Part shown: positions 1 to 64,000 of the stretch, piece after piece
Layout of the letters: the number at the start of each line of letters is the position of its first letter
How positions within the stretch are numbered: position 1 is the stretch's first letter
Origin: a virus
DNA: 64,000 bases
Reading direction: 5' to 3' (one strand)
IMG/VR virus record: IMGVR_UViG_3300047476_001426
Location: 1 to 64,000 of that record
Notes under the pieces: model-generated
What the model was told of the DNA's origin: nothing
Databases searched by the model: none
Seen by the model: the letters and a program-made list of their open reading frames with translations, nothing else
Position numbers and translations under genes: made by a program

Positions 1-316
1 CCATAATATAGGTTATACAATTCTACACTTCTTTTATAATCTTGTAAAGACGTTACCAATGGAAATGGAATTCTAATAACAAAATTATCGGGTATTTCAA
101 ATTCAATACTTCCCGCTGTTGGATTAGCTTGTAATATCAACCAACCAAAAACTGGTGAACCATAATAATCTTGTGATAGTTTATCTAACCTATCTTTACC
201 TCTTTTAAAGAACATATATCTGTCGGATGGTTTTATGGGTATCTCAATACCGGGTACAATTCTAAATTTACCATCTTCCACAAAAAACTGATACCTATCA
301 AAATATTGTCTACTCA
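1..316 (-). CDS. 53: Baseplate wedge gp53-like protein (LysM-like), 3' part outside window
   Basis: The first 105 codons of a minus-strand gene; the remainder lies beyond the left edge. The start ATG is 4 bases after the stop of the upstream baseplate gene. The readable protein contains a LysM/gpX-like stretch (residues about 34-66) with the pattern DRLDKLSQDYYGSPVFGWLI followed by QANP, as in tail proteins that bracket baseplates and in T4 gp53. T4 gp53 is a baseplate wedge subunit; the position next to a large baseplate protein and the tape measure supports that role. It could be another LysM-type tail protein such as P2 gpX. Confidence 0.6.
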
Positions 317-320
317 TTTG

Positions 321-3300
321 TTATTCTGCTCTATAAAAATTTAATTTATCATCAACACTATTTGACGTTGAAAATGTTTGATTCACTTCACTAATTATGG
401 TTGAGTTCGTTTCATCTACTGTAGATGAAATACCAAATTCTATTGTTTTACCACTTTTTCTACTTTTGAATTTCGTCAATTTAAAATTCTTCTCTTTTGG
501 TTTCTCAACAAATTTTTCTAGTCTCCTTTTTAATTGGTTCTTTAATGGAGTTTTATATAAACTAGGGTCTTTAAATTCAGACATTAGACTATCTACACTA
601 TCTGACAATAATTCTTTCATTATAAAATCAAAATCCGAAGATGTAATAGTTGGATTTAAAAAAGTAATATTTGTTGATAAATCTTCAAATAATTTTGGTG
701 TATTTGTCTCAATGTAACTAATACATGTTTCGTATTCATTGTATAATAAATCAGATGTAAAACCGCTCATGGTTATGGACTTTACAACCCCATCAGTAAC
801 TGTCGCGTCTTTAGCGTTTTTAACTACAAAATTTACTTTATCCAATGATGTAATTAATTGGTTTCTTGAATTCTCTAAATCTGATAAAAGAGCTGTAGAA
901 TCTGTTAGTTCATTTATTTTGTTTTCTATAATTTTTTCTGTTATAAATTTTTGAACTATTTTATTGGCTTCTATTAATGATGATGAGTTCGCAGGTATTT
1001 CTTTATCGAATCCTAACATGGTAGCCAAATATGTTGGAGATGAATTATTTACAAATGTCGCCAAAGCAGTTTTTAAACCAGAGGCATAAACAGTTAATTC
1101 TTGTGTTTTTTTGTGTAGTCCAAACAATGTCAATGTTTTACCAGGTGTTGGTAATGGTAATGTATACACATCGTATTTGTTTATTGGTCTATAATCACCT
1201 TTTAATAACATGGTAGTTATATCCTTACCATATTTAGTATAAACTTTATTGTATGTGGATGTAAATTTGGTGAAATAGTTCTCGGTTGAAGTAAAAACAG
1301 AACCAATTAATTCTGTATAATTCATGGTATTTCCGTTTTTAAAGGAGCCCATGTACTTACCATTTTTTATATTATTTGTGTTCTCAGTTTGTGAATTTTT
1401 ATTTATTGAGTTATTGTAAGTTTTATTCAAGTCTTCTAAAAATTCTCTCGTAAATTCTTCGGCTTTTTTACCACCAATAGTTTCGTTTGTTGCAATAGAC
1501 CTTTCATCATACATTTCAGTATTAGCAAAGAAATTAGATGAAAGTGCGTTTTGCAATCTTTCCACTGGTTTTGACAAACCTTGTCCACCGATAAAGTTTA
1601 TCGATAACGATACAGACGCAATCATAGGTTGTACACCTATTCCTTCAGGATTTAAATCCCATAGTATTTGACCACCATCATCAAAAGAAATGTTTACATC
1701 TCTAATAACAATTTTTGAGTGGTAAAAGTCTCCAACCCTCAATACACAGACAGGTGGTGGTCCAAATGATGTGTTTCGAGCCCTAACGTCTGAATCTTCA
1801 GATATTCCCTTTATTGGAATAGTATCACCCGGTCTAATACATTGTTGTAAGAAGGTTAATCGAGCGTTCAATCCTTCAGGGGTTGTTGAGTGGAAACCAG
1901 GATGAAAATATTTTAATTTTTCTTTTAAAGATGAGAAAACTATTGGGTCTGTTTCTTCCAACTTTTTAAAGTAAAAACATTCTGATAATGTTTTTGCGAT
2001 GATTCTTTTTAAAGGGTCAATAGCGGGTCTACGTGTTGGTGGGTTAACAACAACTTCACCGTTTTCTTCAATTTTTGTAACAGGTGGGGGTGGTGGTGGT
2101 GTGGTTGGTTTTGGTTTTTCCGATTTTTTATTGTACTTCAAAGAAAACGCGGTTTGTCTACAATAAAAAGCAATTGGTGAGTACACTTTTAAATCGGGTA
2201 CTTTAACGAAATCTTTATTTAAACAATCAACATCAGGATTTGGTCCTGTTAGTGATTCACCATAGTTTACTGATTCAATAACTATTTTAGTATCATGTTC
2301 AAAACCAAAATCTTTGGTACTATATTCTTTAACAACCACTATAGGTTGTCCCCTTTGTATAACTTCCTTATCATTTTCGGAATTATTTTTATTTACTAAA
2401 TTCAAATTTGTTGGCCATTTAATTTGCCATTCTTTTTTTCCACCACTAGCAGTCAATCTATCAAAAATATCTTGGATAACTGAGTGACTTCTTCTTAAGG
2501 CCAATCTTTCATTATAATCAGTTGTAGCAACTGAGGAACAAGAAGATAGAATCTGAAATTTAATAGTGTCGGCAGTCTTACCCGAAATATCCGTAATTAA
2601 ATTATTTAGTGTGGTTTCATATGTATTGAATGAAGTCTGAGCATCATCAAAATATTGACCAATTTTTGTAACTTGGAAGTTAATATCATCTTGAGTTACA
2701 ACCTTATTTTCGTCACCAAAAATAAATGATTTTTCTTTCTTTACTTGTGGGTCTGTCTGTGTTAAACCAGTTAAAGTATTTAAAGCGGAACCCAATTTTG
2801 TAATATAATCTTGTTTTCTAACTTTATATGTGTTGTAAAGTTCTGTGTAGTTTTTGGTCGTATCAAGGTCTAAACTTGGACCCGGTCTATCGTTTTCGTA
2901 TTTTAATTTAATCACAACCTCATCAACTGGTTTTGAATCGGCATCATTACCTTGAGGTGTTGTATTTGTTGGTGTTGATTCTACAGGGTACTCTGTGGTA
3001 ACTTTATATTGTTTTATAATCTCAGGATTTTGTCCTTTATTTAAAAACGATTGAATCAACTTAATGTCGTTTGTATCTAATTGTGCATATCTTCTAATTA
3101 ATGAGTAGAAATCTAATTCTTCACATCCCGCAAAAAATGCATTAATGTAGTTTTCAGATTCTTCATCTGACATTCCTTTGAAGTATTCTCTAACTAATAG
3201 GTTTAAAATACTTGGGTGGTCAACAACTACTTTAAATGAAAGTTGTCCGCTTCTTGATGTATCCTGATATGTGTATATCGGTTCGGGTCTACCTAAGAAA

Positions 3301-5165
3301 GTATTGTCTTGCCATCTTGCTTGGTTGTTTTCACTAACTTTTAAATCATATGGTGGGAACCACATAACTCTACCACCATTAGGTCCTCTTTCACAGAATG
3401 GTAAGTCATTGTACGTAAAACCAGGTGTGTTTGATGTTCTCCAAGCCAAGTTTTCAATTGAGAACATATATTTTTTAGCATAGAATCCGTCACCTGTTGG
3501 TGATTCAAATATGTTTGTTGAGTTTTTAGCACCGAATGAATTTTTGAAACTATTTTTTGCGTCATAGTTTCCACTTGACATCGGAGCAATATTAATGTTC
3601 CAAGGTCTACTGTCACCACCTAATATACTGTCATCAAATTTTCTGATGTTAGCAGTTCTTTTCATGGTGTCAGAATAATTCATATAAGACCTATCTTTTG
3701 TCCAAACTCTACAATATTCTGCACCTGTTTCTTGTTTGTATTTATCAACAAACTTAATTGCAGAACCTCTTGACAACATTGATTCACCCTCTTTGAAGAT
3801 TCTACTTGTTTGGTCAATAACGTTACCTACGTGTGTTCTCGTCGCTTGACCATCCTTAGGCATTGAGTCCAATATTTCTTGGGTTTTACCTAAAATAGAA
3901 TCTTCTCTAAATCCATATTTTGTTGAAATTGAATTATTGTAAGCATCACTTTCTCTTGATTGAAACTCTTGGTTCCATAATCCGATTTTGTTTTGTGAAT
4001 TTTTACTAATCCAAGTTAACTTACTACTTATTGGTCCGCCTTGAGATATGTTTCTTTGTCTTTCAAATAAAGCGGCTTGCGTTGGGTCAAACATCACACT
4101 CAAGAAATAACTACTCTTGACCATATTGTCATTAAAGTCGGACATTGTATATTTAACGTCTTCGCTTCTATCGTCCCCAATGTATGCAACACCTTTTGGT
4201 GCTTCTAAACCTAAAACATTTTTAATTCCACCCGCAACGTTGTTTGCGAAATTGAATAATTTTGATGATTGTTGAGACCTTGCGGTTGTTGTGTAATTTG
4301 GTGCATATGTTGAATAACTTAATTGGTCAAATAATATTTGTTTTTGACCCTCGCCCATATACTCAATCATCAAATCAGAAGGTTTTCTTCCTAATTTTGG
4401 TCTTCTTTGTATTCCGACTAAACTACCTAAAACACCTGTAACATCTTGTAATATTGCACCAGCTTCAGTTTTAGGTGATGGTCTGTTAATGATTGGGTTT
4501 TTAGGGTTACTTAAATAATCACCCGGTATTTCACTAAATGGTGACTCGATACCCGCAACTGTTTGAATAAAATCAACACCCTTTCCTAATAAACTTTTGG
4601 CAACGGTGATTTTATAATTTTTTTCAACTAAAGGTTCTCTACCTGTTACAATATTGATTGCGGTTGCGACGTTACCACCCAAAGCATCAAGAGCCCTAAC
4701 TCTACCTAAGGTAGCAGATTCTAAGTTTTGTTGTAATCTAGCAAAAACGGGACCTAATCTATTTTCTCTAATATTAGTTGTTGCAAATTTCATTAACCTC
4801 GAATCGTCATCGAAGTTTTGTCCTGCCATAATACTAACTAAATTAGTTGTTTGTGGTTCAAATGAATTAAAATACCCGTCATATAAAATACCACCATTTA
4901 ACAATGCCAAATTTGGTAATGATGTATCGGTATATTCTTCAATTGTACTGTTTGGTGGTAAATATAAATTAATAAAATTTTGACCAAAATAAACTGCCCA
5001 GTTTGTTTTAACATCACCTGGGTCAACATTTGCATAATTACTCAGACTTTGAACAGCATAATTCGCGTTAGTGAACGTTTGAGGTCCATTAGGTCTGTTT
5101 AGAGTTTTTGATATTAAAAAATCTCTAAAAGTTTTCGTACTGTTAAAATCTAAATATGTTGGCAT
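321..5165 (-). CDS. Giant baseplate protein with divergent OmpA-like domain (1614 aa)
   Basis: The largest gene in the window, between the tape measure and a gp53-like gene, so a baseplate or tail-tip component is likely. Residues about 750-1012 look like a divergent OmpA-like peptidoglycan-binding domain: a YNERLALRRSHSV motif (about 884-896), a YGES motif near 968 and a YCRQTAFSL segment near 1001-1009 occur in the usual order, with insertions. A proline run (about 1022-1028) follows. The next part (about 1055-1250) contains PPVCVLRVGDFYHS and NPEGIGVQPMIASVSL, a pattern I associate with contractile-injection baseplate proteins. The C-terminal 350 residues are Asn/Thr-rich and not recognised. 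A late-type motif lies 6 bases before the ATG. The baseplate role is inferred from context; the exact T4 equivalent is unknown. Confidence 0.6.
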   Translation of the reverse strand: MPTYLDFNSTKTFRDFLISKTLNRPNGPQTFTNANYAVQSLSNYANVDPGDVKTNWAVYFGQNFINLYLPPNSTIEEYTDTSLPNLALLNGGILYDGYFNSFEPQTTNLVSIMAGQNFDDDSRLMKFATTNIRENRLGPVFARLQQNLESATLGRVRALDALGGNVATAINIVTGREPLVEKNYKITVAKSLLGKGVDFIQTVAGIESPFSEIPGDYLSNPKNPIINRPSPKTEAGAILQDVTGVLGSLVGIQRRPKLGRKPSDLMIEYMGEGQKQILFDQLSYSTYAPNYTTTARSQQSSKLFNFANNVAGGIKNVLGLEAPKGVAYIGDDRSEDVKYTMSDFNDNMVKSSYFLSVMFDPTQAALFERQRNISQGGPISSKLTWISKNSQNKIGLWNQEFQSRESDAYNNSISTKYGFREDSILGKTQEILDSMPKDGQATRTHVGNVIDQTSRIFKEGESMLSRGSAIKFVDKYKQETGAEYCRVWTKDRSYMNYSDTMKRTANIRKFDDSILGGDSRPWNINIAPMSSGNYDAKNSFKNSFGAKNSTNIFESPTGDGFYAKKYMFSIENLAWRTSNTPGFTYNDLPFCERGPNGGRVMWFPPYDLKVSENNQARWQDNTFLGRPEPIYTYQDTSRSGQLSFKVVVDHPSILNLLVREYFKGMSDEESENYINAFFAGCEELDFYSLIRRYAQLDTNDIKLIQSFLNKGQNPEIIKQYKVTTEYPVESTPTNTTPQGNDADSKPVDEVVIKLKYENDRPGPSLDLDTTKNYTELYNTYKVRKQDYITKLGSALNTLTGLTQTDPQVKKEKSFIFGDENKVVTQDDINFQVTKIGQYFDDAQTSFNTYETTLNNLITDISGKTADTIKFQILSSCSSVATTDYNERLALRRSHSVIQDIFDRLTASGGKKEWQIKWPTNLNLVNKNNSENDKEVIQRGQPIVVVKEYSTKDFGFEHDTKIVIESVNYGESLTGPNPDVDCLNKDFVKVPDLKVYSPIAFYCRQTAFSLKYNKKSEKPKPTTPPPPPPVTKIEENGEVVVNPPTRRPAIDPLKRIIAKTLSECFYFKKLEETDPIVFSSLKEKLKYFHPGFHSTTPEGLNARLTFLQQCIRPGDTIPIKGISEDSDVRARNTSFGPPPVCVLRVGDFYHSKIVIRDVNISFDDGGQILWDLNPEGIGVQPMIASVSLSINFIGGQGLSKPVERLQNALSSNFFANTEMYDERSIATNETIGGKKAEEFTREFLEDLNKTYNNSINKNSQTENTNNIKNGKYMGSFKNGNTMNYTELIGSVFTSTENYFTKFTSTYNKVYTKYGKDITTMLLKGDYRPINKYDVYTLPLPTPGKTLTLFGLHKKTQELTVYASGLKTALATFVNNSSPTYLATMLGFDKEIPANSSSLIEANKIVQKFITEKIIENKINELTDSTALLSDLENSRNQLITSLDKVNFVVKNAKDATVTDGVVKSITMSGFTSDLLYNEYETCISYIETNTPKLFEDLSTNITFLNPTITSSDFDFIMKELLSDSVDSLMSEFKDPSLYKTPLKNQLKRRLEKFVEKPKEKNFKLTKFKSRKSGKTIEFGISSTVDETNSTIISEVNQTFSTSNSVDDKLNFYRAE

Positions 5166-5171
5166 TTATAT

Positions 5172-5179
5172 TATAAATA
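5172..5179 (-). promoter_or_regulatory. Late-type promoter motif TATTTATA for the giant baseplate gene
   Basis: Exact TATTTATA in the sense direction, 6 bases before the ATG at 5165. It belongs to a recurring motif upstream of structural genes in this window. Confidence 0.55.
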
Positions 5180-5193
5180 GAAACTTTTTATTT

Positions 5194-7140
5194 TTAATAG
5201 AATTTTGTTGGTAATGTAGTTGAGGTGTAATCAAGTTCATTTGGCAAAACAGTATTTGCAATATCATTAGCGATTGAAGGGTTATTAACTATTGCTCGTG
5301 TTGTTGCGTCAACGACCGCATCGTTTGATTTAATATTTAGGTTAATGTTTTTTGTGGTCACCTGTTGTTCACCTCCCCCAATACTTTTTACACCCTTTAA
5401 TGCATCTTGACTAATCATTCCACTTTTTTGTAGTTCTTCAAATGATTTAACCATAGGTCCTTGTGCATTTTTACCAACCTCTTTCCAAAACGCACCAAGT
5501 TCTTCTTTTCCTTGTAGTTCGGCTGTTGTTGTCTTTTTTAAATTACTTCCAAGTTTTTCTTCTAAATATTTATCAACTTGAGATAAGGGTTCTCTTAATC
5601 CACCCGCAACTCTAACCTTTGCTAAAGTCAATAATGCACTAACATCTTTTTGTATATTTTGTGTGGTTGTGTATTGGTCTCTTGCAATATCCTCAACACT
5701 CATTTTTTCAAATGCTTGTTGATTTTCTATTAAACCTTTAGCAATAGCGGGACTTAATTCATCAAGGGCAACTTTTGTGTCTTCTAAACCTAATTCTTTT
5801 GCTAAAGATTTTGGTACATCAATTACCATTTGACCCCCTTCCATTTTAGAAATGTTGGTAAGGAATTCTTTTTCTTTTTCGTCGATTTGTAAACCTGAAG
5901 ATAAAAGAGCAGTAGCCGCTGAAGACCTTTCAGATGCCTTTATTGCAGTATTAGCTAATTCTTCATAGTTCATACCGAGTTCACTGGCCAACGCTTTAGC
6001 TTTTCTCAAATTGGCACCTGAGATTTCAAATTTCCCTAACTCACTATTATATGTCGTTAAAGAACCTGCAACACCAATTAACGCGTCTTGTAATCCACCG
6101 GCATCATTTGTAGCCATATACATCAATTTAAGTGGGTCATTAAAATCTCCAATTGCACCACCTATTGCTTGTAATTCGGCAGATAACGCAATTGCTTTAT
6201 CAGGGTCCATAGCGTCATCAGCAAGTTTTAATACTGTTGACATATTCAAGTTAAACTCAATAGATTTTTGAACCATTCTTGTTAAACCTTCCACACCATT
6301 TTTAAATCCGTATGAATTTAATTTAGACATATTTTGGTCTAACTCAGATACGACTTTTCTTGCATTTAAACCTAAAGCTAATGAACTTTTACCCGCTTTA
6401 TCAATTTCTTTTATTGCGTCCTTCGCACCAATACCAACTTTTTCAAAACCATCGATAGCACCGGCTAACTTGTCCAAATCACCATAGAAAGCTCTTGCCG
6501 TTTTTTGGGATTCCTGTAAAACATCCGCACCAAATGTGGTCATTTTACCTGTATTTTCTACTAATGAAACAGCATAATTACTAACGTCCTCAAAACCAAA
6601 CGCCATTGCGGTTGCTGCGGGTAAGGTCTCAATTATGTTATTTCGAGCTTCCCTTGATAATTCACCCGTTAAACCAAGTTGTGAATTTATTTTATTTCGT
6701 AAATTAACTTCTTGTGTTAATATCTGTTGGACTCCTGTCATTACTTCCGATATACCAGCACCGGCTAAATTCATAACCACATCACCAACATTTTTTGATT
6801 GATTCATTACATCAAATAAACCCTTAGAAATTGAACTTAATTGAAATATAGTATCTTGACCACTTTCCAATGATGACATCTGATATCCAGCACCCGACCT
6901 ACTAATATCTTGGGTGCCGAGTAATCCTGTAACTGTTGATTGTGTGGCTGATGTGACCTTACCAGTACCTCCCGTTGTTTGTGTTCTAGATTGTTCTGTC
7001 GCACTATAGGCGGTCCAATAGTTATCGATTTGACCTAATAGACTGGGATTATTTTTTACCTCATCACAATCCATGAACTCTTTCTTAAAATTACTATAAG
7101 AAAGTCCTTGTTTAATATCACTAATTCTTGGTGCTGCCAT
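5194..7140 (-). CDS. 29: Tail tape measure protein (gp29-like)
   Basis: 648 aa, close to the size of T4 gp29 (590 aa). The sequence is mostly helical and Ala/Gly/Lys rich, with repeated amphipathic stretches such as LAGAIDGFEKVGIGAKDAI, VEGLTRMVQKSIEFNLN and AKALASELGMNYEELANTAI, typical of tape measure proteins of Bacteroidota phages. It would set tail length and be ejected with the DNA. The gene directly follows the gp26/gp51-type chaperone pair, the position expected of a tape measure gene. The late motif ends only 3 bases before the ATG. The function is assigned from composition, length and context. Confidence 0.75.
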   Translation of the reverse strand: MAAPRISDIKQGLSYSNFKKEFMDCDEVKNNPSLLGQIDNYWTAYSATEQSRTQTTGGTGKVTSATQSTVTGLLGTQDISRSGAGYQMSSLESGQDTIFQLSSISKGLFDVMNQSKNVGDVVMNLAGAGISEVMTGVQQILTQEVNLRNKINSQLGLTGELSREARNNIIETLPAATAMAFGFEDVSNYAVSLVENTGKMTTFGADVLQESQKTARAFYGDLDKLAGAIDGFEKVGIGAKDAIKEIDKAGKSSLALGLNARKVVSELDQNMSKLNSYGFKNGVEGLTRMVQKSIEFNLNMSTVLKLADDAMDPDKAIALSAELQAIGGAIGDFNDPLKLMYMATNDAGGLQDALIGVAGSLTTYNSELGKFEISGANLRKAKALASELGMNYEELANTAIKASERSSAATALLSSGLQIDEKEKEFLTNISKMEGGQMVIDVPKSLAKELGLEDTKVALDELSPAIAKGLIENQQAFEKMSVEDIARDQYTTTQNIQKDVSALLTLAKVRVAGGLREPLSQVDKYLEEKLGSNLKKTTTAELQGKEELGAFWKEVGKNAQGPMVKSFEELQKSGMISQDALKGVKSIGGGEQQVTTKNINLNIKSNDAVVDATTRAIVNNPSIANDIANTVLPNELDYTSTTLPTKFY

Positions 7141-7143
7141 ACT

Positions 7144-7151
7144 TATAAATA
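7144..7151 (-). promoter_or_regulatory. Late-type promoter motif TATTTATA for the tape measure gene
   Basis: Exact TATTTATA in sense, 3 bases before the ATG at 7140, directly after the stop of the small chaperone gene. If this is a promoter, the transcript would be essentially leaderless. Confidence 0.55.
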
Positions 7152-7295
7152 CTATTTAGGACTGTTTTCCAATTCAAGAATATATTCCACATAATATCTA
7201 CGTATAAAAATTGGCATCGTCAAAATATCACCATAACTAAAACCTTTTTTGATTAAAAATAAAATTTCGTCTAATTGACCTTTCTTATAATCCAT
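7152..7295 (-). CDS. Small tail assembly chaperone, gp51-like; possibly made by frameshift from gp26
   Basis: A 47-aa frame beginning MDYKKGQLDEILFLIKKG. Its ATG at 7293-7295 overlaps the end of the gp26-like gene by 11 bases; the frame is open further upstream, with another ATG at 7343. In T4 the order is 26-51 and both proteins assist hub assembly without entering the virion. Here the pair sits directly upstream of the tape measure gene, the classic place for chaperones joined by programmed frameshifting. A T6C run (TTTTTTC) lies within the overlap (see findings). It is either a separate small protein or the C-terminal extension of a fusion. Confidence 0.55.
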   Translation of the reverse strand: MDYKKGQLDEILFLIKKGFSYGDILTMPIFIRRYYVEYILELENSPK

Positions 7296-8034
7296 AGAAA
7301 GGACGAAAAAACTCCACCCCGAAGCCGATTTCAACATCGACATCTTCTCCTGACGGGGTTTTTACTTTTTTTACTAAATCTAATCCTGGTTTATTTTCTT
7401 TGACAAATTTTTTGAAATCCTGTGAATCTTTTATTGGAAGTCTTTCTACAAAGTTGTGAATATTCATCATATCCCTATTACCCTCAACAGATTTAATCAT
7501 CATTTCCAATTGTTTGGTAACAACAGGTGCAACACCTTGTCCATTCCAACTTCGTTTTAAATCCTCCAAATCTTTTTCTTGTTTTGGTGTTAAAAACTTG
7601 AAAGTAATGTGAACTTTAGATTTTTCCATAAAATATGGGTATTCACCATTTGCATCTGATTCTAAATTAAAATCTTTGAATTTTAATTCACTCATATCAA
7701 CACTTGCCGTGTATTCTTTTTCTGTTTTCGGGTCTTGTAGATATAATTTATATTCTGGACCGAAAGCGGTATTTCTTAAAAAAATTAAAATCGCTTGTCT
7801 ATCTTCTTCAACAATATCATCAATTTGGATATCCTTATCTAAAACTTTTCTTTTTAATAGTTCTTCAATCACACCATTGGTTGCAATTAAGTTTTGTGCT
7901 GATAAGATATTTTCATCTGCAGCGGTTAGATACGCAACTTTTAATGATTTCTTTTTATTTTGATAGTGTATACCTCTTGAAGGTAATTCAACAACATCAT
8001 ACGCAATTGTTGGGTCTACTCTAAATTCATCCAT
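7285..8034 (-). CDS. 26: Baseplate hub assembly protein gp26-like (T4_baseplate family)
   Basis: 249 aa. The N-terminus VELPSRGIHY, followed by LTAADENILSAQNLI, VIEELLKRKVLD and a RQAILIFLRNTAFGPEYKL segment, matches the T4 gp26/T4_baseplate family. Gp26 is required for hub assembly in T4 but is not found in the finished baseplate, so it probably acts as a chaperone. A terminator separates it from the tail tube gene upstream and no clear late motif is visible before its ATG. The 3' end overlaps a small frame and may be the site of a frameshift. Confidence 0.8.
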   Translation of the reverse strand: MDEFRVDPTIAYDVVELPSRGIHYQNKKKSLKVAYLTAADENILSAQNLIATNGVIEELLKRKVLDKDIQIDDIVEEDRQAILIFLRNTAFGPEYKLYLQDPKTEKEYTASVDMSELKFKDFNLESDANGEYPYFMEKSKVHITFKFLTPKQEKDLEDLKRSWNGQGVAPVVTKQLEMMIKSVEGNRDMMNIHNFVERLPIKDSQDFKKFVKENKPGLDLVKKVKTPSGEDVDVEIGFGVEFFRPFYGL

Positions 8035-8073
8035 ATTTTTTTATTTTATAACTAGTATAATTTACAAAAACTT

Positions 8074-8109
8074 ATAAAAAAAGTAAAGGTCTCCTTTTGA
8101 GAGACCTTT
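8074..8109 (-). terminator. Rho-independent terminator after tail tube gene
   Basis: In the minus direction the RNA reads a 9-bp stem AAAGGTCTC/GAGACCTTT with a 7-base loop, followed by ACTTTTTTT. It lies just after the tail tube stop codon. Confidence 0.8.
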
Positions 8110-8134
8110 TATTGACAGATTTTTTATTATTTGA

Positions 8135-8623
8135 TTAGTAAACTAATATACATCTATCCATTCTTAATGAACAAGTAATAGATGCAATATCATCTCTTGA
8201 ATAATCTAGTTCATTGAAGTTTAAGTCGGTAATAAAGGTACCTTGAAGTATCCATTTTTCAACCACAACCCCCGTTGGGTCTAACATTTCCAATTCAATA
8301 TCTTTTTTATAGCCAGCCGCGTAACCCATACGACCTGTAACTGATTCTGCGTGTAAACGGAACCATTCCATTAACGCCTGCGCGGCTGAAGGTCCAATTG
8401 GGTCTTTGAAAGTTACTCTTATTTCGTTCCATTCAAATCTACCTGCAACATATGTTGATGTGTTGATGAACGGAATCGCAACTGAATTAATTTTTGCACT
8501 TGGTCTAGCACTTGAGGTTACATACCATTCATTGATACCTAATGATGAAGGAAATCTTAGTATGAATCGGTTAACTCTCTTCGGTTCGTAAGGAACCGGC
8601 ATTTTCATTAATAAATCTGCCAT
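8135..8623 (-). CDS. 19: Tail tube protein gp19-like
   Basis: 162 aa, the same size as T4 gp19 (163 aa). It begins MADLLMKMPVPYEPKRVNRF and contains PFINTSTYVAGRFEWNEI, VTFKDPIGPSAAQALMEW and LNFNELDYSRDDIASI, the conserved pattern of the T4 gp19 tail tube family. It polymerises into the inner tail tube surrounded by the sheath. The sheath gene lies upstream on the same strand across a long noncoding region. A late motif lies 41 bases before the ATG, and a strong terminator follows, so it is probably a single-gene late transcript. Confidence 0.9.
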   Translation of the reverse strand: MADLLMKMPVPYEPKRVNRFILRFPSSLGINEWYVTSSARPSAKINSVAIPFINTSTYVAGRFEWNEIRVTFKDPIGPSAAQALMEWFRLHAESVTGRMGYAAGYKKDIELEMLDPTGVVVEKWILQGTFITDLNFNELDYSRDDIASITCSLRMDRCILVY

Positions 8624-8664
8624 GTCAATATTTGTTTTTTATTTTTTTTATTGTTAATCTTTCT

Positions 8665-8672
8665 TATAAATA
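8665..8672 (-). promoter_or_regulatory. Late-type promoter motif TATTTATA for tail tube gene
   Basis: Exact TATTTATA in sense, 41 bases before the tail tube ATG, giving a longer leader than most late genes here. Confidence 0.5.
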
Positions 8673-8747
8673 TCCTGTATCTGAAAAAACAAAAAAAATC
8701 TTGTTCATCCCTTGATTATGTCAAAATTATTTCGTATTTTTTCCATA

Positions 8748-8823
8748 CTAGTACTAGATGCTAGTAAATAAAGAACTAGATAAAAGAAACTAGAATAACT
8801 AGAAGCAAATAAACTAGAACTAG
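8748..8823. repeat. Array of eight CTAG-containing repeats (consensus AACTAGA)
   Basis: CTAG begins at 8748, 8754, 8761, 8776, 8790, 8799, 8814 and 8820. The last five share the core AACTAGA. Start-to-start spacings are 6, 7, 15, 14, 9, 15 and 6 bases. The array is noncoding and 80 bp from the parS-like palindrome. Confidence 0.75.
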
Positions 8824-8903
8824 AATACTGGTGCATATACTGGGTAATTTATAATTTTATTTTTTTTATATTTAGTATTTCTGTGTGGAACAACTAATAT
8901 CAA

Positions 8904-8919
8904 CGTTTCACGTGAAACA
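8904..8919. promoter_or_regulatory. parS-like ParB-binding site
   Basis: Contains the perfect 14-bp palindrome GTTTCACGTGAAAC (8905-8918). With one flanking base on each side it reads CGTTTCACGTGAAACA, 15 of 16 matches to the broadly conserved bacterial parS consensus TGTTTCACGTGAAACA. A DNA palindrome without a loop is a poor RNA hairpin, so a protein-binding site is more likely. No ParB gene is visible in the window. Confidence 0.6.
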
Positions 8920-8924
8920 TAAAA

Positions 8925-8950
8925 TAGGGAGGGTTTCCCCTCCCCTTTTT
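8925..8950 (-). terminator. Rho-independent terminator after tail sheath gene
   Basis: Minus-strand stem GGGAGGG/CCCTCCC with GAAA loop followed by TATTTT, starting about 8 bases after the sheath stop codon. Confidence 0.8.
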
Positions 8951-8951
8951 A

Positions 8952-11807
8952 TTAGATATTGTCAAATGATGCTCCTGTTGGTGTGATTATGAATTCAACA
9001 TCAATGAATTCAAGAGCTCTTGTTGGTTTAATATAAATTTTACCTCTCAAAGTATTAGCATCAATGTCCTCAGGGTCATTTGAAACCGTTACACGGAATT
9101 CATATAGACCTCTTTCTCTCTTGATTGCGTCTAATATTGGGTTTACCAATCTCAAGAACTCATTACGAACTTGTTCATCGTTTTGTTCAAATAGTAATCT
9201 AACTGCTACCGCTGAAATTAACTTTCTTGCTCTTAATAACAATCTTCTTACGTTAATTCTATCCAATGCTGATTCACGAACTTGAAGAGTTTTGTTACCC
9301 CAAATTATTGTTCCTGTATCTGCGAATGTTGCGATAGGGTTGATTCTAGCTTTGTATAGGTCATCTCTTTCATCCAAAGTCAATTTCTTGTAAGCTTTGA
9401 TTGAGTTAACCAAACCTCTTGAATAACCCGCTACTGCGAACCAAGGGAAGGATACGTTATCAGTTAACGCGATATTTCTTAATACTTCACCTGTTGGTGG
9501 AAGATATAGTTGTACTGCGTTGTCTACGTCTCTAACTTGAATCCAAGGCCAGTAGGTTGCTGAATAGTTACTATCAATTGCAACCCCATCTAACGCGTCG
9601 ATAATTTCATCAGATGTACCATAGTTTGGTGGTGATATCACATAAAGTGAATCCGCTCTATCTTCTTCAATCATATCGATTGCGTATGATGTTAAAGAAC
9701 TATGGTCGTAGAAGTTAATACCCGGTGTTGCGAATATATTAATGTCAACAGCTTCAGGGTTTGCGAAGGTGTCTATACCTTGAGTATATGCGTAGTAGTC
9801 AGAGTTTCCTGATACTGTACTAAACACACCACTATTTGTGGTATTACCACTCGTATAGGTAGGTTTACCAAAGATATAACCATCACCATAAGTTCTTACG
9901 TTTCTGTAGATATCCCATCCATCAAATCCACCACCTGCGGCGAATGTGAATTTACGGTAATTGATATTTGTCATAACGTTAGTTGCTCCACCTGTTTGAC
10001 CTTCTAAATCATATGATGTAGTTAAGAAGGTAGTACCTGTAATAGTAGATGCGTTTGTTGATAAGTGGAAACCTTTAGTTGTTCCCGCTGCTCCTGTTCC
10101 TTTGAATTTAAATAAATCTCTATCGTAAGTTGATTTATTTGTTGGACTTGATAAACCAAAGTAAACTTTTCTCACTTTATCTCCTGAAGATAAAATAGGT
10201 GTTCCGTCCGCTTCGTATCCTGTTGTATCACCAGCGTCGTAGAATTCTGTTTTATACATTACAGAACCTAAAGTTTTAGTTCCAAAGGAAGTGTTATTTA
10301 CAAATCCTTTGAAACCGCCAGGGTAAGCGTCCACAGGGTGGTCGTTAGCCATTGCTAACATGATGTATCTTGAACGTAATTCGTATTCACCATCAGATGT
10401 ACCAACTTTTTTAGCCACATAACCTGGTAGGTCAGGATTCATATTACATCTTGAATATTTTTCAAGAACCACAATATTGTCGTCAGTATCGTTAAAGTCA
10501 CGAACAATTAAATCGAAATCACCAGTGTTTACATCTATGTTGATGATTGAAACTTTTACCTCAAAGTTTGCGCTTTCACCATCAGATACGGTGATAACAT
10601 CAAATAAATCATCAACTTCACCACCTCTTACTTCAGAAACAACAGTTGGTGTCATTGGTGTATCCCATGCGGTTAAGAAGTTATTACCTTCAGTTTCGTA
10701 TACCTCGGTTAAACTCAAACCTCTAATATATCCTTGTTCGAATGCTCTTACAAGATAATTTGGATATGCTTCGTATACATAAATTGGAACCTCACTCTTT
10801 AATTTATCGTATACATCAACTCCAAATACTTTAGTTACATATTTTGAAGATGTGGTATCCATACTACAAGTGAATGATTTAGCACCACTTGTTGAACCCG
10901 TCACACCTACCGTAAATTCCGCTAATGGATTTGTTGTGATACCTGTACCAGTAATTTGGAAATTAACGTCTGTGGTTGTTTCTAAATTCAATGTTTGACC
11001 ATTATATGAACCTCTTGACCTGAAGGCCAATACCACTTGTCCATCATACGCGGTGTTTAATGTACCATTGTATGTGTATTTCGTTACATCAAATACACTT
11101 GTACCACTATTGTAAACAAATAAGTAAGAATAAACTTCTGAACCACTTGTGTTACAAAGTACGTTGTACCATTCTTTATTATTGTTGTTACTTGCGTTAT
11201 CTAAACCTGTCAAAGGTGAAACTTCTTCAATTGAAGCCGTTTGACCACTTGTTCCCGATGTCGGTACTTCACCCATAACAAACCATTGACCATGGTTTGC
11301 AGAAGTGTTACCACTGAAATTTGAAACAATGTATTCAGTAATATAGTTACCATCAACCGATATCTTATTAGATAATTCACTATAAATTGTACTAGCGGTA
11401 ATTGTTGTGGTTGTTGCAGACATTGTCAATCCAGTTGTTGTTCCACTGAATGTTCCCAAAGTCACACCACCTAATGTTTGTACACCAAATGTCTTAACAG
11501 GTTTGTAACCCGTTAAACCTAAAATTCTAGTGACGAATAATTGGTTGGATTCTTCTAAATAAGATTTTGCGAAATATGGTAACTCATATCTTGGGTTGTT
11601 ATTGTTGTCCTTTAGTGGACTTGTTCCCCCAAAATATGACTTGAATTCGTCAAAATTTGTTATTAATACAGGTTCAAAAGCGGGACCTTTTAAGGTTTCA
11701 CCCACCAAACCTAACGTGCTCACCCCAACACTTTGTGCTACGAATGTTAAGTCTTTTTCAGATGTATACACACCCGGAGATACAAAAACTCTATTTGAAT
11801 TTGCCAT
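8952..11807 (-). CDS. 18: Tail sheath protein gp18-like (951 aa)
   Basis: Begins MANSNRVFVSPGVYTSEKD, and the C-terminal 250 residues carry conserved sheath features (GTIIWGNKTL, INVRRLLLRARKLI, a long helix with LVNPILDAIKRERGL, then GKIYIKPTRALEFIDVEFII). It forms the contractile sheath around the tail tube. It is much longer than T4 gp18 (659 aa). The extra length lies in the Gly/Ser/Thr-rich middle (about residues 110-690) with repeated TSGTS/TGTT stretches, likely extra beta domains exposed on the tail surface. A late motif variant lies 38 bases upstream and a terminator follows the stop. Confidence 0.92.
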   Translation of the reverse strand: MANSNRVFVSPGVYTSEKDLTFVAQSVGVSTLGLVGETLKGPAFEPVLITNFDEFKSYFGGTSPLKDNNNNPRYELPYFAKSYLEESNQLFVTRILGLTGYKPVKTFGVQTLGGVTLGTFSGTTTGLTMSATTTTITASTIYSELSNKISVDGNYITEYIVSNFSGNTSANHGQWFVMGEVPTSGTSGQTASIEEVSPLTGLDNASNNNNKEWYNVLCNTSGSEVYSYLFVYNSGTSVFDVTKYTYNGTLNTAYDGQVVLAFRSRGSYNGQTLNLETTTDVNFQITGTGITTNPLAEFTVGVTGSTSGAKSFTCSMDTTSSKYVTKVFGVDVYDKLKSEVPIYVYEAYPNYLVRAFEQGYIRGLSLTEVYETEGNNFLTAWDTPMTPTVVSEVRGGEVDDLFDVITVSDGESANFEVKVSIINIDVNTGDFDLIVRDFNDTDDNIVVLEKYSRCNMNPDLPGYVAKKVGTSDGEYELRSRYIMLAMANDHPVDAYPGGFKGFVNNTSFGTKTLGSVMYKTEFYDAGDTTGYEADGTPILSSGDKVRKVYFGLSSPTNKSTYDRDLFKFKGTGAAGTTKGFHLSTNASTITGTTFLTTSYDLEGQTGGATNVMTNINYRKFTFAAGGGFDGWDIYRNVRTYGDGYIFGKPTYTSGNTTNSGVFSTVSGNSDYYAYTQGIDTFANPEAVDINIFATPGINFYDHSSLTSYAIDMIEEDRADSLYVISPPNYGTSDEIIDALDGVAIDSNYSATYWPWIQVRDVDNAVQLYLPPTGEVLRNIALTDNVSFPWFAVAGYSRGLVNSIKAYKKLTLDERDDLYKARINPIATFADTGTIIWGNKTLQVRESALDRINVRRLLLRARKLISAVAVRLLFEQNDEQVRNEFLRLVNPILDAIKRERGLYEFRVTVSNDPEDIDANTLRGKIYIKPTRALEFIDVEFIITPTGASFDNI

Positions 11808-11845
11808 TTTTAATTTGTTTGGTTAATTAATTTTATTTCTTTATC

Positions 11846-11853
11846 AATAAATA
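11846..11853 (-). promoter_or_regulatory. Late-type promoter motif TATTTATT for tail sheath gene
   Basis: Sense TATTTATT, 38 bases before the sheath ATG. It differs from the commonest form only in the last base. Confidence 0.45.
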
Positions 11854-11930
11854 TCTTTGTTTTTGGGAAAGATTTCCTTGATTTTTTTAAAAATGATACT
11901 TATAGATACTAATTTATCTTTTAGTATCAA

Positions 11931-11938
11931 TATTTATC
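11931..11938 (+). promoter_or_regulatory. Late-type motif TATTTATC before small RHH-like gene
   Basis: TATTTATC, 6 bases before the ATG at 11945, on the plus strand. Confidence 0.35.
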
Positions 11939-11944
11939 TTTATC

Positions 11945-12121
11945 ATGGAAAAACCCTTCAAAAACATTAAGGTAGGTGAAAAACACCACGAAATTTTAAA
12001 AGAGTATTGTGATAAAAATGGATTGAAGATTTATAAATTAATTCATAAGTGGATTGATGAGAATTGTAAATCCCCAAAACAAAATGATGGTACAAAAAAA
12101 AAGGATATCTACGGGGATTAA
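11945..12121 (+). CDS. Small ribbon-helix-helix-like protein (58 aa)
   Basis: A short plus-strand frame between two minus-strand tail genes. It reads MEKPFKNIKVGEKHHEIL, then KEYCDKNGLKIYKLIHKWI, and has a lysine-rich tail. A beta strand followed by two helices joined by a KNG turn resembles ribbon-helix-helix DNA-binding proteins seen in other T4-like phages. Its stop codon (12119-12121) overlaps the stop of the convergent neck gene. A motif like the late promoter lies 6 bases upstream. It could be a small transcription regulator; DNA binding is inferred only from the pattern. Confidence 0.6.
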   Translation: MEKPFKNIKVGEKHHEILKEYCDKNGLKIYKLIHKWIDENCKSPKQNDGTKKKDIYGD

Positions 12122-13224
12122 TTAAAAGTCGAACCCGTTGTAAAAGTGTATTCGTATTTTGACCTACCTATCGTGTCAATATTTACATCTTTAAATGATG
12201 TTGTACCCGACAACTGATTGTAATTTTCAGTAATCGTATATTCAGTTGTTCCCGACAACTGATTTCTCTCAATGAATAATCTTACAGATTGTGTAATCGG
12301 AGTTCCTGTTGTAACCAAAGAATCGGTAAAAGTAATTTCCACAGTCTTGTCGACTTTATACTGAGATGTTGCGGTGTAGTTTGCAATAATCGACCCATTA
12401 GTGTATTCACTTTGTATTGTGATGTTATTGGTTTTTCTTTTAATAGGATAAATTGTTCTTAAATCAGGTTCAACCATGGTGATACTTCTATTAATTGCCG
12501 GCGAAACTTCAAATTCCTCGTCATCAATTAAAAATCCCAACATGGTAAATCCATAATTTTGAATATAAAACCTTCTACCATCAAGGGTATCCATTGGTGT
12601 GTTGTCCTCTATTCTATCCATTACAATAGGAATGTAATGACCTTTAACTCGGGTATATGCTTGTCTTGATGAGAATTTTTGTAAGACTCTTTGGTTGAAT
12701 TTATTTATATCTCTAAATTTTGTACACACAATTGTCACATCAAAACTAATATCCACTGCAATGGGTTGTGGTATTTTATAAATGTCAGCACCCATTTGAT
12801 TCCCATCCCAAGTAGGTACCGATGCGTAAAAAAAGTCTCTTCTATCGGGTATGGTTCTTTGTATTGACGGGTTTGTGCCTAATTGCACATCAGGTTTTCT
12901 AACAACCGCAATAAAGGGTAATTTTAAATTACCATCGTCATCACTAAAAGACCAATTATTGGTATATTCCGCCCATCTTTGGATTGTTAATATTTTTGGA
13001 ATTGTGGGAATTTGTTCTCCATCGGAAATCACTTTAAAGTTTTCTTTAACAAATTCTAACATACCCAAGTCAAGGTCATCATGTAATATTGAGTCAGGAA
13101 GAAAGGTGTCAGATTTTATAATTTCTTCCAACAATTCTTTTCTCCTACCTGTTATTGCAGGACCATCGGTGTTTTGGTTAACACCGTATACTTTGATATC
13201 ATTTTTTCTTTTAGGTAATCCCAT
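12118..13224 (-). CDS. Neck or tail-sheath-stabiliser-like protein (gp15-like, tentative)
   Basis: 368 aa. The central part (about 110-230) has a pattern seen in phage tail terminator/stabiliser proteins: RRDFFYASVPTW, IYKIPQPIAVDISFDVTIVC, then FNQRVLQKFSSRQAY and GHYIPIVMDRI. T4 gp15 joins tail to neck and contacts the sheath. The C-terminal 90 residues are Thr-rich with a doubled NQLSGTT motif. The ATG lies 2 bases beyond the stop of the gp14-like gene, so the two form one late transcript just upstream of the sheath gene. The gp15 assignment is tentative. Confidence 0.5.
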   Translation of the reverse strand: MGLPKRKNDIKVYGVNQNTDGPAITGRRKELLEEIIKSDTFLPDSILHDDLDLGMLEFVKENFKVISDGEQIPTIPKILTIQRWAEYTNNWSFSDDDGNLKLPFIAVVRKPDVQLGTNPSIQRTIPDRRDFFYASVPTWDGNQMGADIYKIPQPIAVDISFDVTIVCTKFRDINKFNQRVLQKFSSRQAYTRVKGHYIPIVMDRIEDNTPMDTLDGRRFYIQNYGFTMLGFLIDDEEFEVSPAINRSITMVEPDLRTIYPIKRKTNNITIQSEYTNGSIIANYTATSQYKVDKTVEITFTDSLVTTGTPITQSVRLFIERNQLSGTTEYTITENYNQLSGTTSFKDVNIDTIGRSKYEYTFTTGSTFN

Positions 13225-13226
13225 AA

Positions 13227-13739
13227 TTAAATTCCTCTAAATTCGGATTCTTGAGCAATGGCACAAGTAATTGTTCTGTAATGAGGTCTAAATCCAAACA
13301 TATTGTGTTTATTATCTGATGTTATTTTACCATCGTTTACAACCGTATAGTATCTAACTTTATCTTCAGATTCAGGATAACCGATAAAATCACCATATCT
13401 TATATCAATATCCATTTCTTCTAAATGTTTGATGTAGACAGAAATAGTCATATTACCAGGTTCCAAATACCTATTCACACCTTTTGTATATGAAGTATTC
13501 TTCGGTTCATCAATTTTAACCAAACCGAAAAATTCGGTAGGAGGTAAAAATTTAATTTGGTCCTTACCTACCTCACCATATACATCGTCAGTATCGGTTC
13601 TTTGTCTATCGACCCTGAACAGAACTAATTTCATACCTAAATCACCATGTAAGTATTCTTCCCCCAACTGAACATTTAAATCAAAATCAGTTTGAGAGAA
13701 AAATTTACTTAATCTTGTTATCGGTAGTTTGTTACTCAT
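13227..13739 (-). CDS. Neck/head-completion protein (gp14-like, tentative)
   Basis: 170 aa, containing EEYLHGDLGMKLVLFRVDR, FLPPTEFFGLVKIDEP and DIDIRYGDFIGYPESEDKV, and ending in an aromatic HMFGFRPHYRTITC-like region. The D-x-RYGDF-x-GY pattern is common in head-closure or neck proteins of T4-like phages. It is first in a two-gene late unit with the gp15-like gene, with the late motif 4 bases before the ATG. A neck role is inferred from this pairing and from the nearby sheath and gp13 genes. Confidence 0.5.
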   Translation of the reverse strand: MSNKLPITRLSKFFSQTDFDLNVQLGEEYLHGDLGMKLVLFRVDRQRTDTDDVYGEVGKDQIKFLPPTEFFGLVKIDEPKNTSYTKGVNRYLEPGNMTISVYIKHLEEMDIDIRYGDFIGYPESEDKVRYYTVVNDGKITSDNKHNMFGFRPHYRTITCAIAQESEFRGI

Positions 13740-13743
13740 TTAT

Positions 13744-13751
13744 TATAAATA
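13744..13751 (-). promoter_or_regulatory. Late-type promoter motif TATTTATA for neck genes
   Basis: Exact TATTTATA in sense, 4 bases before the ATG at 13739. Confidence 0.55.
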
Positions 13752-13752
13752 G

Positions 13753-13783
13753 TTCATTTATTGATTCTATTTTGATATATTTA
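13753..13783 (+). promoter_or_regulatory. Weak early-type promoter before SNF2 helicase
   Basis: TTCA (13753-13756), 19-base spacer, TATATTTA (13776-13783), 9 bases before the ATG at 13793. It matches the spacing and most bases of the Bacteroidota promoter but has a poor -33 box. Confidence 0.35.
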
Positions 13784-13792
13784 AGTTATTGT

Positions 13793-15547
13793 ATGCAGAG
13801 TAAGATTCCTGAAATAGATGCGAGGAATATTCTTTCCACTTATGAGGGGTTTAATAACCAACTAATTGAGTGGAAAAGAAAATTAATTGAACTTAAAGGT
13901 TTTCAATTAACAAGACCTCAAGCCGAGTATGTTTTAAAGTACCACGAAGTAGTTCCTCGTGTTGCTAAAAAGTATATTCACATTGTTGAAGGATTTGGTG
14001 ATAAACTCATGGAATCTAAACACCTAACAAAACCACCTGAAAAAATTTGGTGTGAAAAGTTGTTGTGTGAAAGTGAGATGGCTTATCATATATGGGGTAA
14101 AGTATTTGAGTCAGAAAAGAACTATTCAATGTGGGTCCCAAAATCTGCGATTATTCAAGAAGAAAAGAAATTGAATAGAGAGGTTGATTATTCTCCTTAT
14201 GACAAACGACCACCATTACCACATCAAAAAACCGCAATTGAAAAATTATTGGCTAACGATAAGTTTATCCTGGCGGATGATATGGGATTAGGTAAGACCA
14301 CATCCGCAATTATTGCTTCTTTGGAAAGTGGTGCAAAAAAGATTTTAATAATTTGTCCTGCGTCATTGAAAATAAATTGGCAAAGAGAAATTGAAAATTA
14401 CTCAAATAGAAAAACATTAATAGTTGAAGGTCGTAAGTGGGGTTCCACTTTTGATTATTACATTATTAACTATGATATCGTAAAAAACTATCATTCAACA
14501 GAAACACCTGAAATTGGACAGGAAAATAATAATTCAATTGTTAATGAAAAATTTGATTTAGCCATTGTCGATGAAGCACATTATATTTCAAATACGACCG
14601 CTCAAAGAACTAAACTAATTAACGATATTTTAAAGAACATACCAAAAGTTTGGTTACTTACTGGCACCCCAATGACTTCAAAACCAATTAACTATTATAA
14701 CCTACTAAGAATAGTTAATTCAAACGTTACTTTAAATTGGCAGGGTTACGTCAGAAGATATTGTGGTGGATATCAGTTTACCGTAAATAAGAAGAAGATT
14801 TGGAATACGGGTGGTGCAACTAATTTAGATGAACTTAGGTTGAGAACTAAAAATCTTGTACTGAGACGTATGAAGACTGATATATTGGATTTACCTGATA
14901 AAATTATCACCCCAATATTTTTGGATTTAAAAAGTACATATTACGATGAAGAATTGGAAGATTTTTTAAGAATCACAAGTGAGGCAAAAAATAAAGAATC
15001 TTTAAGTATCACCATAAATCGTTTGATGAAAGTGAGACAAATTATTTCACAAGAAAAAATTAGTTATACCTGTGAACTAATTGATAAGTGTTTGGAACAA
15101 GGAAAGAAGATAATTGTGTTTACAAATTTTACAATGTCCTTAGACATGTTACATGAAAAATATAAGAAAAATTCTGTGGTGTTAGATGGTAGAATGTCCA
15201 AAGAAAAAAGACAACAATCTGTAGACCGTTTTCAAAATGAAGACAAGGTGAAGATATTCATATCAAACATCGTAGCGGGTGGAGTGGGAATCACATTAAC
15301 CGCGGCCGAAGTTGTAATTATGAACGATTTATCATTTGTACCCGCTCACCACAGTCAAGCTGAGGATAGAGCTTTTAGATATGGTCAAAAGAAAAATGTG
15401 TTGGTTTATTACCCAATATTCGAAAACACTATTGAGAAAATAGTGTACAATATGTTACAAAAGAAAAAGAATATTATTGACCAAGTTATGGGTGACGGAG
15501 ATTTCTCAGAAAGTTTTGCTCAATCACTTCTCAAAGAGATTCTCTAA
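13793..15547 (+). CDS. SNF2-family DNA helicase/translocase
   Basis: 584 aa from MQSKIPEIDA. Although the frame is open 26 codons upstream, this start leaves room for the promoter and avoids overlapping the neck gene. Residues about 140-320 hold helicase motifs Q/I (PPLPHQKTAIE, LADDMGLGKT), DEAH (260-263) and LTGTP (289-293). The C-terminal RecA lobe has IIVFTNF, FISNIVAGGVGITLTAAE and RAFRYGQ. This is the SNF2/SMARCAL1-like architecture, probably a branch-migration or fork-remodelling ATPase in phage replication and recombination, a role filled by UvsW in T4. The 3' end overlaps the convergent gene by 24 bases. Confidence 0.9.
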   Translation: MQSKIPEIDARNILSTYEGFNNQLIEWKRKLIELKGFQLTRPQAEYVLKYHEVVPRVAKKYIHIVEGFGDKLMESKHLTKPPEKIWCEKLLCESEMAYHIWGKVFESEKNYSMWVPKSAIIQEEKKLNREVDYSPYDKRPPLPHQKTAIEKLLANDKFILADDMGLGKTTSAIIASLESGAKKILIICPASLKINWQREIENYSNRKTLIVEGRKWGSTFDYYIINYDIVKNYHSTETPEIGQENNNSIVNEKFDLAIVDEAHYISNTTAQRTKLINDILKNIPKVWLLTGTPMTSKPINYYNLLRIVNSNVTLNWQGYVRRYCGGYQFTVNKKKIWNTGGATNLDELRLRTKNLVLRRMKTDILDLPDKIITPIFLDLKSTYYDEELEDFLRITSEAKNKESLSITINRLMKVRQIISQEKISYTCELIDKCLEQGKKIIVFTNFTMSLDMLHEKYKKNSVVLDGRMSKEKRQQSVDRFQNEDKVKIFISNIVAGGVGITLTAAEVVIMNDLSFVPAHHSQAEDRAFRYGQKKNVLVYYPIFENTIEKIVYNMLQKKKNIIDQVMGDGDFSESFAQSLLKEIL

Positions 15548-16678
15548 AAAATTCATCATAAAATCAATATCTTCTTGTTTTTTAGAAATAGATTTAATTA
15601 TCTCCACCCAAACTTCACGAATCTTTTCAATATCAAAATCTTCACTATTTGATGGTAGATTAACAATAACCTTATTTTCATCTCTATTAAAGATAAGATT
15701 GGTTTCTTCAGAAACTTCGAGAGCAAATTCAATTTCATTTTTTGAACAATACATAAAAAATTCAAAGAATACTTTTGAATTAAACATGTCGTCAATTTTT
15801 TCTTGCATAAGTATGTTATTTTTATTGTAGGTGTACCAACCATTGGATTGGGGTACTATGGTGTTATCTTTTAAATATAGAAAAATCATTTTATCGGGAT
15901 TAACCGTGTTGGAATTGAAATTGTAGTTTAATGATACTAAAACCAAAAAGTCAATACCCTTACCGATATAATCTCTTACATCTATAATATTTTTAAAACT
16001 TTCCCCTTGAAACTTTACAACTTTACTTTGGATTTTTTTTATTTTACTTTCATCGTCATTATTGACCGTAAATAAATCACAACCATTAATCATATCAATC
16101 GATGAACCTCTAATTAAAGAGGTTCTGAATATTTTGGCGGTCTTAATGTTTTTCTTAAAATGGTATTCAATACAAAGTTCACCATACGTCCCTGAACCAA
16201 TTGTTCTGGATGCAACATGAAAAAGTTCATATAGAAAATCACTTGGACCTAATAATCCATGGTCAACAAATATTCTATCTTTATAATGTCTTAACCATTT
16301 GAAATAATTTTTTATTTCCTTTTCAATATAGTCAGGTGAGTTATTTTCAAAAACTATTTCAGTTAATGGTTGACCATTGAAATCATTAATACCCCTTAAA
16401 AAATAATCTTGAAAAATCCATTCATTTAATTTTTCTACGATTTTAATATTAACAAAATAGTTGGTATTGAATTGATTTATTGGTGACCATGAACCATTCG
16501 ATGTGAGGACACCATATGTTCTATTCTTTTCACAAAATCCATACTGATTAAATGGGCGATAACATTCTCTAAAAACGTCTCTCCACTCATCCATAAAAAG
16601 GTTTTTTATTGTGCCTTTTAAAGTACAAATCCTTTTTATATGATTCTCAATGTTTAATTGGTTAGCGGTAGAATACAT
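15524..16678 (-). CDS. Unknown protein, possible PD-(D/E)XK-like nuclease
   Basis: 384 aa from MYSTANQLNIEN. The frame is open to 16750, but that start would overlap the divergent gp13 gene, and a good early promoter sits just before 16678. The middle contains SRTIGSGTYGELCIEYHFKK, then GCDLFTVN and, after about 10 residues, KIQSKVVKF. The order E, D and Q-x-K resembles restriction-type PD-(D/E)XK folds, but this is a weak match. It is convergent with the SNF2 gene. The function is unknown; its early promoter suggests host takeover or DNA metabolism rather than structure. Confidence 0.7.
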   Translation of the reverse strand: MYSTANQLNIENHIKRICTLKGTIKNLFMDEWRDVFRECYRPFNQYGFCEKNRTYGVLTSNGSWSPINQFNTNYFVNIKIVEKLNEWIFQDYFLRGINDFNGQPLTEIVFENNSPDYIEKEIKNYFKWLRHYKDRIFVDHGLLGPSDFLYELFHVASRTIGSGTYGELCIEYHFKKNIKTAKIFRTSLIRGSSIDMINGCDLFTVNNDDESKIKKIQSKVVKFQGESFKNIIDVRDYIGKGIDFLVLVSLNYNFNSNTVNPDKMIFLYLKDNTIVPQSNGWYTYNKNNILMQEKIDDMFNSKVFFEFFMYCSKNEIEFALEVSEETNLIFNRDENKVIVNLPSNSEDFDIEKIREVWVEIIKSISKKQEDIDFMMNFLENLFEK

Positions 16679-16698
16679 CAATATTTGGAATATTAAAA

Positions 16699-16729
16699 CA
16701 AATATAGTGATATTTATTATAAAATCAAA
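16699..16729 (-). promoter_or_regulatory. Canonical Bacteroidota-type early promoter
   Basis: Minus strand TTTG, 19-base spacer, TATATTTG (TAnnTTTG), 20 bases before the ATG at 16678. It fully matches the Bacteroidota housekeeping promoter pattern and overlaps the plus-strand late motif of gp13. Confidence 0.7.
16711..16718 (+). promoter_or_regulatory. Late-type promoter motif TATTTATT for gp13 gene
   Basis: TATTTATT, 15 bases before the ATG at 16734, lying inside the spacer of the opposing early promoter. Confidence 0.45.
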
Positions 16730-16733
16730 GTTA

Positions 16734-17852
16734 ATGTCCACAACAGTCATTTCAAATTCGGAAAAACAAAAACTGTATACACAGGTATTTCATTTGTTGG
16801 GTTTACCCGTAAGAGGTGTTGAACTTACTGAAGAACAAATGGACACATTTTTAGAACTTTCAGTATCTGAATATGAACAATATGTTAGTGATTGGTTAAT
16901 AGAATCCCAATGGTCGGCTTTAGCTGGTTTAAATGTGGATACTCAATCGTTAACAAGGGCGTTTACAACGAGAAGTTTAGATTATGAAACTCAATATACA
17001 CATTCATATTCTAAAATTGTTGGTCTACAAACAGGTGGTAATAGTGAACTAAAAAAAGATTACATTACGTTATCTGCAAACACTCAAACATATACAATAC
17101 CAGCCGGTAGAGAAATAAACGAATTATTATGGTTTACGAGAGCGGAACTAACCGATTCAATAGTTGACCCATTTTTGGGTGGATTTGGTGGATTAGGTGG
17201 TGTTGGATTCGGGGGTGTTGGTGGATTTGCTCAACAAGGTTCATCAGGTTCGTATTTTATGTTACCAGCTTACGACTTACTATTAAGAATGGGTGATAGA
17301 AATATTAAAAACCGATTAATAGGTGGAGATTTGACTTATAGAATAACCGCAGGCCCAAATGAAACTAAAATAGTTCATTTATATAACGTTCCTGGCGGTA
17401 GATTTGATTTTGGTTCAATACAAAACAACAATGCGAAAGTTTGGTATTGGTATTATGATACCACGTCTCTTGATACTTGTTTAGATAAAAATAGTGGTAT
17501 TGTTAAATTACCATCTGATGTTGATACTGAGGAGTTAACATGGGACATGTTAAATAAACCCGCACAGAATTGGGTTAGAAAATATCTTATCGCATATTCA
17601 AAAGAAGGTTTAGGTAGAATATGGGGTAAGTTCTCAGGGGATTTACAAGTTCCTGATAGTTCAGTAAAACTTGATTATTCATCTTTACTACAAGAAGGAA
17701 AAGATGAAAAATTAAAGCTCATTGAAGAATTAATGGCCAGATTAGAACGTCTAAGACCTGAAAAAATATTAGAAAGAAAAGGGATGGAAGCAGAAAATCT
17801 TAATAAGGCATTAAAATATAGACCGTTCCAATCCCCATTTAACGTAATTTAA
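16734..17852 (+). CDS. 13: Neck protein gp13-like (372 aa)
   Basis: The N-terminus has the gp13 pattern: a short helix, LLGLPVRGVELTEEQMDTFL and a helix SVSEYEQYVSDWLIE. The middle carries a glycine-rich insertion (about residues 148-175, repeats of GGFGG/GGVG). The C-terminal region ends in a long charged helix (KLKLIEELMARLERLRPEK). In T4, gp13 and gp14 form the neck that closes the head. The gene is alone on the plus strand between minus-strand genes, with a late motif upstream. Its end overlaps the stop of the convergent DNA polymerase gene by 4 bases. Confidence 0.7.
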   Translation: MSTTVISNSEKQKLYTQVFHLLGLPVRGVELTEEQMDTFLELSVSEYEQYVSDWLIESQWSALAGLNVDTQSLTRAFTTRSLDYETQYTHSYSKIVGLQTGGNSELKKDYITLSANTQTYTIPAGREINELLWFTRAELTDSIVDPFLGGFGGLGGVGFGGVGGFAQQGSSGSYFMLPAYDLLLRMGDRNIKNRLIGGDLTYRITAGPNETKIVHLYNVPGGRFDFGSIQNNNAKVWYWYYDTTSLDTCLDKNSGIVKLPSDVDTEELTWDMLNKPAQNWVRKYLIAYSKEGLGRIWGKFSGDLQVPDSSVKLDYSSLLQEGKDEKLKLIEELMARLERLRPEKILERKGMEAENLNKALKYRPFQSPFNVI

Positions 17853-20746
17853 ATATTGGTTGCGTGGTAAGCGTAATCATTACCATTTGTTTGAATTATT
17901 TCATCTTCATTACTTTTAATACTTTCAGCTTGAAGGGAAACAACTTTTCTATTTAAATCAACCCAATAAGGGTCGGCCAAATTTAAACTATCCTCAACAT
18001 ACATGTAGAATGGGTCTCTATTTACCCTATTCCAAAAGAGAACCTCACTGTCTGATAAAGTCATTACCTCATCGTATTTATCTTGACCATCTTCTTTGAG
18101 AGGGAAACCGCTAACTAGCTCACATTGAGTTCTTGTAAAGTATTGTCTATCTTCAGGTTTTTCAACCAAAATATCGTGACGTATTTCAGGACTAAACACT
18201 ACCAAAAGAGGTTCAATTCTTTTATTGAAATTTGTCAGATATCTTGCAACATTATAATCCCCTGTCATATCGGGATTATTAGTTAATTCTTTTTCTGATA
18301 TCATGTAACAATTAATTTCAATATAATCAGGCGGTACTGGTTTATTGTATTTTAATAAAAATTCTTCTTGGTATTTTTTAGTTGGTTTACTTATCTTTTG
18401 AACATCACCATCTGATTTTTTTGTACCATTATTGATGTAGTAGATTGTTTCACCAAGACTTGCAGGATAATTATTTTGCATAACCAATTCCATGTGAGCT
18501 TGTCGTGACATCAAAGAACCCGCTTTTGTGGTCTTTTTAATGTGTTTCTTATAATCCTCAACAGATTGTTTCACACGAGATTTATTTGCAATCTTAGACA
18601 ATGGTATTTGTTTATCATAAATTTGTTGGACATACCTATAATAAAGTTCAACAAAAGATAACCCATCACCATTTAATAAATGTTTCAAACCCTCGTCTAA
18701 AAATTCAACAATATATTGTTGGAGTTTTTTAGATTTAATAGTATTACCGGTTAATTTAATCTTTTCTTTTCCCTTCTTCAGAAGTTTAATGATGTAGTTC
18801 TTTCTTGATACGTTAATACAAGCAGGTGCGGTATAGTCAATATCAAGACCCATTTCATTTCTCATGAAGGTATCATTAAATTCCGCAGTATCTGCTTCAA
18901 TTCCAATATATTCTTTACCCTCCTCAACTAACTCATTTAAACCTTTACCAATATAAATGTGAGTATTAATGTCATCAGGAGTTGAGAAGTTAACACCATC
19001 CGTATCCATTACCAAAGGTACATACCCTTTTTTCTCAAAGAACATAATCATCATACGAAGACATTGTCTTCCCGTACAAGTGATTGTTTCACCCATGTTC
19101 ATATCTCCCCATGGGAATACTTGAGGTGCGGAAAGTGAACCAAAATATGCGTTGATGAAAATCTTAATCGGTAACTGTTTGCGGTCGTACATTTCGGCTT
19201 CAACAGGGTTTGTTTTTGAAAGTTCACCAGCGAGTCTTTTGTATTTGATACGAATGTTTCGGAAATACTTTAACATTGATTTCTGAACACCCATAACATC
19301 ACATTCAGGGAAAACATCATACACCAATTGAATTGATGGGTATAGAGACGCGTAGTCAAATTTTACGATGTTTTTAGAATAACCAACATTTAACAATCTC
19401 GATAAACCACCTGTAATTGCTCTTTTTTCATCTTTAGCGGGTATTGCCAACCCATTTTCATAAGACCAAGCCAACATGATGATTTTCCAAAGAGTCGCGG
19501 TACCCATGGTGGCAATCCTTTCATATGTTGTTGGTACTAATTTAGAAAGTAAGAAAGTCGATTGGGAGAATGAATCGTCAACAACCATCGTTTCATACAA
19601 GTCATCGTCAAGATATTGTTCTACAATTCTTTGACCTGGCCATATCTCATATTTATTCGGGTATTTATCCAATAAATTTTCAGTACCAGGTTCACCTATT
19701 TTTTTGTATTTACCCGTTTTAGGATTCACATAGTAACTATCGTTCTCTAAATAAATTTTTGAAATAAACGCCCCATCCACATATACACGATTTGGTTTTT
19801 CTTTTTCCAAATACTGTGTAATGTATTTCAATCCCCAAGATTTAATTTCTGAATTGATTGCTTGAGCTCTCCTCACCGCGTGTGCAATGTCAACAATGTT
19901 GTGTCCCCATATCACATGTTGAGTATATGGCTCAACCTCATTAGCCAATTTAAGAACCCCTTCTTTTTGTTTGATACCATCAGATGTTAGGATTGCAGTA
20001 CACTCAACAATGTCTACACCTAATATTTCGGCTCTTTTAAGAATAAACGGAAAGTCAAATGATGCTGAGTTATACCCACCAATGATTGTTGGTTTCAATT
20101 CTTTTATTATTTCAAAAAACTGTTCAATACATTTTTTTTCACCGTCAGGACCAAAAGCGGGAATTGTTTTTTGTAAACCACGGTTGTCCTTTACCCCAAT
20201 GAGTATTATCTCGTTGGTTTCGGGTTCAAGACCCGTGGTCTCAATATCGAATACAAATCGATGAACACCTGAGTAATCATCAATACCTTTGAATAATCTT
20301 TTTTTCTTTTGAATGAGATACTGTTCAACAGGTGATAATATGGTAAACAAGTGTCTAAATTTATCACCCCAAGGGTCAATTCCTCCTTGTTTAAAAAAGT
20401 TTATTAACTCTCTATAACCTTTTAGGCTCTTGACTAAATAACATTGACCATTCTCAAGTCTATCATTCCCATGGGTCTCGAGTTTATCAATGATAATCCC
20501 GTATTCACCCATTTTTTTCTTTTGAATGGATTTACTTCCTTGATAAAAATTGCAAGAACTTAAATCACCCACCCAAAGAAATGGGGTTAATGAATCAGGT
20601 TTAATCACCTTACCCCTTACAGGGTCTTGAATAATTTTGTAGATTTTGTTGTTCGGGTAATCATATTCAACCCCAACAATGAATTCTTCGGGGTCCCAAC
20701 CATTTAAAAAGTTCTCGATTACCTCTTGAGAAATTACTTCTGACAT
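17849..20746 (-). CDS. 43: DNA polymerase, family B (gp43-like)
   Basis: 965 aa replicative polymerase with proofreading. The exonuclease domain shows FVFDIETTGL (Exo I, DIETTG 167-172) and GGYNSASFDFPF (Exo II, about 223-234). The polymerase domain shows motif A DYASLYPSI (464-472), motif B region KIFINAYFGS (528-537) and motif C MDTDGVNFS (DTDG 581-584). Most T4-like enzymes have DTDS at motif C; both catalytic Asp residues are kept here. It starts from an early-type promoter with a leader of about 50 bases that contains a hairpin. It is the only DNA replication enzyme in the window apart from the SNF2 helicase. Confidence 0.95.
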   Translation of the reverse strand: MSEVISQEVIENFLNGWDPEEFIVGVEYDYPNNKIYKIIQDPVRGKVIKPDSLTPFLWVGDLSSCNFYQGSKSIQKKKMGEYGIIIDKLETHGNDRLENGQCYLVKSLKGYRELINFFKQGGIDPWGDKFRHLFTILSPVEQYLIQKKKRLFKGIDDYSGVHRFVFDIETTGLEPETNEIILIGVKDNRGLQKTIPAFGPDGEKKCIEQFFEIIKELKPTIIGGYNSASFDFPFILKRAEILGVDIVECTAILTSDGIKQKEGVLKLANEVEPYTQHVIWGHNIVDIAHAVRRAQAINSEIKSWGLKYITQYLEKEKPNRVYVDGAFISKIYLENDSYYVNPKTGKYKKIGEPGTENLLDKYPNKYEIWPGQRIVEQYLDDDLYETMVVDDSFSQSTFLLSKLVPTTYERIATMGTATLWKIIMLAWSYENGLAIPAKDEKRAITGGLSRLLNVGYSKNIVKFDYASLYPSIQLVYDVFPECDVMGVQKSMLKYFRNIRIKYKRLAGELSKTNPVEAEMYDRKQLPIKIFINAYFGSLSAPQVFPWGDMNMGETITCTGRQCLRMMIMFFEKKGYVPLVMDTDGVNFSTPDDINTHIYIGKGLNELVEEGKEYIGIEADTAEFNDTFMRNEMGLDIDYTAPACINVSRKNYIIKLLKKGKEKIKLTGNTIKSKKLQQYIVEFLDEGLKHLLNGDGLSFVELYYRYVQQIYDKQIPLSKIANKSRVKQSVEDYKKHIKKTTKAGSLMSRQAHMELVMQNNYPASLGETIYYINNGTKKSDGDVQKISKPTKKYQEEFLLKYNKPVPPDYIEINCYMISEKELTNNPDMTGDYNVARYLTNFNKRIEPLLVVFSPEIRHDILVEKPEDRQYFTRTQCELVSGFPLKEDGQDKYDEVMTLSDSEVLFWNRVNRDPFYMYVEDSLNLADPYWVDLNRKVVSLQAESIKSNEDEIIQTNGNDYAYHATNI

Positions 20747-20772
20747 ATCGTATATTTTGTTTTGACATATTA

Positions 20773-20789
20773 GCTTACAACACCTTGTT
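20773..20789 (-). promoter_or_regulatory. Hairpin in the leader of the DNA polymerase mRNA
   Basis: Minus-strand TACAACA-AGG-TGTTGTA, a 7-bp stem with a 3-base loop, about 27 bases before the polymerase ATG. No T-run follows, so it is not a terminator. T4 gp43 represses its own translation by binding a hairpin operator in its mRNA, so a similar operator is possible. Confidence 0.4.
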
Positions 20790-20804
20790 GTAGTTCGCCT
20801 TACA

Positions 20805-20836
20805 CAAAGTATACGAAATACTTATCACAAATCAAA
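20805..20836 (-). promoter_or_regulatory. Early-type promoter for DNA polymerase
   Basis: Minus strand TTTG, 19-base spacer, TATACTTTG, about 58 bases before the ATG at 20746. It shares the 19-base spacing and box form with the other early promoters. It overlaps the stop codon of the upstream gene. Confidence 0.55.
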
Positions 20837-21200
20837 ATACAGTGATAAATAATTTTTCTTTTACGGGAAGAATCAGTTTTGTTGTGGGATTTAGATTGGT
20901 ATCAAGGAATTGAATAGTTATCTTACCTTCATATTTACCAATTTTTGATGTTTGAGATTCTGTAAATCTGTGAGTTATATAATACTCGTCAGTGGTTTGA
21001 TTGTATTTCTTATCTCTCGTTGTTATTAAACAATCTGAATTCAATATTTCAGGTTCACCTGTTTTTGAATCGTACATGTCAAATGTAATGTCACAACTTT
21101 CTAATAAATCGTTAAATCCCGATTTATCATTTTTACCATCATCAATTAACCTCATTTTAAGTATTGGGTCAGATGCTCCTTGTCGTATAAAAAATTCCAT
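20832..21200 (-). CDS. Predicted beta-sandwich virion protein (122 aa)
   Basis: Not recognised with certainty. The order MEFFIRQGASDPILKMRLI, DITFDMYDSKTGEPEILN, YYITHRFTESQTSKIGKYEG, ITIQFL and a final LILPVKEKLFITVF is typical of short Ig-like or BppU-type beta domains found in tail accessory proteins. It starts 5 bases after the stop of the 211-aa gene, so both belong to the late surface-protein unit. A role as fibre connector or decoration protein is inferred. Confidence 0.6.
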   Translation of the reverse strand: MEFFIRQGASDPILKMRLIDDGKNDKSGFNDLLESCDITFDMYDSKTGEPEILNSDCLITTRDKKYNQTTDEYYITHRFTESQTSKIGKYEGKITIQFLDTNLNPTTKLILPVKEKLFITVF

Positions 21201-21205
21201 ATTGA

Positions 21206-21841
21206 TTAATAAATTTTATTTAACACAAAAATATCACTCATGATACTATTCAAAGGACTATTAGAACTAAATTCCGCAGTAACATCCAGTACATTATTAA
21301 TGGTTGTATCAAACGTTGTGTTATTAACTGTGTTAAACGCGAATCCTGTTTGAGAACCGTTTGATTGTTTTGTTGTATGAAAAACACCAAGAGCAACAAT
21401 ACTTGCCACACCCGCAACACCAATTTGTCTAACTGTAAAGTTAACAGACAATTGAAATACATCATCAACCGAAGTTGTCATAGTTTGGGCACCACTATCC
21501 GCCAATATAACAGAACCTGTTTTAATTCTAATTCTTATGGTATCATTATTTTTTGCCGATAGTAAACCACCAAAATCGGCTCTAAAAGAATCACCAATAG
21601 AAAAACCATTAGCGGGTACAGTAATCGTACCTTTTCCCCCATTTATTATTGTGGTTTCCAAAGTAGTACCACTAACTGTGATACTATTTCCTGTTTGAGC
21701 AAATAAACCATAAACCGTTGGGAACGGTGCTAAATTACCATTTTTAATTTTATATGTTGTTCCACCTTGAGAAACAGCGAATTCCGCGTTTGCGGTTAAA
21801 CCCGTTATTTCTGGTAATTGTGATATTGGTAGATTCGCCAT
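21206..21841 (-). CDS. Virion surface or tail fibre protein (211 aa)
   Basis: The N-terminus MANLPISQLPEITGLTANAE, followed by FAVSQGGTTYKI, is a short attachment-type motif common at the start of phage fibre and appendage proteins. The rest is a Thr/Gly-rich all-beta sequence (for example SITVSGTTLETTIINGG and RQIGVAGVASIVALGVF), suggesting a jelly-roll-like trimeric domain. The late motif lies 4 bases before the ATG. Neighbouring genes on this strand are also surface type. A tail fibre or head decoration function is inferred from composition and context. Confidence 0.6.
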   Translation of the reverse strand: MANLPISQLPEITGLTANAEFAVSQGGTTYKIKNGNLAPFPTVYGLFAQTGNSITVSGTTLETTIINGGKGTITVPANGFSIGDSFRADFGGLLSAKNNDTIRIRIKTGSVILADSGAQTMTTSVDDVFQLSVNFTVRQIGVAGVASIVALGVFHTTKQSNGSQTGFAFNTVNNTTFDTTINNVLDVTAEFSSNSPLNSIMSDIFVLNKIY

Positions 21842-21845
21842 ATTC

Positions 21846-21853
21846 TATAAATA
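21846..21853 (-). promoter_or_regulatory. Late-type promoter motif TATTTATA for the 211-aa gene
   Basis: Exact TATTTATA in sense, 4 bases before the ATG at 21841. Confidence 0.55.
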
Positions 21854-21869
21854 CTTCATTATTTAATTA

Positions 21870-22910
21870 TTAATAAGTCTGTGATGTTTGCCATGTGTTT
21901 CTCGCAACAGTCGCACTAAAACCGGACACCGTATGTAATGTTGTCCATGTCGTACCATTGTTACTTCCAGCTATTGTCCAAGATTTTGGGTCCCTACCTT
22001 CTTCATCATTAGCGGTAGCCCATCTATATCCCGTAAACGCCCTTGCAGTTGAAAATTGGAATATAAAGTTGGTTACATTTCCATTTGACACAAAATTTAA
22101 ATCTAGAGCTTTCAGTGATAAACTACCATCAACTAATTTTGATGGTTCCTCACCCACGGGATTATTACCACCTGGATTTGTCACAGTTACAGTACCCCAA
22201 GATTGGTCCACACCACCTATTTGAAATGCAAATTCGGATGATTGAACCGCGTTAGCGTTAGGTGGCATTATCTTGGTTTCTGTGATTTGCCATCTATAAT
22301 ACGTAAATGCGGGTCTTGATGGTGTTGGAGTAATTGATGGAGTTACTGATGATGTTGGTGTAACCGATGGTGTCCTACTTGGAGTGACCGATGGGGTTAG
22401 AGATGGTGTTCTACTTGGTGTTACTGATGGTGTTGGTGTTACAGAAGGAGTTACACTTGGCGTTACAGATGGAGTTACTGATGGGGTAACAGAGCTAGTA
22501 ACAGATGGTGTAACACTCGATGTTGGTGTTACGGAAGGTGTTTTACTTGGTGTAAGTGATGGTGTGATAGATGGAGTTGACGTTAATGAAGGTGTTACCG
22601 ACATAGTTGGTGTAACAGTCGGTGTCGGTGAAGGTCCCGTTTCAATTATTATTTTAGAATAATTTTCTTGGAAAATATAATCACCATTTTCTTGTAATAA
22701 GAAATTACCCGAAAGGTCCTCAACATATAAAGTACATGTACTACCAAAAGCCGGAAAAAACAATGAATATGTCCCATAAAAATAAGGCGCAACATAATCG
22801 TATGGTAAAACTTGTGTACCCAAATTAATAGTCCCACCCGTATCGGGATAGTATGTAATAACCGCCGATTGACCAGTATAATTTGTTGAGACTATTTTTA
22901 AAGTATCCAT
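21870..22910 (-). CDS. Adhesin with TPSV-repeat stalk and discoidin-like C-terminal domain
   Basis: 346 aa in three parts: an N-terminal beta domain (1-90), a low-complexity stalk of SVTP/TPS repeats (92-199), and a C-terminal domain (202-346) with [36 protein letters not shown] and [20 protein letters not shown]. The last part resembles F5/8 type C (discoidin) or CBM32 carbohydrate-binding folds. The layout of attachment head, rigid stalk and lectin tip fits a virion fibre that binds host surface sugars. Thr/Ser/Pro stalks can be glycosylated, and three glycosyltransferase genes are present nearby. No typical late motif is visible directly upstream. Confidence 0.7.
22314..22637 (-). repeat. 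In-frame low-complexity repeats coding TPSV/TPS
   Basis: About 320 bp of degenerate 9- to 12-bp repeats coding for SVTPSVTPS-type sequence. Synonymous codon differences between copies show that the amino-acid repeat, not the DNA, is being conserved. Such tracts can gain or lose units by recombination. Confidence 0.8.
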
Positions 22911-22942
22911 TTATTTAAAATATAATATTTTGTTTAGTATTT

Positions 22943-24313
22943 TTAAAGTCCTACCATACTATCTACACAATCTTCAACACATTCAATTATATCGTAATTT
23001 GGTTTAATATCAACCAAATAATGATGTCTTACCCTTACGTAGTTTAATGGTTCTTGATAATATTGGACTCTTTTAAAATTAAAACAAGAAGTACCCATAT
23101 TATGAATACCACCCGAATATTGAGTACCACCAGCCCATGATTGTATAAATGGTTGGTCACCTCGTGTTGATGGTATGACTTCTTCCCATCCTTTTAATTT
23201 ATAGATTGTTCTACCATTTAAATAAATTTTTAAAGTACCCAATCTTCTATTTCTTTCCGATGCCCATTTTTTATTTAATTCTTCCGCGGTCGTGTAAATA
23301 GTTGTTTGTGTTGAGGTTACCGCGGTGACGACAGTATCGGTATATGGTATCGTTTTTATTCCCGGTATTAAATCATTCCACCCACCATCATTTTCTAAAT
23401 TACAATCTGTATAATACTTATCTCGTTCAAAAGTAATTGTAACATTAAAATCTCTTGACGTACCACTAACACACAATACTGGTGTTTGACCTGATGAGGT
23501 GTAATATGATTCTGTATAACCACTATCGGTCACACAAACACCTGAATATCGAATTGCTCTCCATTGTATTCTACCATCATTTGTAAATGAAAATGATAGA
23601 TTATTATCGGCGTAATTTGATATTGAACTCTCATTTCTAACACCTAAATAATAAATTGTTCTACCACTTGTCCAATCAGAACCATCTTTATTAAGTACTA
23701 AATCAATTGTCCAACCCTTTTCATTTCTTCTCTGTACTTTGTAAGAACAATTATCGGTTCCAGCACCATGATTTATTTGATACGCCCACGGCTTTGCGGT
23801 TGGAATTGGGTCTTGTGGGCAACAATTATCACTGATGATTTCTGTGACACAAGGATACTTGGCACCAATCCCATTAAAATTTGCAACATTTAAAGAATAA
23901 GGATTGGACGTGGGGTCATTATAAATGTTCCCATTATGAACAAAATAATGTTTATAACCACTTCCATCGATGTATTCATAAACATCATTCTCTAAAATTA
24001 AATCTGAATTTTGTAGTTGAGTCGTGAATCCACTGTAGGGTAAAATCCAAGACCAACCTGAGAACAGTGAACCTGTTATATAAGTAGTTAAATTCACTTC
24101 AATTAAAGATATAGTATCTCTTACACAATCAGTCCCAGTCATACCTGTTGTGTTAATAGTCAATCCGGTATATGGTATACTATTATCTAAATCCAAAACC
24201 AAACTGTCATAATCTAATTCAGTTTTAGAAATTTCGTAATCGTAATATTCCGAAGAATCGAGTTGTAAATCTAATTTACTTCCCCAAAATTTAAGTATGT
24301 TTTGACTATTCAT
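22943..24313 (-). CDS. Virion surface protein, possible lectin-like domain (456 aa)
   Basis: Not firmly recognised. It is rich in Tyr, Asn, Ser and Thr and has many cysteines (including a CC pair in DNCCPQDP and CVEDCVD near the C-terminus), unusual for a cytoplasmic phage protein. Residues about 190-420 contain WTIDLVLNKDG, FTNDGRIQWRAIRY, GTLKIYLNGRTIYKLKGWEE and GTSCFNFKRVQYY, a pattern like concanavalin/LamG-type beta sandwiches. The late motif is 7 bases before the ATG, and the gene heads the minus-strand surface-protein block. A receptor-binding or head-decoration role is inferred. Confidence 0.6.
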   Translation of the reverse strand: MNSQNILKFWGSKLDLQLDSSEYYDYEISKTELDYDSLVLDLDNSIPYTGLTINTTGMTGTDCVRDTISLIEVNLTTYITGSLFSGWSWILPYSGFTTQLQNSDLILENDVYEYIDGSGYKHYFVHNGNIYNDPTSNPYSLNVANFNGIGAKYPCVTEIISDNCCPQDPIPTAKPWAYQINHGAGTDNCSYKVQRRNEKGWTIDLVLNKDGSDWTSGRTIYYLGVRNESSISNYADNNLSFSFTNDGRIQWRAIRYSGVCVTDSGYTESYYTSSGQTPVLCVSGTSRDFNVTITFERDKYYTDCNLENDGGWNDLIPGIKTIPYTDTVVTAVTSTQTTIYTTAEELNKKWASERNRRLGTLKIYLNGRTIYKLKGWEEVIPSTRGDQPFIQSWAGGTQYSGGIHNMGTSCFNFKRVQYYQEPLNYVRVRHHYLVDIKPNYDIIECVEDCVDSMVGL

Positions 24314-24320
24314 GCTATTC

Positions 24321-24328
24321 TATAAATA
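24321..24328 (-). promoter_or_regulatory. Late-type promoter motif TATTTATA for the 456-aa gene
   Basis: Exact TATTTATA in sense, 7 bases before the ATG at 24313. It is divergent from the plus-strand motif at 24346. Confidence 0.55.
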
Positions 24329-24345
24329 TCTTTCCTTTCTTTTGA

Positions 24346-24353
24346 TATTTATA
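24346..24353 (+). promoter_or_regulatory. Late-type promoter motif TATTTATA for the 24371-27743 block
   Basis: Exact TATTTATA, 17 bases before the ATG at 24371. It heads a run of closely spaced plus-strand genes. Confidence 0.5.
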
Positions 24354-24370
24354 TTTAAAAAGATAATTGC

Positions 24371-25129
24371 ATGGATAAATACATTAAAAATATAATTGAG
24401 GAAACTTTTGCGTCTAAAAAACAACAGAGATACTTCTATGCAAAAGCAAATGACAAGTCAATTTCAAAAAAAGAAAGAAATAAATGGTCTAAATGGGCTA
24501 AAGAGTATTCGGATGATACTGATTTTGAAAAAATACCAGAAAAGGTTGAAACTGAAGTAGATGAGATAGTTGACGAAAAAGGTAATATTGCTAGAAAAAA
24601 GACCCCTGAAACAAAATCAAGTAAGGGAGCGTCAAAGTCAATGACAGATAAGGTGGTTAAGACGGGTGCGGGTTCAATGGGTATACATGGTGTTCATGGT
24701 ACTCACACATCTTTAAGATATTGGGCTGAATCAGATTTGAGTAAAGCTTTAGGTTATGAAAAAACTTTAGGTCAGGACGAGGATATCGAAAATGCTTATG
24801 AATATTTTGAAGATGACCTTGGTATGGATGATGATGAAAGTAAAGAAAGATTATCATCTTATGGATATGATGAGAATTTAAAGGGTGATAAAGTTAGATT
24901 AATTGAAAACCCTAAAAAATTCGTAAAAGACTACGTTGAAAGTGTAATTAAAAAGAAATCGTCATCAGAAGATTTGGTAAAAAAAGACCAAACTGAAGAT
25001 ATTAAAACCGAATTAAACCCAATTATTAAAAGACAGGTAATGTCTCTAAAAAATACGTTGGTAAAAAATAATTTATCAGTTGAGGATGTAATTAACATTC
25101 TTAAATCAGAGGACGAAACCGATGAATAA
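24371..25129 (+). CDS. Conserved-type phage protein of unknown function (252 aa)
   Basis: The N-terminus contains FASKKQQRYFYAKAND and KKERNKWSKWAKEYSDDTDF, a SKxQQR motif with a basic helix that recurs in virion-associated small proteins of many phages. The middle has a GAGSMGIHGVHGTHTSLRYW stretch and a strongly acidic region (GQDEDIENAYEYFEDDLG). The C-terminus is a charged helix. It is first in a late plus-strand block and overlaps the next gene by 8 bases. A head-internal or virion-associated role is possible; the function is unknown. Confidence 0.65.
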   Translation: MDKYIKNIIEETFASKKQQRYFYAKANDKSISKKERNKWSKWAKEYSDDTDFEKIPEKVETEVDEIVDEKGNIARKKTPETKSSKGASKSMTDKVVKTGAGSMGIHGVHGTHTSLRYWAESDLSKALGYEKTLGQDEDIENAYEYFEDDLGMDDDESKERLSSYGYDENLKGDKVRLIENPKKFVKDYVESVIKKKSSSEDLVKKDQTEDIKTELNPIIKRQVMSLKNTLVKNNLSVEDVINILKSEDETDE

Positions 25130-25619
25130 AGAATTAAAAGGAAGGATTTTTGATATCCCACAAGACATTTTAGACAAAATAAATCATACAGTCGTTGGTT
25201 TAAATGGTGAAAATGTGCGTGGTATTCAAAGAGCTAAAAAACTTTTAATTGATAAAAAAGTAAAATACGGTCAACTTAAAAGGATAATTCACGATATCCA
25301 AAACATGGATAAAATGAATGAAAAAGTTAAATATGACTTATGTGGTGGAGATTTGATGGAAAAATGGGCTAAACAATTTTTACAGGGTGAAAGAGATTTG
25401 ATAAGTAATAGAAAAGATTCCAAAAAAAGAGCTGACGATATTACATCAATGACCGGAGAAAGAAAAAATAGTCACCTCAAATCACATAAAAAAAATTTTA
25501 GTTTCAAAATTCCAACAAATTTAGTTAAAAGTAATTCACACAAAACCAGTATTTCACCTTTAACTTCCATGAAATTATTTGAAGAAATGGACAAAATAAA
25601 AAAATTAATTAATTATTAA
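25122..25619 (+). CDS. Unknown protein (165 aa)
   Basis: A basic, helical protein: KELKGRIFDIPQDILDKI at the N-terminus, a Lys-rich central helix region with RAKKLLIDKKVKYGQLKRI and KYDLCGGDLMEKWAKQFL, and a C-terminal tail with DITSMTGERKNSHLKSHKKN. No known family was recognised. It overlaps the end of the preceding gene and is followed after one base by the repeat protein gene, so all are translated from the same late transcript. Confidence 0.65.
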   Translation: MNKELKGRIFDIPQDILDKINHTVVGLNGENVRGIQRAKKLLIDKKVKYGQLKRIIHDIQNMDKMNEKVKYDLCGGDLMEKWAKQFLQGERDLISNRKDSKKRADDITSMTGERKNSHLKSHKKNFSFKIPTNLVKSNSHKTSISPLTSMKLFEEMDKIKKLINY

Positions 25620-25620
25620 T

Positions 25621-26286
25621 ATGCCAACACAATTAGAAATAATCGGAGACAGAGAAAGAAACCTTCTTGTATCAAGAAATGAATACAACTACGGGGACTT
25701 ATATAGTTCAAGTAACACAGGTGCGTTATCAGACGGTGACGAAAGAGGTAAGGGTGAGTTAAGTGGTAATATTGGTTCAAAAACCGATATCGGTGAAAGA
25801 ACCTCATTACAAGCTAAAAACATTTATGGACCAACTAATCAGTATGGAAGTGGTAATGCCAACGCACTTTCAGACGGTGATGAAAAAGGTAAAGGAGAGT
25901 TAAGTGGTAACGTAGGTTCTAAGACTGATATCACAGAAAGAAACACTTTGATGGCGAAAAACGTCTACAATAATTCGTTTCAGTACTCTTCAGGTAACCC
26001 TAACGCATTATCAGACGGTGACGAAAGAGGAAGAGGTGAAAACAACTCTGGCGGTATTGGTACTTTAACTGATATCAATGAAAGAACAACTCTTATCGCT
26101 AAAAATATTTACAATAATAATTTTGCGTATTCATCAGTAAATCCTAACGCACTATCAGATGGTGATGAAAGAGGTCGAGGTGAAAACAATTCCGGTGGAG
26201 TTGGTACCGTAACCGATATAAACGAAAGAACTGTTTTGAGTGCAAAAAATAAATACGGTAGCACAAAAACTTATCCCGATTTTTAA
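25621..26286 (+). CDS. Repeat protein with four ALSDGDE-type repeats (221 aa)
   Basis: Made almost entirely of four repeats of 47-48 residues with ALSDGDE starting at residues 35, 82, 129 and 177. Each repeat runs ALSDGDE(R/K)G(K/R)GE, an Asn/Gly-rich turn, TDI-x-ER-x-x-L-x-AKN and a Tyr/Phe-rich end. The N-terminal 30 residues look like a partial copy. Regular polar repeats of this type suggest an extended or solenoid structural protein, perhaps metal binding through the DGDE turns. The function is unknown. It overlaps the stop/start of the next gene by 1 base. Confidence 0.7.
   Translation: MPTQLEIIGDRERNLLVSRNEYNYGDLYSSSNTGALSDGDERGKGELSGNIGSKTDIGERTSLQAKNIYGPTNQYGSGNANALSDGDEKGKGELSGNVGSKTDITERNTLMAKNVYNNSFQYSSGNPNALSDGDERGRGENNSGGIGTLTDINERTTLIAKNIYNNNFAYSSVNPNALSDGDERGRGENNSGGVGTVTDINERTVLSAKNKYGSTKTYPDF
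25723..26250 (+). repeat. Four in-frame 141-144 bp repeats within the repeat protein gene
   Basis: Units begin at about 25723, 25864, 26005 and 26149. Copies three and four are most similar (SDGDERGRGENNSGG in both), so the last duplication looks most recent. Confidence 0.7.
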
Positions 26287-27137
26287 TGATTAATTTCGAG
26301 TCAATATTAATAAACATTTTATCTGAAGCACCTTCAAGGGGAACTCAAAAAACTCTTGAATACGCTATTAAAAATAGAATGCCAGTTTCTTTTGACTACA
26401 GAGGTCCAAGAGGTGAAGTATTACCGGGAAGAAGAATTAAAACAGAATTAGTCGCATCAGGTCTAACAAAAAAAGGAAACTTAGCATTTAGAGGATGGGT
26501 CCAACCACCGTCGGTATCCAAAAAAGGATTTACCGAACATGGATGGAGAACCTTTTTATTAGATAGAATATCCTCAGGTTCAATTCAAGTCTATGAAGAT
26601 GAACAATTTGATAATAAAAGACCTGGTTACAAAGAAGGTGACGATAGTAGTTTTTCAACAACTTATGTGACAAGTGATTGGGGTACAACATTACCAACAC
26701 CACAAGAGAAAAAACCAAGTAAAACGCCAACACCAAAACAAGAACCCGAAAAACAAAAATTACCTGAACCGAAACCAAAGGAAAAACCATCAGCATCCCC
26801 TGTTGAAGTACCAAAAAGAGAAATTGAGGTTTTCAATGATTTAAAAACTAAAATCAAAGTTGTTGATAATATTAAACAAATTAGTCCCGAGGATTTTAAA
26901 AATGCGATTGACGATTTGTATAAAAGGAAGATGGATGATTGGAAAAAATCACAAGTCGATATTGGGGGTAACACCAATGCTGGTGAGGGGACAAGAAGAA
27001 GAATTGAAAAAGATTCTGAATCTGATTTAGATAGATTATTAAAACAAGACAATATCAAGATAATTGAACCATCTTCAGAAGAAACGGTGGAATTACAAGA
27101 ACAATTAAACAGAATCAAGACTTTAATTTTCTTTTAA
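26286..27137 (+). CDS. Protein with WYL-like N-terminal domain (283 aa)
   Basis: Residues about 20-105 resemble a WYL-type SH3-like ligand-binding domain: TLEYAIKNRMPVSFDYRG, a strand with VLPGRRIKTELVASGLT, LAFRGWVQPP and GWRTFLLDRISSGSIQVY, ending in the FxLDRI motif of the family. A Pro/Lys-rich linker (about 135-180, PKQEPEKQK type) and a charged helical C-terminus follow. WYL domains usually sense nucleic-acid-like ligands in regulators and in anti-phage or phage proteins. No helix-turn-helix is attached here. It lies in a late block, so a virion or late regulatory role is possible. Confidence 0.6.
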   Translation: MINFESILINILSEAPSRGTQKTLEYAIKNRMPVSFDYRGPRGEVLPGRRIKTELVASGLTKKGNLAFRGWVQPPSVSKKGFTEHGWRTFLLDRISSGSIQVYEDEQFDNKRPGYKEGDDSSFSTTYVTSDWGTTLPTPQEKKPSKTPTPKQEPEKQKLPEPKPKEKPSASPVEVPKREIEVFNDLKTKIKVVDNIKQISPEDFKNAIDDLYKRKMDDWKKSQVDIGGNTNAGEGTRRRIEKDSESDLDRLLKQDNIKIIEPSSEETVELQEQLNRIKTLIFF

Positions 27138-27164
27138 AAATACTTATTTTATAAAAAAATCAAT

Positions 27165-27743
27165 ATGGAAAACACAGGAACTGGAGTACTATCACAAAAT
27201 GACTTAATGCAAAGATTGGTACAAGCAAAAAAAGTTTTAAACAAAGTAGAAAACGGTAATTACGAAAAAGGTAATGTTAATGAAGAAATATTAAGGTCTA
27301 ATCCTGAAGAACTCATGTCAACCGAAAATTCCGCACCAATCAGACAACCACAACAACCAAATCTTCAAAAAATACAGGAATCTAAATTACCTGAAGCGAT
27401 TAAAAGAGCGATGATTGAAAATCCAATACCTCAAATTAGTTTATCAGATTCCTTAGATTTAAATTTTGTTGAGAAAACAAAGAAACTAATGGAGAATGAA
27501 GGTGTTGCAACTAAAAAATCGTCGACACAAAGAAGTTCTTCAGTTGATAGTTCTGATTTAGTAAAACAATTAACTCCAATAATTGAGAACATTGTAAGAA
27601 AGACTGTTGTTGAAATTATGGATAGTAAACTGAATCAAATATTAACCGCACAACAAACCATGTCCATCAATGAAAACTTGGTTTTAAAAGTGGGTGACTC
27701 TGTCTTCAAAGGAAAAATTACAGGTGTAAATAAATCAAAGTAA
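27165..27743 (+). CDS. Unknown protein, possible head-associated (192 aa)
   Basis: It has a helical N-terminus (LMQRLVQAKKVLNKVENGNY), a Gln/Pro-rich linker, a central helix IENIVRKTVVEIMDSKLNQI and a compact end ENLVLKVGDSVFKGKITGVN that looks like a small beta hairpin. No family was recognised. It is last in the late block that starts at 24371, separated by 27 bases from the WYL-like gene. A weak TACTTATT sequence precedes it. It could be a small structural or scaffold-type protein; this is a guess from composition. Confidence 0.6.
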   Translation: MENTGTGVLSQNDLMQRLVQAKKVLNKVENGNYEKGNVNEEILRSNPEELMSTENSAPIRQPQQPNLQKIQESKLPEAIKRAMIENPIPQISLSDSLDLNFVEKTKKLMENEGVATKKSSTQRSSSVDSSDLVKQLTPIIENIVRKTVVEIMDSKLNQILTAQQTMSINENLVLKVGDSVFKGKITGVNKSK

Positions 27744-27744
27744 G

Positions 27745-27776
27745 TTTGACTTTTCGAATTTTTTTCTTATACTTTA
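27745..27776 (+). promoter_or_regulatory. Early-type promoter for the 27796-31162 operon
   Basis: TTTG (27745-27748), 19-base spacer, TATACTTTA (27768-27776), 19 bases before the ATG at 27796. Same spacing and form as the polymerase promoter. Confidence 0.6.
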
Positions 27777-27795
27777 TAAAAAGGAAAGAATTTGA

Positions 27796-29016
27796 ATGTC
27801 AAAGATTAGAATTTTAGCAATACCACCCGATACACATGGTGTAGGTAAATATAGAATATTAGACCCATATAAATTTATTGGTGACCATTACTCAGATGAG
27901 TTCCATATTGATATCGCACTATCAGTTGAGAACAATGATAACTTCTTTAAAAACTATGACATCGTTGTTTTCCATAGTTTTATCCATCAAACAACCCACG
28001 AAGAAAATATTTCAAGAATCAAATGGTTAAAATCTCAAGGGATTAAGACCGTTATGGATATTGATGACCATTGGTCTCCCGACCATAGACACCCAATGTA
28101 TTTCCATATTAAGGAAAACGAGTTACCAAAAAAGAAGGTGGATATGATGAAGGAATCCGATTATGTCTCATGTACCACTGAACATTTTGCAAATGGTCTT
28201 AGAAAAAAACTCAATTTAAAAAATGTCGTGGTGTTTCCAAATGCAATTGACCCAAACGAAAGTCAATTTCAACCAAAACCAACACTATCTGATAGACTTA
28301 GATTCGGATGGTTAGGTGGTTCAACACACTTACATGACTTAGAACAAATTAGAGGTGGAGTCTCAATGATTGCTAATCAATACAATAACGTTCAATTTGT
28401 TCTTTGTGGTTATGACTTAAGAGGTTCAATTACCGAAGTGAATCCACAAACGAATGAGAGAAAAACAAGACCAATTCAACCAATGGAAACGGTTTGGTAC
28501 AAGTATGAACAAATTTTCACCGATAATTACAAAACTGTTGATGAGGATTATAAATCATATTTGATGAATTTCTCGCCAACACCTGAAATTGATGTAAGTA
28601 ATAAAAAATATAGAAGAGTATGGACTCAACCAATTGGTAGATATGGTGCAAATTACAACTTATTTGATGTATCTTTAGCACCCGTGATACCTTCAGAATT
28701 CAACTCGTATAAGTCACAATTAAAAATAATTGAGTCGGGTTTCCACAAAAAACCAATTATCGCGAGTGAAACGATGCCGTATACTATTGATTTAAAAAAT
28801 GCCTACAAAGAGGGTAAACTATTAGATGATGGTAACGCATTGTTAGTACATGAAAACAAAAATCATAAACTTTGGGCGAAGTACATGAAATTACTCATCG
28901 AAAACCCCAACATGGTTGAAGATTTAGGTAATAAACTTTATGAAACCGTGAAAGACAAATATTCGTTAGTTACGGTATCAGAAAACAGAACACAATTTTT
29001 CAAATCAATAATTTAA
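27796..29016 (+). CDS. Glycosyltransferase, GT-B fold (GT4-like)
   Basis: 406 aa. The N-terminal lobe starts IRILAIPPDTHGVGKYRILDP and includes KTVMDIDDHWSPDHRHPMYF and VVVFPNAIDP. The C-terminal lobe has RFGWLGGSTHLHDLEQI and VQFVLCGYDLRG, then YKSQLKIIESGFHKKPIIAS, the sugar-nucleotide-binding E-x7-P pattern of GT4-type enzymes. It would transfer a sugar from an activated donor to an unknown acceptor (DNA, virion protein or host polysaccharide). It is first in an early/middle operon with nucleotide-metabolism genes. Two more glycosyltransferases lie downstream. Confidence 0.8.
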   Translation: MSKIRILAIPPDTHGVGKYRILDPYKFIGDHYSDEFHIDIALSVENNDNFFKNYDIVVFHSFIHQTTHEENISRIKWLKSQGIKTVMDIDDHWSPDHRHPMYFHIKENELPKKKVDMMKESDYVSCTTEHFANGLRKKLNLKNVVVFPNAIDPNESQFQPKPTLSDRLRFGWLGGSTHLHDLEQIRGGVSMIANQYNNVQFVLCGYDLRGSITEVNPQTNERKTRPIQPMETVWYKYEQIFTDNYKTVDEDYKSYLMNFSPTPEIDVSNKKYRRVWTQPIGRYGANYNLFDVSLAPVIPSEFNSYKSQLKIIESGFHKKPIIASETMPYTIDLKNAYKEGKLLDDGNALLVHENKNHKLWAKYMKLLIENPNMVEDLGNKLYETVKDKYSLVTVSENRTQFFKSII

Positions 29017-29028
29017 AACAAAAAAAAC

Positions 29029-29265
29029 ATGCATTACTTAGTTACAGTAGGTTATGAAACCGAAAATTTAGACAGAAATGGTAATCCAAGATTACAAAAA
29101 GTTAAGTACATCGTAGAAGCTGAGTCAGTTGAAGAGGCGACATTAGTTGTTTCAAAATACCGAGCAGGTGATATGCGTTCATCAGAAAGTTTGGCTATTG
29201 TTAAAATGCCAATCGAATGTATCATTGACCCACAAAACACTCCTGAGTACTTTAAAAACAAATAA
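29029..29265 (+). CDS. DUF4494-like small protein (78 aa)
   Basis: Reads MHYLVTVGYETENLDRNGNP, then KVKYIVEAESVEEATLVVSK and SLAIVKMPIECII. The pattern (N-terminal strand, acidic helix with a VEAESVEEA core, final strand) resembles DUF4494, a small-protein family found mainly in Bacteroidota and their phages. The function is unknown. It lies between the glycosyltransferase and HD-like genes with 12-base and 2-base gaps, so it belongs to the same operon. Confidence 0.65.
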   Translation: MHYLVTVGYETENLDRNGNPRLQKVKYIVEAESVEEATLVVSKYRAGDMRSSESLAIVKMPIECIIDPQNTPEYFKNK

Positions 29266-29267
29266 TC

Positions 29268-29834
29268 ATGATAACCGCCGAACAAATAGAATCTAACAAG
29301 AAAAAGTTTCTTGAAACAAATTCAAAATACAAAATCTTTACGGATGAATTGTTAGATTTTTTAGGTGATGATTTTTTCATCGCCCCCGCATCTACATCTT
29401 TAGACATGTACGGATGTTATCCGGGTGGATTACTTAGTCATTGTTTTAAAGCTGCAAAGTATTCCGTTAAAACGAATGAATTGTTACCTGAGACGATGAG
29501 AGTTCAAACATCATCAATTCTCAAATGTATCTTCCTTTCACAAATTGGTAAGACCTTTATGTTCAAACCTAACCCAAGTGAATGGCATAGAAAAAATTTG
29601 GGTAAGTTGTATGAATTCACCGAACAAGAGGTTTCAATGAAAGCTGGTGAAAGAGCTGTCTACTACGCAACCACAAATGGTGTTAAACTTTCTGAAGATG
29701 AATTCCAATCTATCATGAATTCAGATAAAGAATCGGATGACAAAATGGTTAAGTATCGTTCAGGAACGTTATCTAATGTAATAAGAGTCGGTTTTGAACT
29801 ATCAATATTAGAAGAAAAAAATGGACAAAAATGA
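29268..29834 (+). CDS. Degenerate HD-domain-like protein (188 aa)
   Basis: Residues about 35-100 resemble the start of an HD-domain hydrolase: FIAPASTSLDMYGCYPGGLL, then SHCFKAAKYSV, where an H in a PGGLLxH motif normally binds metal. The later His-Asp pair expected in the helix after it reads LSQIGK here, so one metal site appears lost. The C-terminal half (AGERAVYYATTNGVKLSEDE) is helical. It overlaps the dUTPase gene by 14 bases. A role linked to nucleotide metabolism is possible, but catalysis is doubtful. Confidence 0.6.
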   Translation: MITAEQIESNKKKFLETNSKYKIFTDELLDFLGDDFFIAPASTSLDMYGCYPGGLLSHCFKAAKYSVKTNELLPETMRVQTSSILKCIFLSQIGKTFMFKPNPSEWHRKNLGKLYEFTEQEVSMKAGERAVYYATTNGVKLSEDEFQSIMNSDKESDDKMVKYRSGTLSNVIRVGFELSILEEKNGQK

Positions 29835-30420
29835 AATTGAGTCGTACATTAAACGACTTCAAGAATTAGAAAAAGAAATCCTAAATGATGATTCTAATGA
29901 CGAATCAATTATGGGGGACTTAAATAAATTATTATTTAGTCTCGGGGATGATATTAAAAATCAAGTCGAAGAACAAGTTAATCGATTTGAAGTAAAGATA
30001 AAAAAATTAAACCCAAATGCGGTCATCCCCTCATATTCAAAAGAGGGTGATGCCGCTATGGATTTAACCGCGGTAGATGTTGAATTTACTGACGATTATA
30101 TTTCATACAAGACAGGCATTGCAATCGAAATACCCAAAGGTTATGTTGGTTTAGTTTTCCCAAGAAGTAGTAATTCTAAAAAGGATTTACTATTAACAAA
30201 TAGCGTTGGGGTTATCGATAGTGGGTATAGGGGAGAAATTGAAATTAGGTATAAAAGAATTTTAAATGATAGAAAAGGAGGAACCACTTCAATTTATAAT
30301 ATCTCAGATAGAGTAGGGCAGATTATGATTATCCCATACCCTTCAATCACATTTGTTGAGGTAGATGAATTATCAGAAACAGAAAGAGGTGATGGTGGAT
30401 TTGGTTCTACCGGAAAATAA
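29821..30420 (+). CDS. dut: dUTPase (dUTP diphosphatase), trimeric type
   Basis: 199 aa. A helical N-terminal extension of about 58 residues precedes a dUTPase domain with all five motifs: GDAAMDLTA (I), PRSSNSKKDL (II), GVIDSGYRGEI (III), DRVGQIMI (IV) and RGDGGFGSTGK (V). It converts dUTP to dUMP, preventing uracil incorporation and feeding dTMP synthesis. It fits functionally with the dCMP deaminase at 41822, the other supplier of dUMP. The N-terminal acidic helix is not part of typical dUTPases and may aid oligomerisation. Part of the operon from 27796. Confidence 0.93.
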   Translation: MDKNEIESYIKRLQELEKEILNDDSNDESIMGDLNKLLFSLGDDIKNQVEEQVNRFEVKIKKLNPNAVIPSYSKEGDAAMDLTAVDVEFTDDYISYKTGIAIEIPKGYVGLVFPRSSNSKKDLLLTNSVGVIDSGYRGEIEIRYKRILNDRKGGTTSIYNISDRVGQIMIIPYPSITFVEVDELSETERGDGGFGSTGK

Positions 30421-31162
30421 TAATTATATTAATAAAAATACATACTTGAGAAAGTCAACAACAAAAACCGCCAATCTTATAGAAGATAAGAAAATCGCTA
30501 AAAAACAAAGAATTAGAGAAATTATAAAACAACCAAAAGAAAAATTTCTCACCAAAAATCAAGAAGAGTATTGGAGAATATTGGGCGATAATGAAATAAC
30601 ACTTTGTTTTGGTCCAGCTGGTGTTGGTAAATCATACATCGCAATGAAAAGAGCGATAGATTTACTATGGGATGACAATAACAAATATGAAAAAATTATT
30701 ATTGTTAGACCTGCGGTGGAAGCTGAAGAAAAATTAGGTTCATTACCGGGAGGTTTAGAAGAAAAGCTCGACCCATACATTTACCCATCATATTATCTTT
30801 TGAATAAGATAATTGGTAAAGAGTCTAGAGAAAAATTAAAAGAGGAGGGTTTTATTGAAATTGCCGCACTGGCTTACATGAGAGGTTGGAATGTTGACAA
30901 TACGATATTGGTATTTGAGGAAGCTCAAAATACTACACCATCTCAAATGAAGTTATTACTCACACGTATCGGATTTAATTCTAAATTCTTTATTTCGGGA
31001 GACTTAGAACAATCAGACAAATTTAAAGATAAGACAAAAACAGGTTTATACGACGCTAAAGTAAGACTTGGTGATTTAAAGAATGTCGGTGTTTTTGAAT
31101 TTGGTAGTGAGGATATTGTCAGAAATCCTATAATTACACAAATCCTAAAAAGATACGATTAA
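30365..31162 (+). CDS. phoH: PhoH-like ATPase
   Basis: 265 aa from the first ATG; a second ATG at 30392 would shorten the 56-base overlap with dUTPase. The core has Walker A CFGPAGVGKSYIA, then IIIVRPAVEAEEKLGSLPGG, Walker B ILVFEEAQNTTPSQMK and FFISGDLEQSD, which together define the PhoH/RNA helicase-like ATPase family. PhoH-like proteins are common in phages. Their exact role is unsettled; RNA metabolism or phosphate stress has been suggested. Last gene of the 27796 operon. Confidence 0.9.
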   Translation: MNYQKQKEVMVDLVLPENNNYINKNTYLRKSTTKTANLIEDKKIAKKQRIREIIKQPKEKFLTKNQEEYWRILGDNEITLCFGPAGVGKSYIAMKRAIDLLWDDNNKYEKIIIVRPAVEAEEKLGSLPGGLEEKLDPYIYPSYYLLNKIIGKESREKLKEEGFIEIAALAYMRGWNVDNTILVFEEAQNTTPSQMKLLLTRIGFNSKFFISGDLEQSDKFKDKTKTGLYDAKVRLGDLKNVGVFEFGSEDIVRNPIITQILKRYD

Positions 31163-31164
31163 AC

Positions 31165-31195
31165 TTTACTTATAAAGTATTATAAGTTATATTTC
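31165..31195 (+). promoter_or_regulatory. Early-type promoter for the 31200-34599 operon
   Basis: TTTA (31165-31168), 19-base spacer, TATATTTC (31188-31195), ending 4 bases before the ATG at 31200. Confidence 0.5.
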
Positions 31196-31199
31196 CTTT

Positions 31200-31880
31200 A
31201 TGGAAATATTTGTAAGTATAGATGGTGTTTTACGAAACACGATTCAAAAATTTGACTACCATTATAAAGATTACTTCCTCAACACCGAATCGGATGAAGA
31301 GGAGAAATTTGAATACGGTGTTAATGGTACCCCTATTTCTATTGAAAATTTATTAAGTACGTATAATTTTCAATCAATCGATGAATTTAATAAATTTCTA
31401 TATTTTGATTTCCCAATCGAAATATATGGTCACGCAGGATTAAGTTATAGTCATGCTGCAACTGAATTGAACAGCTTTATTTTCGAGAATAAGGATGTGA
31501 AAGTTACATTGGTTGGTCTTAGTGAAAAGGGTAAAGCCAAACCCGCAACACTCTTCTTCTTATCCAAGAACGGTATTATGGCGGATAATGTGATTTTTTC
31601 ATCGCCAAATGACATCAAAAAATTATGGAAGAAATGTGATGTTTGGATTACAGACGATATTAATGTTGTATCCCAATGTCCATTTTACAAAAAAGTTATA
31701 AAGTTTAATACGTTTTACAATAATAACTTTACAAATAAACTACAAATAAATAAATTATCAGAAATAGATAAAACATGGTTGAAATTTTCGGTAAAAACTA
31801 CTATATCGATGTTGATGGAATCAGTCAAAAATGTCAAACAGGGAATCAAATCCAAAATGAAGACGGGACCACAACACTAG
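31200..31880 (+). CDS. HAD-like protein lacking the nucleophile Asp (226 aa)
   Basis: Begins MEIFVSIDGVLRNTI, which matches HAD motif I (hhhDxDG) except that the first Asp, the nucleophile, is Ser. A later KPATLFFLSKNG supplies a possible Lys (motif II/III) and CDVWITDDINVV a DD motif IV. HAD hydrolases use the first Asp to form a phospho-enzyme, so this protein is probably not a phosphatase but may still bind phosphorylated ligands. First gene of an operon with two glycosyltransferases and the late sigma factor. It overlaps the next small gene by 106 bases. Confidence 0.65.
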   Translation: MEIFVSIDGVLRNTIQKFDYHYKDYFLNTESDEEEKFEYGVNGTPISIENLLSTYNFQSIDEFNKFLYFDFPIEIYGHAGLSYSHAATELNSFIFENKDVKVTLVGLSEKGKAKPATLFFLSKNGIMADNVIFSSPNDIKKLWKKCDVWITDDINVVSQCPFYKKVIKFNTFYNNNFTNKLQINKLSEIDKTWLKFSVKTTISMLMESVKNVKQGIKSKMKTGPQH

Positions 31881-32056
31881 AGATAAACATATTCAAATAT
31901 GAAATAATAAAAACTTGCATTGAGAGGGTATTAAATGAATTTGAAGAATCAGATGAAACATTGGGTGAATTTGGTGATTCAAACCTATCAATATCATTTA
32001 AAATAGCATATAACACATTAATAAAATACGAAATATTAATATCAGAAGATGAATAA
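31775..32056 (+). CDS. Small unknown protein (93 aa)
   Basis: Reads MVEIFGKNYYIDVDGISQKC, then EINIFKYEIIKTCIERVLNEF and an acidic middle. It is in a different frame from the HAD-like gene it overlaps. Its composition is normal for the genome, unlike a shadow frame, and it overlaps the following gene by 8 bases, as coupled genes do. No family was recognised. The start could be later than given. Confidence 0.6.
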   Translation: MVEIFGKNYYIDVDGISQKCQTGNQIQNEDGTTTLEINIFKYEIIKTCIERVLNEFEESDETLGEFGDSNLSISFKIAYNTLIKYEILISEDE

Positions 32057-33122
32057 CAAAGAAAACATAGAAAAACTGTCAGTGGCTTTAGAAAACCTAA
32101 CCACTAAGACTAATAACATATACTTTTTGGTATATGACACAAAAAACAATCCAAGAGCTTCGGTTAAACATATCTATGATATGGCATTAACATTGAAACA
32201 AAATGGGTATAACGCTAAATTACTTGTTGAGGACAAAACTTACACCGGAGTAAATTCTTGGTTAGGTGATACATACACTGAATTAGAAGTTGTCACCATT
32301 AAGGATGACCGTGTTGAAATTAAAATTGAGGACGTAATTGTTGTTCCTGAATATTATTCAAATGTTTTGGAATCCATGGCAAACATAAGATGTGTGAAAG
32401 TCATGTTAGTTCAACAAAAAGAATATATATTTGAGACCTTACCAATTGGAAGTAGATGGTCTGATTATGGATTTGATAGAGTAATCACAACTACTGAGTT
32501 TTCAAAGAAATACATAGGTGAAATTTTTAACGAATCTTTAGTTCATATAATTCCACCAATCATTAGCGACGAGTTTAAGGTAACTGAAAAAAATACAAAA
32601 CCTATTATTGCTATTCTGTGTAAAGATAGGTCAACAAATAAAAGAATTATCTCAGAATTTTATGTTCGTTATCCACATTTAAGATGGTTAACATTTAGAG
32701 ACATGGTTAATATGTCCTATCAAGAATTTGCGGATAATTTGAGAGAATGTGTTGTTTCAGTTTGGGTAGATGATGACTCAACCTTTGGTACGTTCCCATT
32801 AGAATCCATGAAATCGGGTGTACCTGTTATTGGAAAGATTCCTAAAAACGAACCTGATTGGTTAAGTGAAAATGGTATGTGGACATACGACGATTCAAAA
32901 ATTGTTGAAATTCTTGGTACATACATCAATGCATGGTTAGAAGGTGTGGAGATTAATGATGAAGTAAAACAGAAAATGAAAGATACCCTTTTACCATACG
33001 AAACGGAAATCACAAAAAATAACATTTTGAATATTTTCGACTCATTCATTAATAAAAGAATTGAGGCAATCGAAAAGGCATTAAATAAAATAAAAGAAGA
33101 AACAAAAGAAGAAATCGCATGA
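32049..33122 (+). CDS. Glycosyltransferase-like protein, GT-B fold (357 aa)
   Basis: The N-terminal lobe starts NIYFLVYDTKNNPRASVKHI and has the DMALTLKQNGYNAKLLVED pattern of sugar-transferase Rossmann folds. The C-terminal lobe has IIAILCKDRSTNKRIISEF, VSVWVDDDSTFGTFPLESMK and a following SGVPVIGKIPKNEPDWL, where FPLE-x-MKSGVPV is the usual donor-binding region of GT4-type enzymes. A charged coiled-coil tail closes it. It is linked by a 4-base overlap to the next glycosyltransferase gene, so the two probably act in one pathway. The acceptor is unknown. Confidence 0.75.
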   Translation: MNNKENIEKLSVALENLTTKTNNIYFLVYDTKNNPRASVKHIYDMALTLKQNGYNAKLLVEDKTYTGVNSWLGDTYTELEVVTIKDDRVEIKIEDVIVVPEYYSNVLESMANIRCVKVMLVQQKEYIFETLPIGSRWSDYGFDRVITTTEFSKKYIGEIFNESLVHIIPPIISDEFKVTEKNTKPIIAILCKDRSTNKRIISEFYVRYPHLRWLTFRDMVNMSYQEFADNLRECVVSVWVDDDSTFGTFPLESMKSGVPVIGKIPKNEPDWLSENGMWTYDDSKIVEILGTYINAWLEGVEINDEVKQKMKDTLLPYETEITKNNILNIFDSFINKRIEAIEKALNKIKEETKEEIA

Positions 33123-33898
33123 AAGACATATCAATAATTTTACCAATCCATAAATGGGATGAGGAATATGAAACAATGTTTAAGAACGCATTTAGTTCGG
33201 TAGAGCAATTTTATAATGACGTTAAATTATTAATTGTTGGACCATCTAATATCGTTTCCAAAATAAAAATAGACGAAACCAATTTAGAATACCACATTAT
33301 CGAAAACACAGGTAATCATGATTTTTGTTCACAAGTAAATTTGGGAATTGAAAAATGTGAAACAGAATGGTTTTCAATTTTGGAGGTTGATGATGAATAT
33401 CACAAAAACTGGTTGACGTTAGTAAATTCATATAGAAAAGAAAACCCAGAAGTTAGTGCGTTTTTGAGTTTAGTTAAAGACATTAACGTCGAGGGTAATT
33501 TCTTAAGTTATACCAACGAAGCAACTTGGGCATACGGATTTACAGATAAACAAGGGTTTTTAGATAATGAAGCTCTTTTAGAATATCAAAATTTCCAAAT
33601 CAATGGTGGTCTTTATAAAACATCGGTTATTACCGAATATGGTAAGTTAAAATCAAACATTAAGTTAACTTTTGGGTATGAATTCTTACTGAGATTAACC
33701 CACAATAATGTTATCGTAATGACTATCCCAAGATTAGGATACCAACACGTCAATTTCAGAGAAGACTCGTTATTTTGGAGTTACAAAAATTCCGATAGTA
33801 TGAAACTATCTCCTGAAGAGGTTAAATTTTGGTTGGATACAGCAAAAAAAGAATTTTTCTTTAAAAATAATAGAGACATAAACTATGTAGAAAATTAA
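33119..33898 (+). CDS. Glycosyltransferase family 2-like (GT-A fold, 259 aa)
   Basis: Begins MKDISIILPIHKWDEEYETM, a typical GT2 start. ENTGNHDFCSQVNLGIEKC and WFSILEVDDEYHKNWL follow, with EVDDE as the metal-binding DxD-type motif (about residue 92). INGGLYKTSVITEYG and FGYEFLLRLTH lie in the acceptor half. Catalytic residues look intact. Its ATG overlaps the stop of the upstream GT-B gene (ATGA) and it is followed by the sigma factor gene after 2 bases. Confidence 0.8.
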   Translation: MKDISIILPIHKWDEEYETMFKNAFSSVEQFYNDVKLLIVGPSNIVSKIKIDETNLEYHIIENTGNHDFCSQVNLGIEKCETEWFSILEVDDEYHKNWLTLVNSYRKENPEVSAFLSLVKDINVEGNFLSYTNEATWAYGFTDKQGFLDNEALLEYQNFQINGGLYKTSVITEYGKLKSNIKLTFGYEFLLRLTHNNVIVMTIPRLGYQHVNFREDSLFWSYKNSDSMKLSPEEVKFWLDTAKKEFFFKNNRDINYVEN

Positions 33899-33900
33899 AT

Positions 33901-34599
33901 ATGCCGCGTAAACGAACCCAAAAAATTTATTTTGGGGAGGAACAAGAACAAGCGGTTGTAAGATATTTAGAATCCGACTCCGATAGCGAAAAGAATAAGA
34001 TATTCAATGAATATTTAAGAGAACCTCTCACAATAATGGTCGAAAGTATTATTCGACGTTATAAATTATATAGAAAAGACTTTGAATTCGTAGATATACA
34101 TGCGGATACGATGTCTTTTCTTATGACTAAGATTAACAAATTCGACCATACAAAAAACCATAAAGCTTATTCTTATTTCGGAACCATTTGTAAAAATTAC
34201 TTAATGGGTGCGATTCAAAAGGATGCTAAGGAAATGAACAGAAATGTGTCCTATGACGACATTTCATCCGATTTAGAAGAGAGTACGGAACATTCTTATT
34301 CTATAGACGAATATCATATTGATTATAAAGATGTGATAATAAAATTCATTATTGAGTTGGAGACGTTTATGGAGGAGGAAGAACTAAACGAAAATGAACA
34401 AAAATTAGGATATGCGTTAATTGAGATTTTTAGCAACTTTGAAAAAATCTTCCAAGTTGGTGAAGGTAATAAATTTAATAAGAACCTGATTTTATTGTCA
34501 TTACGTGAAATGACATCACTTTCAACTAAAGAAATAAGAATATCATTGAAAAGATATAAAAAAGTTTATGAAGGTATCATGATTGGATTCATAAATTAA
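33901..34599 (+). CDS. 55: Late-transcription sigma factor (gp55-like)
   Basis: 232 aa. Residues about 35-115 resemble sigma-70 region 2: FNEYLREPLTIMVESIIRRY, FVDIHADTMSFLMTKINKFD and NHKAYSYFGTICKNYLMGAI, the last being the usual YF-x-x-IxKNYL core-binding/-10 recognition helix. No clear region 4 is visible, as in T4 gp55, which needs only the -10-like TATAAATA box. The protein would direct host RNA polymerase to the TATTTATA-type late motifs found throughout the window. It is last in an early operon, so its product accumulates before late genes turn on. Confidence 0.82.
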   Translation: MPRKRTQKIYFGEEQEQAVVRYLESDSDSEKNKIFNEYLREPLTIMVESIIRRYKLYRKDFEFVDIHADTMSFLMTKINKFDHTKNHKAYSYFGTICKNYLMGAIQKDAKEMNRNVSYDDISSDLEESTEHSYSIDEYHIDYKDVIIKFIIELETFMEEEELNENEQKLGYALIEIFSNFEKIFQVGEGNKFNKNLILLSLREMTSLSTKEIRISLKRYKKVYEGIMIGFIN

Positions 34600-34608
34600 T
34601 AATTTCTC

Positions 34609-34616
34609 TATTTATA
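34609..34616 (+). promoter_or_regulatory. Late-type promoter motif TATTTATA for 34621 structural block
   Basis: Exact TATTTATA, 4 bases before the ATG at 34621 and directly after the sigma factor gene. Confidence 0.55.
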
Positions 34617-34620
34617 TATT

Positions 34621-34995
34621 ATGAGGGAAAAGAAAAACATTATCTCGTTAGATACTGATTCTGCATTAGCATTAATGCAAGAGATTTATAACGATATCGT
34701 TGAACAAAAAAACACCGCATCCATGATAACAAAAAAAATGTTAACATTCATGAAGGATGCTGAGGATATGAGTGTAATTGGTCCCGTCATTAAAGAACAA
34801 CAAAAAATACTAAACGATTGTACTGAAAAAAAGATTTCGTTAGTTAAGTTACAAAGTGCTCTATTAAAACAAACTCAAGGAAGTGGTCCTAACTCAGCTG
34901 GTGGTAAACTACAACTTACAGATGAAGATAGAGTCTTGTTAGAAAAACTGATGAATGATTCAGAAGGTGAATCGTCAGGAATATATAGAGACTAA
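34621..34995 (+). CDS. Small coiled-coil protein of unknown function (124 aa)
   Basis: Reads IISLDTDSALALMQEIYNDI, then a heptad-type helix ending LNDCTEKKISLVKLQSALLK, and an acidic tail (LTDEDRVLLEKLMNDSEGE). The size and coiled-coil core are compatible with a small terminase subunit (gp16) or a transcription co-activator (gp33), but neither can be claimed from sequence. It heads a late block that continues into the hub genes; its stop overlaps the next start by 1 base. Confidence 0.6.
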   Translation: MREKKNIISLDTDSALALMQEIYNDIVEQKNTASMITKKMLTFMKDAEDMSVIGPVIKEQQKILNDCTEKKISLVKLQSALLKQTQGSGPNSAGGKLQLTDEDRVLLEKLMNDSEGESSGIYRD

Positions 34996-36953
34996 TGAGT
35001 AATTCAAAAGAAACGAAAAAAAAACTTCAGGCACAGATTGAGTCAATCAAAAAAATTAACGATGACCCAAAAGGTGCCTCGAACTCTATTGCCGATTTAT
35101 ATCAAAATAATATACCTGACCCAAACGAATTATTTTCTAAAAAAAGTGATGATTTAAAAAATAAATTAAAATCTAAAGTAGAAAATAACAAAGACATCTT
35201 TAAAGATTTATTGGATGTTGCTGAGCAATTTATTACAAGCAACAAAAAGACAAAATCTGATACAACCTCAACTCAAAAAGAAAGTGTTCCTGTAAACGTA
35301 GATAAAAATCTTGTAAAGGGAAAAATAAAAAGATATGCGGTATCTTCTGCTAAGACCACTTTAAAATCAGCAAAACAAATTGCGGTAAAACATTTTTCCG
35401 AAGCTCTTTTTATGGGTGACGGTATTTGTGGTAGTCAATCCGTATTCAACATCGATTCTATTGCTTTAAAACCAGATGAATTTGATTTTTTAGATATATT
35501 CACACTTGACCCCGACTCTGATTGTGGTAATTTGGTTTATGAGAAAAAATCACCTGACAAGAACAAACAAAAAACAAATAGAAAACTCTACGATTTAATG
35601 TCGTCAGGTGGGTTATACACCTACTCATCTAATAATGGTAAAAATCTATTCACATCCCAATGGAGCGCATCAACACAACAATTCCTAATCACAGGTTTGA
35701 CTCAAGGAACCACAGGTGTGACAAAAGTTCAAGATTTTATTCAAGACTATTATGAATCTTTAGAATTCCCCGATATTGAAGAAATCATAAAGACATCCAT
35801 GATGTTAACAATACAAGGTGGGTCAAGTTGTAGTGATTCAAGTAAATTCACAATTTCACTGAATAAATCATTAAGACTTATTGATAAATTATTCAAAGTT
35901 TGTGGTTCAAGCACTCAAAAAGATGAATTAAAAAATCAAACTCCGGTTGATATGTTCAGTGAAAACGACCAAGATATTGAGTTTTATTTTGATTTCGACG
36001 ACGTGGAGGGTATTGATTTAGATGACGAACAAAACAGATTTAGAAGAGTATTAAAATTCAAAGATTGTTACAATTTTGAGGTTCCTGTTGATGATATGCA
36101 CATTGAAGATTTTATTTATTTAACTAACAATAAAAATATCGAACAGGCGGTTGATGATACTTTAGAAAATGTATCTAAAGATGCCTTATCAAAATCAGAT
36201 TCCTCATTTGATATTAGTGCGTTTTTAAATAATTTATTAAACAACTTCATTTTAAATCTACCGAAAGCTTTGGTAATGTCCATACTATCAGCCAAAATAT
36301 TTTTACCAATAATAATTTTATATAAAATATTTAAAACAGGTTTAACTAATGTCTATTTGAATAGTAAAGAACTGGCTAAGAAATTCTATAAAGCTTTGGG
36401 TAATATTATAAAAGATTTATTTTGGTTATTCATCAGAGAATTTTGGAAATTAATTAAAATTGATGTTTTATCATTTGTACAAACAATTGTACAAAGAATT
36501 ATTAAAAACAAATACAAAAGATACCTCCTAATCATAACATCATTAATAGTCTTATTAAAGAAATTATTACAAAATGAGATAAACAATTGTTACGATTTAT
36601 TCCAAACAATTTTATCGACTATAAACGCGGCACTTTCTCAAAGGGCACCAATAACAGTCCCTTCTATATTACTATTGTTTTCAGAATCCCTTCCAGGTTT
36701 TAGTCAAGATAGGGCGTTTATGAATGTGATGAATAAATTAGAAGCTTCAGGAGTACCAACAGGTCCACTTTATGGTGAATCAAATGACATTGGTAATTTG
36801 GTAAAATCCGTAATCGATGGATATACAGAAGAAAAAGATGCAAATGCGTTTGTAAAAATTGTATTAAAAGGTGGGGTTTTACCGGGACCACCATTAGCGG
36901 GAGGTGCGGTAATTCCACCGGGTTTAATATCAGGTGTAGGTAAAGAATTTTAA
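34995..36953 (+). CDS. Large virion protein with hydrophobic segments, possible hub component (652 aa)
   Basis: It has a charged helical N-terminus (1-135), then a Cys-containing beta-rich region (136-380). Strongly hydrophobic helices follow at about 409-448 (FLNNLLNNFILNLPKALVMS, IFLPIIILYKIF) and 510-524 (YLLIITSLIVLLKKL). The end (about 550-652) is rich in Pro and Gly, with PGPPLAGGAVIPPGLISG. It lies two genes upstream of the gp5-like hub/spike gene, which suggests a baseplate hub or ejected protein. Membrane-type helices in a virion protein could act in DNA entry. The function is not established. Confidence 0.6.
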   Translation: MSNSKETKKKLQAQIESIKKINDDPKGASNSIADLYQNNIPDPNELFSKKSDDLKNKLKSKVENNKDIFKDLLDVAEQFITSNKKTKSDTTSTQKESVPVNVDKNLVKGKIKRYAVSSAKTTLKSAKQIAVKHFSEALFMGDGICGSQSVFNIDSIALKPDEFDFLDIFTLDPDSDCGNLVYEKKSPDKNKQKTNRKLYDLMSSGGLYTYSSNNGKNLFTSQWSASTQQFLITGLTQGTTGVTKVQDFIQDYYESLEFPDIEEIIKTSMMLTIQGGSSCSDSSKFTISLNKSLRLIDKLFKVCGSSTQKDELKNQTPVDMFSENDQDIEFYFDFDDVEGIDLDDEQNRFRRVLKFKDCYNFEVPVDDMHIEDFIYLTNNKNIEQAVDDTLENVSKDALSKSDSSFDISAFLNNLLNNFILNLPKALVMSILSAKIFLPIIILYKIFKTGLTNVYLNSKELAKKFYKALGNIIKDLFWLFIREFWKLIKIDVLSFVQTIVQRIIKNKYKRYLLIITSLIVLLKKLLQNEINNCYDLFQTILSTINAALSQRAPITVPSILLLFSESLPGFSQDRAFMNVMNKLEASGVPTGPLYGESNDIGNLVKSVIDGYTEEKDANAFVKIVLKGGVLPGPPLAGGAVIPPGLISGVGKEF

Positions 36954-36954
36954 A

Positions 36955-37152
36955 ATGGAATCAAATAGACTTAAAAATATTATAGAGAACGCTAAAGACA
37001 AATCAAATAAAGATTTATTTGAGGCGGAAGAATTTTTGTTTAAACAACACGAAGAACTTAAAACACACATAATTGATTTGACTCGTAAATTGGAATCTAT
37101 TGAAAATTTACATCAAGTAATAATTACTGAAATTGAAAATAGGAAAGTATAA
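36955..37152 (+). CDS. Small coiled-coil protein (65 aa)
   Basis: Entirely helical and charged: KNIIENAKDKSNKDLFEAEE, FLFKQHEELKTHIIDLTRKL and a final ENLHQVIITEIENRKV. It is placed between the 652-aa protein and the gp5-like hub gene, with a 1-base gap upstream and a 1-base overlap downstream. A small assembly chaperone or hub accessory protein is possible; no family was recognised. Confidence 0.6.
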   Translation: MESNRLKNIIENAKDKSNKDLFEAEEFLFKQHEELKTHIIDLTRKLESIENLHQVIITEIENRKV

Positions 37153-38711
37153 TGAAAATAATTGATTTAGGTGTTTGTATTGATAATAATGACCCAAAAG
37201 GATTAGGTAGAATTCGTGTGGTTGATTATGATGATTATATTGGTGGTAAATCTAATATAAAAGAAAACATACAACACTGGAGTAAAGATGACCCCTTTTT
37301 AGCTTCCCCATTTTTACCAAATAACATAAACTTTATTCCCGAACTTAAACAGGCGGTAAAAATAATCCGTTATGATACCGAAAAAACTACGGTAAACCAA
37401 GAATATATTGCGGGCCCGTTTTCAACTAGATATGATTTTAATTCTCAAGAATTTAACACACAAATATCTCAAACATCTTATGGGGTTTCGGTTGAAGATA
37501 AGGTTGATATAATAAAAAATGAACAAGGAAATTTACCCGAAAATTGTAAAGATGCCTTGTCAAAATATAAAGACTATTCTGTTGGAGGTAAATATGGGTC
37601 AGATGCTATTTTTACTCAGGACGGTTTAGTATTGAGGGGTGGTAAACTCGTTCAAAAAGATGTCACAAGTAATCAAAATAGAGAACTATTAACCAAAGGG
37701 TTCCCAATTGCTTCCGATAAAGTTGCTAAACTTCATTTGAAAAAATTTGGTCCTAAACAGTTTATTTCTGAAGAAACAAAAACAGAAGACATAACAGAAA
37801 ACTCAAATCTTAAATTTATCATTGAGTATGATATTAATGATTTAAGTAATCCTAATTATGTCAATTTTTATGTTTACCAAATAAAACCAAATGTTTCTAA
37901 AAAATATAACTCAAGTAATTTCACTGAATCAACACAAACCGTATCAGGGGAAACAATTTTTTTAACCGAATCGGGTAACACATATACTTTTAGAAGTGAC
38001 TTAAACTCAATTACAGATTATAGTGGTTCTACATTAACAAAGAAAGTTCAATTAATCTATCAAGAAATTAGAAATAAATTAAGTACAATTCAGAGTAATG
38101 GGTTCACAGGTATAGTATCGTTTAAAATTTTAACCGACCTAATAGTCACACAAAGTGATTCAAACGTGTATCCATTCTTCTTTAGACCCACAGATGAGTT
38201 TCAAAATCGAACTGTAACAACAACAGAAAGTGATAATAGATTAAAAATATTTAATAACGTTAAACTACCTGGCTCCACTTCAAAATCTAGCTTAGTCTAT
38301 AGTAAAGATAAGGTGAACCCCAACACAAGACGGGTTGAGAAATCTGTAAAAGTTTTAAAAAATGACAGTACATCGGTGGAACAAACTTTTGGGAATGTTA
38401 CCGCGGATAAAATTTTCCTTTTGTCAACAGATACAAATTTCACAGACAAAAAGATAGATTTCCCAACACTTAATTCATATGAATATGAACAATCTGATTA
38501 CATCGAAAAAATAGACCCAAATACCTATTCATTAGTTAGGGGGGAAATTTTATTGGATTTTATAGATGCCATGTACAATGTGCTCACAACACATGTACAC
38601 AATATCAACAAACCATATGTTAAATCGGATTACGACGCTCACACCAAATTGGATTTATTATACAACAAATTAAGAGATGAATTGATAAATAAATCAATTA
38701 AAATCAACTAA
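37152..38711 (+). CDS. 5: Baseplate hub/spike protein with gp5-like OB domain (519 aa)
   Basis: Begins MKIIDLGVCIDNNDPKGLGR, then IRVVDYDDYIGGK and a long stretch with PFLPNNINFIPELKQAVKII. The V-x-DN-x-DP-x-GLGR-IRV pattern is the N-terminal OB fold of T4 gp5 and related hub spikes. No lysozyme catalytic domain is visible. The middle is Ser/Thr-rich beta sequence, and the C-terminus has THVHNINKPYV, a His-rich pattern frequent in spikes. It probably forms the central trimeric spike or joins it to the hub. It overlaps the upstream small gene by one base. Confidence 0.7.
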   Translation: MKIIDLGVCIDNNDPKGLGRIRVVDYDDYIGGKSNIKENIQHWSKDDPFLASPFLPNNINFIPELKQAVKIIRYDTEKTTVNQEYIAGPFSTRYDFNSQEFNTQISQTSYGVSVEDKVDIIKNEQGNLPENCKDALSKYKDYSVGGKYGSDAIFTQDGLVLRGGKLVQKDVTSNQNRELLTKGFPIASDKVAKLHLKKFGPKQFISEETKTEDITENSNLKFIIEYDINDLSNPNYVNFYVYQIKPNVSKKYNSSNFTESTQTVSGETIFLTESGNTYTFRSDLNSITDYSGSTLTKKVQLIYQEIRNKLSTIQSNGFTGIVSFKILTDLIVTQSDSNVYPFFFRPTDEFQNRTVTTTESDNRLKIFNNVKLPGSTSKSSLVYSKDKVNPNTRRVEKSVKVLKNDSTSVEQTFGNVTADKIFLLSTDTNFTDKKIDFPTLNSYEYEQSDYIEKIDPNTYSLVRGEILLDFIDAMYNVLTTHVHNINKPYVKSDYDAHTKLDLLYNKLRDELINKSIKIN

Positions 38712-38716
38712 AATGA

Positions 38717-38724
38717 TATTTATA
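38717..38724 (+). promoter_or_regulatory. Late-type promoter motif TATTTATA for the 457-aa structural gene
   Basis: Exact TATTTATA, 11 bases before the ATG at 38736. An AAAAGGA sequence directly precedes this ATG, one of the few places with a Shine-Dalgarno-like purine run. Confidence 0.5.
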
Positions 38725-38735
38725 CTATAAAAGGA

Positions 38736-40109
38736 ATGTCATACTATCGCTCATATTTTTCTAAAAACAATACTATAATTGAAAATAGTAGGGTCAACAC
38801 CGCAAAAAATCCAACAACTGAGATTTATTATGGCGATGGATATTCAAGATATATTTTTAAAGTTGATTTTACTGATTTACAATCCAAAGTGACTAATGGT
38901 GATTTAGTAATCACATCAGGAACGACACACTACCTGAAAATGACTAATACGGTAACCGGTGACCCTAAATTGGTAGGAGACGGTAAATCTAACGGAAAAT
39001 ACCGTGCCACGTCATTTGATTTAATTCTTTTTACGATACCACAATCATGGGATGAGGGTGTTGGTTATGATTATGAGTTCACCACTTATGATGATAATTT
39101 GGGTAATAAATTATACGATACCCGAGCGTCAAATTGGTATGATAGAACAACAACATCAGGTTGGACATATCCGGGAATTTACACAGGCGCAACAATACTA
39201 CAAACAATACATTTTGATAATGGTAATGAAGACATCAATGTAAACATCACCAACTATGTTAATGGTATTATTGTTTCAGGTAACACAGACCATGGATTAG
39301 GTTTAGCATTTACATCTGCTTTTGAAACAATTACCACGGGAGAGACTCAACAATCAGTTGCGTTTTTCTCAAAATACACACAAACTTTTTTTGAACCATT
39401 CGTTGAATCTGTATTTGATGATAGAATAGACGATAATAGACATAATTTCATTGAAGAAAGATATAATAATTTATACCTGTATGTCACTAAGGGTTCCAAT
39501 TTTTATAATTTAGATAGTAACCCTACGGTTGATATTTTAAACTCAAGTAGTGTTGCAATTTCGGGTTTGACAGGTCTGACTACCACAAGGATTAAAAAAG
39601 GTGTCTATAAAGTTAGATTTGGTTTGACAGGTCAGTTATGTGACGGTAAAAGATTCTTTTATGATAAATGGAAAGGATTATCTTTAGATGGTATATCAAT
39701 AAGTAATGTGACTCAGAAATTTGTACCCAAACCGTTCACATCGGGATACAGTATTGGTGCAAATCCAACAGAAACACAAAACTATAAAATTCAATTCTCT
39801 GGCATAAAACAAAATGAAAAAATTATCAGAGGTGAATTGAAAAAGATTGTACTTTATTTAAAATCAATTGAACAATCACGAACCATATTATTTGATGATG
39901 TTTACTATAGAATTTTCATAAAGGAAGGAAAAACAAATGTAATAATCTATGATTGGACTAAGACCGATGTCACCAATGAAAATTCATTTTATTTGGACAC
40001 ATCTTATTTGATACCGAGAGAATATTTTATTGAATTTAAAGCTAAAACATACACAGAAGAAATATTTTATAATGACTATATAAAGTTTGAAATATTATCT
40101 GAAATATAA
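38736..40109 (+). CDS. Virion structural protein, all-beta (457 aa)
   Basis: Contains SRYIFKVDFTDLQSKV, ATSFDLILFTIPQSWDEGVG and, at about 230-260, EPFVESVFDDRIDDNRHNF followed by LYLYVTKGSNFYNLDSNP. This order, a DNRF-like carbohydrate-binding-type domain then Ig-like modules, is one I associate with tail or neck appendage proteins of Bacteroidota T4-like phages. The remainder is beta-rich and ends in YFIEFKAKTYTEEIFYNDYI. It is a single late gene between hub and head-associated genes. Exact role unknown. Confidence 0.6.
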   Translation: MSYYRSYFSKNNTIIENSRVNTAKNPTTEIYYGDGYSRYIFKVDFTDLQSKVTNGDLVITSGTTHYLKMTNTVTGDPKLVGDGKSNGKYRATSFDLILFTIPQSWDEGVGYDYEFTTYDDNLGNKLYDTRASNWYDRTTTSGWTYPGIYTGATILQTIHFDNGNEDINVNITNYVNGIIVSGNTDHGLGLAFTSAFETITTGETQQSVAFFSKYTQTFFEPFVESVFDDRIDDNRHNFIEERYNNLYLYVTKGSNFYNLDSNPTVDILNSSSVAISGLTGLTTTRIKKGVYKVRFGLTGQLCDGKRFFYDKWKGLSLDGISISNVTQKFVPKPFTSGYSIGANPTETQNYKIQFSGIKQNEKIIRGELKKIVLYLKSIEQSRTILFDDVYYRIFIKEGKTNVIIYDWTKTDVTNENSFYLDTSYLIPREYFIEFKAKTYTEEIFYNDYIKFEILSEI

Positions 40110-40112
40110 AAA

Positions 40113-40120
40113 TATTTATT
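40113..40120 (+). promoter_or_regulatory. Late-type promoter motif TATTTATT for 40124 gene
   Basis: TATTTATT, 3 bases before the ATG at 40124. Confidence 0.45.
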
Positions 40121-40123
40121 ATT

Positions 40124-40585
40124 ATGAATAATTTAGATGGAATCATCAAAAAACACCTGAAGACACTAACTGAGGGTCAAATGCCACAAGAAAACTACAT
40201 GTTCTTTGGTAATATCGAACAAATGAAGAGACAATGTGAGTTGTTGATGCAAGAAGATAAAAATCAAATCGATTCAATTCTTAAACAACACGATTGGGCG
40301 CAAGACCACATTGCTGAAGCTAAGAGTTTATTGGACCAAGTATTTGATTTTCTGATGAATCAAACCAAAGGTGATGACCAAGAAAATAATGTCGATGATG
40401 ACCTTTTGAATGAAGAATATCAAATAGACGAAAGTAAAAATTGTCCTACTGACCCCGCTAAATGGTCAGCATCAAAATCAGCTGCTAAAGCTAAATTTGA
40501 TGTATACCCAAGTGCATATGCAAATGGTTGGGCGGCAAAGAATTATAAATCTAAAGGCGGTAGATGGAAAAAATGTAAAAAATAA
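40124..40585 (+). CDS. Virion-associated protein with DUF5872-like C-terminus (153 aa)
   Basis: The N-terminal 100 residues are acidic and helical (DDQENNVDDDLLNEEYQI). The C-terminal 45 residues, WSASKSAAKAKFDVYPSAYA followed by NGWAAKNYKSKGGRWKKC, match a short basic motif (K-x-x-AKxKFDVYPSAYANxWA) shared by many phage proteins and related to DUF5872. It is often found in head or internal proteins and may bind DNA. The next gene carries a partner motif of the same class, 3 bases away. Confidence 0.65.
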   Translation: MNNLDGIIKKHLKTLTEGQMPQENYMFFGNIEQMKRQCELLMQEDKNQIDSILKQHDWAQDHIAEAKSLLDQVFDFLMNQTKGDDQENNVDDDLLNEEYQIDESKNCPTDPAKWSASKSAAKAKFDVYPSAYANGWAAKNYKSKGGRWKKCKK

Positions 40586-40588
40586 CCC

Positions 40589-41560
40589 ATGAAAATTACA
40601 GTCAACGAAGAGGATAAAAAATACATCCAAGAATGTCTTGAATCAGGTGAGGTTTTAAAAGAAGACCTTAGAAGATGGTTCAAAGAAAAATGGGTGGACG
40701 TAAGTCGTAAGGTTGACGGTAAACACCCACCTTGTGGTAGAAAAGATGCTGATGGTAAGGCATATCCAAAATGTAGGCCATCTAAAAAAGTTTCCAAAGA
40801 AACACCCAAAGTCGCTTCTTCATATGATAAAAAAGAAAAGAAAGCAATGACACAACAAAAAAGGAGGGCTGAAAAGAAAGACCCAAAAATTGGTAAGGGT
40901 AACGCCCCGACATTTACAAGATTTGATGAAAATATGATTAAGAACATAACAATAAACGTAGATGAAATAATTGATACATACAATCCACCTAAATTATGGT
41001 TAGTATCTGAATCAACCAACTTATTAAGTGAAGGTTTAAAGTATCATATTGAAAAAGAAAAACCGTTAATTGAAAATATATACAGAATTTATTCTGAAAA
41101 CTTTTTTAGTTTATTTAACGAATCAAGAGATTTATATAACAAAGGTGTTCTCGTACTTGACGGTGATGACTTAGAATTAGTCAAGACTGATATTGGTTTA
41201 ACGGGTATCTATGAAGGTGAGGAGGTTTATTTAGATATTCCTTTCATCTTAAATGAAGAAGAATATCTTGTTGAGGCTAAACATAGAGGTAAAAACGTAA
41301 AATTAAATAGACCATTTAGAACTTCGGGTGGACCTAAAAAATTCGCGGTATACGTTAAAAACAACAGTGGTAATATTGTTAAAGTAACTTTCGGTGACCC
41401 AAATCTTAGAGTCAGAAACAATAATAGAGCAGCGGCAAAATCTTTTAGAGCACGTCACAAATGTGACCAAAAGAAAGATAGAACAACGGCTGGATATTGG
41501 AGTTGTAACATCTCAAGATATAGAAAGGCTCTCGGTATCAAATCATCAAACCCTTGGTAA
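40589..41560 (+). CDS. Phage head-associated protein with two conserved basic motifs (323 aa)
   Basis: Residues about 28-70 (RRWFKEKWVDVSRKVDGKHP, then PCGRKDADGKAYPKCRPSKK) and the C-terminal 85 (LNRPFRTSGGPKKFAVYVKN, VTFGDPNLRVRNNN, SFRARHKCDQKKDRTTAGYW) match two short modules widespread in T4-like and marine phages. The second is sometimes fused to the prohead protease. Conserved Cys and His residues suggest zinc binding. Its function is unknown; a capsid-associated or DNA-binding role is likely. Its stop codon overlaps the ATG of the cupin-like gene. Confidence 0.7.
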   Translation: MKITVNEEDKKYIQECLESGEVLKEDLRRWFKEKWVDVSRKVDGKHPPCGRKDADGKAYPKCRPSKKVSKETPKVASSYDKKEKKAMTQQKRRAEKKDPKIGKGNAPTFTRFDENMIKNITINVDEIIDTYNPPKLWLVSESTNLLSEGLKYHIEKEKPLIENIYRIYSENFFSLFNESRDLYNKGVLVLDGDDLELVKTDIGLTGIYEGEEVYLDIPFILNEEEYLVEAKHRGKNVKLNRPFRTSGGPKKFAVYVKNNSGNIVKVTFGDPNLRVRNNNRAAAKSFRARHKCDQKKDRTTAGYWSCNISRYRKALGIKSSNPW

Positions 41561-41856
41561 TGGATTTCCCATTCAAAGAAGAATTAAAAGAAGGATTTCA
41601 TGTTAGAACATTCACCTCAGATTTAACTGAGATGGAATTGAAGTGGCATTTTGACGAAGAAGATAGGATTGTTATTTGTGAACATGAAACTGATTGGATG
41701 TTTCAAATGGATGATGAATTACCCACACAAATTAAAAAAAATACCCCCATTTTTATACATGAGGGTACTTATCATAGACTTATTAAAGGAACGGGTAACT
41801 TAATTATTAAAGTTAAAAAACTTAATAATAATACACCTGAACACCACACTCATTGA
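41560..41856 (+). CDS. Small cupin-like protein (98 aa)
   Basis: Starts MDFPFKEELKEGFHVRTFTS at a TAATG stop/start overlap. It contains ELKWHFDEEDRIVICEHETD, WMFQMDDELPTQIKKNTPIF and IHEGTYHRLIKGTGNLIIKV. The H-x-DxED and EGTYHRLIKG motifs fit a small single-domain cupin seen in T4-like phages. The enzyme function, if any, is unknown. Its 3' end overlaps the convergent dCMP deaminase gene by 35 bases. Confidence 0.7.
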   Translation: MDFPFKEELKEGFHVRTFTSDLTEMELKWHFDEEDRIVICEHETDWMFQMDDELPTQIKKNTPIFIHEGTYHRLIKGTGNLIIKVKKLNNNTPEHHTH

Positions 41857-42262
41857 GAAGTTGTTGACTTTTCATCTGTGATTCCACCCATTTCTCTTTG
41901 TTTTTAGTGGTACACTCTGTTTTACACCAAACCACTTTAATTCCCGAATTAACAATACCTCTAGCACAATCCATACACGGTAATCCCGAAGTAAGGTATA
42001 TTGTGGAATTTTTCAGAGAAACACCAATACGTGCGGCGTTATAGATTGCATTACGTTCAGCGTGTTCAAACCAAAAGTATTTCTCAGGTCTTTCCTGACG
42101 TTCTTCTTTAGTATCGTCTAATCCCCTCGGGAATGAATTATAACCCGTAGAAAGTACCTCATTATCAATACCAACGATTACCGCACCAATCTGTGTAGAT
42201 TTATCTTTTGATTTAAGTTTTACTTGTTCTGCAATGTTTAAAAAATATTCTGTCCAGTTCAT
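41822..42262 (-). CDS. cd: dCMP deaminase (zinc-dependent)
   Basis: 146 aa. The cytidine-deaminase fold is clear: QIGAVIVGIDNEVLSTGYNS, the zinc-binding HAERNAIYNAARIG (HAE, with His as ligand and Glu as proton shuttle) and SGLPCMDCARGIVNSGI (PCxxC). It converts dCMP to dUMP for dTTP synthesis and works with the dUTPase at 29821. Its ATG overlaps the stop of the SAP-like gene (ATGA), forming a two-gene late-type unit, unlike the early placement in T4. The 3' ends of this gene and the cupin gene overlap. Confidence 0.92.
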   Translation of the reverse strand: MNWTEYFLNIAEQVKLKSKDKSTQIGAVIVGIDNEVLSTGYNSFPRGLDDTKEERQERPEKYFWFEHAERNAIYNAARIGVSLKNSTIYLTSGLPCMDCARGIVNSGIKVVWCKTECTTKNKEKWVESQMKSQQLLNECGVQVYYY

Positions 42263-42612
42263 ATTAGTTTTTGATTTGAAATATAATGAATTCTATTGTT
42301 AGAGTAAATTGACATACTTTGAGCAATACCTTTTTCAACCAATTTACCCATTTCCCTACAACTATTTGAATCTCTTGTATCAATACCAACAATAAACTTA
42401 CCATCTGATTGTTTTTGATATGTTACAGGTCTGATATATTTTTCATTATCATCCATGATAAGATATTTTATCATTTCTTCTTTGGTTTGTTTACATTCAA
42501 TATTTCTAGTATCAACCAAATTCTTTAAAACATCTAACCGTAATTTATTATAGTCAATTGGTTCATCGGATTTTAAACTATTTGCAATTTGTTTTTTAGT
42601 CATTTTACCCAT
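42259..42612 (-). CDS. SAP-domain-like small protein (117 aa)
   Basis: Residues about 17-55 (PIDYNKLRLDVLKNLVDTRN, then IECKQTKEEMIKYLIMD) resemble a SAP motif: two helices joined by a turn that bind DNA. The C-terminal half is a small beta domain (GKFIVGIDTRDSNSCREMGK, then IHYISNQKLI). It could bind DNA or target a partner to it. A second ATG lies 3 codons in. The late motif is 4 bases before the first ATG, which supports that start. Confidence 0.55.
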   Translation of the reverse strand: MGKMTKKQIANSLKSDEPIDYNKLRLDVLKNLVDTRNIECKQTKEEMIKYLIMDDNEKYIRPVTYQKQSDGKFIVGIDTRDSNSCREMGKLVEKGIAQSMSIYSNNRIHYISNQKLI

Positions 42613-42616
42613 AGAA

Positions 42617-42624
42617 TATAAATA
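42617..42624 (-). promoter_or_regulatory. Late-type promoter motif TATTTATA for SAP-like/dCMP deaminase unit
   Basis: Exact TATTTATA in sense, 4 bases before the ATG at 42612. Confidence 0.55.
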
Positions 42625-42644
42625 TAATTAAAATATTTGGCAAT

Positions 42645-42670
42645 AAAAAAGGGGGACTAATGTCCCCCTT
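42645..42670 (-). terminator. Rho-independent terminator after major capsid gene
   Basis: Minus-strand stem AAGGGGGAC/GTCCCCCTT with a 4-base loop followed by TTTT, about 22 bases after the capsid stop codon. Confidence 0.85.
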
Positions 42671-42691
42671 TCTATTATGAGATTGAAATGA

Positions 42692-44449
42692 TTATCTCAA
42701 GGTGTCAAGACTGAATGTAGTCAAACCACCAACGTTAATCACACCAAAGTAACGGTTGTTAACCATTTTCTTAGCGTATCTTGTCATGATACCTTTGATT
42801 GGTGTAAAGTTGAATGGGTTGTACATTGTAGGTGTCAATTGTAATGGAACGTATGGTGCGTAAATGTAACCAGCGTCCAACAATGATTTACCTTTGTGAC
42901 CGATGATGATTTTACCTGATGGTAAATAAGGGTCACGGTAAACTTGGTAACGACCTGCTAATGAACCGATTTTCTCGATACCCATGTTGTATTGGTCTTG
43001 CTCAGGGTTTGCGTTTGATACGTGGAAGTATTCCAAGTCATCAAATACTGCAGATACCTCAGAAGATACAACAATCCAGTTAGCTCCACCTCTTAAGGTA
43101 GTTTTGTGGATTTGAGCTGAGATTTGGTTAATCTTGGTAACCAAAGTTTGGTTCCAGTCTTTTTGAGTGTAACCAGCGAATGATGAACCACCATTACCGT
43201 ATCTCCACTCATTGTAGTCCCATTTAGCTGACCAAGCGGCACCTTTACGGATGTCACGAAGGATTTCACGGTCGATTTCTGCTGCGATTTGCTCAGACAA
43301 TAAAGCTGTCAATTCTGCTTCAGCATCGATGTTGTGGAATGCACTTACGTCTTGAGCCAATTCAGGAGACCAGCTAGCTCTTAACTTTCTTTCAGTTACA
43401 GAAACTGTTACTGATTGAAGGTCGAAAGATACTTCACCGATTTCTTCTTCGAATTCAAGTGAACTGTATTCTCTCCAAGAAACTTTAAGGTCAGTTGCTG
43501 CCAATGTAGAACCTGCAACTACGTAGTCTGTGTAACCAGTTGTTACACCGTTATATTTTTGTAAGTCAACTTGAAGGTAGATAACACCTTCAGCGTCACA
43601 AATGTTGTCATATTTACCTGTTCTACCAGTACCTTTGCTTCCGTATTCAACAATACCTTTACCGTATTTTTGAGTTACAACGTTGAAAGGGATGTTAGCG
43701 GCTACAGTTGCACCTAAGTGACTATATAGACCACTATCAATTCCTGATTGAGTAAATACTGTTAATGAAGCCAAGAATTCTTCAGTGTCCATAACTTGAC
43801 CGTTAGGACCTGCAAGTTTAGCCGCACCATCGTAAGTTGTGAAACCTGAAAGTTTTAAGATTACACTTGAAACTGAAGTACCTGAAGCGATTGCTGATTG
43901 TGTACTAGCAACACCGTTACTGAATGTTACGAATTCAATAGAAGTACCTGTGATAGTTGAATAGGTACCTTTTGAATAATCGAACAAACCTGAATCTACT
44001 GAATCACTTGACTCATAGAAACGGTCGTACAAGTTATTACCTGTGTAACCAGCAGCTGGGTCAGTCTCAGCACTTGGGAATCCGTAAGGTTGACGGTGAG
44101 CGTTGTCGCTTCTGTCTTGGATTTTAGGTACGAAGTAGAACAATTTACCGATAGGTAAGTTCATTGCTTGTACTGAAACGATGTCATTCGCTAATAATTT
44201 AGAGAATACACGACGGATGATAGGGAATACTACAGTTTCGAAAGAACCTGAAGCATCGGCTACAGCCGCTTCGTTGATTAGGTATGAAGCTTGGTTTTCA
44301 TACAATTGTGCGATGTTGTCTTTTTGGTGACCGTTAAGACCCTCAAGGAATCCTAAGTCGTCCCATTTTTTGATGGTATCTTCTTTGATAACACGAAGGT
44401 GCTTAAGACCGATGTTACCAACCATACCTGATTCTAATAATGCTCCCAT
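42692..44449 (-). CDS. 23: Major capsid protein gp23-like
   Basis: 585 aa. Its N-terminus has LKHLRVIKEDTIKKWDDLGF, NIAQLYENQASYLINEAAVA and FPIIRRVFSKLLANDIVSVQ, characteristic of gp23. The rest shows conserved capsid segments such as VTERKLRASWSPELAQDVSA, TALLSEQIAAEIDREIL, GANWIVVSSEVSAVFDDLEY and APYVPLQLTPTMYNPFNF. It forms the head shell after proteolytic maturation by the gp21-type protease. No late motif is visible in the 34-base gap upstream, so it is probably transcribed with the scaffold gene. A strong terminator follows. Confidence 0.96.
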   Translation of the reverse strand: MGALLESGMVGNIGLKHLRVIKEDTIKKWDDLGFLEGLNGHQKDNIAQLYENQASYLINEAAVADASGSFETVVFPIIRRVFSKLLANDIVSVQAMNLPIGKLFYFVPKIQDRSDNAHRQPYGFPSAETDPAAGYTGNNLYDRFYESSDSVDSGLFDYSKGTYSTITGTSIEFVTFSNGVASTQSAIASGTSVSSVILKLSGFTTYDGAAKLAGPNGQVMDTEEFLASLTVFTQSGIDSGLYSHLGATVAANIPFNVVTQKYGKGIVEYGSKGTGRTGKYDNICDAEGVIYLQVDLQKYNGVTTGYTDYVVAGSTLAATDLKVSWREYSSLEFEEEIGEVSFDLQSVTVSVTERKLRASWSPELAQDVSAFHNIDAEAELTALLSEQIAAEIDREILRDIRKGAAWSAKWDYNEWRYGNGGSSFAGYTQKDWNQTLVTKINQISAQIHKTTLRGGANWIVVSSEVSAVFDDLEYFHVSNANPEQDQYNMGIEKIGSLAGRYQVYRDPYLPSGKIIIGHKGKSLLDAGYIYAPYVPLQLTPTMYNPFNFTPIKGIMTRYAKKMVNNRYFGVINVGGLTTFSLDTLR

Positions 44450-44483
44450 TTTAGTATTGATTTTTAATTTTTAAGTTTATTGT

Positions 44484-45749
44484 TTATTTTAATTTCGACA
44501 TCAAATCTTTCATTCTCTTGAATTGTGGATTCTCATATGCTTTAGATTCCGACAATACTTTTTGAGATGAAGAAGAAGTTGGTGCCGTAGTTATTTTATC
44601 AACCACTGATTCAGTCACAGGTTTTTTAGTGTCTAATTCAGTTTTTATAGAACTATATAAGTTCTTAGACTCTTTCAAGGTTGAAATTGAATCGAATCTC
44701 TTTAAGATGTTTAACTTCTCTTGTTTGGTGGTTGAGTGTTCAGTAAACAAACGAGTGGCGTAAGCTAAGTTGGCGTTAAAGACAGCAACTTCATTCAACT
44801 TTTCTTTGAATAATACAAGAGCTTTCTTGTACTCATCATTTTGTTTTTTAAGTTTGCTAACTTCTTCGTTGATTTCTTCTCTCTTATTACCAGCTTGGAA
44901 TTTCTTTTTGGATTTAATTCCTCCATGATATCCATTACCCATAGTACGAGCAGATTCCTCAACATCACCTTCGATAGAATCATCACCTTCTTCGTAAGTT
45001 TCATCAACATATTCTTCTAATGATTCACCTCCTAAGGTTTCATCATCATCTTCATATGACATGTCTTCGTTTGTATCATCAAGTTCGATTTCGTAAACAG
45101 TTTCTTCAGTGTCATCCATCATTTCTTCTAAAGATTCATCTGAATATTCTGATTCATCACCTTCTCCCAAATTTTCATCGGAATATTCTGATTCATCACC
45201 TTCTTCTAAATCTTCTTCAGACATCATAGTTTCATCTAAGTCTTCTTCACCTAACTTAATGATATACTCATCATCACCGTCAGACAATTCAATGTGGTCA
45301 TCATCTTTTTTCACGATTACACCATCTTCAGGACTCATTGCTTTGAAAACTTTTAAAATTTCGTCTTCATCAGCACCTGTCATATCAACAACATCATCAT
45401 CATCGTTTCCGAATCCACCCATGTCAAGCATGTTGTCATCGTCTTCTTCAGATGAATCTTTGTCCTCAATACCTTTAGCTGGCTCATCAGATGAATCGTC
45501 ATCATCTTCGTCTGAGTTATCGTCCCCTATTTCATCATCAGCAACGGCTGACACATCATCTGTGGGGTCTTCGTCAGGAGTAGGTTGTTCTTTAACTTCC
45601 TTCTCCTCATCTTCCATTGATTCTTTCAACAAATCACCTAGTTCTTGCTTCATGGTAGATGCAAGTATACCTTTTGCGTTTGCCTTAACTGCCTCTTCAA
45701 GAGTCTGTACTTGAAGTAATGCTTGTTCTAGAATGGATTTTTCGCTCAT
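44484..45749 (-). CDS. 22: Prohead core scaffold protein gp22-like (421 aa)
   Basis: A highly acidic Asp/Glu/Ser-rich scaffold with long DDD/EEE tracts (about residues 50-275). A basic helical part (KSKKKFQAGNKREEINEEVS and following coiled coil) and a C-terminus ending FKRMKDLMSKLK follow. Acidic central cores that are removed by the head protease are typical of T4-like scaffolds. Gene order 21-22-23 is as in T4. The last 11 residues closely match a segment near the C-terminus of the protease encoded upstream. The late motif is 19 bases before the ATG. Confidence 0.85.
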   Translation of the reverse strand: MSEKSILEQALLQVQTLEEAVKANAKGILASTMKQELGDLLKESMEDEEKEVKEQPTPDEDPTDDVSAVADDEIGDDNSDEDDDDSSDEPAKGIEDKDSSEEDDDNMLDMGGFGNDDDDVVDMTGADEDEILKVFKAMSPEDGVIVKKDDDHIELSDGDDEYIIKLGEEDLDETMMSEEDLEEGDESEYSDENLGEGDESEYSDESLEEMMDDTEETVYEIELDDTNEDMSYEDDDETLGGESLEEYVDETYEEGDDSIEGDVEESARTMGNGYHGGIKSKKKFQAGNKREEINEEVSKLKKQNDEYKKALVLFKEKLNEVAVFNANLAYATRLFTEHSTTKQEKLNILKRFDSISTLKESKNLYSSIKTELDTKKPVTESVVDKITTAPTSSSSQKVLSESKAYENPQFKRMKDLMSKLK

Positions 45750-45768
45750 TTTATTAAATATATTTTCC

Positions 45769-45776
45769 TATAAATA
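45769..45776 (-). promoter_or_regulatory. Late-type promoter motif TATTTATA for scaffold and capsid genes
   Basis: Exact TATTTATA in sense, 19 bases before the ATG at 45749. Confidence 0.5.
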
Positions 45777-45788
45777 TGTCGATAATGT

Positions 45789-45820
45789 AAAAAAATACGG
45801 TTTATAGCGTGATAAACTAT
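45789..45820 (-). terminator. Weak terminator-like hairpin between protease and scaffold genes
   Basis: Minus-strand GTTTAT-CACGCT-ATAAAC (6 bp stem, A/T-rich) followed by CGTATTTTTTT, 13 bases after the protease stop. The stem is short, so termination may be partial. Confidence 0.45.
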
Positions 45821-45829
45821 AATAAATTA

Positions 45830-46513
45830 TTATTTACCCAAATAAGTATCTAACTTGGACATTAGATTTTTCATCCTATCCGAGTCTACGGGTTTTTCTT
45901 GAATTGATTCTTGATATTGGTCTCTGTCCTTTAAATCGGCAAAAACATACGCACCTGGCGTACTTGGGGATGATACTAAGTCAAAACAAACTAATTCAAA
46001 ATCTTCTTGAACTATGTTTTGACCTTTGATGTTTTTTAATGAACCCACACCTCTTGAAGAAATACCAAGAGTTGCACCATTCATTAATAACATTGCAGCT
46101 TGGTCCCCTTTGGTACTAACTATACCCATTTTCTTCCAAGCGGGAGAAGTAAATAATTTAATCTTACCCATCAAGATTTTTCCATCCCACCATGTTTCTA
46201 ATATGGAATGTGAAACTCTATCTAAATCGATAAGGGAAGATGTTGGGTGATTTAATTCATTTAACGCACTACCTTTTTTAATTAAGGTTTGATATTTTTC
46301 GTTTTCTCTTTTTAAAATGCTTTCAGGATATATTCTACCGTTTTTATTTGGGGTATCATATTTTTGCAAAACTGCGTAAAGGATTATATCTTGTGAATAA
46401 TCCACATCCTTCATTTCAGAAATTATTTTCTGATTCTCTAATGGTGATATATAACCGGCATCGTATTCTATTAGTATACCTTTACCGGTTTCGTTTGGGC
46501 CGAGTATTTTCAT
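45830..46513 (-). CDS. 21: Prohead maturation protease gp21-like
   Basis: 227 aa, serine protease of the herpes/T4 prohead class. The catalytic His is in GSALNELNHPTSSLIDLDRV (about residue 89) and the Ser in GATLGISSRGVGSLKNI (about 154). It cleaves scaffold and capsid precursors during head maturation and then itself. The start MKILGPNETGKGILIEYDAG is typical of these proteases. Near its C-terminus it carries DRMKNLMSKL, nearly identical to the scaffold end. A late motif variant lies 13 bases upstream of the ATG. Confidence 0.93.
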   Translation of the reverse strand: MKILGPNETGKGILIEYDAGYISPLENQKIISEMKDVDYSQDIILYAVLQKYDTPNKNGRIYPESILKRENEKYQTLIKKGSALNELNHPTSSLIDLDRVSHSILETWWDGKILMGKIKLFTSPAWKKMGIVSTKGDQAAMLLMNGATLGISSRGVGSLKNIKGQNIVQEDFELVCFDLVSSPSTPGAYVFADLKDRDQYQESIQEKPVDSDRMKNLMSKLDTYLGK

Positions 46514-46526
46514 CCAACTTTTTTAT

Positions 46527-46534
46527 AATAAATA
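46527..46534 (-). promoter_or_regulatory. Late-type promoter motif TATTTATT for prohead protease
   Basis: Sense TATTTATT, 13 bases before the ATG at 46513; it lies in the gap after the 141-aa gene. Confidence 0.4.
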
Positions 46535-46548
46535 CCCCGAATACTGAA

Positions 46549-46974
46549 TTAATTCTTCTTTTCAAAGAAATTAAATAAAGTTTCGTCCGTTAAAACGGTA
46601 TCTACTATAGATTCTGATAAGTTGGATATAATGTTTCTAACCTCTTTTGACCTTACATCAAAAAATTTTTCTACATATAAAGTTATTTCAAGGTCCATGA
46701 ATGACCTTTTGTTTTCTTTTATACCATTGGTTTTAATATCTAAATCGACTATTGATTCTCTCTTGAATAGTTCAGAATTTAGAGAATAGATTTTCTCCTT
46801 AATCTGTCTTCTGGTTTTTGATATTAGTTTATCAAAGTCATGGTCGATTATTGTGGGTTGGGTCCATGAGTTTAGTTGAATGTAGACCGTTTTTAAGTTC
46901 TTGTAATCAACAGTGCCGTACCCAATCTTTACATTATTGTGTACACCGATTGAAATAAACTTTCCTTTTTTCAT
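46549..46974 (-). CDS. Unknown protein in head gene cluster (141 aa)
   Basis: Reads MKKGKFISIGVHNNVKIGYG, VDYKNLKTVYIQLNSWTQPT and a C-terminal helical part with FDVRSKEVRNIISNLSESIV. No family was recognised. It lies between the prohead protease and the bS21/246-aa gene pair on the same strand as the head genes, which suggests a head-related role. No exact late motif was seen upstream. Confidence 0.6.
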   Translation of the reverse strand: MKKGKFISIGVHNNVKIGYGTVDYKNLKTVYIQLNSWTQPTIIDHDFDKLISKTRRQIKEKIYSLNSELFKRESIVDLDIKTNGIKENKRSFMDLEITLYVEKFFDVRSKEVRNIISNLSESIVDTVLTDETLFNFFEKKN

Positions 46975-47070
46975 TTAAATTTATCATACTTATATATTTT
47001 ATGGTGTATTTAAAATATACAGAATAAACTTAACAAATCAAAATATTTCAATTATATTTAAAAAAAACTT

Positions 47071-47271
47071 ATGATAATCGTAAACGTCAGTAAAGAGAAG
47101 AACCTTGAATCTGCATTAAAAAAATACAAATACAAGGTTCAAAAGACTAAACAAAATGATAAATTGAGGGAGAAACAGGAATATACCAAACCCTCAGTTG
47201 CTAAAAGAAGTAAAAAGTTAAAAGCCATCTACAAACAACAATTATTCACGAATCAAGAAAAATCAAATTAG
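47071..47271 (+). CDS. rpsU: Ribosomal protein bS21-like
   Basis: 66 aa: MIIVNVSKEKNLESALKKYK, then YKVQKTKQNDKLREKQEYTK and PSVAKRSKKLKAIYKQQ. This is the whole bS21 fold pattern (short strand, ALxxYK helix, basic helix with EYxKPSVAxR) and the KPSVAxR form is the one found in Bacteroidota bS21. bS21 binds the 30S platform near the anti-Shine-Dalgarno end of 16S rRNA. It is a lone plus-strand gene inside the minus-strand head cluster and overlaps the convergent 246-aa gene by 9 bases. A TATATTTA box lies 10 bases upstream but its -33 element is poor. Confidence 0.82.
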   Translation: MIIVNVSKEKNLESALKKYKYKVQKTKQNDKLREKQEYTKPSVAKRSKKLKAIYKQQLFTNQEKSN

Positions 47272-48003
47272 ACCGTTTTTCAATTCAATCAATTTGTAGT
47301 AATTGTATTTAGTATTCTCTGATTTATCTACTTCAGATTTTACATTATTAAGTTTACTTACCACCGAATCCTCGGTCGATTCTTTTAAAAGTGAATCAAG
47401 TTTATTATTCAATTCTTTTTTAATACTTTCCATTTCAAGAACCAGTTCTTCATTTGTCATGGAAACAATCTTATTAAAAATTCCTTTTTGCTCTTCATTT
47501 AAAAAATCTGCGTATTTGATATTGAAATTATTTACCAAGACGGCATTTAATAAAGAATGGTTTTCAATTTGAATTGGGGAAGGTTCAACAACTTCTTGTT
47601 TCTTTTCAGAAACTAAGTGATTTATTAAGTTTTCTCTCGCGTCAATTTTAGATGCAATGTTATGCATGTTTGATTCTTCAGATAAAACATCTAAATCATT
47701 GTAAACCGAACTATTCTCCACAACAACATCTTTGAGAGATTTACCGAACTCTTTCATTTCTTTTTTCAAAGATTTCATCTTATCAATCAAAATAGGTTCA
47801 ATAGATTCCACATACAATTTTGCTTTATCCTTACTTTTAATATTGAGATTTTCTATGTTTTCATAAAACATATACATCTCAACCAAAGATTTATTTGATT
47901 TTAATTTTTTTACCAAATCTTTAATTTCACCTTTATTATTAGAGGTGTACGATTCGGTTAATTTTGTTAACAGTTTTGTTTTTAATTCACCAAAGTTTGT
48001 CAT
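47263..48003 (-). CDS. Unknown helical protein next to portal (246 aa)
   Basis: Almost entirely charged helix: FGELKTKLLTKLTESYTSNN, DLVKKLKSNKSLVEMYMFYE, IEPILIDKMKSLKKEMKEFG and MTNEELVLEMESIKKELNNK. It directly follows the portal gene (5-base gap), so it is a likely head assembly protein or scaffold accessory. No family was recognised. Its 3' end overlaps the bS21 gene. Confidence 0.6.
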   Translation of the reverse strand: MTNFGELKTKLLTKLTESYTSNNKGEIKDLVKKLKSNKSLVEMYMFYENIENLNIKSKDKAKLYVESIEPILIDKMKSLKKEMKEFGKSLKDVVVENSSVYNDLDVLSEESNMHNIASKIDARENLINHLVSEKKQEVVEPSPIQIENHSLLNAVLVNNFNIKYADFLNEEQKGIFNKIVSMTNEELVLEMESIKKELNNKLDSLLKESTEDSVVSKLNNVKSEVDKSENTKYNYYKLIELKNGLI

Positions 48004-48008
48004 TTTAG

Positions 48009-49817
48009 TTATTCGTTTAAGAAGTCTTTTAGTTTATTTTCTATTTCATAAATATTCTGTTGAGCTTTATCCATGTTAAATAAATCTTTTAAATTTTCAT
48101 CTTCACCTAACATGCTCAATATATTATGTTTTTTTGTTTCATTTTCACTCAATGGCGCTTCACCTCCAGCTGGTGGTGGCGGTGGTGGTGCGGATGCTCC
48201 CATGTCTCCACCCATTTCTCCTCCTCCTTCAGGTGCTTCACCACCTTCTTGTCTCTCTTCTTCAGGTACACCATACTTAGAATCTACATCATCAAATACT
48301 CCTGAACGTTTAATTACATTTTGGGTATTTGTTAATTCAAATCCTATCGCCCTTTCAAGTCTTTGTTGTTGTAAATCCAACACAACTTCACTATCACTCA
48401 TACCAAGAATGTTTTTCTTAGCCCATGTGTGAGAAACAGGGAGGATACCTATTTGAGATTGGTCTGATGTTGCATCTTTATATAGAGTAATTTTCTCTTT
48501 CCACTGTTCAATTCTTAATAAATCAGATTGTGCTGATGGATTGGTTAACGATAATGTGAAGTTATCCAATTCATCTTCTAAACCAAGTAAATAAAGATGG
48601 ATTAATGCAATCTTATTTAATTCTTGAATTATAGATTTTTGAATTCTATTGATTGTTCTCGCAAAACGTATATCCATTAATGCAAGAGTCTTACCATCAC
48701 CAACGACCTCTTCAAATCCTAAGAATGCTTTTGGGATACGAAGGGCCGCTAACATTTTCTTTTGGATGTACTCAATATCTGCGATTTCACCTAAGTTTTG
48801 TGCTCCCGCTAAAGTCTCGATTGGGTTTGTTTGTGCTGGGTCACGAACAGGTATGAAATAATCTTGGTCTACCGCCATTTGATTATATCTCATATCGACT
48901 TGACCGTTTCTCGAGTCCACTATTTGGTCTCTCTTGAATTTGTTTGCAACACGTTGTACATACGCTTCAATATCTTTGTCATCCATGTTACCAACAAAGA
49001 TTTTAAACACTCTTCTTTCAGGTGCTCTCGTTGTTCTATAAATCAACATCGCATCCTCCGCCAAAAGTAATTGTTTCCAAATCCTTCTTATTTTATCTAA
49101 CATAGAAGTACCGTAAGGTAATTTTCTATCATCCCCCAACAATCTAAAGTGTGCAATTTCCCAAGCTTGAAATTCCAAATCTTTATTCTTCCATTGAAAT
49201 CTTAATTCTCTGGTTGGTAATTGCATTGCATTTTGTTGGTTGGGTGTTTTACTTTCTTTACCCTCGTGTCTTTCTATTTCAATATTTGGTAATTGTTGAC
49301 AACCAATAATACCTCTCTCAGGGTCGATTTTTAAATAAACAAAGTTGTCTCCGTATTTACACACACCTCTTGTCCACATTTGTAGATTAGTGTTTAAATC
49401 TAATCTATTAATGAATAAATCTTCAAGAATACTTTTAATTCTTGTAGATTCTGAGAATATAGTTAAAATTTCACCCTTTTCTGATAGAGTTGTTGATTCT
49501 TCAGCATAAATGTCTAACGCCGCTGAAATCTCAGGAGTAAACTCCATTGATTCATAATCATAATACGCCGATAACCTGTTAGGTTCGTAGTATACTGATT
49601 GGTTATAAAGAGATTGGTCGAGTTTTGTCCATTTATCTGCGATGTATTGACTTTGTTGAGCTTGCAACATCGCTTTCTCATATTCTTCTCGACTATTTGT
49701 TTTTAAAATTTGCTCTTTATCAAAATTGAAAGACGGTGCTTCTTCAGGAGTCACCTTACCGGGAAACCCAAATACTTTTGTTAACCTCTGAAAAACCGTC
49801 AAATTACTTTCTGCCAT
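48009..49817 (-). CDS. 20: Portal protein gp20-like
   Basis: 602 aa. Conserved portal segments: MEFTPEISAALDIYAEESTT, LQMWTRGVCKYGDNFVYLKI, LPYGTSMLDKIRRIWKQLLL, YRTTRAPERRVFKIFVGNM and GDGKTLALMDIRFARTINRI. It forms the dodecameric DNA channel at the head vertex and docks the terminase. The C-terminal 90 residues are a Gly/Pro/Glu-rich linker plus a short helix, longer than in T4. The late motif ends 3 bases before the ATG. The terminase gene lies directly upstream on the same strand. Confidence 0.95.
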   Translation of the reverse strand: MAESNLTVFQRLTKVFGFPGKVTPEEAPSFNFDKEQILKTNSREEYEKAMLQAQQSQYIADKWTKLDQSLYNQSVYYEPNRLSAYYDYESMEFTPEISAALDIYAEESTTLSEKGEILTIFSESTRIKSILEDLFINRLDLNTNLQMWTRGVCKYGDNFVYLKIDPERGIIGCQQLPNIEIERHEGKESKTPNQQNAMQLPTRELRFQWKNKDLEFQAWEIAHFRLLGDDRKLPYGTSMLDKIRRIWKQLLLAEDAMLIYRTTRAPERRVFKIFVGNMDDKDIEAYVQRVANKFKRDQIVDSRNGQVDMRYNQMAVDQDYFIPVRDPAQTNPIETLAGAQNLGEIADIEYIQKKMLAALRIPKAFLGFEEVVGDGKTLALMDIRFARTINRIQKSIIQELNKIALIHLYLLGLEDELDNFTLSLTNPSAQSDLLRIEQWKEKITLYKDATSDQSQIGILPVSHTWAKKNILGMSDSEVVLDLQQQRLERAIGFELTNTQNVIKRSGVFDDVDSKYGVPEEERQEGGEAPEGGGEMGGDMGASAPPPPPPAGGEAPLSENETKKHNILSMLGEDENLKDLFNMDKAQQNIYEIENKLKDFLNE

Positions 49818-49820
49818 GTA

Positions 49821-49828
49821 TATAAATA
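49821..49828 (-). promoter_or_regulatory. Late-type promoter motif TATTTATA for portal gene
   Basis: Exact TATTTATA in sense, 3 bases before the ATG at 49817. Confidence 0.55.
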
Positions 49829-49869
49829 GTTTATGAGAATATAATTAATTCTATTATGATAATAAAGGT

Positions 49870-51645
49870 TTATCTTTTTTTACCGAACAACCACGCGTAC
49901 TGTTGATAGTTTTCTTTTGTTGCATTGTTATTGTGTCTTGGGATACTTGGGTCATTATCCATAGACATCGAACCTATTTGGTCAAACGCGGTCCCATATG
50001 AATAAAATGATTTATTTGGTTCGTATGTTCTTTCAGATAGTGTCCATGACTCTAACATCGCTTTATTTGCGTTTTCATTTTTAGTCAATTGACTAAAGGA
50101 AATATCCCCAACATATAAAGCCATCGACATACTCATAATAGCATCATCATGAGCCCCTTTCATGTGGTCAGGTCTACCATTTATATAGACAAACGTATTT
50201 AATTCGTTCATCAATCTAGCGGACCTAACCTGAAAACCTTTCCTCAATTGTTCCTCAAATGCTGCAACGATTTGTGTTCGTTTATTATTGAAATTTAATC
50301 CAGGAATTTTTTCCATTGCTTTAGAATTATATTCCCAAATATTCTTGGTATTAATACCATCAATGTATAAATTCTTGTAGTTTAATTCTTGAAGTTTTCT
50401 TGATGTTGCAACACCCATACCTCCCGTAATATCGACAACAATAAACGCTTCATATAGAATACCCCATTTATATGCAATGGATGCTAAATCATCTGGTGGT
50501 ATTTTTCCAATATATTCCGCAACTTGTTCTCTCTCGTCGAAATCGATAATATTAATTGATGAGAAATCCTCACTATCACCACGGGATACGTCAACACCCA
50601 TAATATATTTGTGACCTTGTATTGGTTCTTTCCATTGCCAAAAGGTCCCCTGCATATATTTTTCCTTTGGGTCCCTCAACATATTTTTTACAATATTATC
50701 TTGAACCTCACTTGGGATTACACCATCACCTGAACCTAAGAAGTCACATTCTAACTCTTGTGCGATTTTACGTCTATCAAATTTGAATTTTTTAGACATT
50801 GCTTCAAACCATGAAGAAAGTGGTTTATAACCGTCTTCTTCATATTGTTTATAGTTGGCGATATCAAAATCGTACATAACAACTTCATCATCATCATATT
50901 GTTCCCTGTTCAACATATAGTGAACAATATCTGAACATTTAACCCATCTTAAATCTTTTGTATATCGAGGGTCTTTAAACCATCTTAAATCGGTAATGTG
51001 AAAATCGTTAACACCTCTGATTGCTTGGTCATATACACCATAATAAATTGGGTCAAATCCATTAGGTGTAGAAATCAAAATAATTTTACCACCCGTTGAT
51101 AATGACGCCATTGATGCTGCCCAAAAATCCTCACCAGCTTCAATATATGCAGCCTCGTCAAATACAAGTATTGTAGGGGTGTAACCACGTAAAGCATCCG
51201 CAGATGTTGCGACCGCTTTCACCTCACACCCATTGTTTAATCTAAATCTACTTTCAGAGTTTTTATCGGGAGAAAACCCAACATTTAACCAATCAGGCCA
51301 TTGGTCTAAAAAATGTCTAATTTTGTTAGCCATCTCCACCGCGGTATCCTTTTTGTTTGCGATGACAAGAACCCTTTCAGGGTTTTCGGGTTTTGCTAAT
51401 TGTAACTTTTTAGAAATCCAAGCAGCAGTTACTGTTGTAACACCGGCCTGTCTATATTTTCTAGTTATATTTTCGTTATAATGTTCGTAATCTTTGAGTA
51501 ACTGAATTTGGTCAGGAAACAACTCTAACGGCACATATCTTTTTTGAGTATTGTCATATGTTTGAAGATACGTTTTTAATGCGTAGGTAGTATCTTTCAT
51601 TATACGAGCATACTCTTTTAATTGTTCAATTTTTTGATTACTCAT
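49870..51645 (-). CDS. 17: Terminase large subunit gp17-like
   Basis: 591 aa packaging motor. The ATPase part has a deviant Walker A RKYRQAGVTTVTA (Val where Lys is usual), Walker B ILVFDEAAYI and coupling motif LISTPNG. The RNase H-like nuclease part has GVDVSRGDSEDFSSI, AFIVVDITGGMGVATSR and HDDAIMSMSMAL, supplying the acidic metal-binding residues. It cuts concatemeric DNA and pumps it through the portal. The late motif is 3 bases before the ATG, and a terminator separates it from the upstream operon. Confidence 0.95.
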   Translation of the reverse strand: MSNQKIEQLKEYARIMKDTTYALKTYLQTYDNTQKRYVPLELFPDQIQLLKDYEHYNENITRKYRQAGVTTVTAAWISKKLQLAKPENPERVLVIANKKDTAVEMANKIRHFLDQWPDWLNVGFSPDKNSESRFRLNNGCEVKAVATSADALRGYTPTILVFDEAAYIEAGEDFWAASMASLSTGGKIILISTPNGFDPIYYGVYDQAIRGVNDFHITDLRWFKDPRYTKDLRWVKCSDIVHYMLNREQYDDDEVVMYDFDIANYKQYEEDGYKPLSSWFEAMSKKFKFDRRKIAQELECDFLGSGDGVIPSEVQDNIVKNMLRDPKEKYMQGTFWQWKEPIQGHKYIMGVDVSRGDSEDFSSINIIDFDEREQVAEYIGKIPPDDLASIAYKWGILYEAFIVVDITGGMGVATSRKLQELNYKNLYIDGINTKNIWEYNSKAMEKIPGLNFNNKRTQIVAAFEEQLRKGFQVRSARLMNELNTFVYINGRPDHMKGAHDDAIMSMSMALYVGDISFSQLTKNENANKAMLESWTLSERTYEPNKSFYSYGTAFDQIGSMSMDNDPSIPRHNNNATKENYQQYAWLFGKKR

Positions 51646-51648
51646 ATA

Positions 51649-51656
51649 TATAAATA
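51649..51656 (-). promoter_or_regulatory. Late-type promoter motif TATTTATA for terminase gene
   Basis: Exact TATTTATA in sense, 3 bases before the ATG at 51645, directly after the upstream terminator. Confidence 0.55.
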
Positions 51657-51657
51657 T

Positions 51658-51684
51658 GAAAAAGGGTGGTTAAAACCACCCTTC
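51658..51684 (-). terminator. Rho-independent terminator before terminase gene
   Basis: Minus-strand stem AAGGGTGG/CCACCCTT with a short T/A-rich loop followed by TTT, 10 bases after the stop of the 449-aa gene. Confidence 0.8.
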
Positions 51685-51693
51685 AGTATTATT

Positions 51694-53043
51694 TTAAGAA
51701 GTAGGACCCTCTGGGTCGTCGTCATCATCTGAGAACCTAATCCCGATGTCTCCTAAGAAATCTCTTAAATCATCATCATCGGTTTCGTCACTTACTTGCT
51801 CCAAATCTTCGTTAAATCTCGACATTGCATCTTGATAATCTTGATTTTTTAACATTTGGTCAATCCCTTGTAATAATTCACCCATAAATCTTTTTCCATT
51901 TTCAGAACCTGATAAAACCTCCTTGGTGAAAACCAAAAATTCTTTAGCTGGTAATCTAAAAATACTCACCAAAAGATAGTTTTGTAATTCAAATTTAGTT
52001 TCATCAACCAAAATTTCTTCAGGGAACTGTCTTCTCATTCTTTCCCAAATCGCTGGACCTAATCTCAAATCCCATACTTCTTTTTCTAAAGTATCTTCAG
52101 ATTGTTCAACTTCGGACCATCTTGGGTCTTCATTACCTTCTTCATCTTTAGGTCTACCTTGAATTGCGAACAATTCTAAAACCCCTTTTATTAATTCATG
52201 AACTAATATTGGGAAATTAATTCCTCTAGCAACAATAGTTGGGGGTGTGGTGTTTCTTCTAACTTCTTGTTTACCACCTACACTTCCACCTCCACCGGCT
52301 CCACCCATCATCATTTTCATGGTGTCATCACTCAATTGCCAATACAGTGTGTCATTTACTGACATTAATATTCCATATTGATTAAGTAACGTTTCTGAAC
52401 CAGTAATTTCTCTAATTTTATCCGCAACAAAATGATACATGTAGTGACCTTTTTTAGATGCCCCCTGTATCATACTATTGATTAATCTTCTTTTTGCTTT
52501 TTCCAAATTCAAAGTACTCAAGTCATCAGATAAATCTTGTTCAATGTCAACAGGTTCCATGTTAGGTTCTTCCTCCATTTCTCTATTGAAATTTGATGTA
52601 TCTATTTGACCCATACCAACAATCTTAGCATCAAACTGTAATCTACCCTCAGGTATAGACATTTCTTTTTTTACTAATTCGATTGCTAATTGTTCGAGAG
52701 CTTCTTTGTGTTCTGATTCAGTTTGAATAATTTCATTGTGGGCATTCATCATCATTTGAGCAAGTGGCATTACACCAGCTTCACCCGTCATAGGGGTTTG
52801 TATACCAGTGTATTCTCTTACTTTAGCAACAACTTGTCTATATCTTTCCGAAGCCAATAATTCTTGGAAATTTTTATTCGGTTCGTCACCTGTCTGAGGT
52901 AAAGGTACTTTTTTTAAAGGTGTGTCACCTTGAGATAACTTATCTTGTATTCCTTGATAAGGTCTATCTTCTGTATCAAAATCCATTGGCATTTCATTAA
53001 TATCTTCCATTAAAGATAATAAATCTTTTTTTGTAAATCTCAT
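51694..53043 (-). CDS. Unknown late protein with HELxKG motif (449 aa)
   Basis: It begins RFTKKDLLSLMEDINEMPMD, has acidic patches and a Met/Gly-rich stretch (MKMMMGGAGGGGSVGG). The second half holds NFPILVHELIKGVLELFAIQ, which resembles a zincin-type HExxx motif with the second His replaced, then YLLVSIFRLPAKEFLVFTKE and a very acidic end (DDDDLRDF, SDDDDD). It is last in the operon that starts at 55081 and overlaps the 206-aa gene by 4 bases. A structural or head-assembly role is likely; protease activity is doubtful. Confidence 0.65.
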   Translation of the reverse strand: MRFTKKDLLSLMEDINEMPMDFDTEDRPYQGIQDKLSQGDTPLKKVPLPQTGDEPNKNFQELLASERYRQVVAKVREYTGIQTPMTGEAGVMPLAQMMMNAHNEIIQTESEHKEALEQLAIELVKKEMSIPEGRLQFDAKIVGMGQIDTSNFNREMEEEPNMEPVDIEQDLSDDLSTLNLEKAKRRLINSMIQGASKKGHYMYHFVADKIREITGSETLLNQYGILMSVNDTLYWQLSDDTMKMMMGGAGGGGSVGGKQEVRRNTTPPTIVARGINFPILVHELIKGVLELFAIQGRPKDEEGNEDPRWSEVEQSEDTLEKEVWDLRLGPAIWERMRRQFPEEILVDETKFELQNYLLVSIFRLPAKEFLVFTKEVLSGSENGKRFMGELLQGIDQMLKNQDYQDAMSRFNEDLEQVSDETDDDDLRDFLGDIGIRFSDDDDDPEGPTS

Positions 53044-53660
53044 TTTGATATTTTTTTCTTTTCTGCTAATGCCTTTGGTTTTGGGTCAGTACCCGGTCCT
53101 GGCTCATACGGGTCAATAGTTGGTTTCTCAGGTGTCTTCGGTTTAGTTGGGGTATCAACATCAGGTTTTGTTGGTGCCGGTGCTGGTTGTGATGCTACGA
53201 TTGCATCATATGACATAAACTCAGGAACACCATTGTGACCTTTACGGGCTTTACTCTTTGGCATTGGTTGGAACGTTTCACCAACCTTCTCATTTATAAC
53301 ACCCATGATGTCTTTTTTTGATGTAAAATGAGAATATTTTGATTCTGCCAAATCTAAAACCCACTCCTCAATTTCTTGAGATTTGTTTTCTTTGTGTTTT
53401 TTGTCATCACACTTACAATCTTTCATTCCACAAACGGAACAAACTTTAGTCTTATTTTTTTCTGTTAATTGAACATTAAATCCGGCGTCCGTATATTTTT
53501 TAACTTCAGCTGGAGACGTTGTCTTTTTCATCATAACAGAACCCGCCTCTTTTAAAACGGTGTTTGAAAGTGTTATAAGCTCATTATCACTTAAACGAGA
53601 AAGAGTTTTATCCGAAAACCCTTCCATAACTAATTTTTCGATGATTAATTTTCTATTCAT
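53040..53660 (-). CDS. Small protein with CxxC-type zinc-binding motif (206 aa)
   Basis: The N-terminal part is helical (RKLIIEKLVMEGFSDKTLSR). Residues about 73-86 read VCSVCGMKDCKCDD, four closely spaced Cys likely to bind zinc. The C-terminal 60 residues are a Pro/Thr/Lys-rich tail (PAPTKPDVDTPTKPKTPEKP), probably disordered. Function unknown. It overlaps the neighbouring genes by 4 bases on both sides, so it is translationally coupled in the 55081-51694 operon. Confidence 0.6.
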   Translation of the reverse strand: MNRKLIIEKLVMEGFSDKTLSRLSDNELITLSNTVLKEAGSVMMKKTTSPAEVKKYTDAGFNVQLTEKNKTKVCSVCGMKDCKCDDKKHKENKSQEIEEWVLDLAESKYSHFTSKKDIMGVINEKVGETFQPMPKSKARKGHNGVPEFMSYDAIVASQPAPAPTKPDVDTPTKPKTPEKPTIDPYEPGPGTDPKPKALAEKKKISK

Positions 53661-54058
53661 GATTCTTTGAATTTAATTGATTTTTTTTCAAGGGTGAAAT
53701 TTCTTTCTTTTAATTTTTTTGAAACATTTTCATATGATTCACCGAAACGGAAAAATAACCTATCCTCTTCCAAATCAAAATTTGATTTTTCCCAAGCCAT
53801 GGCGATTATTCCGTCCACAGCATCAATAACACCGAAATAGTCAGAATTTTGTATTAATTCAAAAACTATGTCGGTGTCTTTTAGGAGACCTACTTGGTCT
53901 ATATATTCTATGTTTGGTGATTTTGGTGTAGATGTTGAAGATGCTGGTACGTCAAACCATTCGTCCATGTCTATCTCAGTAGATTCACTAAAAATGAATT
54001 CATACTGTTTTTGACCCTTATAATCGGTTCCGATTTCGTTGACATATATCAGTCTCAT
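53657..54058 (-). CDS. Conserved-type phage protein of unknown function (133 aa)
   Basis: Begins MRLIYVNEIGTDYKGQKQYE, FIFSESTEIDMDEWFDVPA, a start I associate with a small conserved protein of T4-like phages. The middle has GVIDAVDGIIAMAWEKSNFD and the end RLFFRFGESYENVSKKLKER. The function is unknown. It overlaps the 206-aa gene by 4 bases and starts directly after the 340-aa gene, in the same operon. Confidence 0.65.
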   Translation of the reverse strand: MRLIYVNEIGTDYKGQKQYEFIFSESTEIDMDEWFDVPASSTSTPKSPNIEYIDQVGLLKDTDIVFELIQNSDYFGVIDAVDGIIAMAWEKSNFDLEEDRLFFRFGESYENVSKKLKERNFTLEKKSIKFKES

Positions 54059-55081
54059 TTACTTAAAGTATTTACCTAATGTTTCAGATATACTTTTGTG
54101 GATTTCATTTTTTATTTCGTCCAAATCAATTTCTTTAACATCATCATTACCTAAATCGGCATATTTTGATAAATCAATTTCTTCTTCAGTTGACATTGGG
54201 GTATTGATGAATGACTCAAGTTTATCCATTACATCCATCTCACCTAAATCTCCCTCGTCACCTGTCGGTTCCGCTGGTGTGGTGTCATCATCAGCTGGTA
54301 CGTCTGGCATATCATCAGACATTGCAGCGTCGTCTTCAATTTCTCTATCGAATTTTTTACCTATTTCTTCAATGTCCTCATCATCAAGTTTATCCAAGTC
54401 AACGGCGGAAATAATCATATTCAAAACATATTTGATATCATCACTTTCCATTTTTTCTTTTTGGTCTCTTAATTCTTGACCAAGTTTACCTGAATATTTT
54501 TGAATTTCAGACATGTAATCAGATGGTTTAGCACCACCCATATCTCCTTCATCACCCATATCTGTTTCATCTGATGGTGGAACATCACCACCCATTTCGG
54601 GAGCAGGAGGAACATCACCACCCATTTCGGGAGCAGGAGGAACATCACCACCCATTTCAGGTGCGGGAGGAACATCACCACCCATATCAGGTGCTGGTAC
54701 AGGAGCTTCATTTGCTTGTCCTGAATTTTGTTTTAAAACATATTTTGTTGCTTCATTAAGTTCACCACCAGATAATAGTTGTAATCTTTTTAATGCCTCA
54801 GCATATGAATTAAATCTATTTTTATTTTTCATAAAAAGACCACCAATGTAGTCTAATGAACTTTCATTTAATCCTTTTTTTACGTAATAACCATCTTTCT
54901 CTTTAACAATACCAAATACGGAACCATTTACTGATTCAGATAGATATTCGGTTTTTGATGTTAATGATTGATTTGATGTAGTTGATTTTTTATCACTACC
55001 GTAATAGGTTAACTCAAGGATACGCTTCAATTTGTCGTCTCCGTTAAGTTTTTCGCTTCCTAGTGGTTTTAAATCTGCCAT
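54059..55081 (-). CDS. Acidic repeat-containing late protein (340 aa)
   Basis: The N-terminal domain (1-115) contains SVFGIVKEKDGYYVKKGLNE and FNSYAEALKRLQLLSGGELN. A ten-residue repeat, PAPEMGGDVP, follows in about four tandem copies (residues about 130-168), then an acidic helical C-terminus ending KNEIHKSISETLGKYFK. The acidic, low-complexity make-up is like a head scaffold or internal protein, and it heads an operon upstream of terminase. A late motif lies 37 bases before the ATG. No family was recognised. Confidence 0.6.
   Translation of the reverse strand: MADLKPLGSEKLNGDDKLKRILELTYYGSDKKSTTSNQSLTSKTEYLSESVNGSVFGIVKEKDGYYVKKGLNESSLDYIGGLFMKNKNRFNSYAEALKRLQLLSGGELNEATKYVLKQNSGQANEAPVPAPDMGGDVPPAPEMGGDVPPAPEMGGDVPPAPEMGGDVPPSDETDMGDEGDMGGAKPSDYMSEIQKYSGKLGQELRDQKEKMESDDIKYVLNMIISAVDLDKLDDEDIEEIGKKFDREIEDDAAMSDDMPDVPADDDTTPAEPTGDEGDLGEMDVMDKLESFINTPMSTEEEIDLSKYADLGNDDVKEIDLDEIKNEIHKSISETLGKYFK
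54579..54698 (-). repeat. Four tandem 30-bp repeats coding PAPEMGGDVP
   Basis: Units start at about 54579, 54609, 54639 and 54669. The first two are identical at the DNA level and the others differ by a few bases, so the expansion is recent and may vary in copy number. Confidence 0.85.
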
Positions 55082-55118
55082 TTGTTTAAATGTTGATAAT
55101 TATATTATTCTTGTATCC

Positions 55119-55126
55119 TATAAATA
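55119..55126 (-). promoter_or_regulatory. Late-type promoter motif TATTTATA for the 55081-51694 operon
   Basis: Exact TATTTATA in sense, 37 bases before the ATG at 55081. Confidence 0.5.
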
Positions 55127-55155
55127 CATGCATATAACAAAAAAAATTATTCTGT

Positions 55156-55941
55156 TTACTGCGGTAGGGACAATTTTTTATTTCTGACCTTGGTTTTTAT
55201 ATCAAATAACTTCTCGATATAACCATTTCTTCTTAATAACTTGAAAGTTAAGTTTTCGTAGGAGTATTCACCTCCCACCTCTAATCCTGTTTGTCTGAAC
55301 TTTTTTAACTTATTCTTTAGTTCATCAACTTGTTTAATAACATCCTTACCTTCTTCTGCTTCCTTATCCAATTTATCAATTAACTTACCATACTCCTCAC
55401 TCTTTTCGATTATTTTCTTATCGTCTAAGTCAAACGCAGATTCCACTTTTTTAGGTTCAACAACCCAATCATTATTTAATATGGAATAAACACCGGTGGA
55501 TATACCGGGTGAGTCAATATCTTGTACATAAAATTCCACCTCAAAACCTTTAACCCTAATGTCATTCGATGAAGACCATGCTTTTTTCTTTAATTCGAAA
55601 AATTCTTGGATTATTTCATGAAAAACAATAGAATTGGATTTAGCGGAATCAAATTCATCAATATCAATGATGATATGAATATCTAAATCAGAGTATTTCG
55701 ACCAATTGTAATTTGCTAAAGAACCTGTAAAATGGATGTCGTAAATAAAAAAATCAATACCAAGAAAATCAAGAAACGCGTTTGTGTTTTCTAAAAGTTT
55801 CTCTCTAATTTCTTCTTTTAAGATGTAAGAATTTTTTGTCTTATCAAAAATTTCCAATGAAAGAGAATCCTTAGGAATAAAGGATTTCATTATTTCTTTG
55901 TCTTTTTCAACGTCTTCAATAAATTCTCTATAATGTTTCAT
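55156..55941 (-). CDS. Nucleotidyltransferase-like protein (Pol-beta superfamily)
   Basis: 261 aa. Residues about 70-95 read IHFTGSLANYNWSKYSDLDI, matching the GSxA-x-YxW-SDxDxH motif of minimal nucleotidyltransferases, with a third acidic residue supplied by FEVEFYVQD downstream. Both metal-binding Asp residues are present, so it could transfer a nucleotide to an unknown acceptor. The C-terminal half is helical and charged. It overlaps the KTSC gene by 4 bases. Similar genes are common in T4-like phages, without known function. Confidence 0.75.
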   Translation of the reverse strand: MKHYREFIEDVEKDKEIMKSFIPKDSLSLEIFDKTKNSYILKEEIREKLLENTNAFLDFLGIDFFIYDIHFTGSLANYNWSKYSDLDIHIIIDIDEFDSAKSNSIVFHEIIQEFFELKKKAWSSSNDIRVKGFEVEFYVQDIDSPGISTGVYSILNNDWVVEPKKVESAFDLDDKKIIEKSEEYGKLIDKLDKEAEEGKDVIKQVDELKNKLKKFRQTGLEVGGEYSYENLTFKLLRRNGYIEKLFDIKTKVRNKKLSLPQ

Positions 55942-56183
55942 TTTATTTTTTTGTATTTGAAAGTTTTTGAAATGTTTGCATTAAAATGTTTTCCTTGAGA
56001 TTCCGCTTTTTTAAAATCTGTAAACGTTTCTAATGGAACTTTCTCATACTCATAAATAGAGCCATTATTAAATTCAATCATAAGATTGTTATCGTCAGTA
56101 TTGAAAATTGCTCTACTGATGTTTGAAGATGTTACCACCACCTCAATTAAGTTACCTTCTGTCTTTTCTAAAATAATTGCCAT
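55938..56183 (-). CDS. KTSC-domain protein (81 aa)
   Basis: Contains VTSSNISRAIFNTDDNNLMI, EFNNGSIYEYEKVPLETFTD and GKHFNANISKTFKYKKI. This is the complete KTSC domain: S-x-x-I-x-x-x-x-Y pattern, GSxYxYxxVP core and GxxFNxxI. The domain is small and of unknown function, often found in phages next to RNA-related or nucleotidyltransferase genes, as here. A late motif variant lies 24 bases upstream. Confidence 0.85.
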   Translation of the reverse strand: MAIILEKTEGNLIEVVVTSSNISRAIFNTDDNNLMIEFNNGSIYEYEKVPLETFTDFKKAESQGKHFNANISKTFKYKKIK

Positions 56184-56207
56184 AATTTTTTAGATGTTAT
56201 TATACAT

Positions 56208-56215
56208 AATAAATA
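56208..56215 (-). promoter_or_regulatory. Late-type promoter motif TATTTATT for KTSC/nucleotidyltransferase unit
   Basis: Sense TATTTATT, 24 bases before the ATG at 56183. Confidence 0.4.
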
Positions 56216-56336
56216 TCAAATAAAAAACCCGAGACGAATAAGTGGTATTTTTTGATTATGTTTGTAATGACCATATTCCGTGAATGCGTTTTAGACAATA
56301 TATCATTTTTATTTTTATACATTGAAAATGTCATTG

Positions 56337-56368
56337 TTTGTTTTTACGGGATATATTTTGTATACTTA
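56337..56368 (+). promoter_or_regulatory. Early-type promoter for the ClpC-like gene
   Basis: TTTG (56337-56340), 20-base spacer, TATACTTA (56361-56368), 16 bases before the ATG at 56385. Confidence 0.5.
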
Positions 56369-56384
56369 AAGAAAAATAATTCAG

Positions 56385-58403
56385 ATGTCAGTAGATTTTT
56401 TCGAAGAAGGAAATGTTTCCAACCCCAAAAAGACGAGAAAGGGTTCTACCACCCCTATCCTTGATAATTTTTCAAGGGATTTAAACAAAATGGTTGAAGA
56501 AGGTAAAATTGACCCCGTCATCGGTAGAGATGGTGAGGTTAAGAGAATCGCTCAAATTTTATCTCGTAAAAAGAAAAACAACGTAGTAATTGTTGGTGAC
56601 GCAGGTGTTGGTAAATCTGCTTTGGTTGAAAAGTTGGCCCAACTAATTGTTAAGGGTGACTGCCCTTCAAATCTTTTAGATAAAAGGATTGTGTCACTTG
56701 ATTTGACATCATTAGTTGCTGGTACCAAATATAGAGGTCAATTTGAAGAAAGGATTAAGGCCATACTAAATGAATTACAAAACGAACCCAATGTAATTGT
56801 GTTTATTGATGAAATACATACGATGGTTGGTGCGGGTAATGCTAGTGGTTCCATGGATGCTGCTAATATCATGAAACCAGCTTTGGCGAGAGGTGAAATC
56901 CAATGTATCGGTGCAACCACCTTTGATGAATTTAAGAAACACATTGAGAAGGACGGTGCGTTGGTAAGAAGATTCCAAAAAATAATTTTAAAGGAACCGA
57001 CTAAAGAAGAAACGGTACAAATTTTAAATAACTTGAAGGAGTCATATCAAAACTTCCATAAAGTATTTTATGAACCGAATGTGTTTGAAACGATTGTTAA
57101 TCTTTCATCTAGATTTATCACAGATAGACAATTTCCTGATAAGGCGATTGATGTTATGGATGAACTTGGTTCAGACAAAAAAATCAACACCAAAATCCCT
57201 GAAGTGTTGGAAAAACTCAAAAAAGATTCTGACGAGCTAAAGGAAAGAAAAATACAGGTTGTTAAAAGTCAAAATTATGAACAAGCAGCAAAATTGAGGG
57301 ATGAAGAAAGGAAGATATTGAGTAGGTTAGATGAAGAGAAGAAAAAATGGTTGGAAAAACAAAAGGACAATAAAACACCCGTAACTATAGACGATGTATA
57401 TGATATTATCTCGCAAATGACAGGTGTGCCACTCTCTAAAATTGACGAGAGGGAGACAACAAACTTATTAAGTTTAGAAGAAAAATTAAAATCAAAAGTG
57501 ATTGGACAAGATGAGGCCATCTCAATCATATCAAAATCTATCAGAAGAAATAGAGTTGGTATTAAAGATACCAACAAACCTATTGGTTCGTTTATATTCT
57601 TAGGTTCAACAGGTGTTGGTAAAACCTACTTAGCTAAATCAATTGCAGAAATTTTATTTGGTGACCCTGATAAAGTTATACGAGTTGATATGAGTGAGTA
57701 CATGGAAAAACACAATGTTGCTAAACTAATAGGTTCTCCTCCGGGTTATGTTGGGTATGATGAAGGTGGTCAATTGACTGAAAAAATAAAAAACAATCCA
57801 TTTTCAGTTGTCCTATTTGATGAGGTTGAAAAGGCACATAAAGATGTCTTCAATATCCTACTTCAAATTTTGGACGAAGGTCACCTAACAGACTCCTTTG
57901 GTAGGAAGGTAAACTTCACAAATACAATTGTGATTATGACATCAAACATTGGTGCAAAAAAGGTTTCCGAATTTGGTAGAGGAGTTGGTTTTGACTCATC
58001 ATCATCAAACACACAGAATTTTGAAGTTAAAAAATCAATTGTTCAAAAATCTTTGAAACAACATTTTAACCCCGAGTTTTTAAATAGGGTTGATGACATT
58101 ATCAGTTTCAATTCGTTAGATAAAGACGTTATTAAACAAATTATTGGAATTGAACTGAATAAATTGGTTGTGAGATTGAAAGACAAAAACTTCAAAATTT
58201 CATTTGATAAAACAATCATTGAAAGAATTTCAGAACTCAACACACAAGAAGATTATGGTGCTAGACCTATTAAAAGAATCATTCAAAACCTTTGTGAAGA
58301 CTTCTTAAGTGATTCAATTTTGAAAGGTGATATTAAAGAAAATGAAAACATTACTTTGAAATTTAAAGATGGTGAAATAAAAATTTTTAAAAAAAAGGTC
58401 TAA
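56385..58403 (+). CDS. ClpC-like AAA+ unfoldase lacking the N-domain (672 aa)
   Basis: It has two AAA+ modules. D1: GDAGVGKS (71-78), VIVFIDEIH (137-145), LVRRFQKI. A UVR-type motif, QNYEQAAKLRDEER (296-309), lies between the modules and marks ClpC rather than ClpA or ClpB. D2: GSTGVGKT (407-414), SVVLFDEVEKAH, FLNRVDD. After the TSNIGA segment it keeps GVGFD (VGF at 534-536), the kind of loop that docks ClpC onto ClpP. Host ClpC (about 840 aa) begins with two Clp-N repeats that receive adaptors; these are absent and replaced by about 20 residues. The gene is alone, early-type and probably host-derived. Confidence 0.92.
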   Translation: MSVDFFEEGNVSNPKKTRKGSTTPILDNFSRDLNKMVEEGKIDPVIGRDGEVKRIAQILSRKKKNNVVIVGDAGVGKSALVEKLAQLIVKGDCPSNLLDKRIVSLDLTSLVAGTKYRGQFEERIKAILNELQNEPNVIVFIDEIHTMVGAGNASGSMDAANIMKPALARGEIQCIGATTFDEFKKHIEKDGALVRRFQKIILKEPTKEETVQILNNLKESYQNFHKVFYEPNVFETIVNLSSRFITDRQFPDKAIDVMDELGSDKKINTKIPEVLEKLKKDSDELKERKIQVVKSQNYEQAAKLRDEERKILSRLDEEKKKWLEKQKDNKTPVTIDDVYDIISQMTGVPLSKIDERETTNLLSLEEKLKSKVIGQDEAISIISKSIRRNRVGIKDTNKPIGSFIFLGSTGVGKTYLAKSIAEILFGDPDKVIRVDMSEYMEKHNVAKLIGSPPGYVGYDEGGQLTEKIKNNPFSVVLFDEVEKAHKDVFNILLQILDEGHLTDSFGRKVNFTNTIVIMTSNIGAKKVSEFGRGVGFDSSSSNTQNFEVKKSIVQKSLKQHFNPEFLNRVDDIISFNSLDKDVIKQIIGIELNKLVVRLKDKNFKISFDKTIIERISELNTQEDYGARPIKRIIQNLCEDFLSDSILKGDIKENENITLKFKDGEIKIFKKKV

Positions 58404-58431
58404 ATATTCAAGCTTTTTAAAAAAACATATA

Positions 58432-58439
58432 TATTTATA
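58432..58439 (+). promoter_or_regulatory. Late-type promoter motif TATTTATA for candidate ncRNA
   Basis: Exact TATTTATA in the gap after the ClpC-like gene, with no credible open frame downstream before the terminator. Confidence 0.45.
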
Positions 58440-58445
58440 TTCACA

Positions 58446-58545
58446 CAGGACATCTTTGCCGATTTCCTCTCGTTTTTATAGTCTGTGGTGTTGAAACCAC
58501 AAAATGACCACAAACCCCCGACTCACCGTTGGGGGTTTTTTATTT
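58446..58545 (+). ncRNA. Candidate late small RNA ending in a terminator
   Basis: About 100 bases between a late-type motif and a terminator with no credible coding frame. It contains hairpin TGTGGT-GTTGAA-ACCACA (58484-58501) and a second ACCACA at 58507-58512 that could pair with the same TGTGGT instead. It could alternatively be the long 3' end of the ClpC-like mRNA. Confidence 0.4.
58512..58543 (+). terminator. Rho-independent terminator downstream of ClpC-like gene
   Basis: Stem AAACCCCC/GGGGGTTT with an 11-base loop, followed by a T-run. It separates the ClpC-like gene from the RNA repair cassette. Confidence 0.85.
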
Positions 58546-58576
58546 TTGGTATTCTAAAAATAATTCATTATATTTG
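58545..58576 (+). promoter_or_regulatory. Canonical early promoter for the RNA repair cassette
   Basis: TTTG (58545-58548), 20-base spacer, TATATTTG (58569-58576), followed by TGATAAAG. It lies 18 bases before the ATG at 58595 and fully matches the Bacteroidota pattern. Confidence 0.7.
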
Positions 58577-58594
58577 TGATAAAGTAACTTTAAC

Positions 58595-59008
58595 ATGGAA
58601 TATACAAAAGATTTGATACTTGTTCGTGGTATCCCGGGTTCTGGTAAATCGACTTTGGGTGAGGTAATATTATACACCCCAAATAATCCAATGAAACCTT
58701 TATCTGCGGATGATTACTTCATGGATAAAGAAGGTAATTACAACTTTGACCCCTCAAAAATAAGGGAGGCCCATAACGACTGCCAACAAAGATGTGCAAA
58801 CCTGATGATGAATTCAGTTGTCAGAGTTGTGGTTTCAAATACATTCACTCAAGAATGGGAAATGGAACCATATTTTGAAATGGGTCGTCGATATGGTTAT
58901 AGAGTCCATACAATCATTGTTGAAAATAGACACGGTGGTGAGAATGTTCATGGGGTCCCTGAAGACAAAATAGACATAATGAAAAACCGATTTGAAGTTA
59001 AGTTGTGA
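58595..59008 (+). CDS. Polynucleotide kinase-like P-loop kinase (137 aa)
   Basis: Reads KDLILVRGIPGSGKSTLGEV with Walker A GIPGSGKST (about 12-20), SADDYFMDKEGNYNFDPSKI, then REAHNDCQQRC, VVVSNTFTQEWEMEPYF and ENRHGGENVHGVPEDKI. This is the AAA_33-type kinase related to the 5' kinase domain of T4 Pnkp. T4 Pnkp also has a C-terminal 3' phosphatase domain, which is absent. It would phosphorylate 5'-OH ends of RNA or DNA. The stop overlaps the GTG start of the RNA ligase gene, so the two are coupled. Confidence 0.85.
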   Translation: MEYTKDLILVRGIPGSGKSTLGEVILYTPNNPMKPLSADDYFMDKEGNYNFDPSKIREAHNDCQQRCANLMMNSVVRVVVSNTFTQEWEMEPYFEMGRRYGYRVHTIIVENRHGGENVHGVPEDKIDIMKNRFEVKL

Positions 59009-60075
59009 TAGATAGACTGAAAAAATATCATGAAGATGGGTTGTTAATGAGACAAACACACCCAACTAAAGATTTGTACATATGGAATTATACCCCAAGA
59101 GTACAGTATGAATCTTTATGGGATGATATTACTACGCAATGTCGTGGACTCATTACAACTCATTCAGGTGAAGTCATATCAAGACCATTCGGTAAGTTTT
59201 TTAACTATGAAGAGGTTATTGATAAGGATTTAATTCCATGGGACAGTGAGTATGCTCACGTTCAAACAAAAATGGATGGTTCTCTTGGTATATTGTTTTT
59301 TTATGATGGTGAATGGATTATGGCAACAAGAGGTTCATTTACATCTGAACAATCAATTCGAGGATTAGAGATTATAAAATCAAAATACGATTTGAGTAAG
59401 TTTTCTGAGAAATTCACTTATCTATGTGAAATAATTTATCCTGAGAATAGAATCGTGGTAAATTACGGTGAGGATAAAATCACATTCTTATCTATAACCA
59501 CTCCTGAATCAGAATTAAATTGGGCAACATCAATAGCAATATTCCATTCATCAGATATCAAAGAAGAGGACATTGTTGATAGTACTATGGTGACCTTCAA
59601 TAAAGAAACTTTTGAAACTTACAAAAATCTAAACATACCAAATGAAGAGGGATTTGTTATTAGGTTCTACCCTTCTAATTTTAGAATGAAAATAAAGTTT
59701 GAGGAGTATGTTCGTTTACATAGAATATTAACGAATGTGTCTAATAGAGATATATGGGAAGTGCTCCGTACCAATGGTGATATGAAGGAAATACTTGATG
59801 GTGTACCAGATGAATTTTACGATTGGGTTCGCAAAACTAAAGAAGATTTATTATTTCAATACAAACACTTGGAACGTGAATATCAATGGATTTTTAAAAT
59901 CATTAATAGAGCACCCAACATAGAAAATCGAGCGGTTTTCGCGGAATACGCAAAAAGATATAAACACCCTTCAATATTGTTTAATATGTTGGATAATAAG
60001 GATTACTCTCAACAAATTTGGAAGTTAATCTATCCTTCGTATTCGAAACCATTTAATACAAATGAAGATAATTAG
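59005..60075 (+). CDS. T4 Rnl1-like RNA ligase (356 aa)
   Basis: Starts with GTG overlapping the kinase stop (GTGA). The nucleotidyltransferase motif I is HVQTKMDGSLGILFF, with the AMP-accepting Lys at about residue 89. Motif IIIa/IV is NEEGFVIRF and motif V is RMKIKF. An all-helical C-terminal domain follows (DEFYDWVRKTKEDLLFQYK), as in Rnl1 enzymes that repair tRNA. It seals 5'-phosphate and 3'-OH RNA ends, typically after kinase and cyclic-phosphate removal. Direct coupling with the kinase and cREC genes supports an RNA repair role. Confidence 0.9.
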   Translation: MIDRLKKYHEDGLLMRQTHPTKDLYIWNYTPRVQYESLWDDITTQCRGLITTHSGEVISRPFGKFFNYEEVIDKDLIPWDSEYAHVQTKMDGSLGILFFYDGEWIMATRGSFTSEQSIRGLEIIKSKYDLSKFSEKFTYLCEIIYPENRIVVNYGEDKITFLSITTPESELNWATSIAIFHSSDIKEEDIVDSTMVTFNKETFETYKNLNIPNEEGFVIRFYPSNFRMKIKFEEYVRLHRILTNVSNRDIWEVLRTNGDMKEILDGVPDEFYDWVRKTKEDLLFQYKHLEREYQWIFKIINRAPNIENRAVFAEYAKRYKHPSILFNMLDNKDYSQQIWKLIYPSYSKPFNTNEDN

Positions 60076-60502
60076 TAAGAAAAATTATTCAATGAAAACA
60101 AGAATTTATTTGGACGATGTGAGAACACCTGTTGAAAAAGACCAATGGGTTGTTGTTAGGAATTACGAGGAGTTCGTAAATAAAGTTAGTGAGATTGGTT
60201 TGGAGAACATCTCCTTAATATCGTTAGACCATGATTTAGGGGAAACCGCAATGGCGGAATGGCATCGTAATGTTTATCACAACTACGAGTTAGATTACGA
60301 TAATATCCTTGAGAAAACAGGAATGGATTGCACCAAATGGTTGGTTGAACAATGGATGGACGGTAAACCTGTTGTTGACGTTGTTGTCCACTCCGCGAAT
60401 GCGATTGGTAGTGGTAACATGATGGGTTATATTAACAATTATCGACATATTAATAGACTACCTCAGAATTGTATTAGGGTTCAGATTGAACACACTGTCT
60501 AA
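60062..60502 (+). CDS. Cyclic-phosphate processing receiver-like protein (cREC)
   Basis: 146 aa from the first ATG, which overlaps the ligase gene by 14 bases; an ATG at 60092 (MKTRIYLDDVRTP) is an alternative start. Motifs: RIYLDDVRTP, SLISLDHDLGETAMAE, and VDVVVHSANAIGSGNMMGYI. These match the cREC family, a receiver-like fold predicted to process 2',3'-cyclic phosphate ends in RNA repair systems. Here it could replace the missing phosphatase domain of T4 Pnkp and generate the 3'-OH needed by the ligase. The conserved Asp, His and HSAN residues are intact. Confidence 0.78.
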   Translation: MKIISKKNYSMKTRIYLDDVRTPVEKDQWVVVRNYEEFVNKVSEIGLENISLISLDHDLGETAMAEWHRNVYHNYELDYDNILEKTGMDCTKWLVEQWMDGKPVVDVVVHSANAIGSGNMMGYINNYRHINRLPQNCIRVQIEHTV

Positions 60503-60529
60503 AATTTCTCCGAACTTTTTGGTTAAAAG

Positions 60530-60561
60530 TTTGTTTGTGTCGGTTTTTATTGTCATATTTG
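60530..60561 (+). promoter_or_regulatory. Early-type promoter for the 114-aa gene
   Basis: TTTG (60530-60533), 20-base spacer, CATATTTG (60554-60561) followed by TGATG, similar to the kinase promoter with one mismatch in the -7 box. It lies 25 bases before the ATG at 60587. Confidence 0.55.
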
Positions 60562-60586
60562 TGATGAACCAAAAATTAAATCGACA

Positions 60587-60931
60587 ATGTCAACAAAAGA
60601 ACCGAACAAACCAAAAGACACGGTAATTAAAAAGCTAATACTAAAACAAGATTATAAAAACTTCAGTGATTTTTATAACATCAACAAAGAATCCATTTAC
60701 AGAACCTTAGCTAATCTTTTTAAAAGTTTGAAGAGAAAGGATAAACAAGTGGTTATTTTAGTTTTGGGAGCTAAAATTAATGGACTACAATGGGAGACCG
60801 AGCTAAAGTTTAAAAGACAAGAATCGGTTGTTTTAGTCAGAGATATTTTACCTTTCTTCGAACAAAATGAAGATTACGAAACTTGCGGTGAAATAACGGA
60901 AACCTACAATAAGATTTTAGAGATTCAATAA
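60587..60931 (+). CDS. Small early protein of unknown function (114 aa)
   Basis: A basic N-terminus with KDTVIKKLILKQDYKNFSDF, NINKESIYRTLANLFKSLKR and KQVVILVLGAKINGLQWETE, then an acidic C-terminal helix. It has its own early promoter, which suggests a host-takeover or regulatory protein expressed soon after infection. No family was recognised. Its 3' end overlaps the convergent exported lectin gene by 7 bases. Confidence 0.65.
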   Translation: MSTKEPNKPKDTVIKKLILKQDYKNFSDFYNINKESIYRTLANLFKSLKRKDKQVVILVLGAKINGLQWETELKFKRQESVVLVRDILPFFEQNEDYETCGEITETYNKILEIQ

Positions 60932-63219
60932 GACGAAGAGGATAAATTAGCATCTCCTTTTACAATATACTTAATATTGAAAATTATTGAGGTATTGGTA
61001 AAATTAATTGTGAAATTAGATACTGGTTGCACATTGTTGAAATTCGATAAAGTTATAGAATTAAAATCTGAAGATGTGTACCAATACACTTCGTTAAATG
61101 GTATCATTCCACTAATATTTGCACCCAATAGATAAGCATCAGAAATATTAATTTTACCGTCTTTATTTATATCACCCGCTTTCATTTTAGGACCATTGTT
61201 AAGAACTAAACCTGGTTGAAGTTGGGTTGGAGTATTTTCGTTTTGTGACTCATTAAAAACTTCATTAAAGTCACTCGATGTCAAAGATGGTGTGTACGTT
61301 GGTACTATCTTATAAGTTGAGTTGTATTTGGTTGGGTTAAATGTAAATGAACCTGTTGCACCAACTATTGCGGTCTGTAATAGAGTCTCGACCCCATTTT
61401 CAACCAAATAAAATTTTAATTCAGGTCTTACAGATAAACCTGAAGGGATAGTAACTGTTCCTGATATTGTTTCTGTTATTATTGTAACAGAACCTGAAGA
61501 ACTAAATGCAAATCCACACGTCCCACTCTGTAATTGTGCTCTGAATAGGGTTTTTACGGATATATTTGAATAAGACTGTGATGTGGTTGTATTGACAATA
61601 TCGGTCCACGTAACACCATCATTTGTCGACCTTTGCCATTTAACAATACTACCACTATAACCACTTAAAGTTACTGTTCCTGAGTTTGTTGTTGTGGTAT
61701 GAATCGATGATGATACCGAACCACCAACAGGAGGTGTACCTGATGTCACGGTAATCGTTTTTGAGTCTGAATTAACCGCACTACCACAGTTTGGTGTTTG
61801 TACTTGAACTCGATAATAATAAGTTCCAGCAGAGTTTAACGTTTCTATTAAACTTGTAGTTGTATTAGAAATATCAGTCCAATTTACATTGTCTGTTGAA
61901 CGTTGCCATTTATTGACATTACCTTGTTGACCCGATAATGTTAGTTCTACTTGACCACCGGCACATATTGAATTATTAACTGCAAATATTGTACCCGATT
62001 TTGTTGGTTTAACTGACAAGAACACACTTGATGTTGGTAAACTTGAGCAAGTTGTTGGACTGGTTGAATTTACAATTGCTCTATAGTATGTTGTTTTAGT
62101 TAGATTAGTTAAGGTAATAGTTGATGATGTGCTTGATATTGTTGTACCAGCGGTAAAAAAGTTATCAAATGAAGATTCCCATCTCACAATACTACCTGTA
62201 TATCCATTAAGTGTTAGTGTTGTACTATTACTACCTGAACAAACATTAATATCACCACCACTAATATACCCACTTGATGCCCCACTAATTTCTACGTTTC
62301 TTGTTAATATGGTTGTACTTGTGGTGATGTCACCTGGCATGTCACCATATTCACAAATATATCCGGGTAGAGATGTGTTTGGTAAATCATTCCATTGACC
62401 TAAATTACCTGAATAAAATTGACCGTAATGTTCTCCACCAGCATTATTAGGTTCCCCACCCGCCCATTTTGCATATTGACCTGTAACAGCAGTACTACCA
62501 TTGGAAAATTGAGTTCCCTTCTCAGGTCCTGTAACCCAATGCCACTTTTGTTCAACGGCTGCTTGTGATGCGAACGTAGTGGTACCTTTAGCGGTATTGA
62601 CCACACCCATTTCATCTGAAGCACCAAACCAACCATCTGATGACATTAATTTCCAAATAAAATTATTTTCCGCCTCAGATGACATTGTTGCCAAATAACC
62701 CGCTCTACCAAAATATGAACGATTTTCTGCGGATGTTTTTGAATTTGTCCATGTTGTTGAACCAGAAACATATTCATAAAAATGTTCAGTTAATGGGTTG
62801 TAAAATACAATTCCCGCAACAAATGTTACTCTTCTTTGTAGTGCATAACAGGTAGAGGTTGTTGACCTAAATTCAACTCCTCTTAAAACCGTTTCCCAAT
62901 TTGAAGCTGTTGTTGTTCCATTAAAAACTAACACCCCTGTGGTTGTATTGAATGCGGAAACAGTAATACCAGACGGTAAAGTTGCTGTTGACCTTAATTG
63001 GTCACCACTTACGCCACTTATGTAACTTTGAGATATTTGAACTCTAAACCCATTAATCGTACCATTCGCAGTCAAAGTAAGATTCGGGTCAACCTTTGTC
63101 CAAGTATTAAAACTTGCGGAAAGTGTACCCGTACTCGATGTACCTAAAGAAACTGATGTTGCTTGTGAGTAACCGAGAATCGGTAAAATTAAAAGTAATA
63201 TAAAAATTAAATTTCTCAT
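60925..63219 (-). CDS. Exported multidomain lectin with Ig-like repeats and dockerin-like end (764 aa)
   Basis: It starts with a signal peptide (MRNLIFILLLILPILGYSQA, cut near residue 19) of the form typical for Bacteroidota. A C-type-lectin-like domain (about 138-293) has YAKWAGGEPNN and QWNDLPNT, including the sugar-binding EPN and WND motifs. Three Ig-like modules follow at about 305-403, 405-494 and 496-582, with repeats such as VNKWQRSTDNVNWTDI and IVKWQRSTNDGVTWTD. A transthyretin-like segment (585-645) and a dockerin-type calcium repeat, GDINKDGKINISDAYLLGA (about 683-701), complete it. It overlaps the upstream barrel gene by 4 bases. It is exported to the host envelope rather than being a usual virion protein. 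Confidence 0.85.
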   Translation of the reverse strand: MRNLIFILLLILPILGYSQATSVSLGTSSTGTLSASFNTWTKVDPNLTLTANGTINGFRVQISQSYISGVSGDQLRSTATLPSGITVSAFNTTTGVLVFNGTTTASNWETVLRGVEFRSTTSTCYALQRRVTFVAGIVFYNPLTEHFYEYVSGSTTWTNSKTSAENRSYFGRAGYLATMSSEAENNFIWKLMSSDGWFGASDEMGVVNTAKGTTTFASQAAVEQKWHWVTGPEKGTQFSNGSTAVTGQYAKWAGGEPNNAGGEHYGQFYSGNLGQWNDLPNTSLPGYICEYGDMPGDITTSTTILTRNVEISGASSGYISGGDINVCSGSNSTTLTLNGYTGSIVRWESSFDNFFTAGTTISSTSSTITLTNLTKTTYYRAIVNSTSPTTCSSLPTSSVFLSVKPTKSGTIFAVNNSICAGGQVELTLSGQQGNVNKWQRSTDNVNWTDISNTTTSLIETLNSAGTYYYRVQVQTPNCGSAVNSDSKTITVTSGTPPVGGSVSSSIHTTTTNSGTVTLSGYSGSIVKWQRSTNDGVTWTDIVNTTTSQSYSNISVKTLFRAQLQSGTCGFAFSSSGSVTIITETISGTVTIPSGLSVRPELKFYLVENGVETLLQTAIVGATGSFTFNPTKYNSTYKIVPTYTPSLTSSDFNEVFNESQNENTPTQLQPGLVLNNGPKMKAGDINKDGKINISDAYLLGANISGMIPFNEVYWYTSSDFNSITLSNFNNVQPVSNFTINFTNTSIIFNIKYIVKGDANLSSSSY

Positions 63220-64000
63220 AAATTTATCTTACTACCAACTAAGAAAAATGATAGAATTGGAAATTCAGGGTTTGTACTCATGTTCGCTTTATAGTTAACA
63301 TTTAACTTAAAACGCTTTGAGATTTGATAGTCAAAACCACTACCAATAAAACCACTCACATATCTATCAGTTATTGATACATTGTCTTTAGATGAATAAA
63401 CTAAGGGTGTTGAAATAACGTATAATTCGGGTGACACAATTAATTTTTTACCAACTTTAAATGGTCTTGTGTAAAAAGCGGTGATAGATGGTGAATAATA
63501 ACCATTCTTTTCTTCCGATATAATCGTTGCTGCTGCACTTACGTTAAAACCCGTAATACCATATTTCCCACCATTTAAAATACCACTATAACCAATAAAC
63601 CCTAAATAATTACCATAAGTGTAAACTCCTGTCAGGTTTATGTTATGAATGAACTTCAACTTTTTTGTTTTATTGTAATGTATTTTAGTATATTTTGTTG
63701 ACACAGCAAACTGTTTGAAATTTAACCAAACCATACCAGTTACACCATAACTTGATAAACCTGTCATTGACGATTTACTTGTTCCAATGTTTACTATTGG
63801 GGTGAAAGTTCTATTCAAATTTTGAGCGGAGGTAACATCAGAAGAAACAATGATAGGGTTAGACCTCGCACTACCCCCACCACCTGATTTACCTTTTCCA
63901 CCACTGTTTGAACCACCAGAACCACCGGCATTATTATCATTGTGAGCATCGTTGTTCATTTGTGTTGTTGCACCAACTTCTTCACCTTGTTGTTGGGTGT
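63216..64000 (-). CDS. Outer-membrane beta-barrel-like protein, 5' end outside window
   Basis: The frame is open to the right edge (upstream residues read QQQGEEVGATTQ), so the ATG at 63959 is probably not the start. A Gly/Ser/Asn-rich low-complexity part (SGGKGKSGGGGSARS) precedes a C-terminal stretch of alternating strands, for example MVWLNFKQFAVSTKYTKIHY, GVYTYGNYLGFIGYSGIL, SPSITAFYTRPFKVGKKLIV and FDYQISKRFKLNVNYKANMS, ending FFLVGSKINL. This is a transmembrane barrel-type pattern. It is coupled to the exported lectin gene by an ATGA overlap. A host-surface modification or receptor-type role is inferred. Confidence 0.7.
   Translation of the reverse strand, partial: TQQQGEEVGATTQMNNDAHNDNNAGGSGGSNSGGKGKSGGGGSARSNPIIVSSDVTSAQNLNRTFTPIVNIGTSKSSMTGLSSYGVTGMVWLNFKQFAVSTKYTKIHYNKTKKLKFIHNINLTGVYTYGNYLGFIGYSGILNGGKYGITGFNVSAAATIISEEKNGYYSPSITAFYTRPFKVGKKLIVSPELYVISTPLVYSSKDNVSITDRYVSGFIGSGFDYQISKRFKLNVNYKANMSTNPEFPILSFFLVGSKINL

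What the first reader, a model, noticed from the sequence alone, without database searches (positions are those of the whole stretch)
60925..64000. Exported lectin/dockerin protein coupled to an outer-membrane barrel
The 764-aa protein has a Bacteroidota signal peptide, a C-type-lectin domain with EPN and WND motifs, three Ig-like modules and a dockerin-type calcium repeat. The gene upstream, overlapping by 4 bases, codes a barrel-type envelope protein. Phages rarely encode such surface systems. They may modify the infected cell surface, for example to block superinfection, bind polysaccharide or hold cells together.
Basis: partly seen in the sequence, partly recalled or inferred. Interest (0 to 1): 0.75.

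Follow-up and report, generated by a model that had tools for sequence, protein, structure and literature searches.

The report
Phage-encoded cell-surface lectin display operon
A large virus of Bacteroidota bacteria carries a conserved seven-gene operon that appears to coat the infected cell with a sugar-binding protein, exported through the host's own type IX secretion machine and an extra outer-membrane barrel, which could let the virus re-programme how its host sticks to other cells or to other viruses.

Summary
The window is the first 64 kb of a 136,485-bp phage record. The lectin and barrel genes are the 3' end of a tightly packed 7-gene operon (record 60925-69079, minus strand): a small exported protein; a cohesin/dockerin-like scaffold with a type IX secretion (T9SS) sorting tail; two small proteins with hydrophobic N-terminal segments; a conserved CsgG-like protein; a linker plus 12-stranded barrel (closest solved fold FapF); and the C-type lectin/Ig/dockerin-like protein. 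The order is conserved across most of 30 sequence groups of viral contigs; a diverged form is in the cultured Flavobacterium phage immuto. The lectin's calcium/sugar ligands are invariant in 26 relatives; in some others a different adhesin-type domain (e.g. PA14) replaces it. The phage belongs to the bS21-encoding huge Bacteroidota phages. Best reading: a module that displays a sugar-binding scaffold on the infected cell, using host T9SS and a curli/Fap-like export apparatus. Localisation and purpose (aggregation, superinfection exclusion) are inferred. In many relatives an endolysin gene sits in or beside the operon, so a lysis link stays open. No paper found describes this module; pelagiphage curli operons are the nearest precedent.

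The parts
60925..63219 (-). Lectin protein gene, 764 aa, last gene of the operon
63163..63219 (-). Signal peptide of the lectin protein (residues ~1-19)
   Evidence: sequence inspection: basic start, hydrophobic core, GYSQ; same pattern in relatives
62347..62784 (-). C-type lectin domain (residues ~146-291) with EPN (256-258), E263 and WND (276-278)
62008..62283 (-). Ig-like module 1 (residues 313-404)
61738..62007 (-). Ig-like module 2 (residues 405-494)
61462..61737 (-). Ig-like module 3 (residues 495-586)
60928..61461 (-). C-terminal dockerin-like region shared with the cohesin/T9SS protein (25% identity, E 1e-12); F-hand calcium loop DINKDGKINISD at 61138-61173
63216..64000 (-). Linker-barrel protein gene, 586 aa; the gene continues beyond the window to record position 64976. 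The rest of the operon lies beyond the window too (record numbering continues the window's): CsgG-like 65036-65821, TMb 65796-66332, TMa 66326-66667, cohesin/T9SS scaffold 66672-68585 (sorting tail 66681-66914), S165 68582-69079, 84-aa ORF 69117-69371
63219..63860 (-). C-terminal outer-membrane beta-barrel domain, about 12 strands, FapF-like geometry
63861..64000 (-). 3' part of the low-complexity linker of the barrel protein (continues beyond the window)

Best explanation
The pair is the end of a seven-gene phage operon that builds a sugar-binding display on the surface of the infected Bacteroidota cell. Proposed working: (1) shown by sequence: the lectin, the scaffold, the barrel protein and the CsgG-like and S165 proteins carry Sec-type signal sequences, and the scaffold ends in a T9SS type A sorting domain; (2) inferred: the host's T9SS carries the scaffold across the outer membrane; (3) inferred: the dockerin-like end of the lectin docks on the cohesin-like domain of the scaffold, leaving the Ig stalk and calcium-dependent lectin head exposed; (4) inferred: the CsgG-like protein, S165, the two small hydrophobic proteins and the FapF-like barrel with its long linker form a phage-made envelope conduit or anchor for export or assembly of components that lack a sorting tail, such as the lectin; (5) inferred: the sugar-binding head makes infected cells adhere (capturing sibling hosts or holding cells together) or masks or alters surface glycans, so excluding rival phages.
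For: Gene order S165-scaffold-TMa-TMb-CsgG-barrel-lectin with near-zero or overlapping gaps in most of 30 groups and a diverged version in cultured phage immuto. T9SS tail above cut-off (31.5 vs 27 bits), at a single place in the record, and in 6 of 8 related records above cut-off. Cohesin in 13 of 32 scaffold relatives, best 5.9e-9, above cut-off in L088. Lectin ligands and the ends of the calcium loop invariant in 26/26. Tip exchange: PA14 in relatives, another domain in L088. CsgG link: 35% identity to a bacterial protein above the Pfam CsgG cut-off; fold hits to CsgG/PelC. Barrel: FapF has the highest TM-scores listed, 0.63-0.71. A glycan gene cluster elsewhere in the record, which fits surface remodelling.
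Against: No localisation or expression data. No phage CsgG-like member reaches the Pfam CsgG model, none has a lipobox, and the model is only fair (pLDDT 66, pTM 0.56), so a pore is not shown. Dockerin is below Pfam's cut-off and binding to cohesin is untested. FapF similarity is of barrel geometry only; other 12-stranded barrels also match. Endolysin adjacency in 12 of 30 groups leaves room for a lysis role.
Confidence: 0.6

Rival explanations
1. Lysis module: TMb and/or the 84-aa protein act as holin, and the CsgG-like protein and barrel weaken or open the outer membrane, together with the endolysin; lectin and scaffold are late passengers.
For: A PHROG-assigned endolysin (phrog_181, E 1e-66 to 1e-70) lies between TMb and CsgG in L024, 26-28 bp after the lectin in six groups, and within about 1.3 kb in five more. 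Small hydrophobic proteins recur in the operon. A lysis role was proposed for phage CsgG in methylophage Melnitz (PMC9004378).
Against: In this record the endolysin homologue is about 50 kb away, and in immuto holin and endolysin are about 27 kb away. No holin family match for TMb or the 84-aa ORF beyond noise. Lysis does not explain a T9SS tail, cohesin, conserved sugar ligands or tip exchange.
Confidence: 0.2
2. Polysaccharide export: a PelBC-like pair (CsgG-fold ring plus barrel) secretes a glycan made by the phage's sugar cluster, with the lectin retaining it at the surface.
For: Fold matches to PelC; nucleotide-sugar and glycosyltransferase genes in the record; FapF-like barrels are fused to polysaccharide export barrels in GfcD/YjbH (PMC9603273).
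Against: The glycan cluster is about 20 kb away in the record and not in the operon; no synthase or copolymerase is evident in the operon; the barrel has about 12 strands, smaller than known exopolysaccharide barrels (own knowledge); the sugar genes are already explained by LPS modification (PMC9723584).
Confidence: 0.1
3. Virion structural or receptor-binding proteins.
For: Phages do carry lectin-fold receptor-binding proteins (own knowledge); the operon is on the strand of many of the structural genes.
Against: Signal peptides, a T9SS tail and an outer-membrane-type barrel do not fit cytoplasmic virion assembly; the operon lies apart from the tail and head genes; its PHROG hits are weak.
Confidence: 0.04
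4. Host contamination or assembly artefact: a bacterial operon joined to a phage contig.
For: Domains are typical of Bacteroidota bacteria.
Against: Same operon in dozens of viral contigs, in a complete cultured phage genome, and on a contig with a phage portal gene; only 3 relatives found in one genome per species of 84,980 bacterial and archaeal species.
Confidence: 0.01

Closest known systems
Pelagiphage/methylophage curli (type VIII secretion) operons, HTVC008M-like and Melnitz (PMC7029224, PMC9599517, PMC9004378)
   Same: Phage-encoded envelope operon with a CsgG-class protein; proposed sibling capture, superinfection defence or lysis role
   Different: No curlin repeats in this record, no CsgF recognised; here a T9SS-tailed cohesin scaffold, C-type lectin and separate FapF-like barrel; Bacteroidota hosts; the phage protein has no lipobox and is not recognised by Pfam CsgG
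Pseudomonas Fap functional amyloid exporter FapF
   Same: Signal peptide, N-terminal domain, linker, C-terminal 12-stranded barrel (layout of FapF from own knowledge); best TM-scores
   Different: No sequence similarity detected; no Fap-type amyloid subunit recognised; N-terminal domain has a conserved cysteine pair
T9SS cargo adhesins of Bacteroidota
   Same: Sec signal plus type A sorting domain
   Different: Encoded by a phage; carries cohesin- and dockerin-like domains with a lectin partner gene in one operon
Cellulosome cohesin-dockerin scaffolds
   Same: Cohesin-like and dockerin-like modules on separate exported proteins
   Different: No enzymes; dockerin has a single recognisable F-hand loop; interaction not tested
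Surface-glycan genes of bS21 huge Bacteroidetes phages (Chen et al. 2022, PMC9723584)
   Same: Same phage group; surface remodelling against superinfection already proposed
   Different: That paper's main text mentions neither lectin nor secretion; this operon is a protein display module

Membership tests
C-type lectin (Pfam Lectin_C) | Fold/profile match | tested here: met
   24/26 family members, best 3e-15; profile to CEL-I 5.5e-14; own protein alone below cut-off
C-type lectin (Pfam Lectin_C) | Calcium/sugar site residues EPN, E, WND | tested here: met
   Invariant in 26/26
T9SS type A cargo | C-terminal sorting domain over cut-off | tested here: met
   Scaffold, not lectin: PF18962 31.5 vs 27 bits, TIGR04183 23.4 vs 23
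T9SS type A cargo | Export by a host T9SS | not testable with these tools
   Host of this phage not known; immuto infects Flavobacterium
Cohesin | Pfam Cohesin over cut-off | tested here: inconclusive
   Own 16.9 vs 24.1 bits; relative in L088 36.8 bits
Dockerin type I | Two F-hand repeats, Pfam over cut-off | tested here: not met
   One F-hand loop, 16.9 vs 22.9 bits; 4/26 members at E<=0.01
Curli / T8SS (CsgG) | Pfam CsgG match | tested here: not met
   0 of 18 phage members; a 35%-identical bacterial homologue is over cut-off
Curli / T8SS (CsgG) | CsgG fold | tested here: inconclusive
   Foldseek E about 1e-6 to CsgG but TM about 0.4 on a fair model; PelC, FlgT, HpaA similar
Curli / T8SS (CsgG) | Lipoprotein N-terminus | tested here: not met
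   No lipobox in 18/18
Curli / T8SS (CsgG) | Curlin repeat subunits | tested here: not met
   None in the record, which may be a fragment
FapF amyloid exporter | 12-stranded barrel of FapF type | tested here: inconclusive
   TM 0.63-0.71, but other 12-stranded barrels match too
FapF amyloid exporter | N-terminal trimeric coiled coil and Fap amyloid substrates | not tested
   N-terminal part not modelled
Phage lysis cassette | Holin plus endolysin together | tested here: inconclusive
   Endolysin adjacent in 12/30 groups but about 50 kb away here; no holin match

The most novel reading that the evidence does not exclude
A phage addresses its own adhesin scaffold to the host's type IX secretion system and couples a phage-made curli/Fap-like export apparatus to it, producing a modular cohesin-dockerin lectin coat on infected cells, with exchangeable sugar-binding tips, that gathers new hosts or excludes competitors.
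Probability: 0.3. Interest if true: 0.88.

Novelty: new variant of a known kind. Interest (0 to 1): 0.72.

Why it matters
It would be, as far as the searches here show, the first phage module described that uses T9SS to put a lectin on the infected cell. It is widespread in huge Bacteroidota phages, so it bears on how infected cells in lakes interact. Why phages carry curli-like operons is an open question; the cultured pair immuto / Flavobacterium sp. LMO8 makes it directly testable.

Tried and rejected
Direct Pfam, PHROG and NCBIfam scans of the barrel and CsgG-like proteins: nothing useful. PDB sequence search with the CsgG-like family profile: noise. PDB search with the scaffold profile: none. 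Diversity-generating retroelement acting on the lectin: no reverse transcriptase in the record. Curlin repeats: none. Holin assignment of TMb and the 84-aa ORF: no support. Small lipoproteins that replace the sorting tail in some relatives: suggestive only; weak DUF3244 hits and one weak sorting-tail hit. Bacteroidota promoter motif upstream of the operon: no match to the patterns searched. A survey of Flavobacteriaceae genomes for native homologues could not be run. Literature search for this module: no paper found; the immuto paper (Hoetzinger et al. 2021, cited in PMC11500664) was not found in the library.

Full report
What the window is. The window is bases 1-64000 of a 136,485-bp virus record. 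It has a contractile-tail phage gene set: tail sheath, baseplate hub, major head protein, portal, terminase. A ribosomal protein S21 gene lies at 47080-47238 on the + strand, opposite the capsid genes. Seven of seven large IMG/VR relatives tested also have S21, whereas immuto does not. This matches the bS21-encoding huge Bacteroidetes phages of Chen et al. 2022 (PMC9723584), which are predicted to infect Bacteroidetes; one of them is linked to Flavobacterium by a CRISPR spacer.

The observation. All the stated features are there. The 764-aa gene (60925-63219, minus) starts with a signal peptide and overlaps the barrel gene by 4 bases. The lectin domain is weak in this one protein but clear in its family: 24 of 26 non-redundant members hit Lectin_C, and the family profile hits solved C-type lectins at 5.5e-14. 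EPN, the following E, and WND are unchanged in all 26. These correspond to the five calcium-2/sugar ligands of mannose-binding protein (own knowledge), so sugar binding is probably under selection. The three Ig-like modules are real repeats of one another. The dockerin claim is softer: one F-hand loop, DINKDGKINISD, with invariant first and last Asp, but Pfam scores below cut-off. A C-terminal region of about 180 residues including this loop is shared with the neighbouring scaffold protein (25% identity, E 1e-12).

The whole operon. Beyond the window (record numbering continues it) the barrel gene runs to 64976. Upstream lie five more genes on the same strand: CsgG-like 65036-65821, TMb 65796-66332, TMa 66326-66667, the scaffold 66672-68585 and S165 68582-69079. 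Gaps range from -26 to +59 bases (coordinates), so one transcript is likely. The scaffold has a signal peptide, a dockerin-like region, a cohesin-like domain, and a T9SS type A sorting domain over the cut-off of both Pfam and NCBIfam; this is the only such domain found in the record. In related whole records the domain again occurs about once each, over cut-off in six of eight.

Conservation. A scan with the CsgG-like protein found 523 encoding stretches in IMG/VR; the best 80 were kept. After grouping at 97% identity there are 30 groups: S165 in 28, scaffold in 27, TMa and TMb in 26, barrel in 29, lectin in 22, mostly in the same order. The nearest annotated phage is the cultured Flavobacterium phage immuto (NC_055915), whose gp013-gp019 are a lectin, two genes matching the two halves of the scaffold, TMa, CsgG-like, linker-barrel and S165; product names there include 'lectin C-type' and 'cohesin'. 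The CsgG-like protein is the slowest-evolving and the lectin often the fastest: 89% against 46% identity to L013. In some relatives the lectin is replaced by a PA14 protein, and in L088, a phage contig binned in a bacterial MAG and carrying a portal gene, by a different exported protein that ends in a similar dockerin-like motif. An exchangeable tip on a conserved base is what an adhesin display system would show.

The CsgG-like protein. No Pfam or PDB sequence hit. An Ignavibacteriales protein that is 35% identical over 230 aligned positions (E 2e-44) is a Pfam CsgG member over cut-off and has a lipobox, and its next gene resembles S165 (E 8e-6). So the CsgG-like/S165 pair probably has a cellular ancestor. 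The AlphaFold model is only fair; its Foldseek hits are the CsgG, PelC, FlgT and HpaA class. The phage members lack a lipobox. Whether it forms a pore is open.

The barrel. The domain model is good (pLDDT 88, pTM 0.75). The highest TM-scores listed belong to FapF, the Pseudomonas amyloid exporter, at 0.63-0.71; KdgM, NanC, PcoB and autotransporter barrels also match. The protein layout (signal, small N-terminal domain with a conserved Cys pair, linker of variable length, C-terminal barrel) is also FapF-like. Sequence homology was not shown. No curlin repeat was found, and no amyloid subunit is evident.

Mechanism. The best-supported account is display of a calcium-dependent lectin on the surface of the infected cell: scaffold exported by the host T9SS, lectin docked to it, and a CsgG-like/barrel apparatus for export or anchoring. 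Shown: domains, signals, operon, conservation. Inferred: localisation, docking, conduit function, purpose. The group's glycan genes were already read as superinfection defence (PMC9723584), and such genes are present here. For pelagiphage curli, sibling capture and superinfection defence were proposed (PMC7029224, PMC9599517).

The main rival is lysis. An endolysin sits inside or next to the operon in 12 of 30 groups, and an 84-aa hydrophobic ORF recurs beside or in it. In this record the endolysin homologue is about 50 kb away, and no holin match was found. Endolysin adjacency may simply mark late expression, which would also suit surface display.

Novelty. The searchable open literature holds no description of this module. 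The nearest kind is the phage curli operon; use of a T9SS tail, cohesin/dockerin-like parts and a lectin makes it a new variant. Parts fail strict membership: not curli, not a canonical dockerin.

Noticed in passing
L002 9787-18458 (record 69787-78458): Cluster of 26 tRNA genes covering 19 amino acids (no Ala), including one with a CUA anticodon; ORFs of 120 aa or more end in TAG only 4 times in 116, while TAG is about 17% of stop trinucleotides. Possible amber suppression or just avoidance; Chen et al. 2022 reported no recoding in related genomes.
   Followed up: partly
window 47080-47238: Ribosomal protein S21 gene on the strand opposite the capsid genes, marking the phage as a bS21 huge-phage relative.
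   Followed up: yes
L003 11049 to L004 11805 (record 91049-111805): About 20 kb of nucleotide-sugar, glycosyltransferase, aminotransferase and FkbM-like genes (read from the translations; glycosyltransferase matches): surface or virion glycan synthesis.
   Followed up: partly
window 59005-60075: RNA ligase / tail-fibre attachment catalyst homologue (phrog_562) just beyond the operon's 3' end.
   Followed up: no
window 56385-58403: 672-aa Clp-type ATPase (phrog_4871).
   Followed up: no
L089 9986-16025: Ignavibacteriales operon: CsgG lipoprotein, S165-like protein, transglutaminase-like protein and CHASE2 adenylate cyclase; recalls the adenylate cyclase reported in pelagiphage curli clusters.
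   Followed up: no
L081 8256-8963, L067 6242-6968, L079 3521-4248: In relatives whose scaffold lacks a sorting tail, one or two small lipoprotein-like genes with a sorting-tail-like or DUF3244-like sandwich sit at that position.
   Followed up: partly
L088 13504-14325: An extra 273-aa protein resembling a barrel without linker follows the variant tip gene.
   Followed up: no
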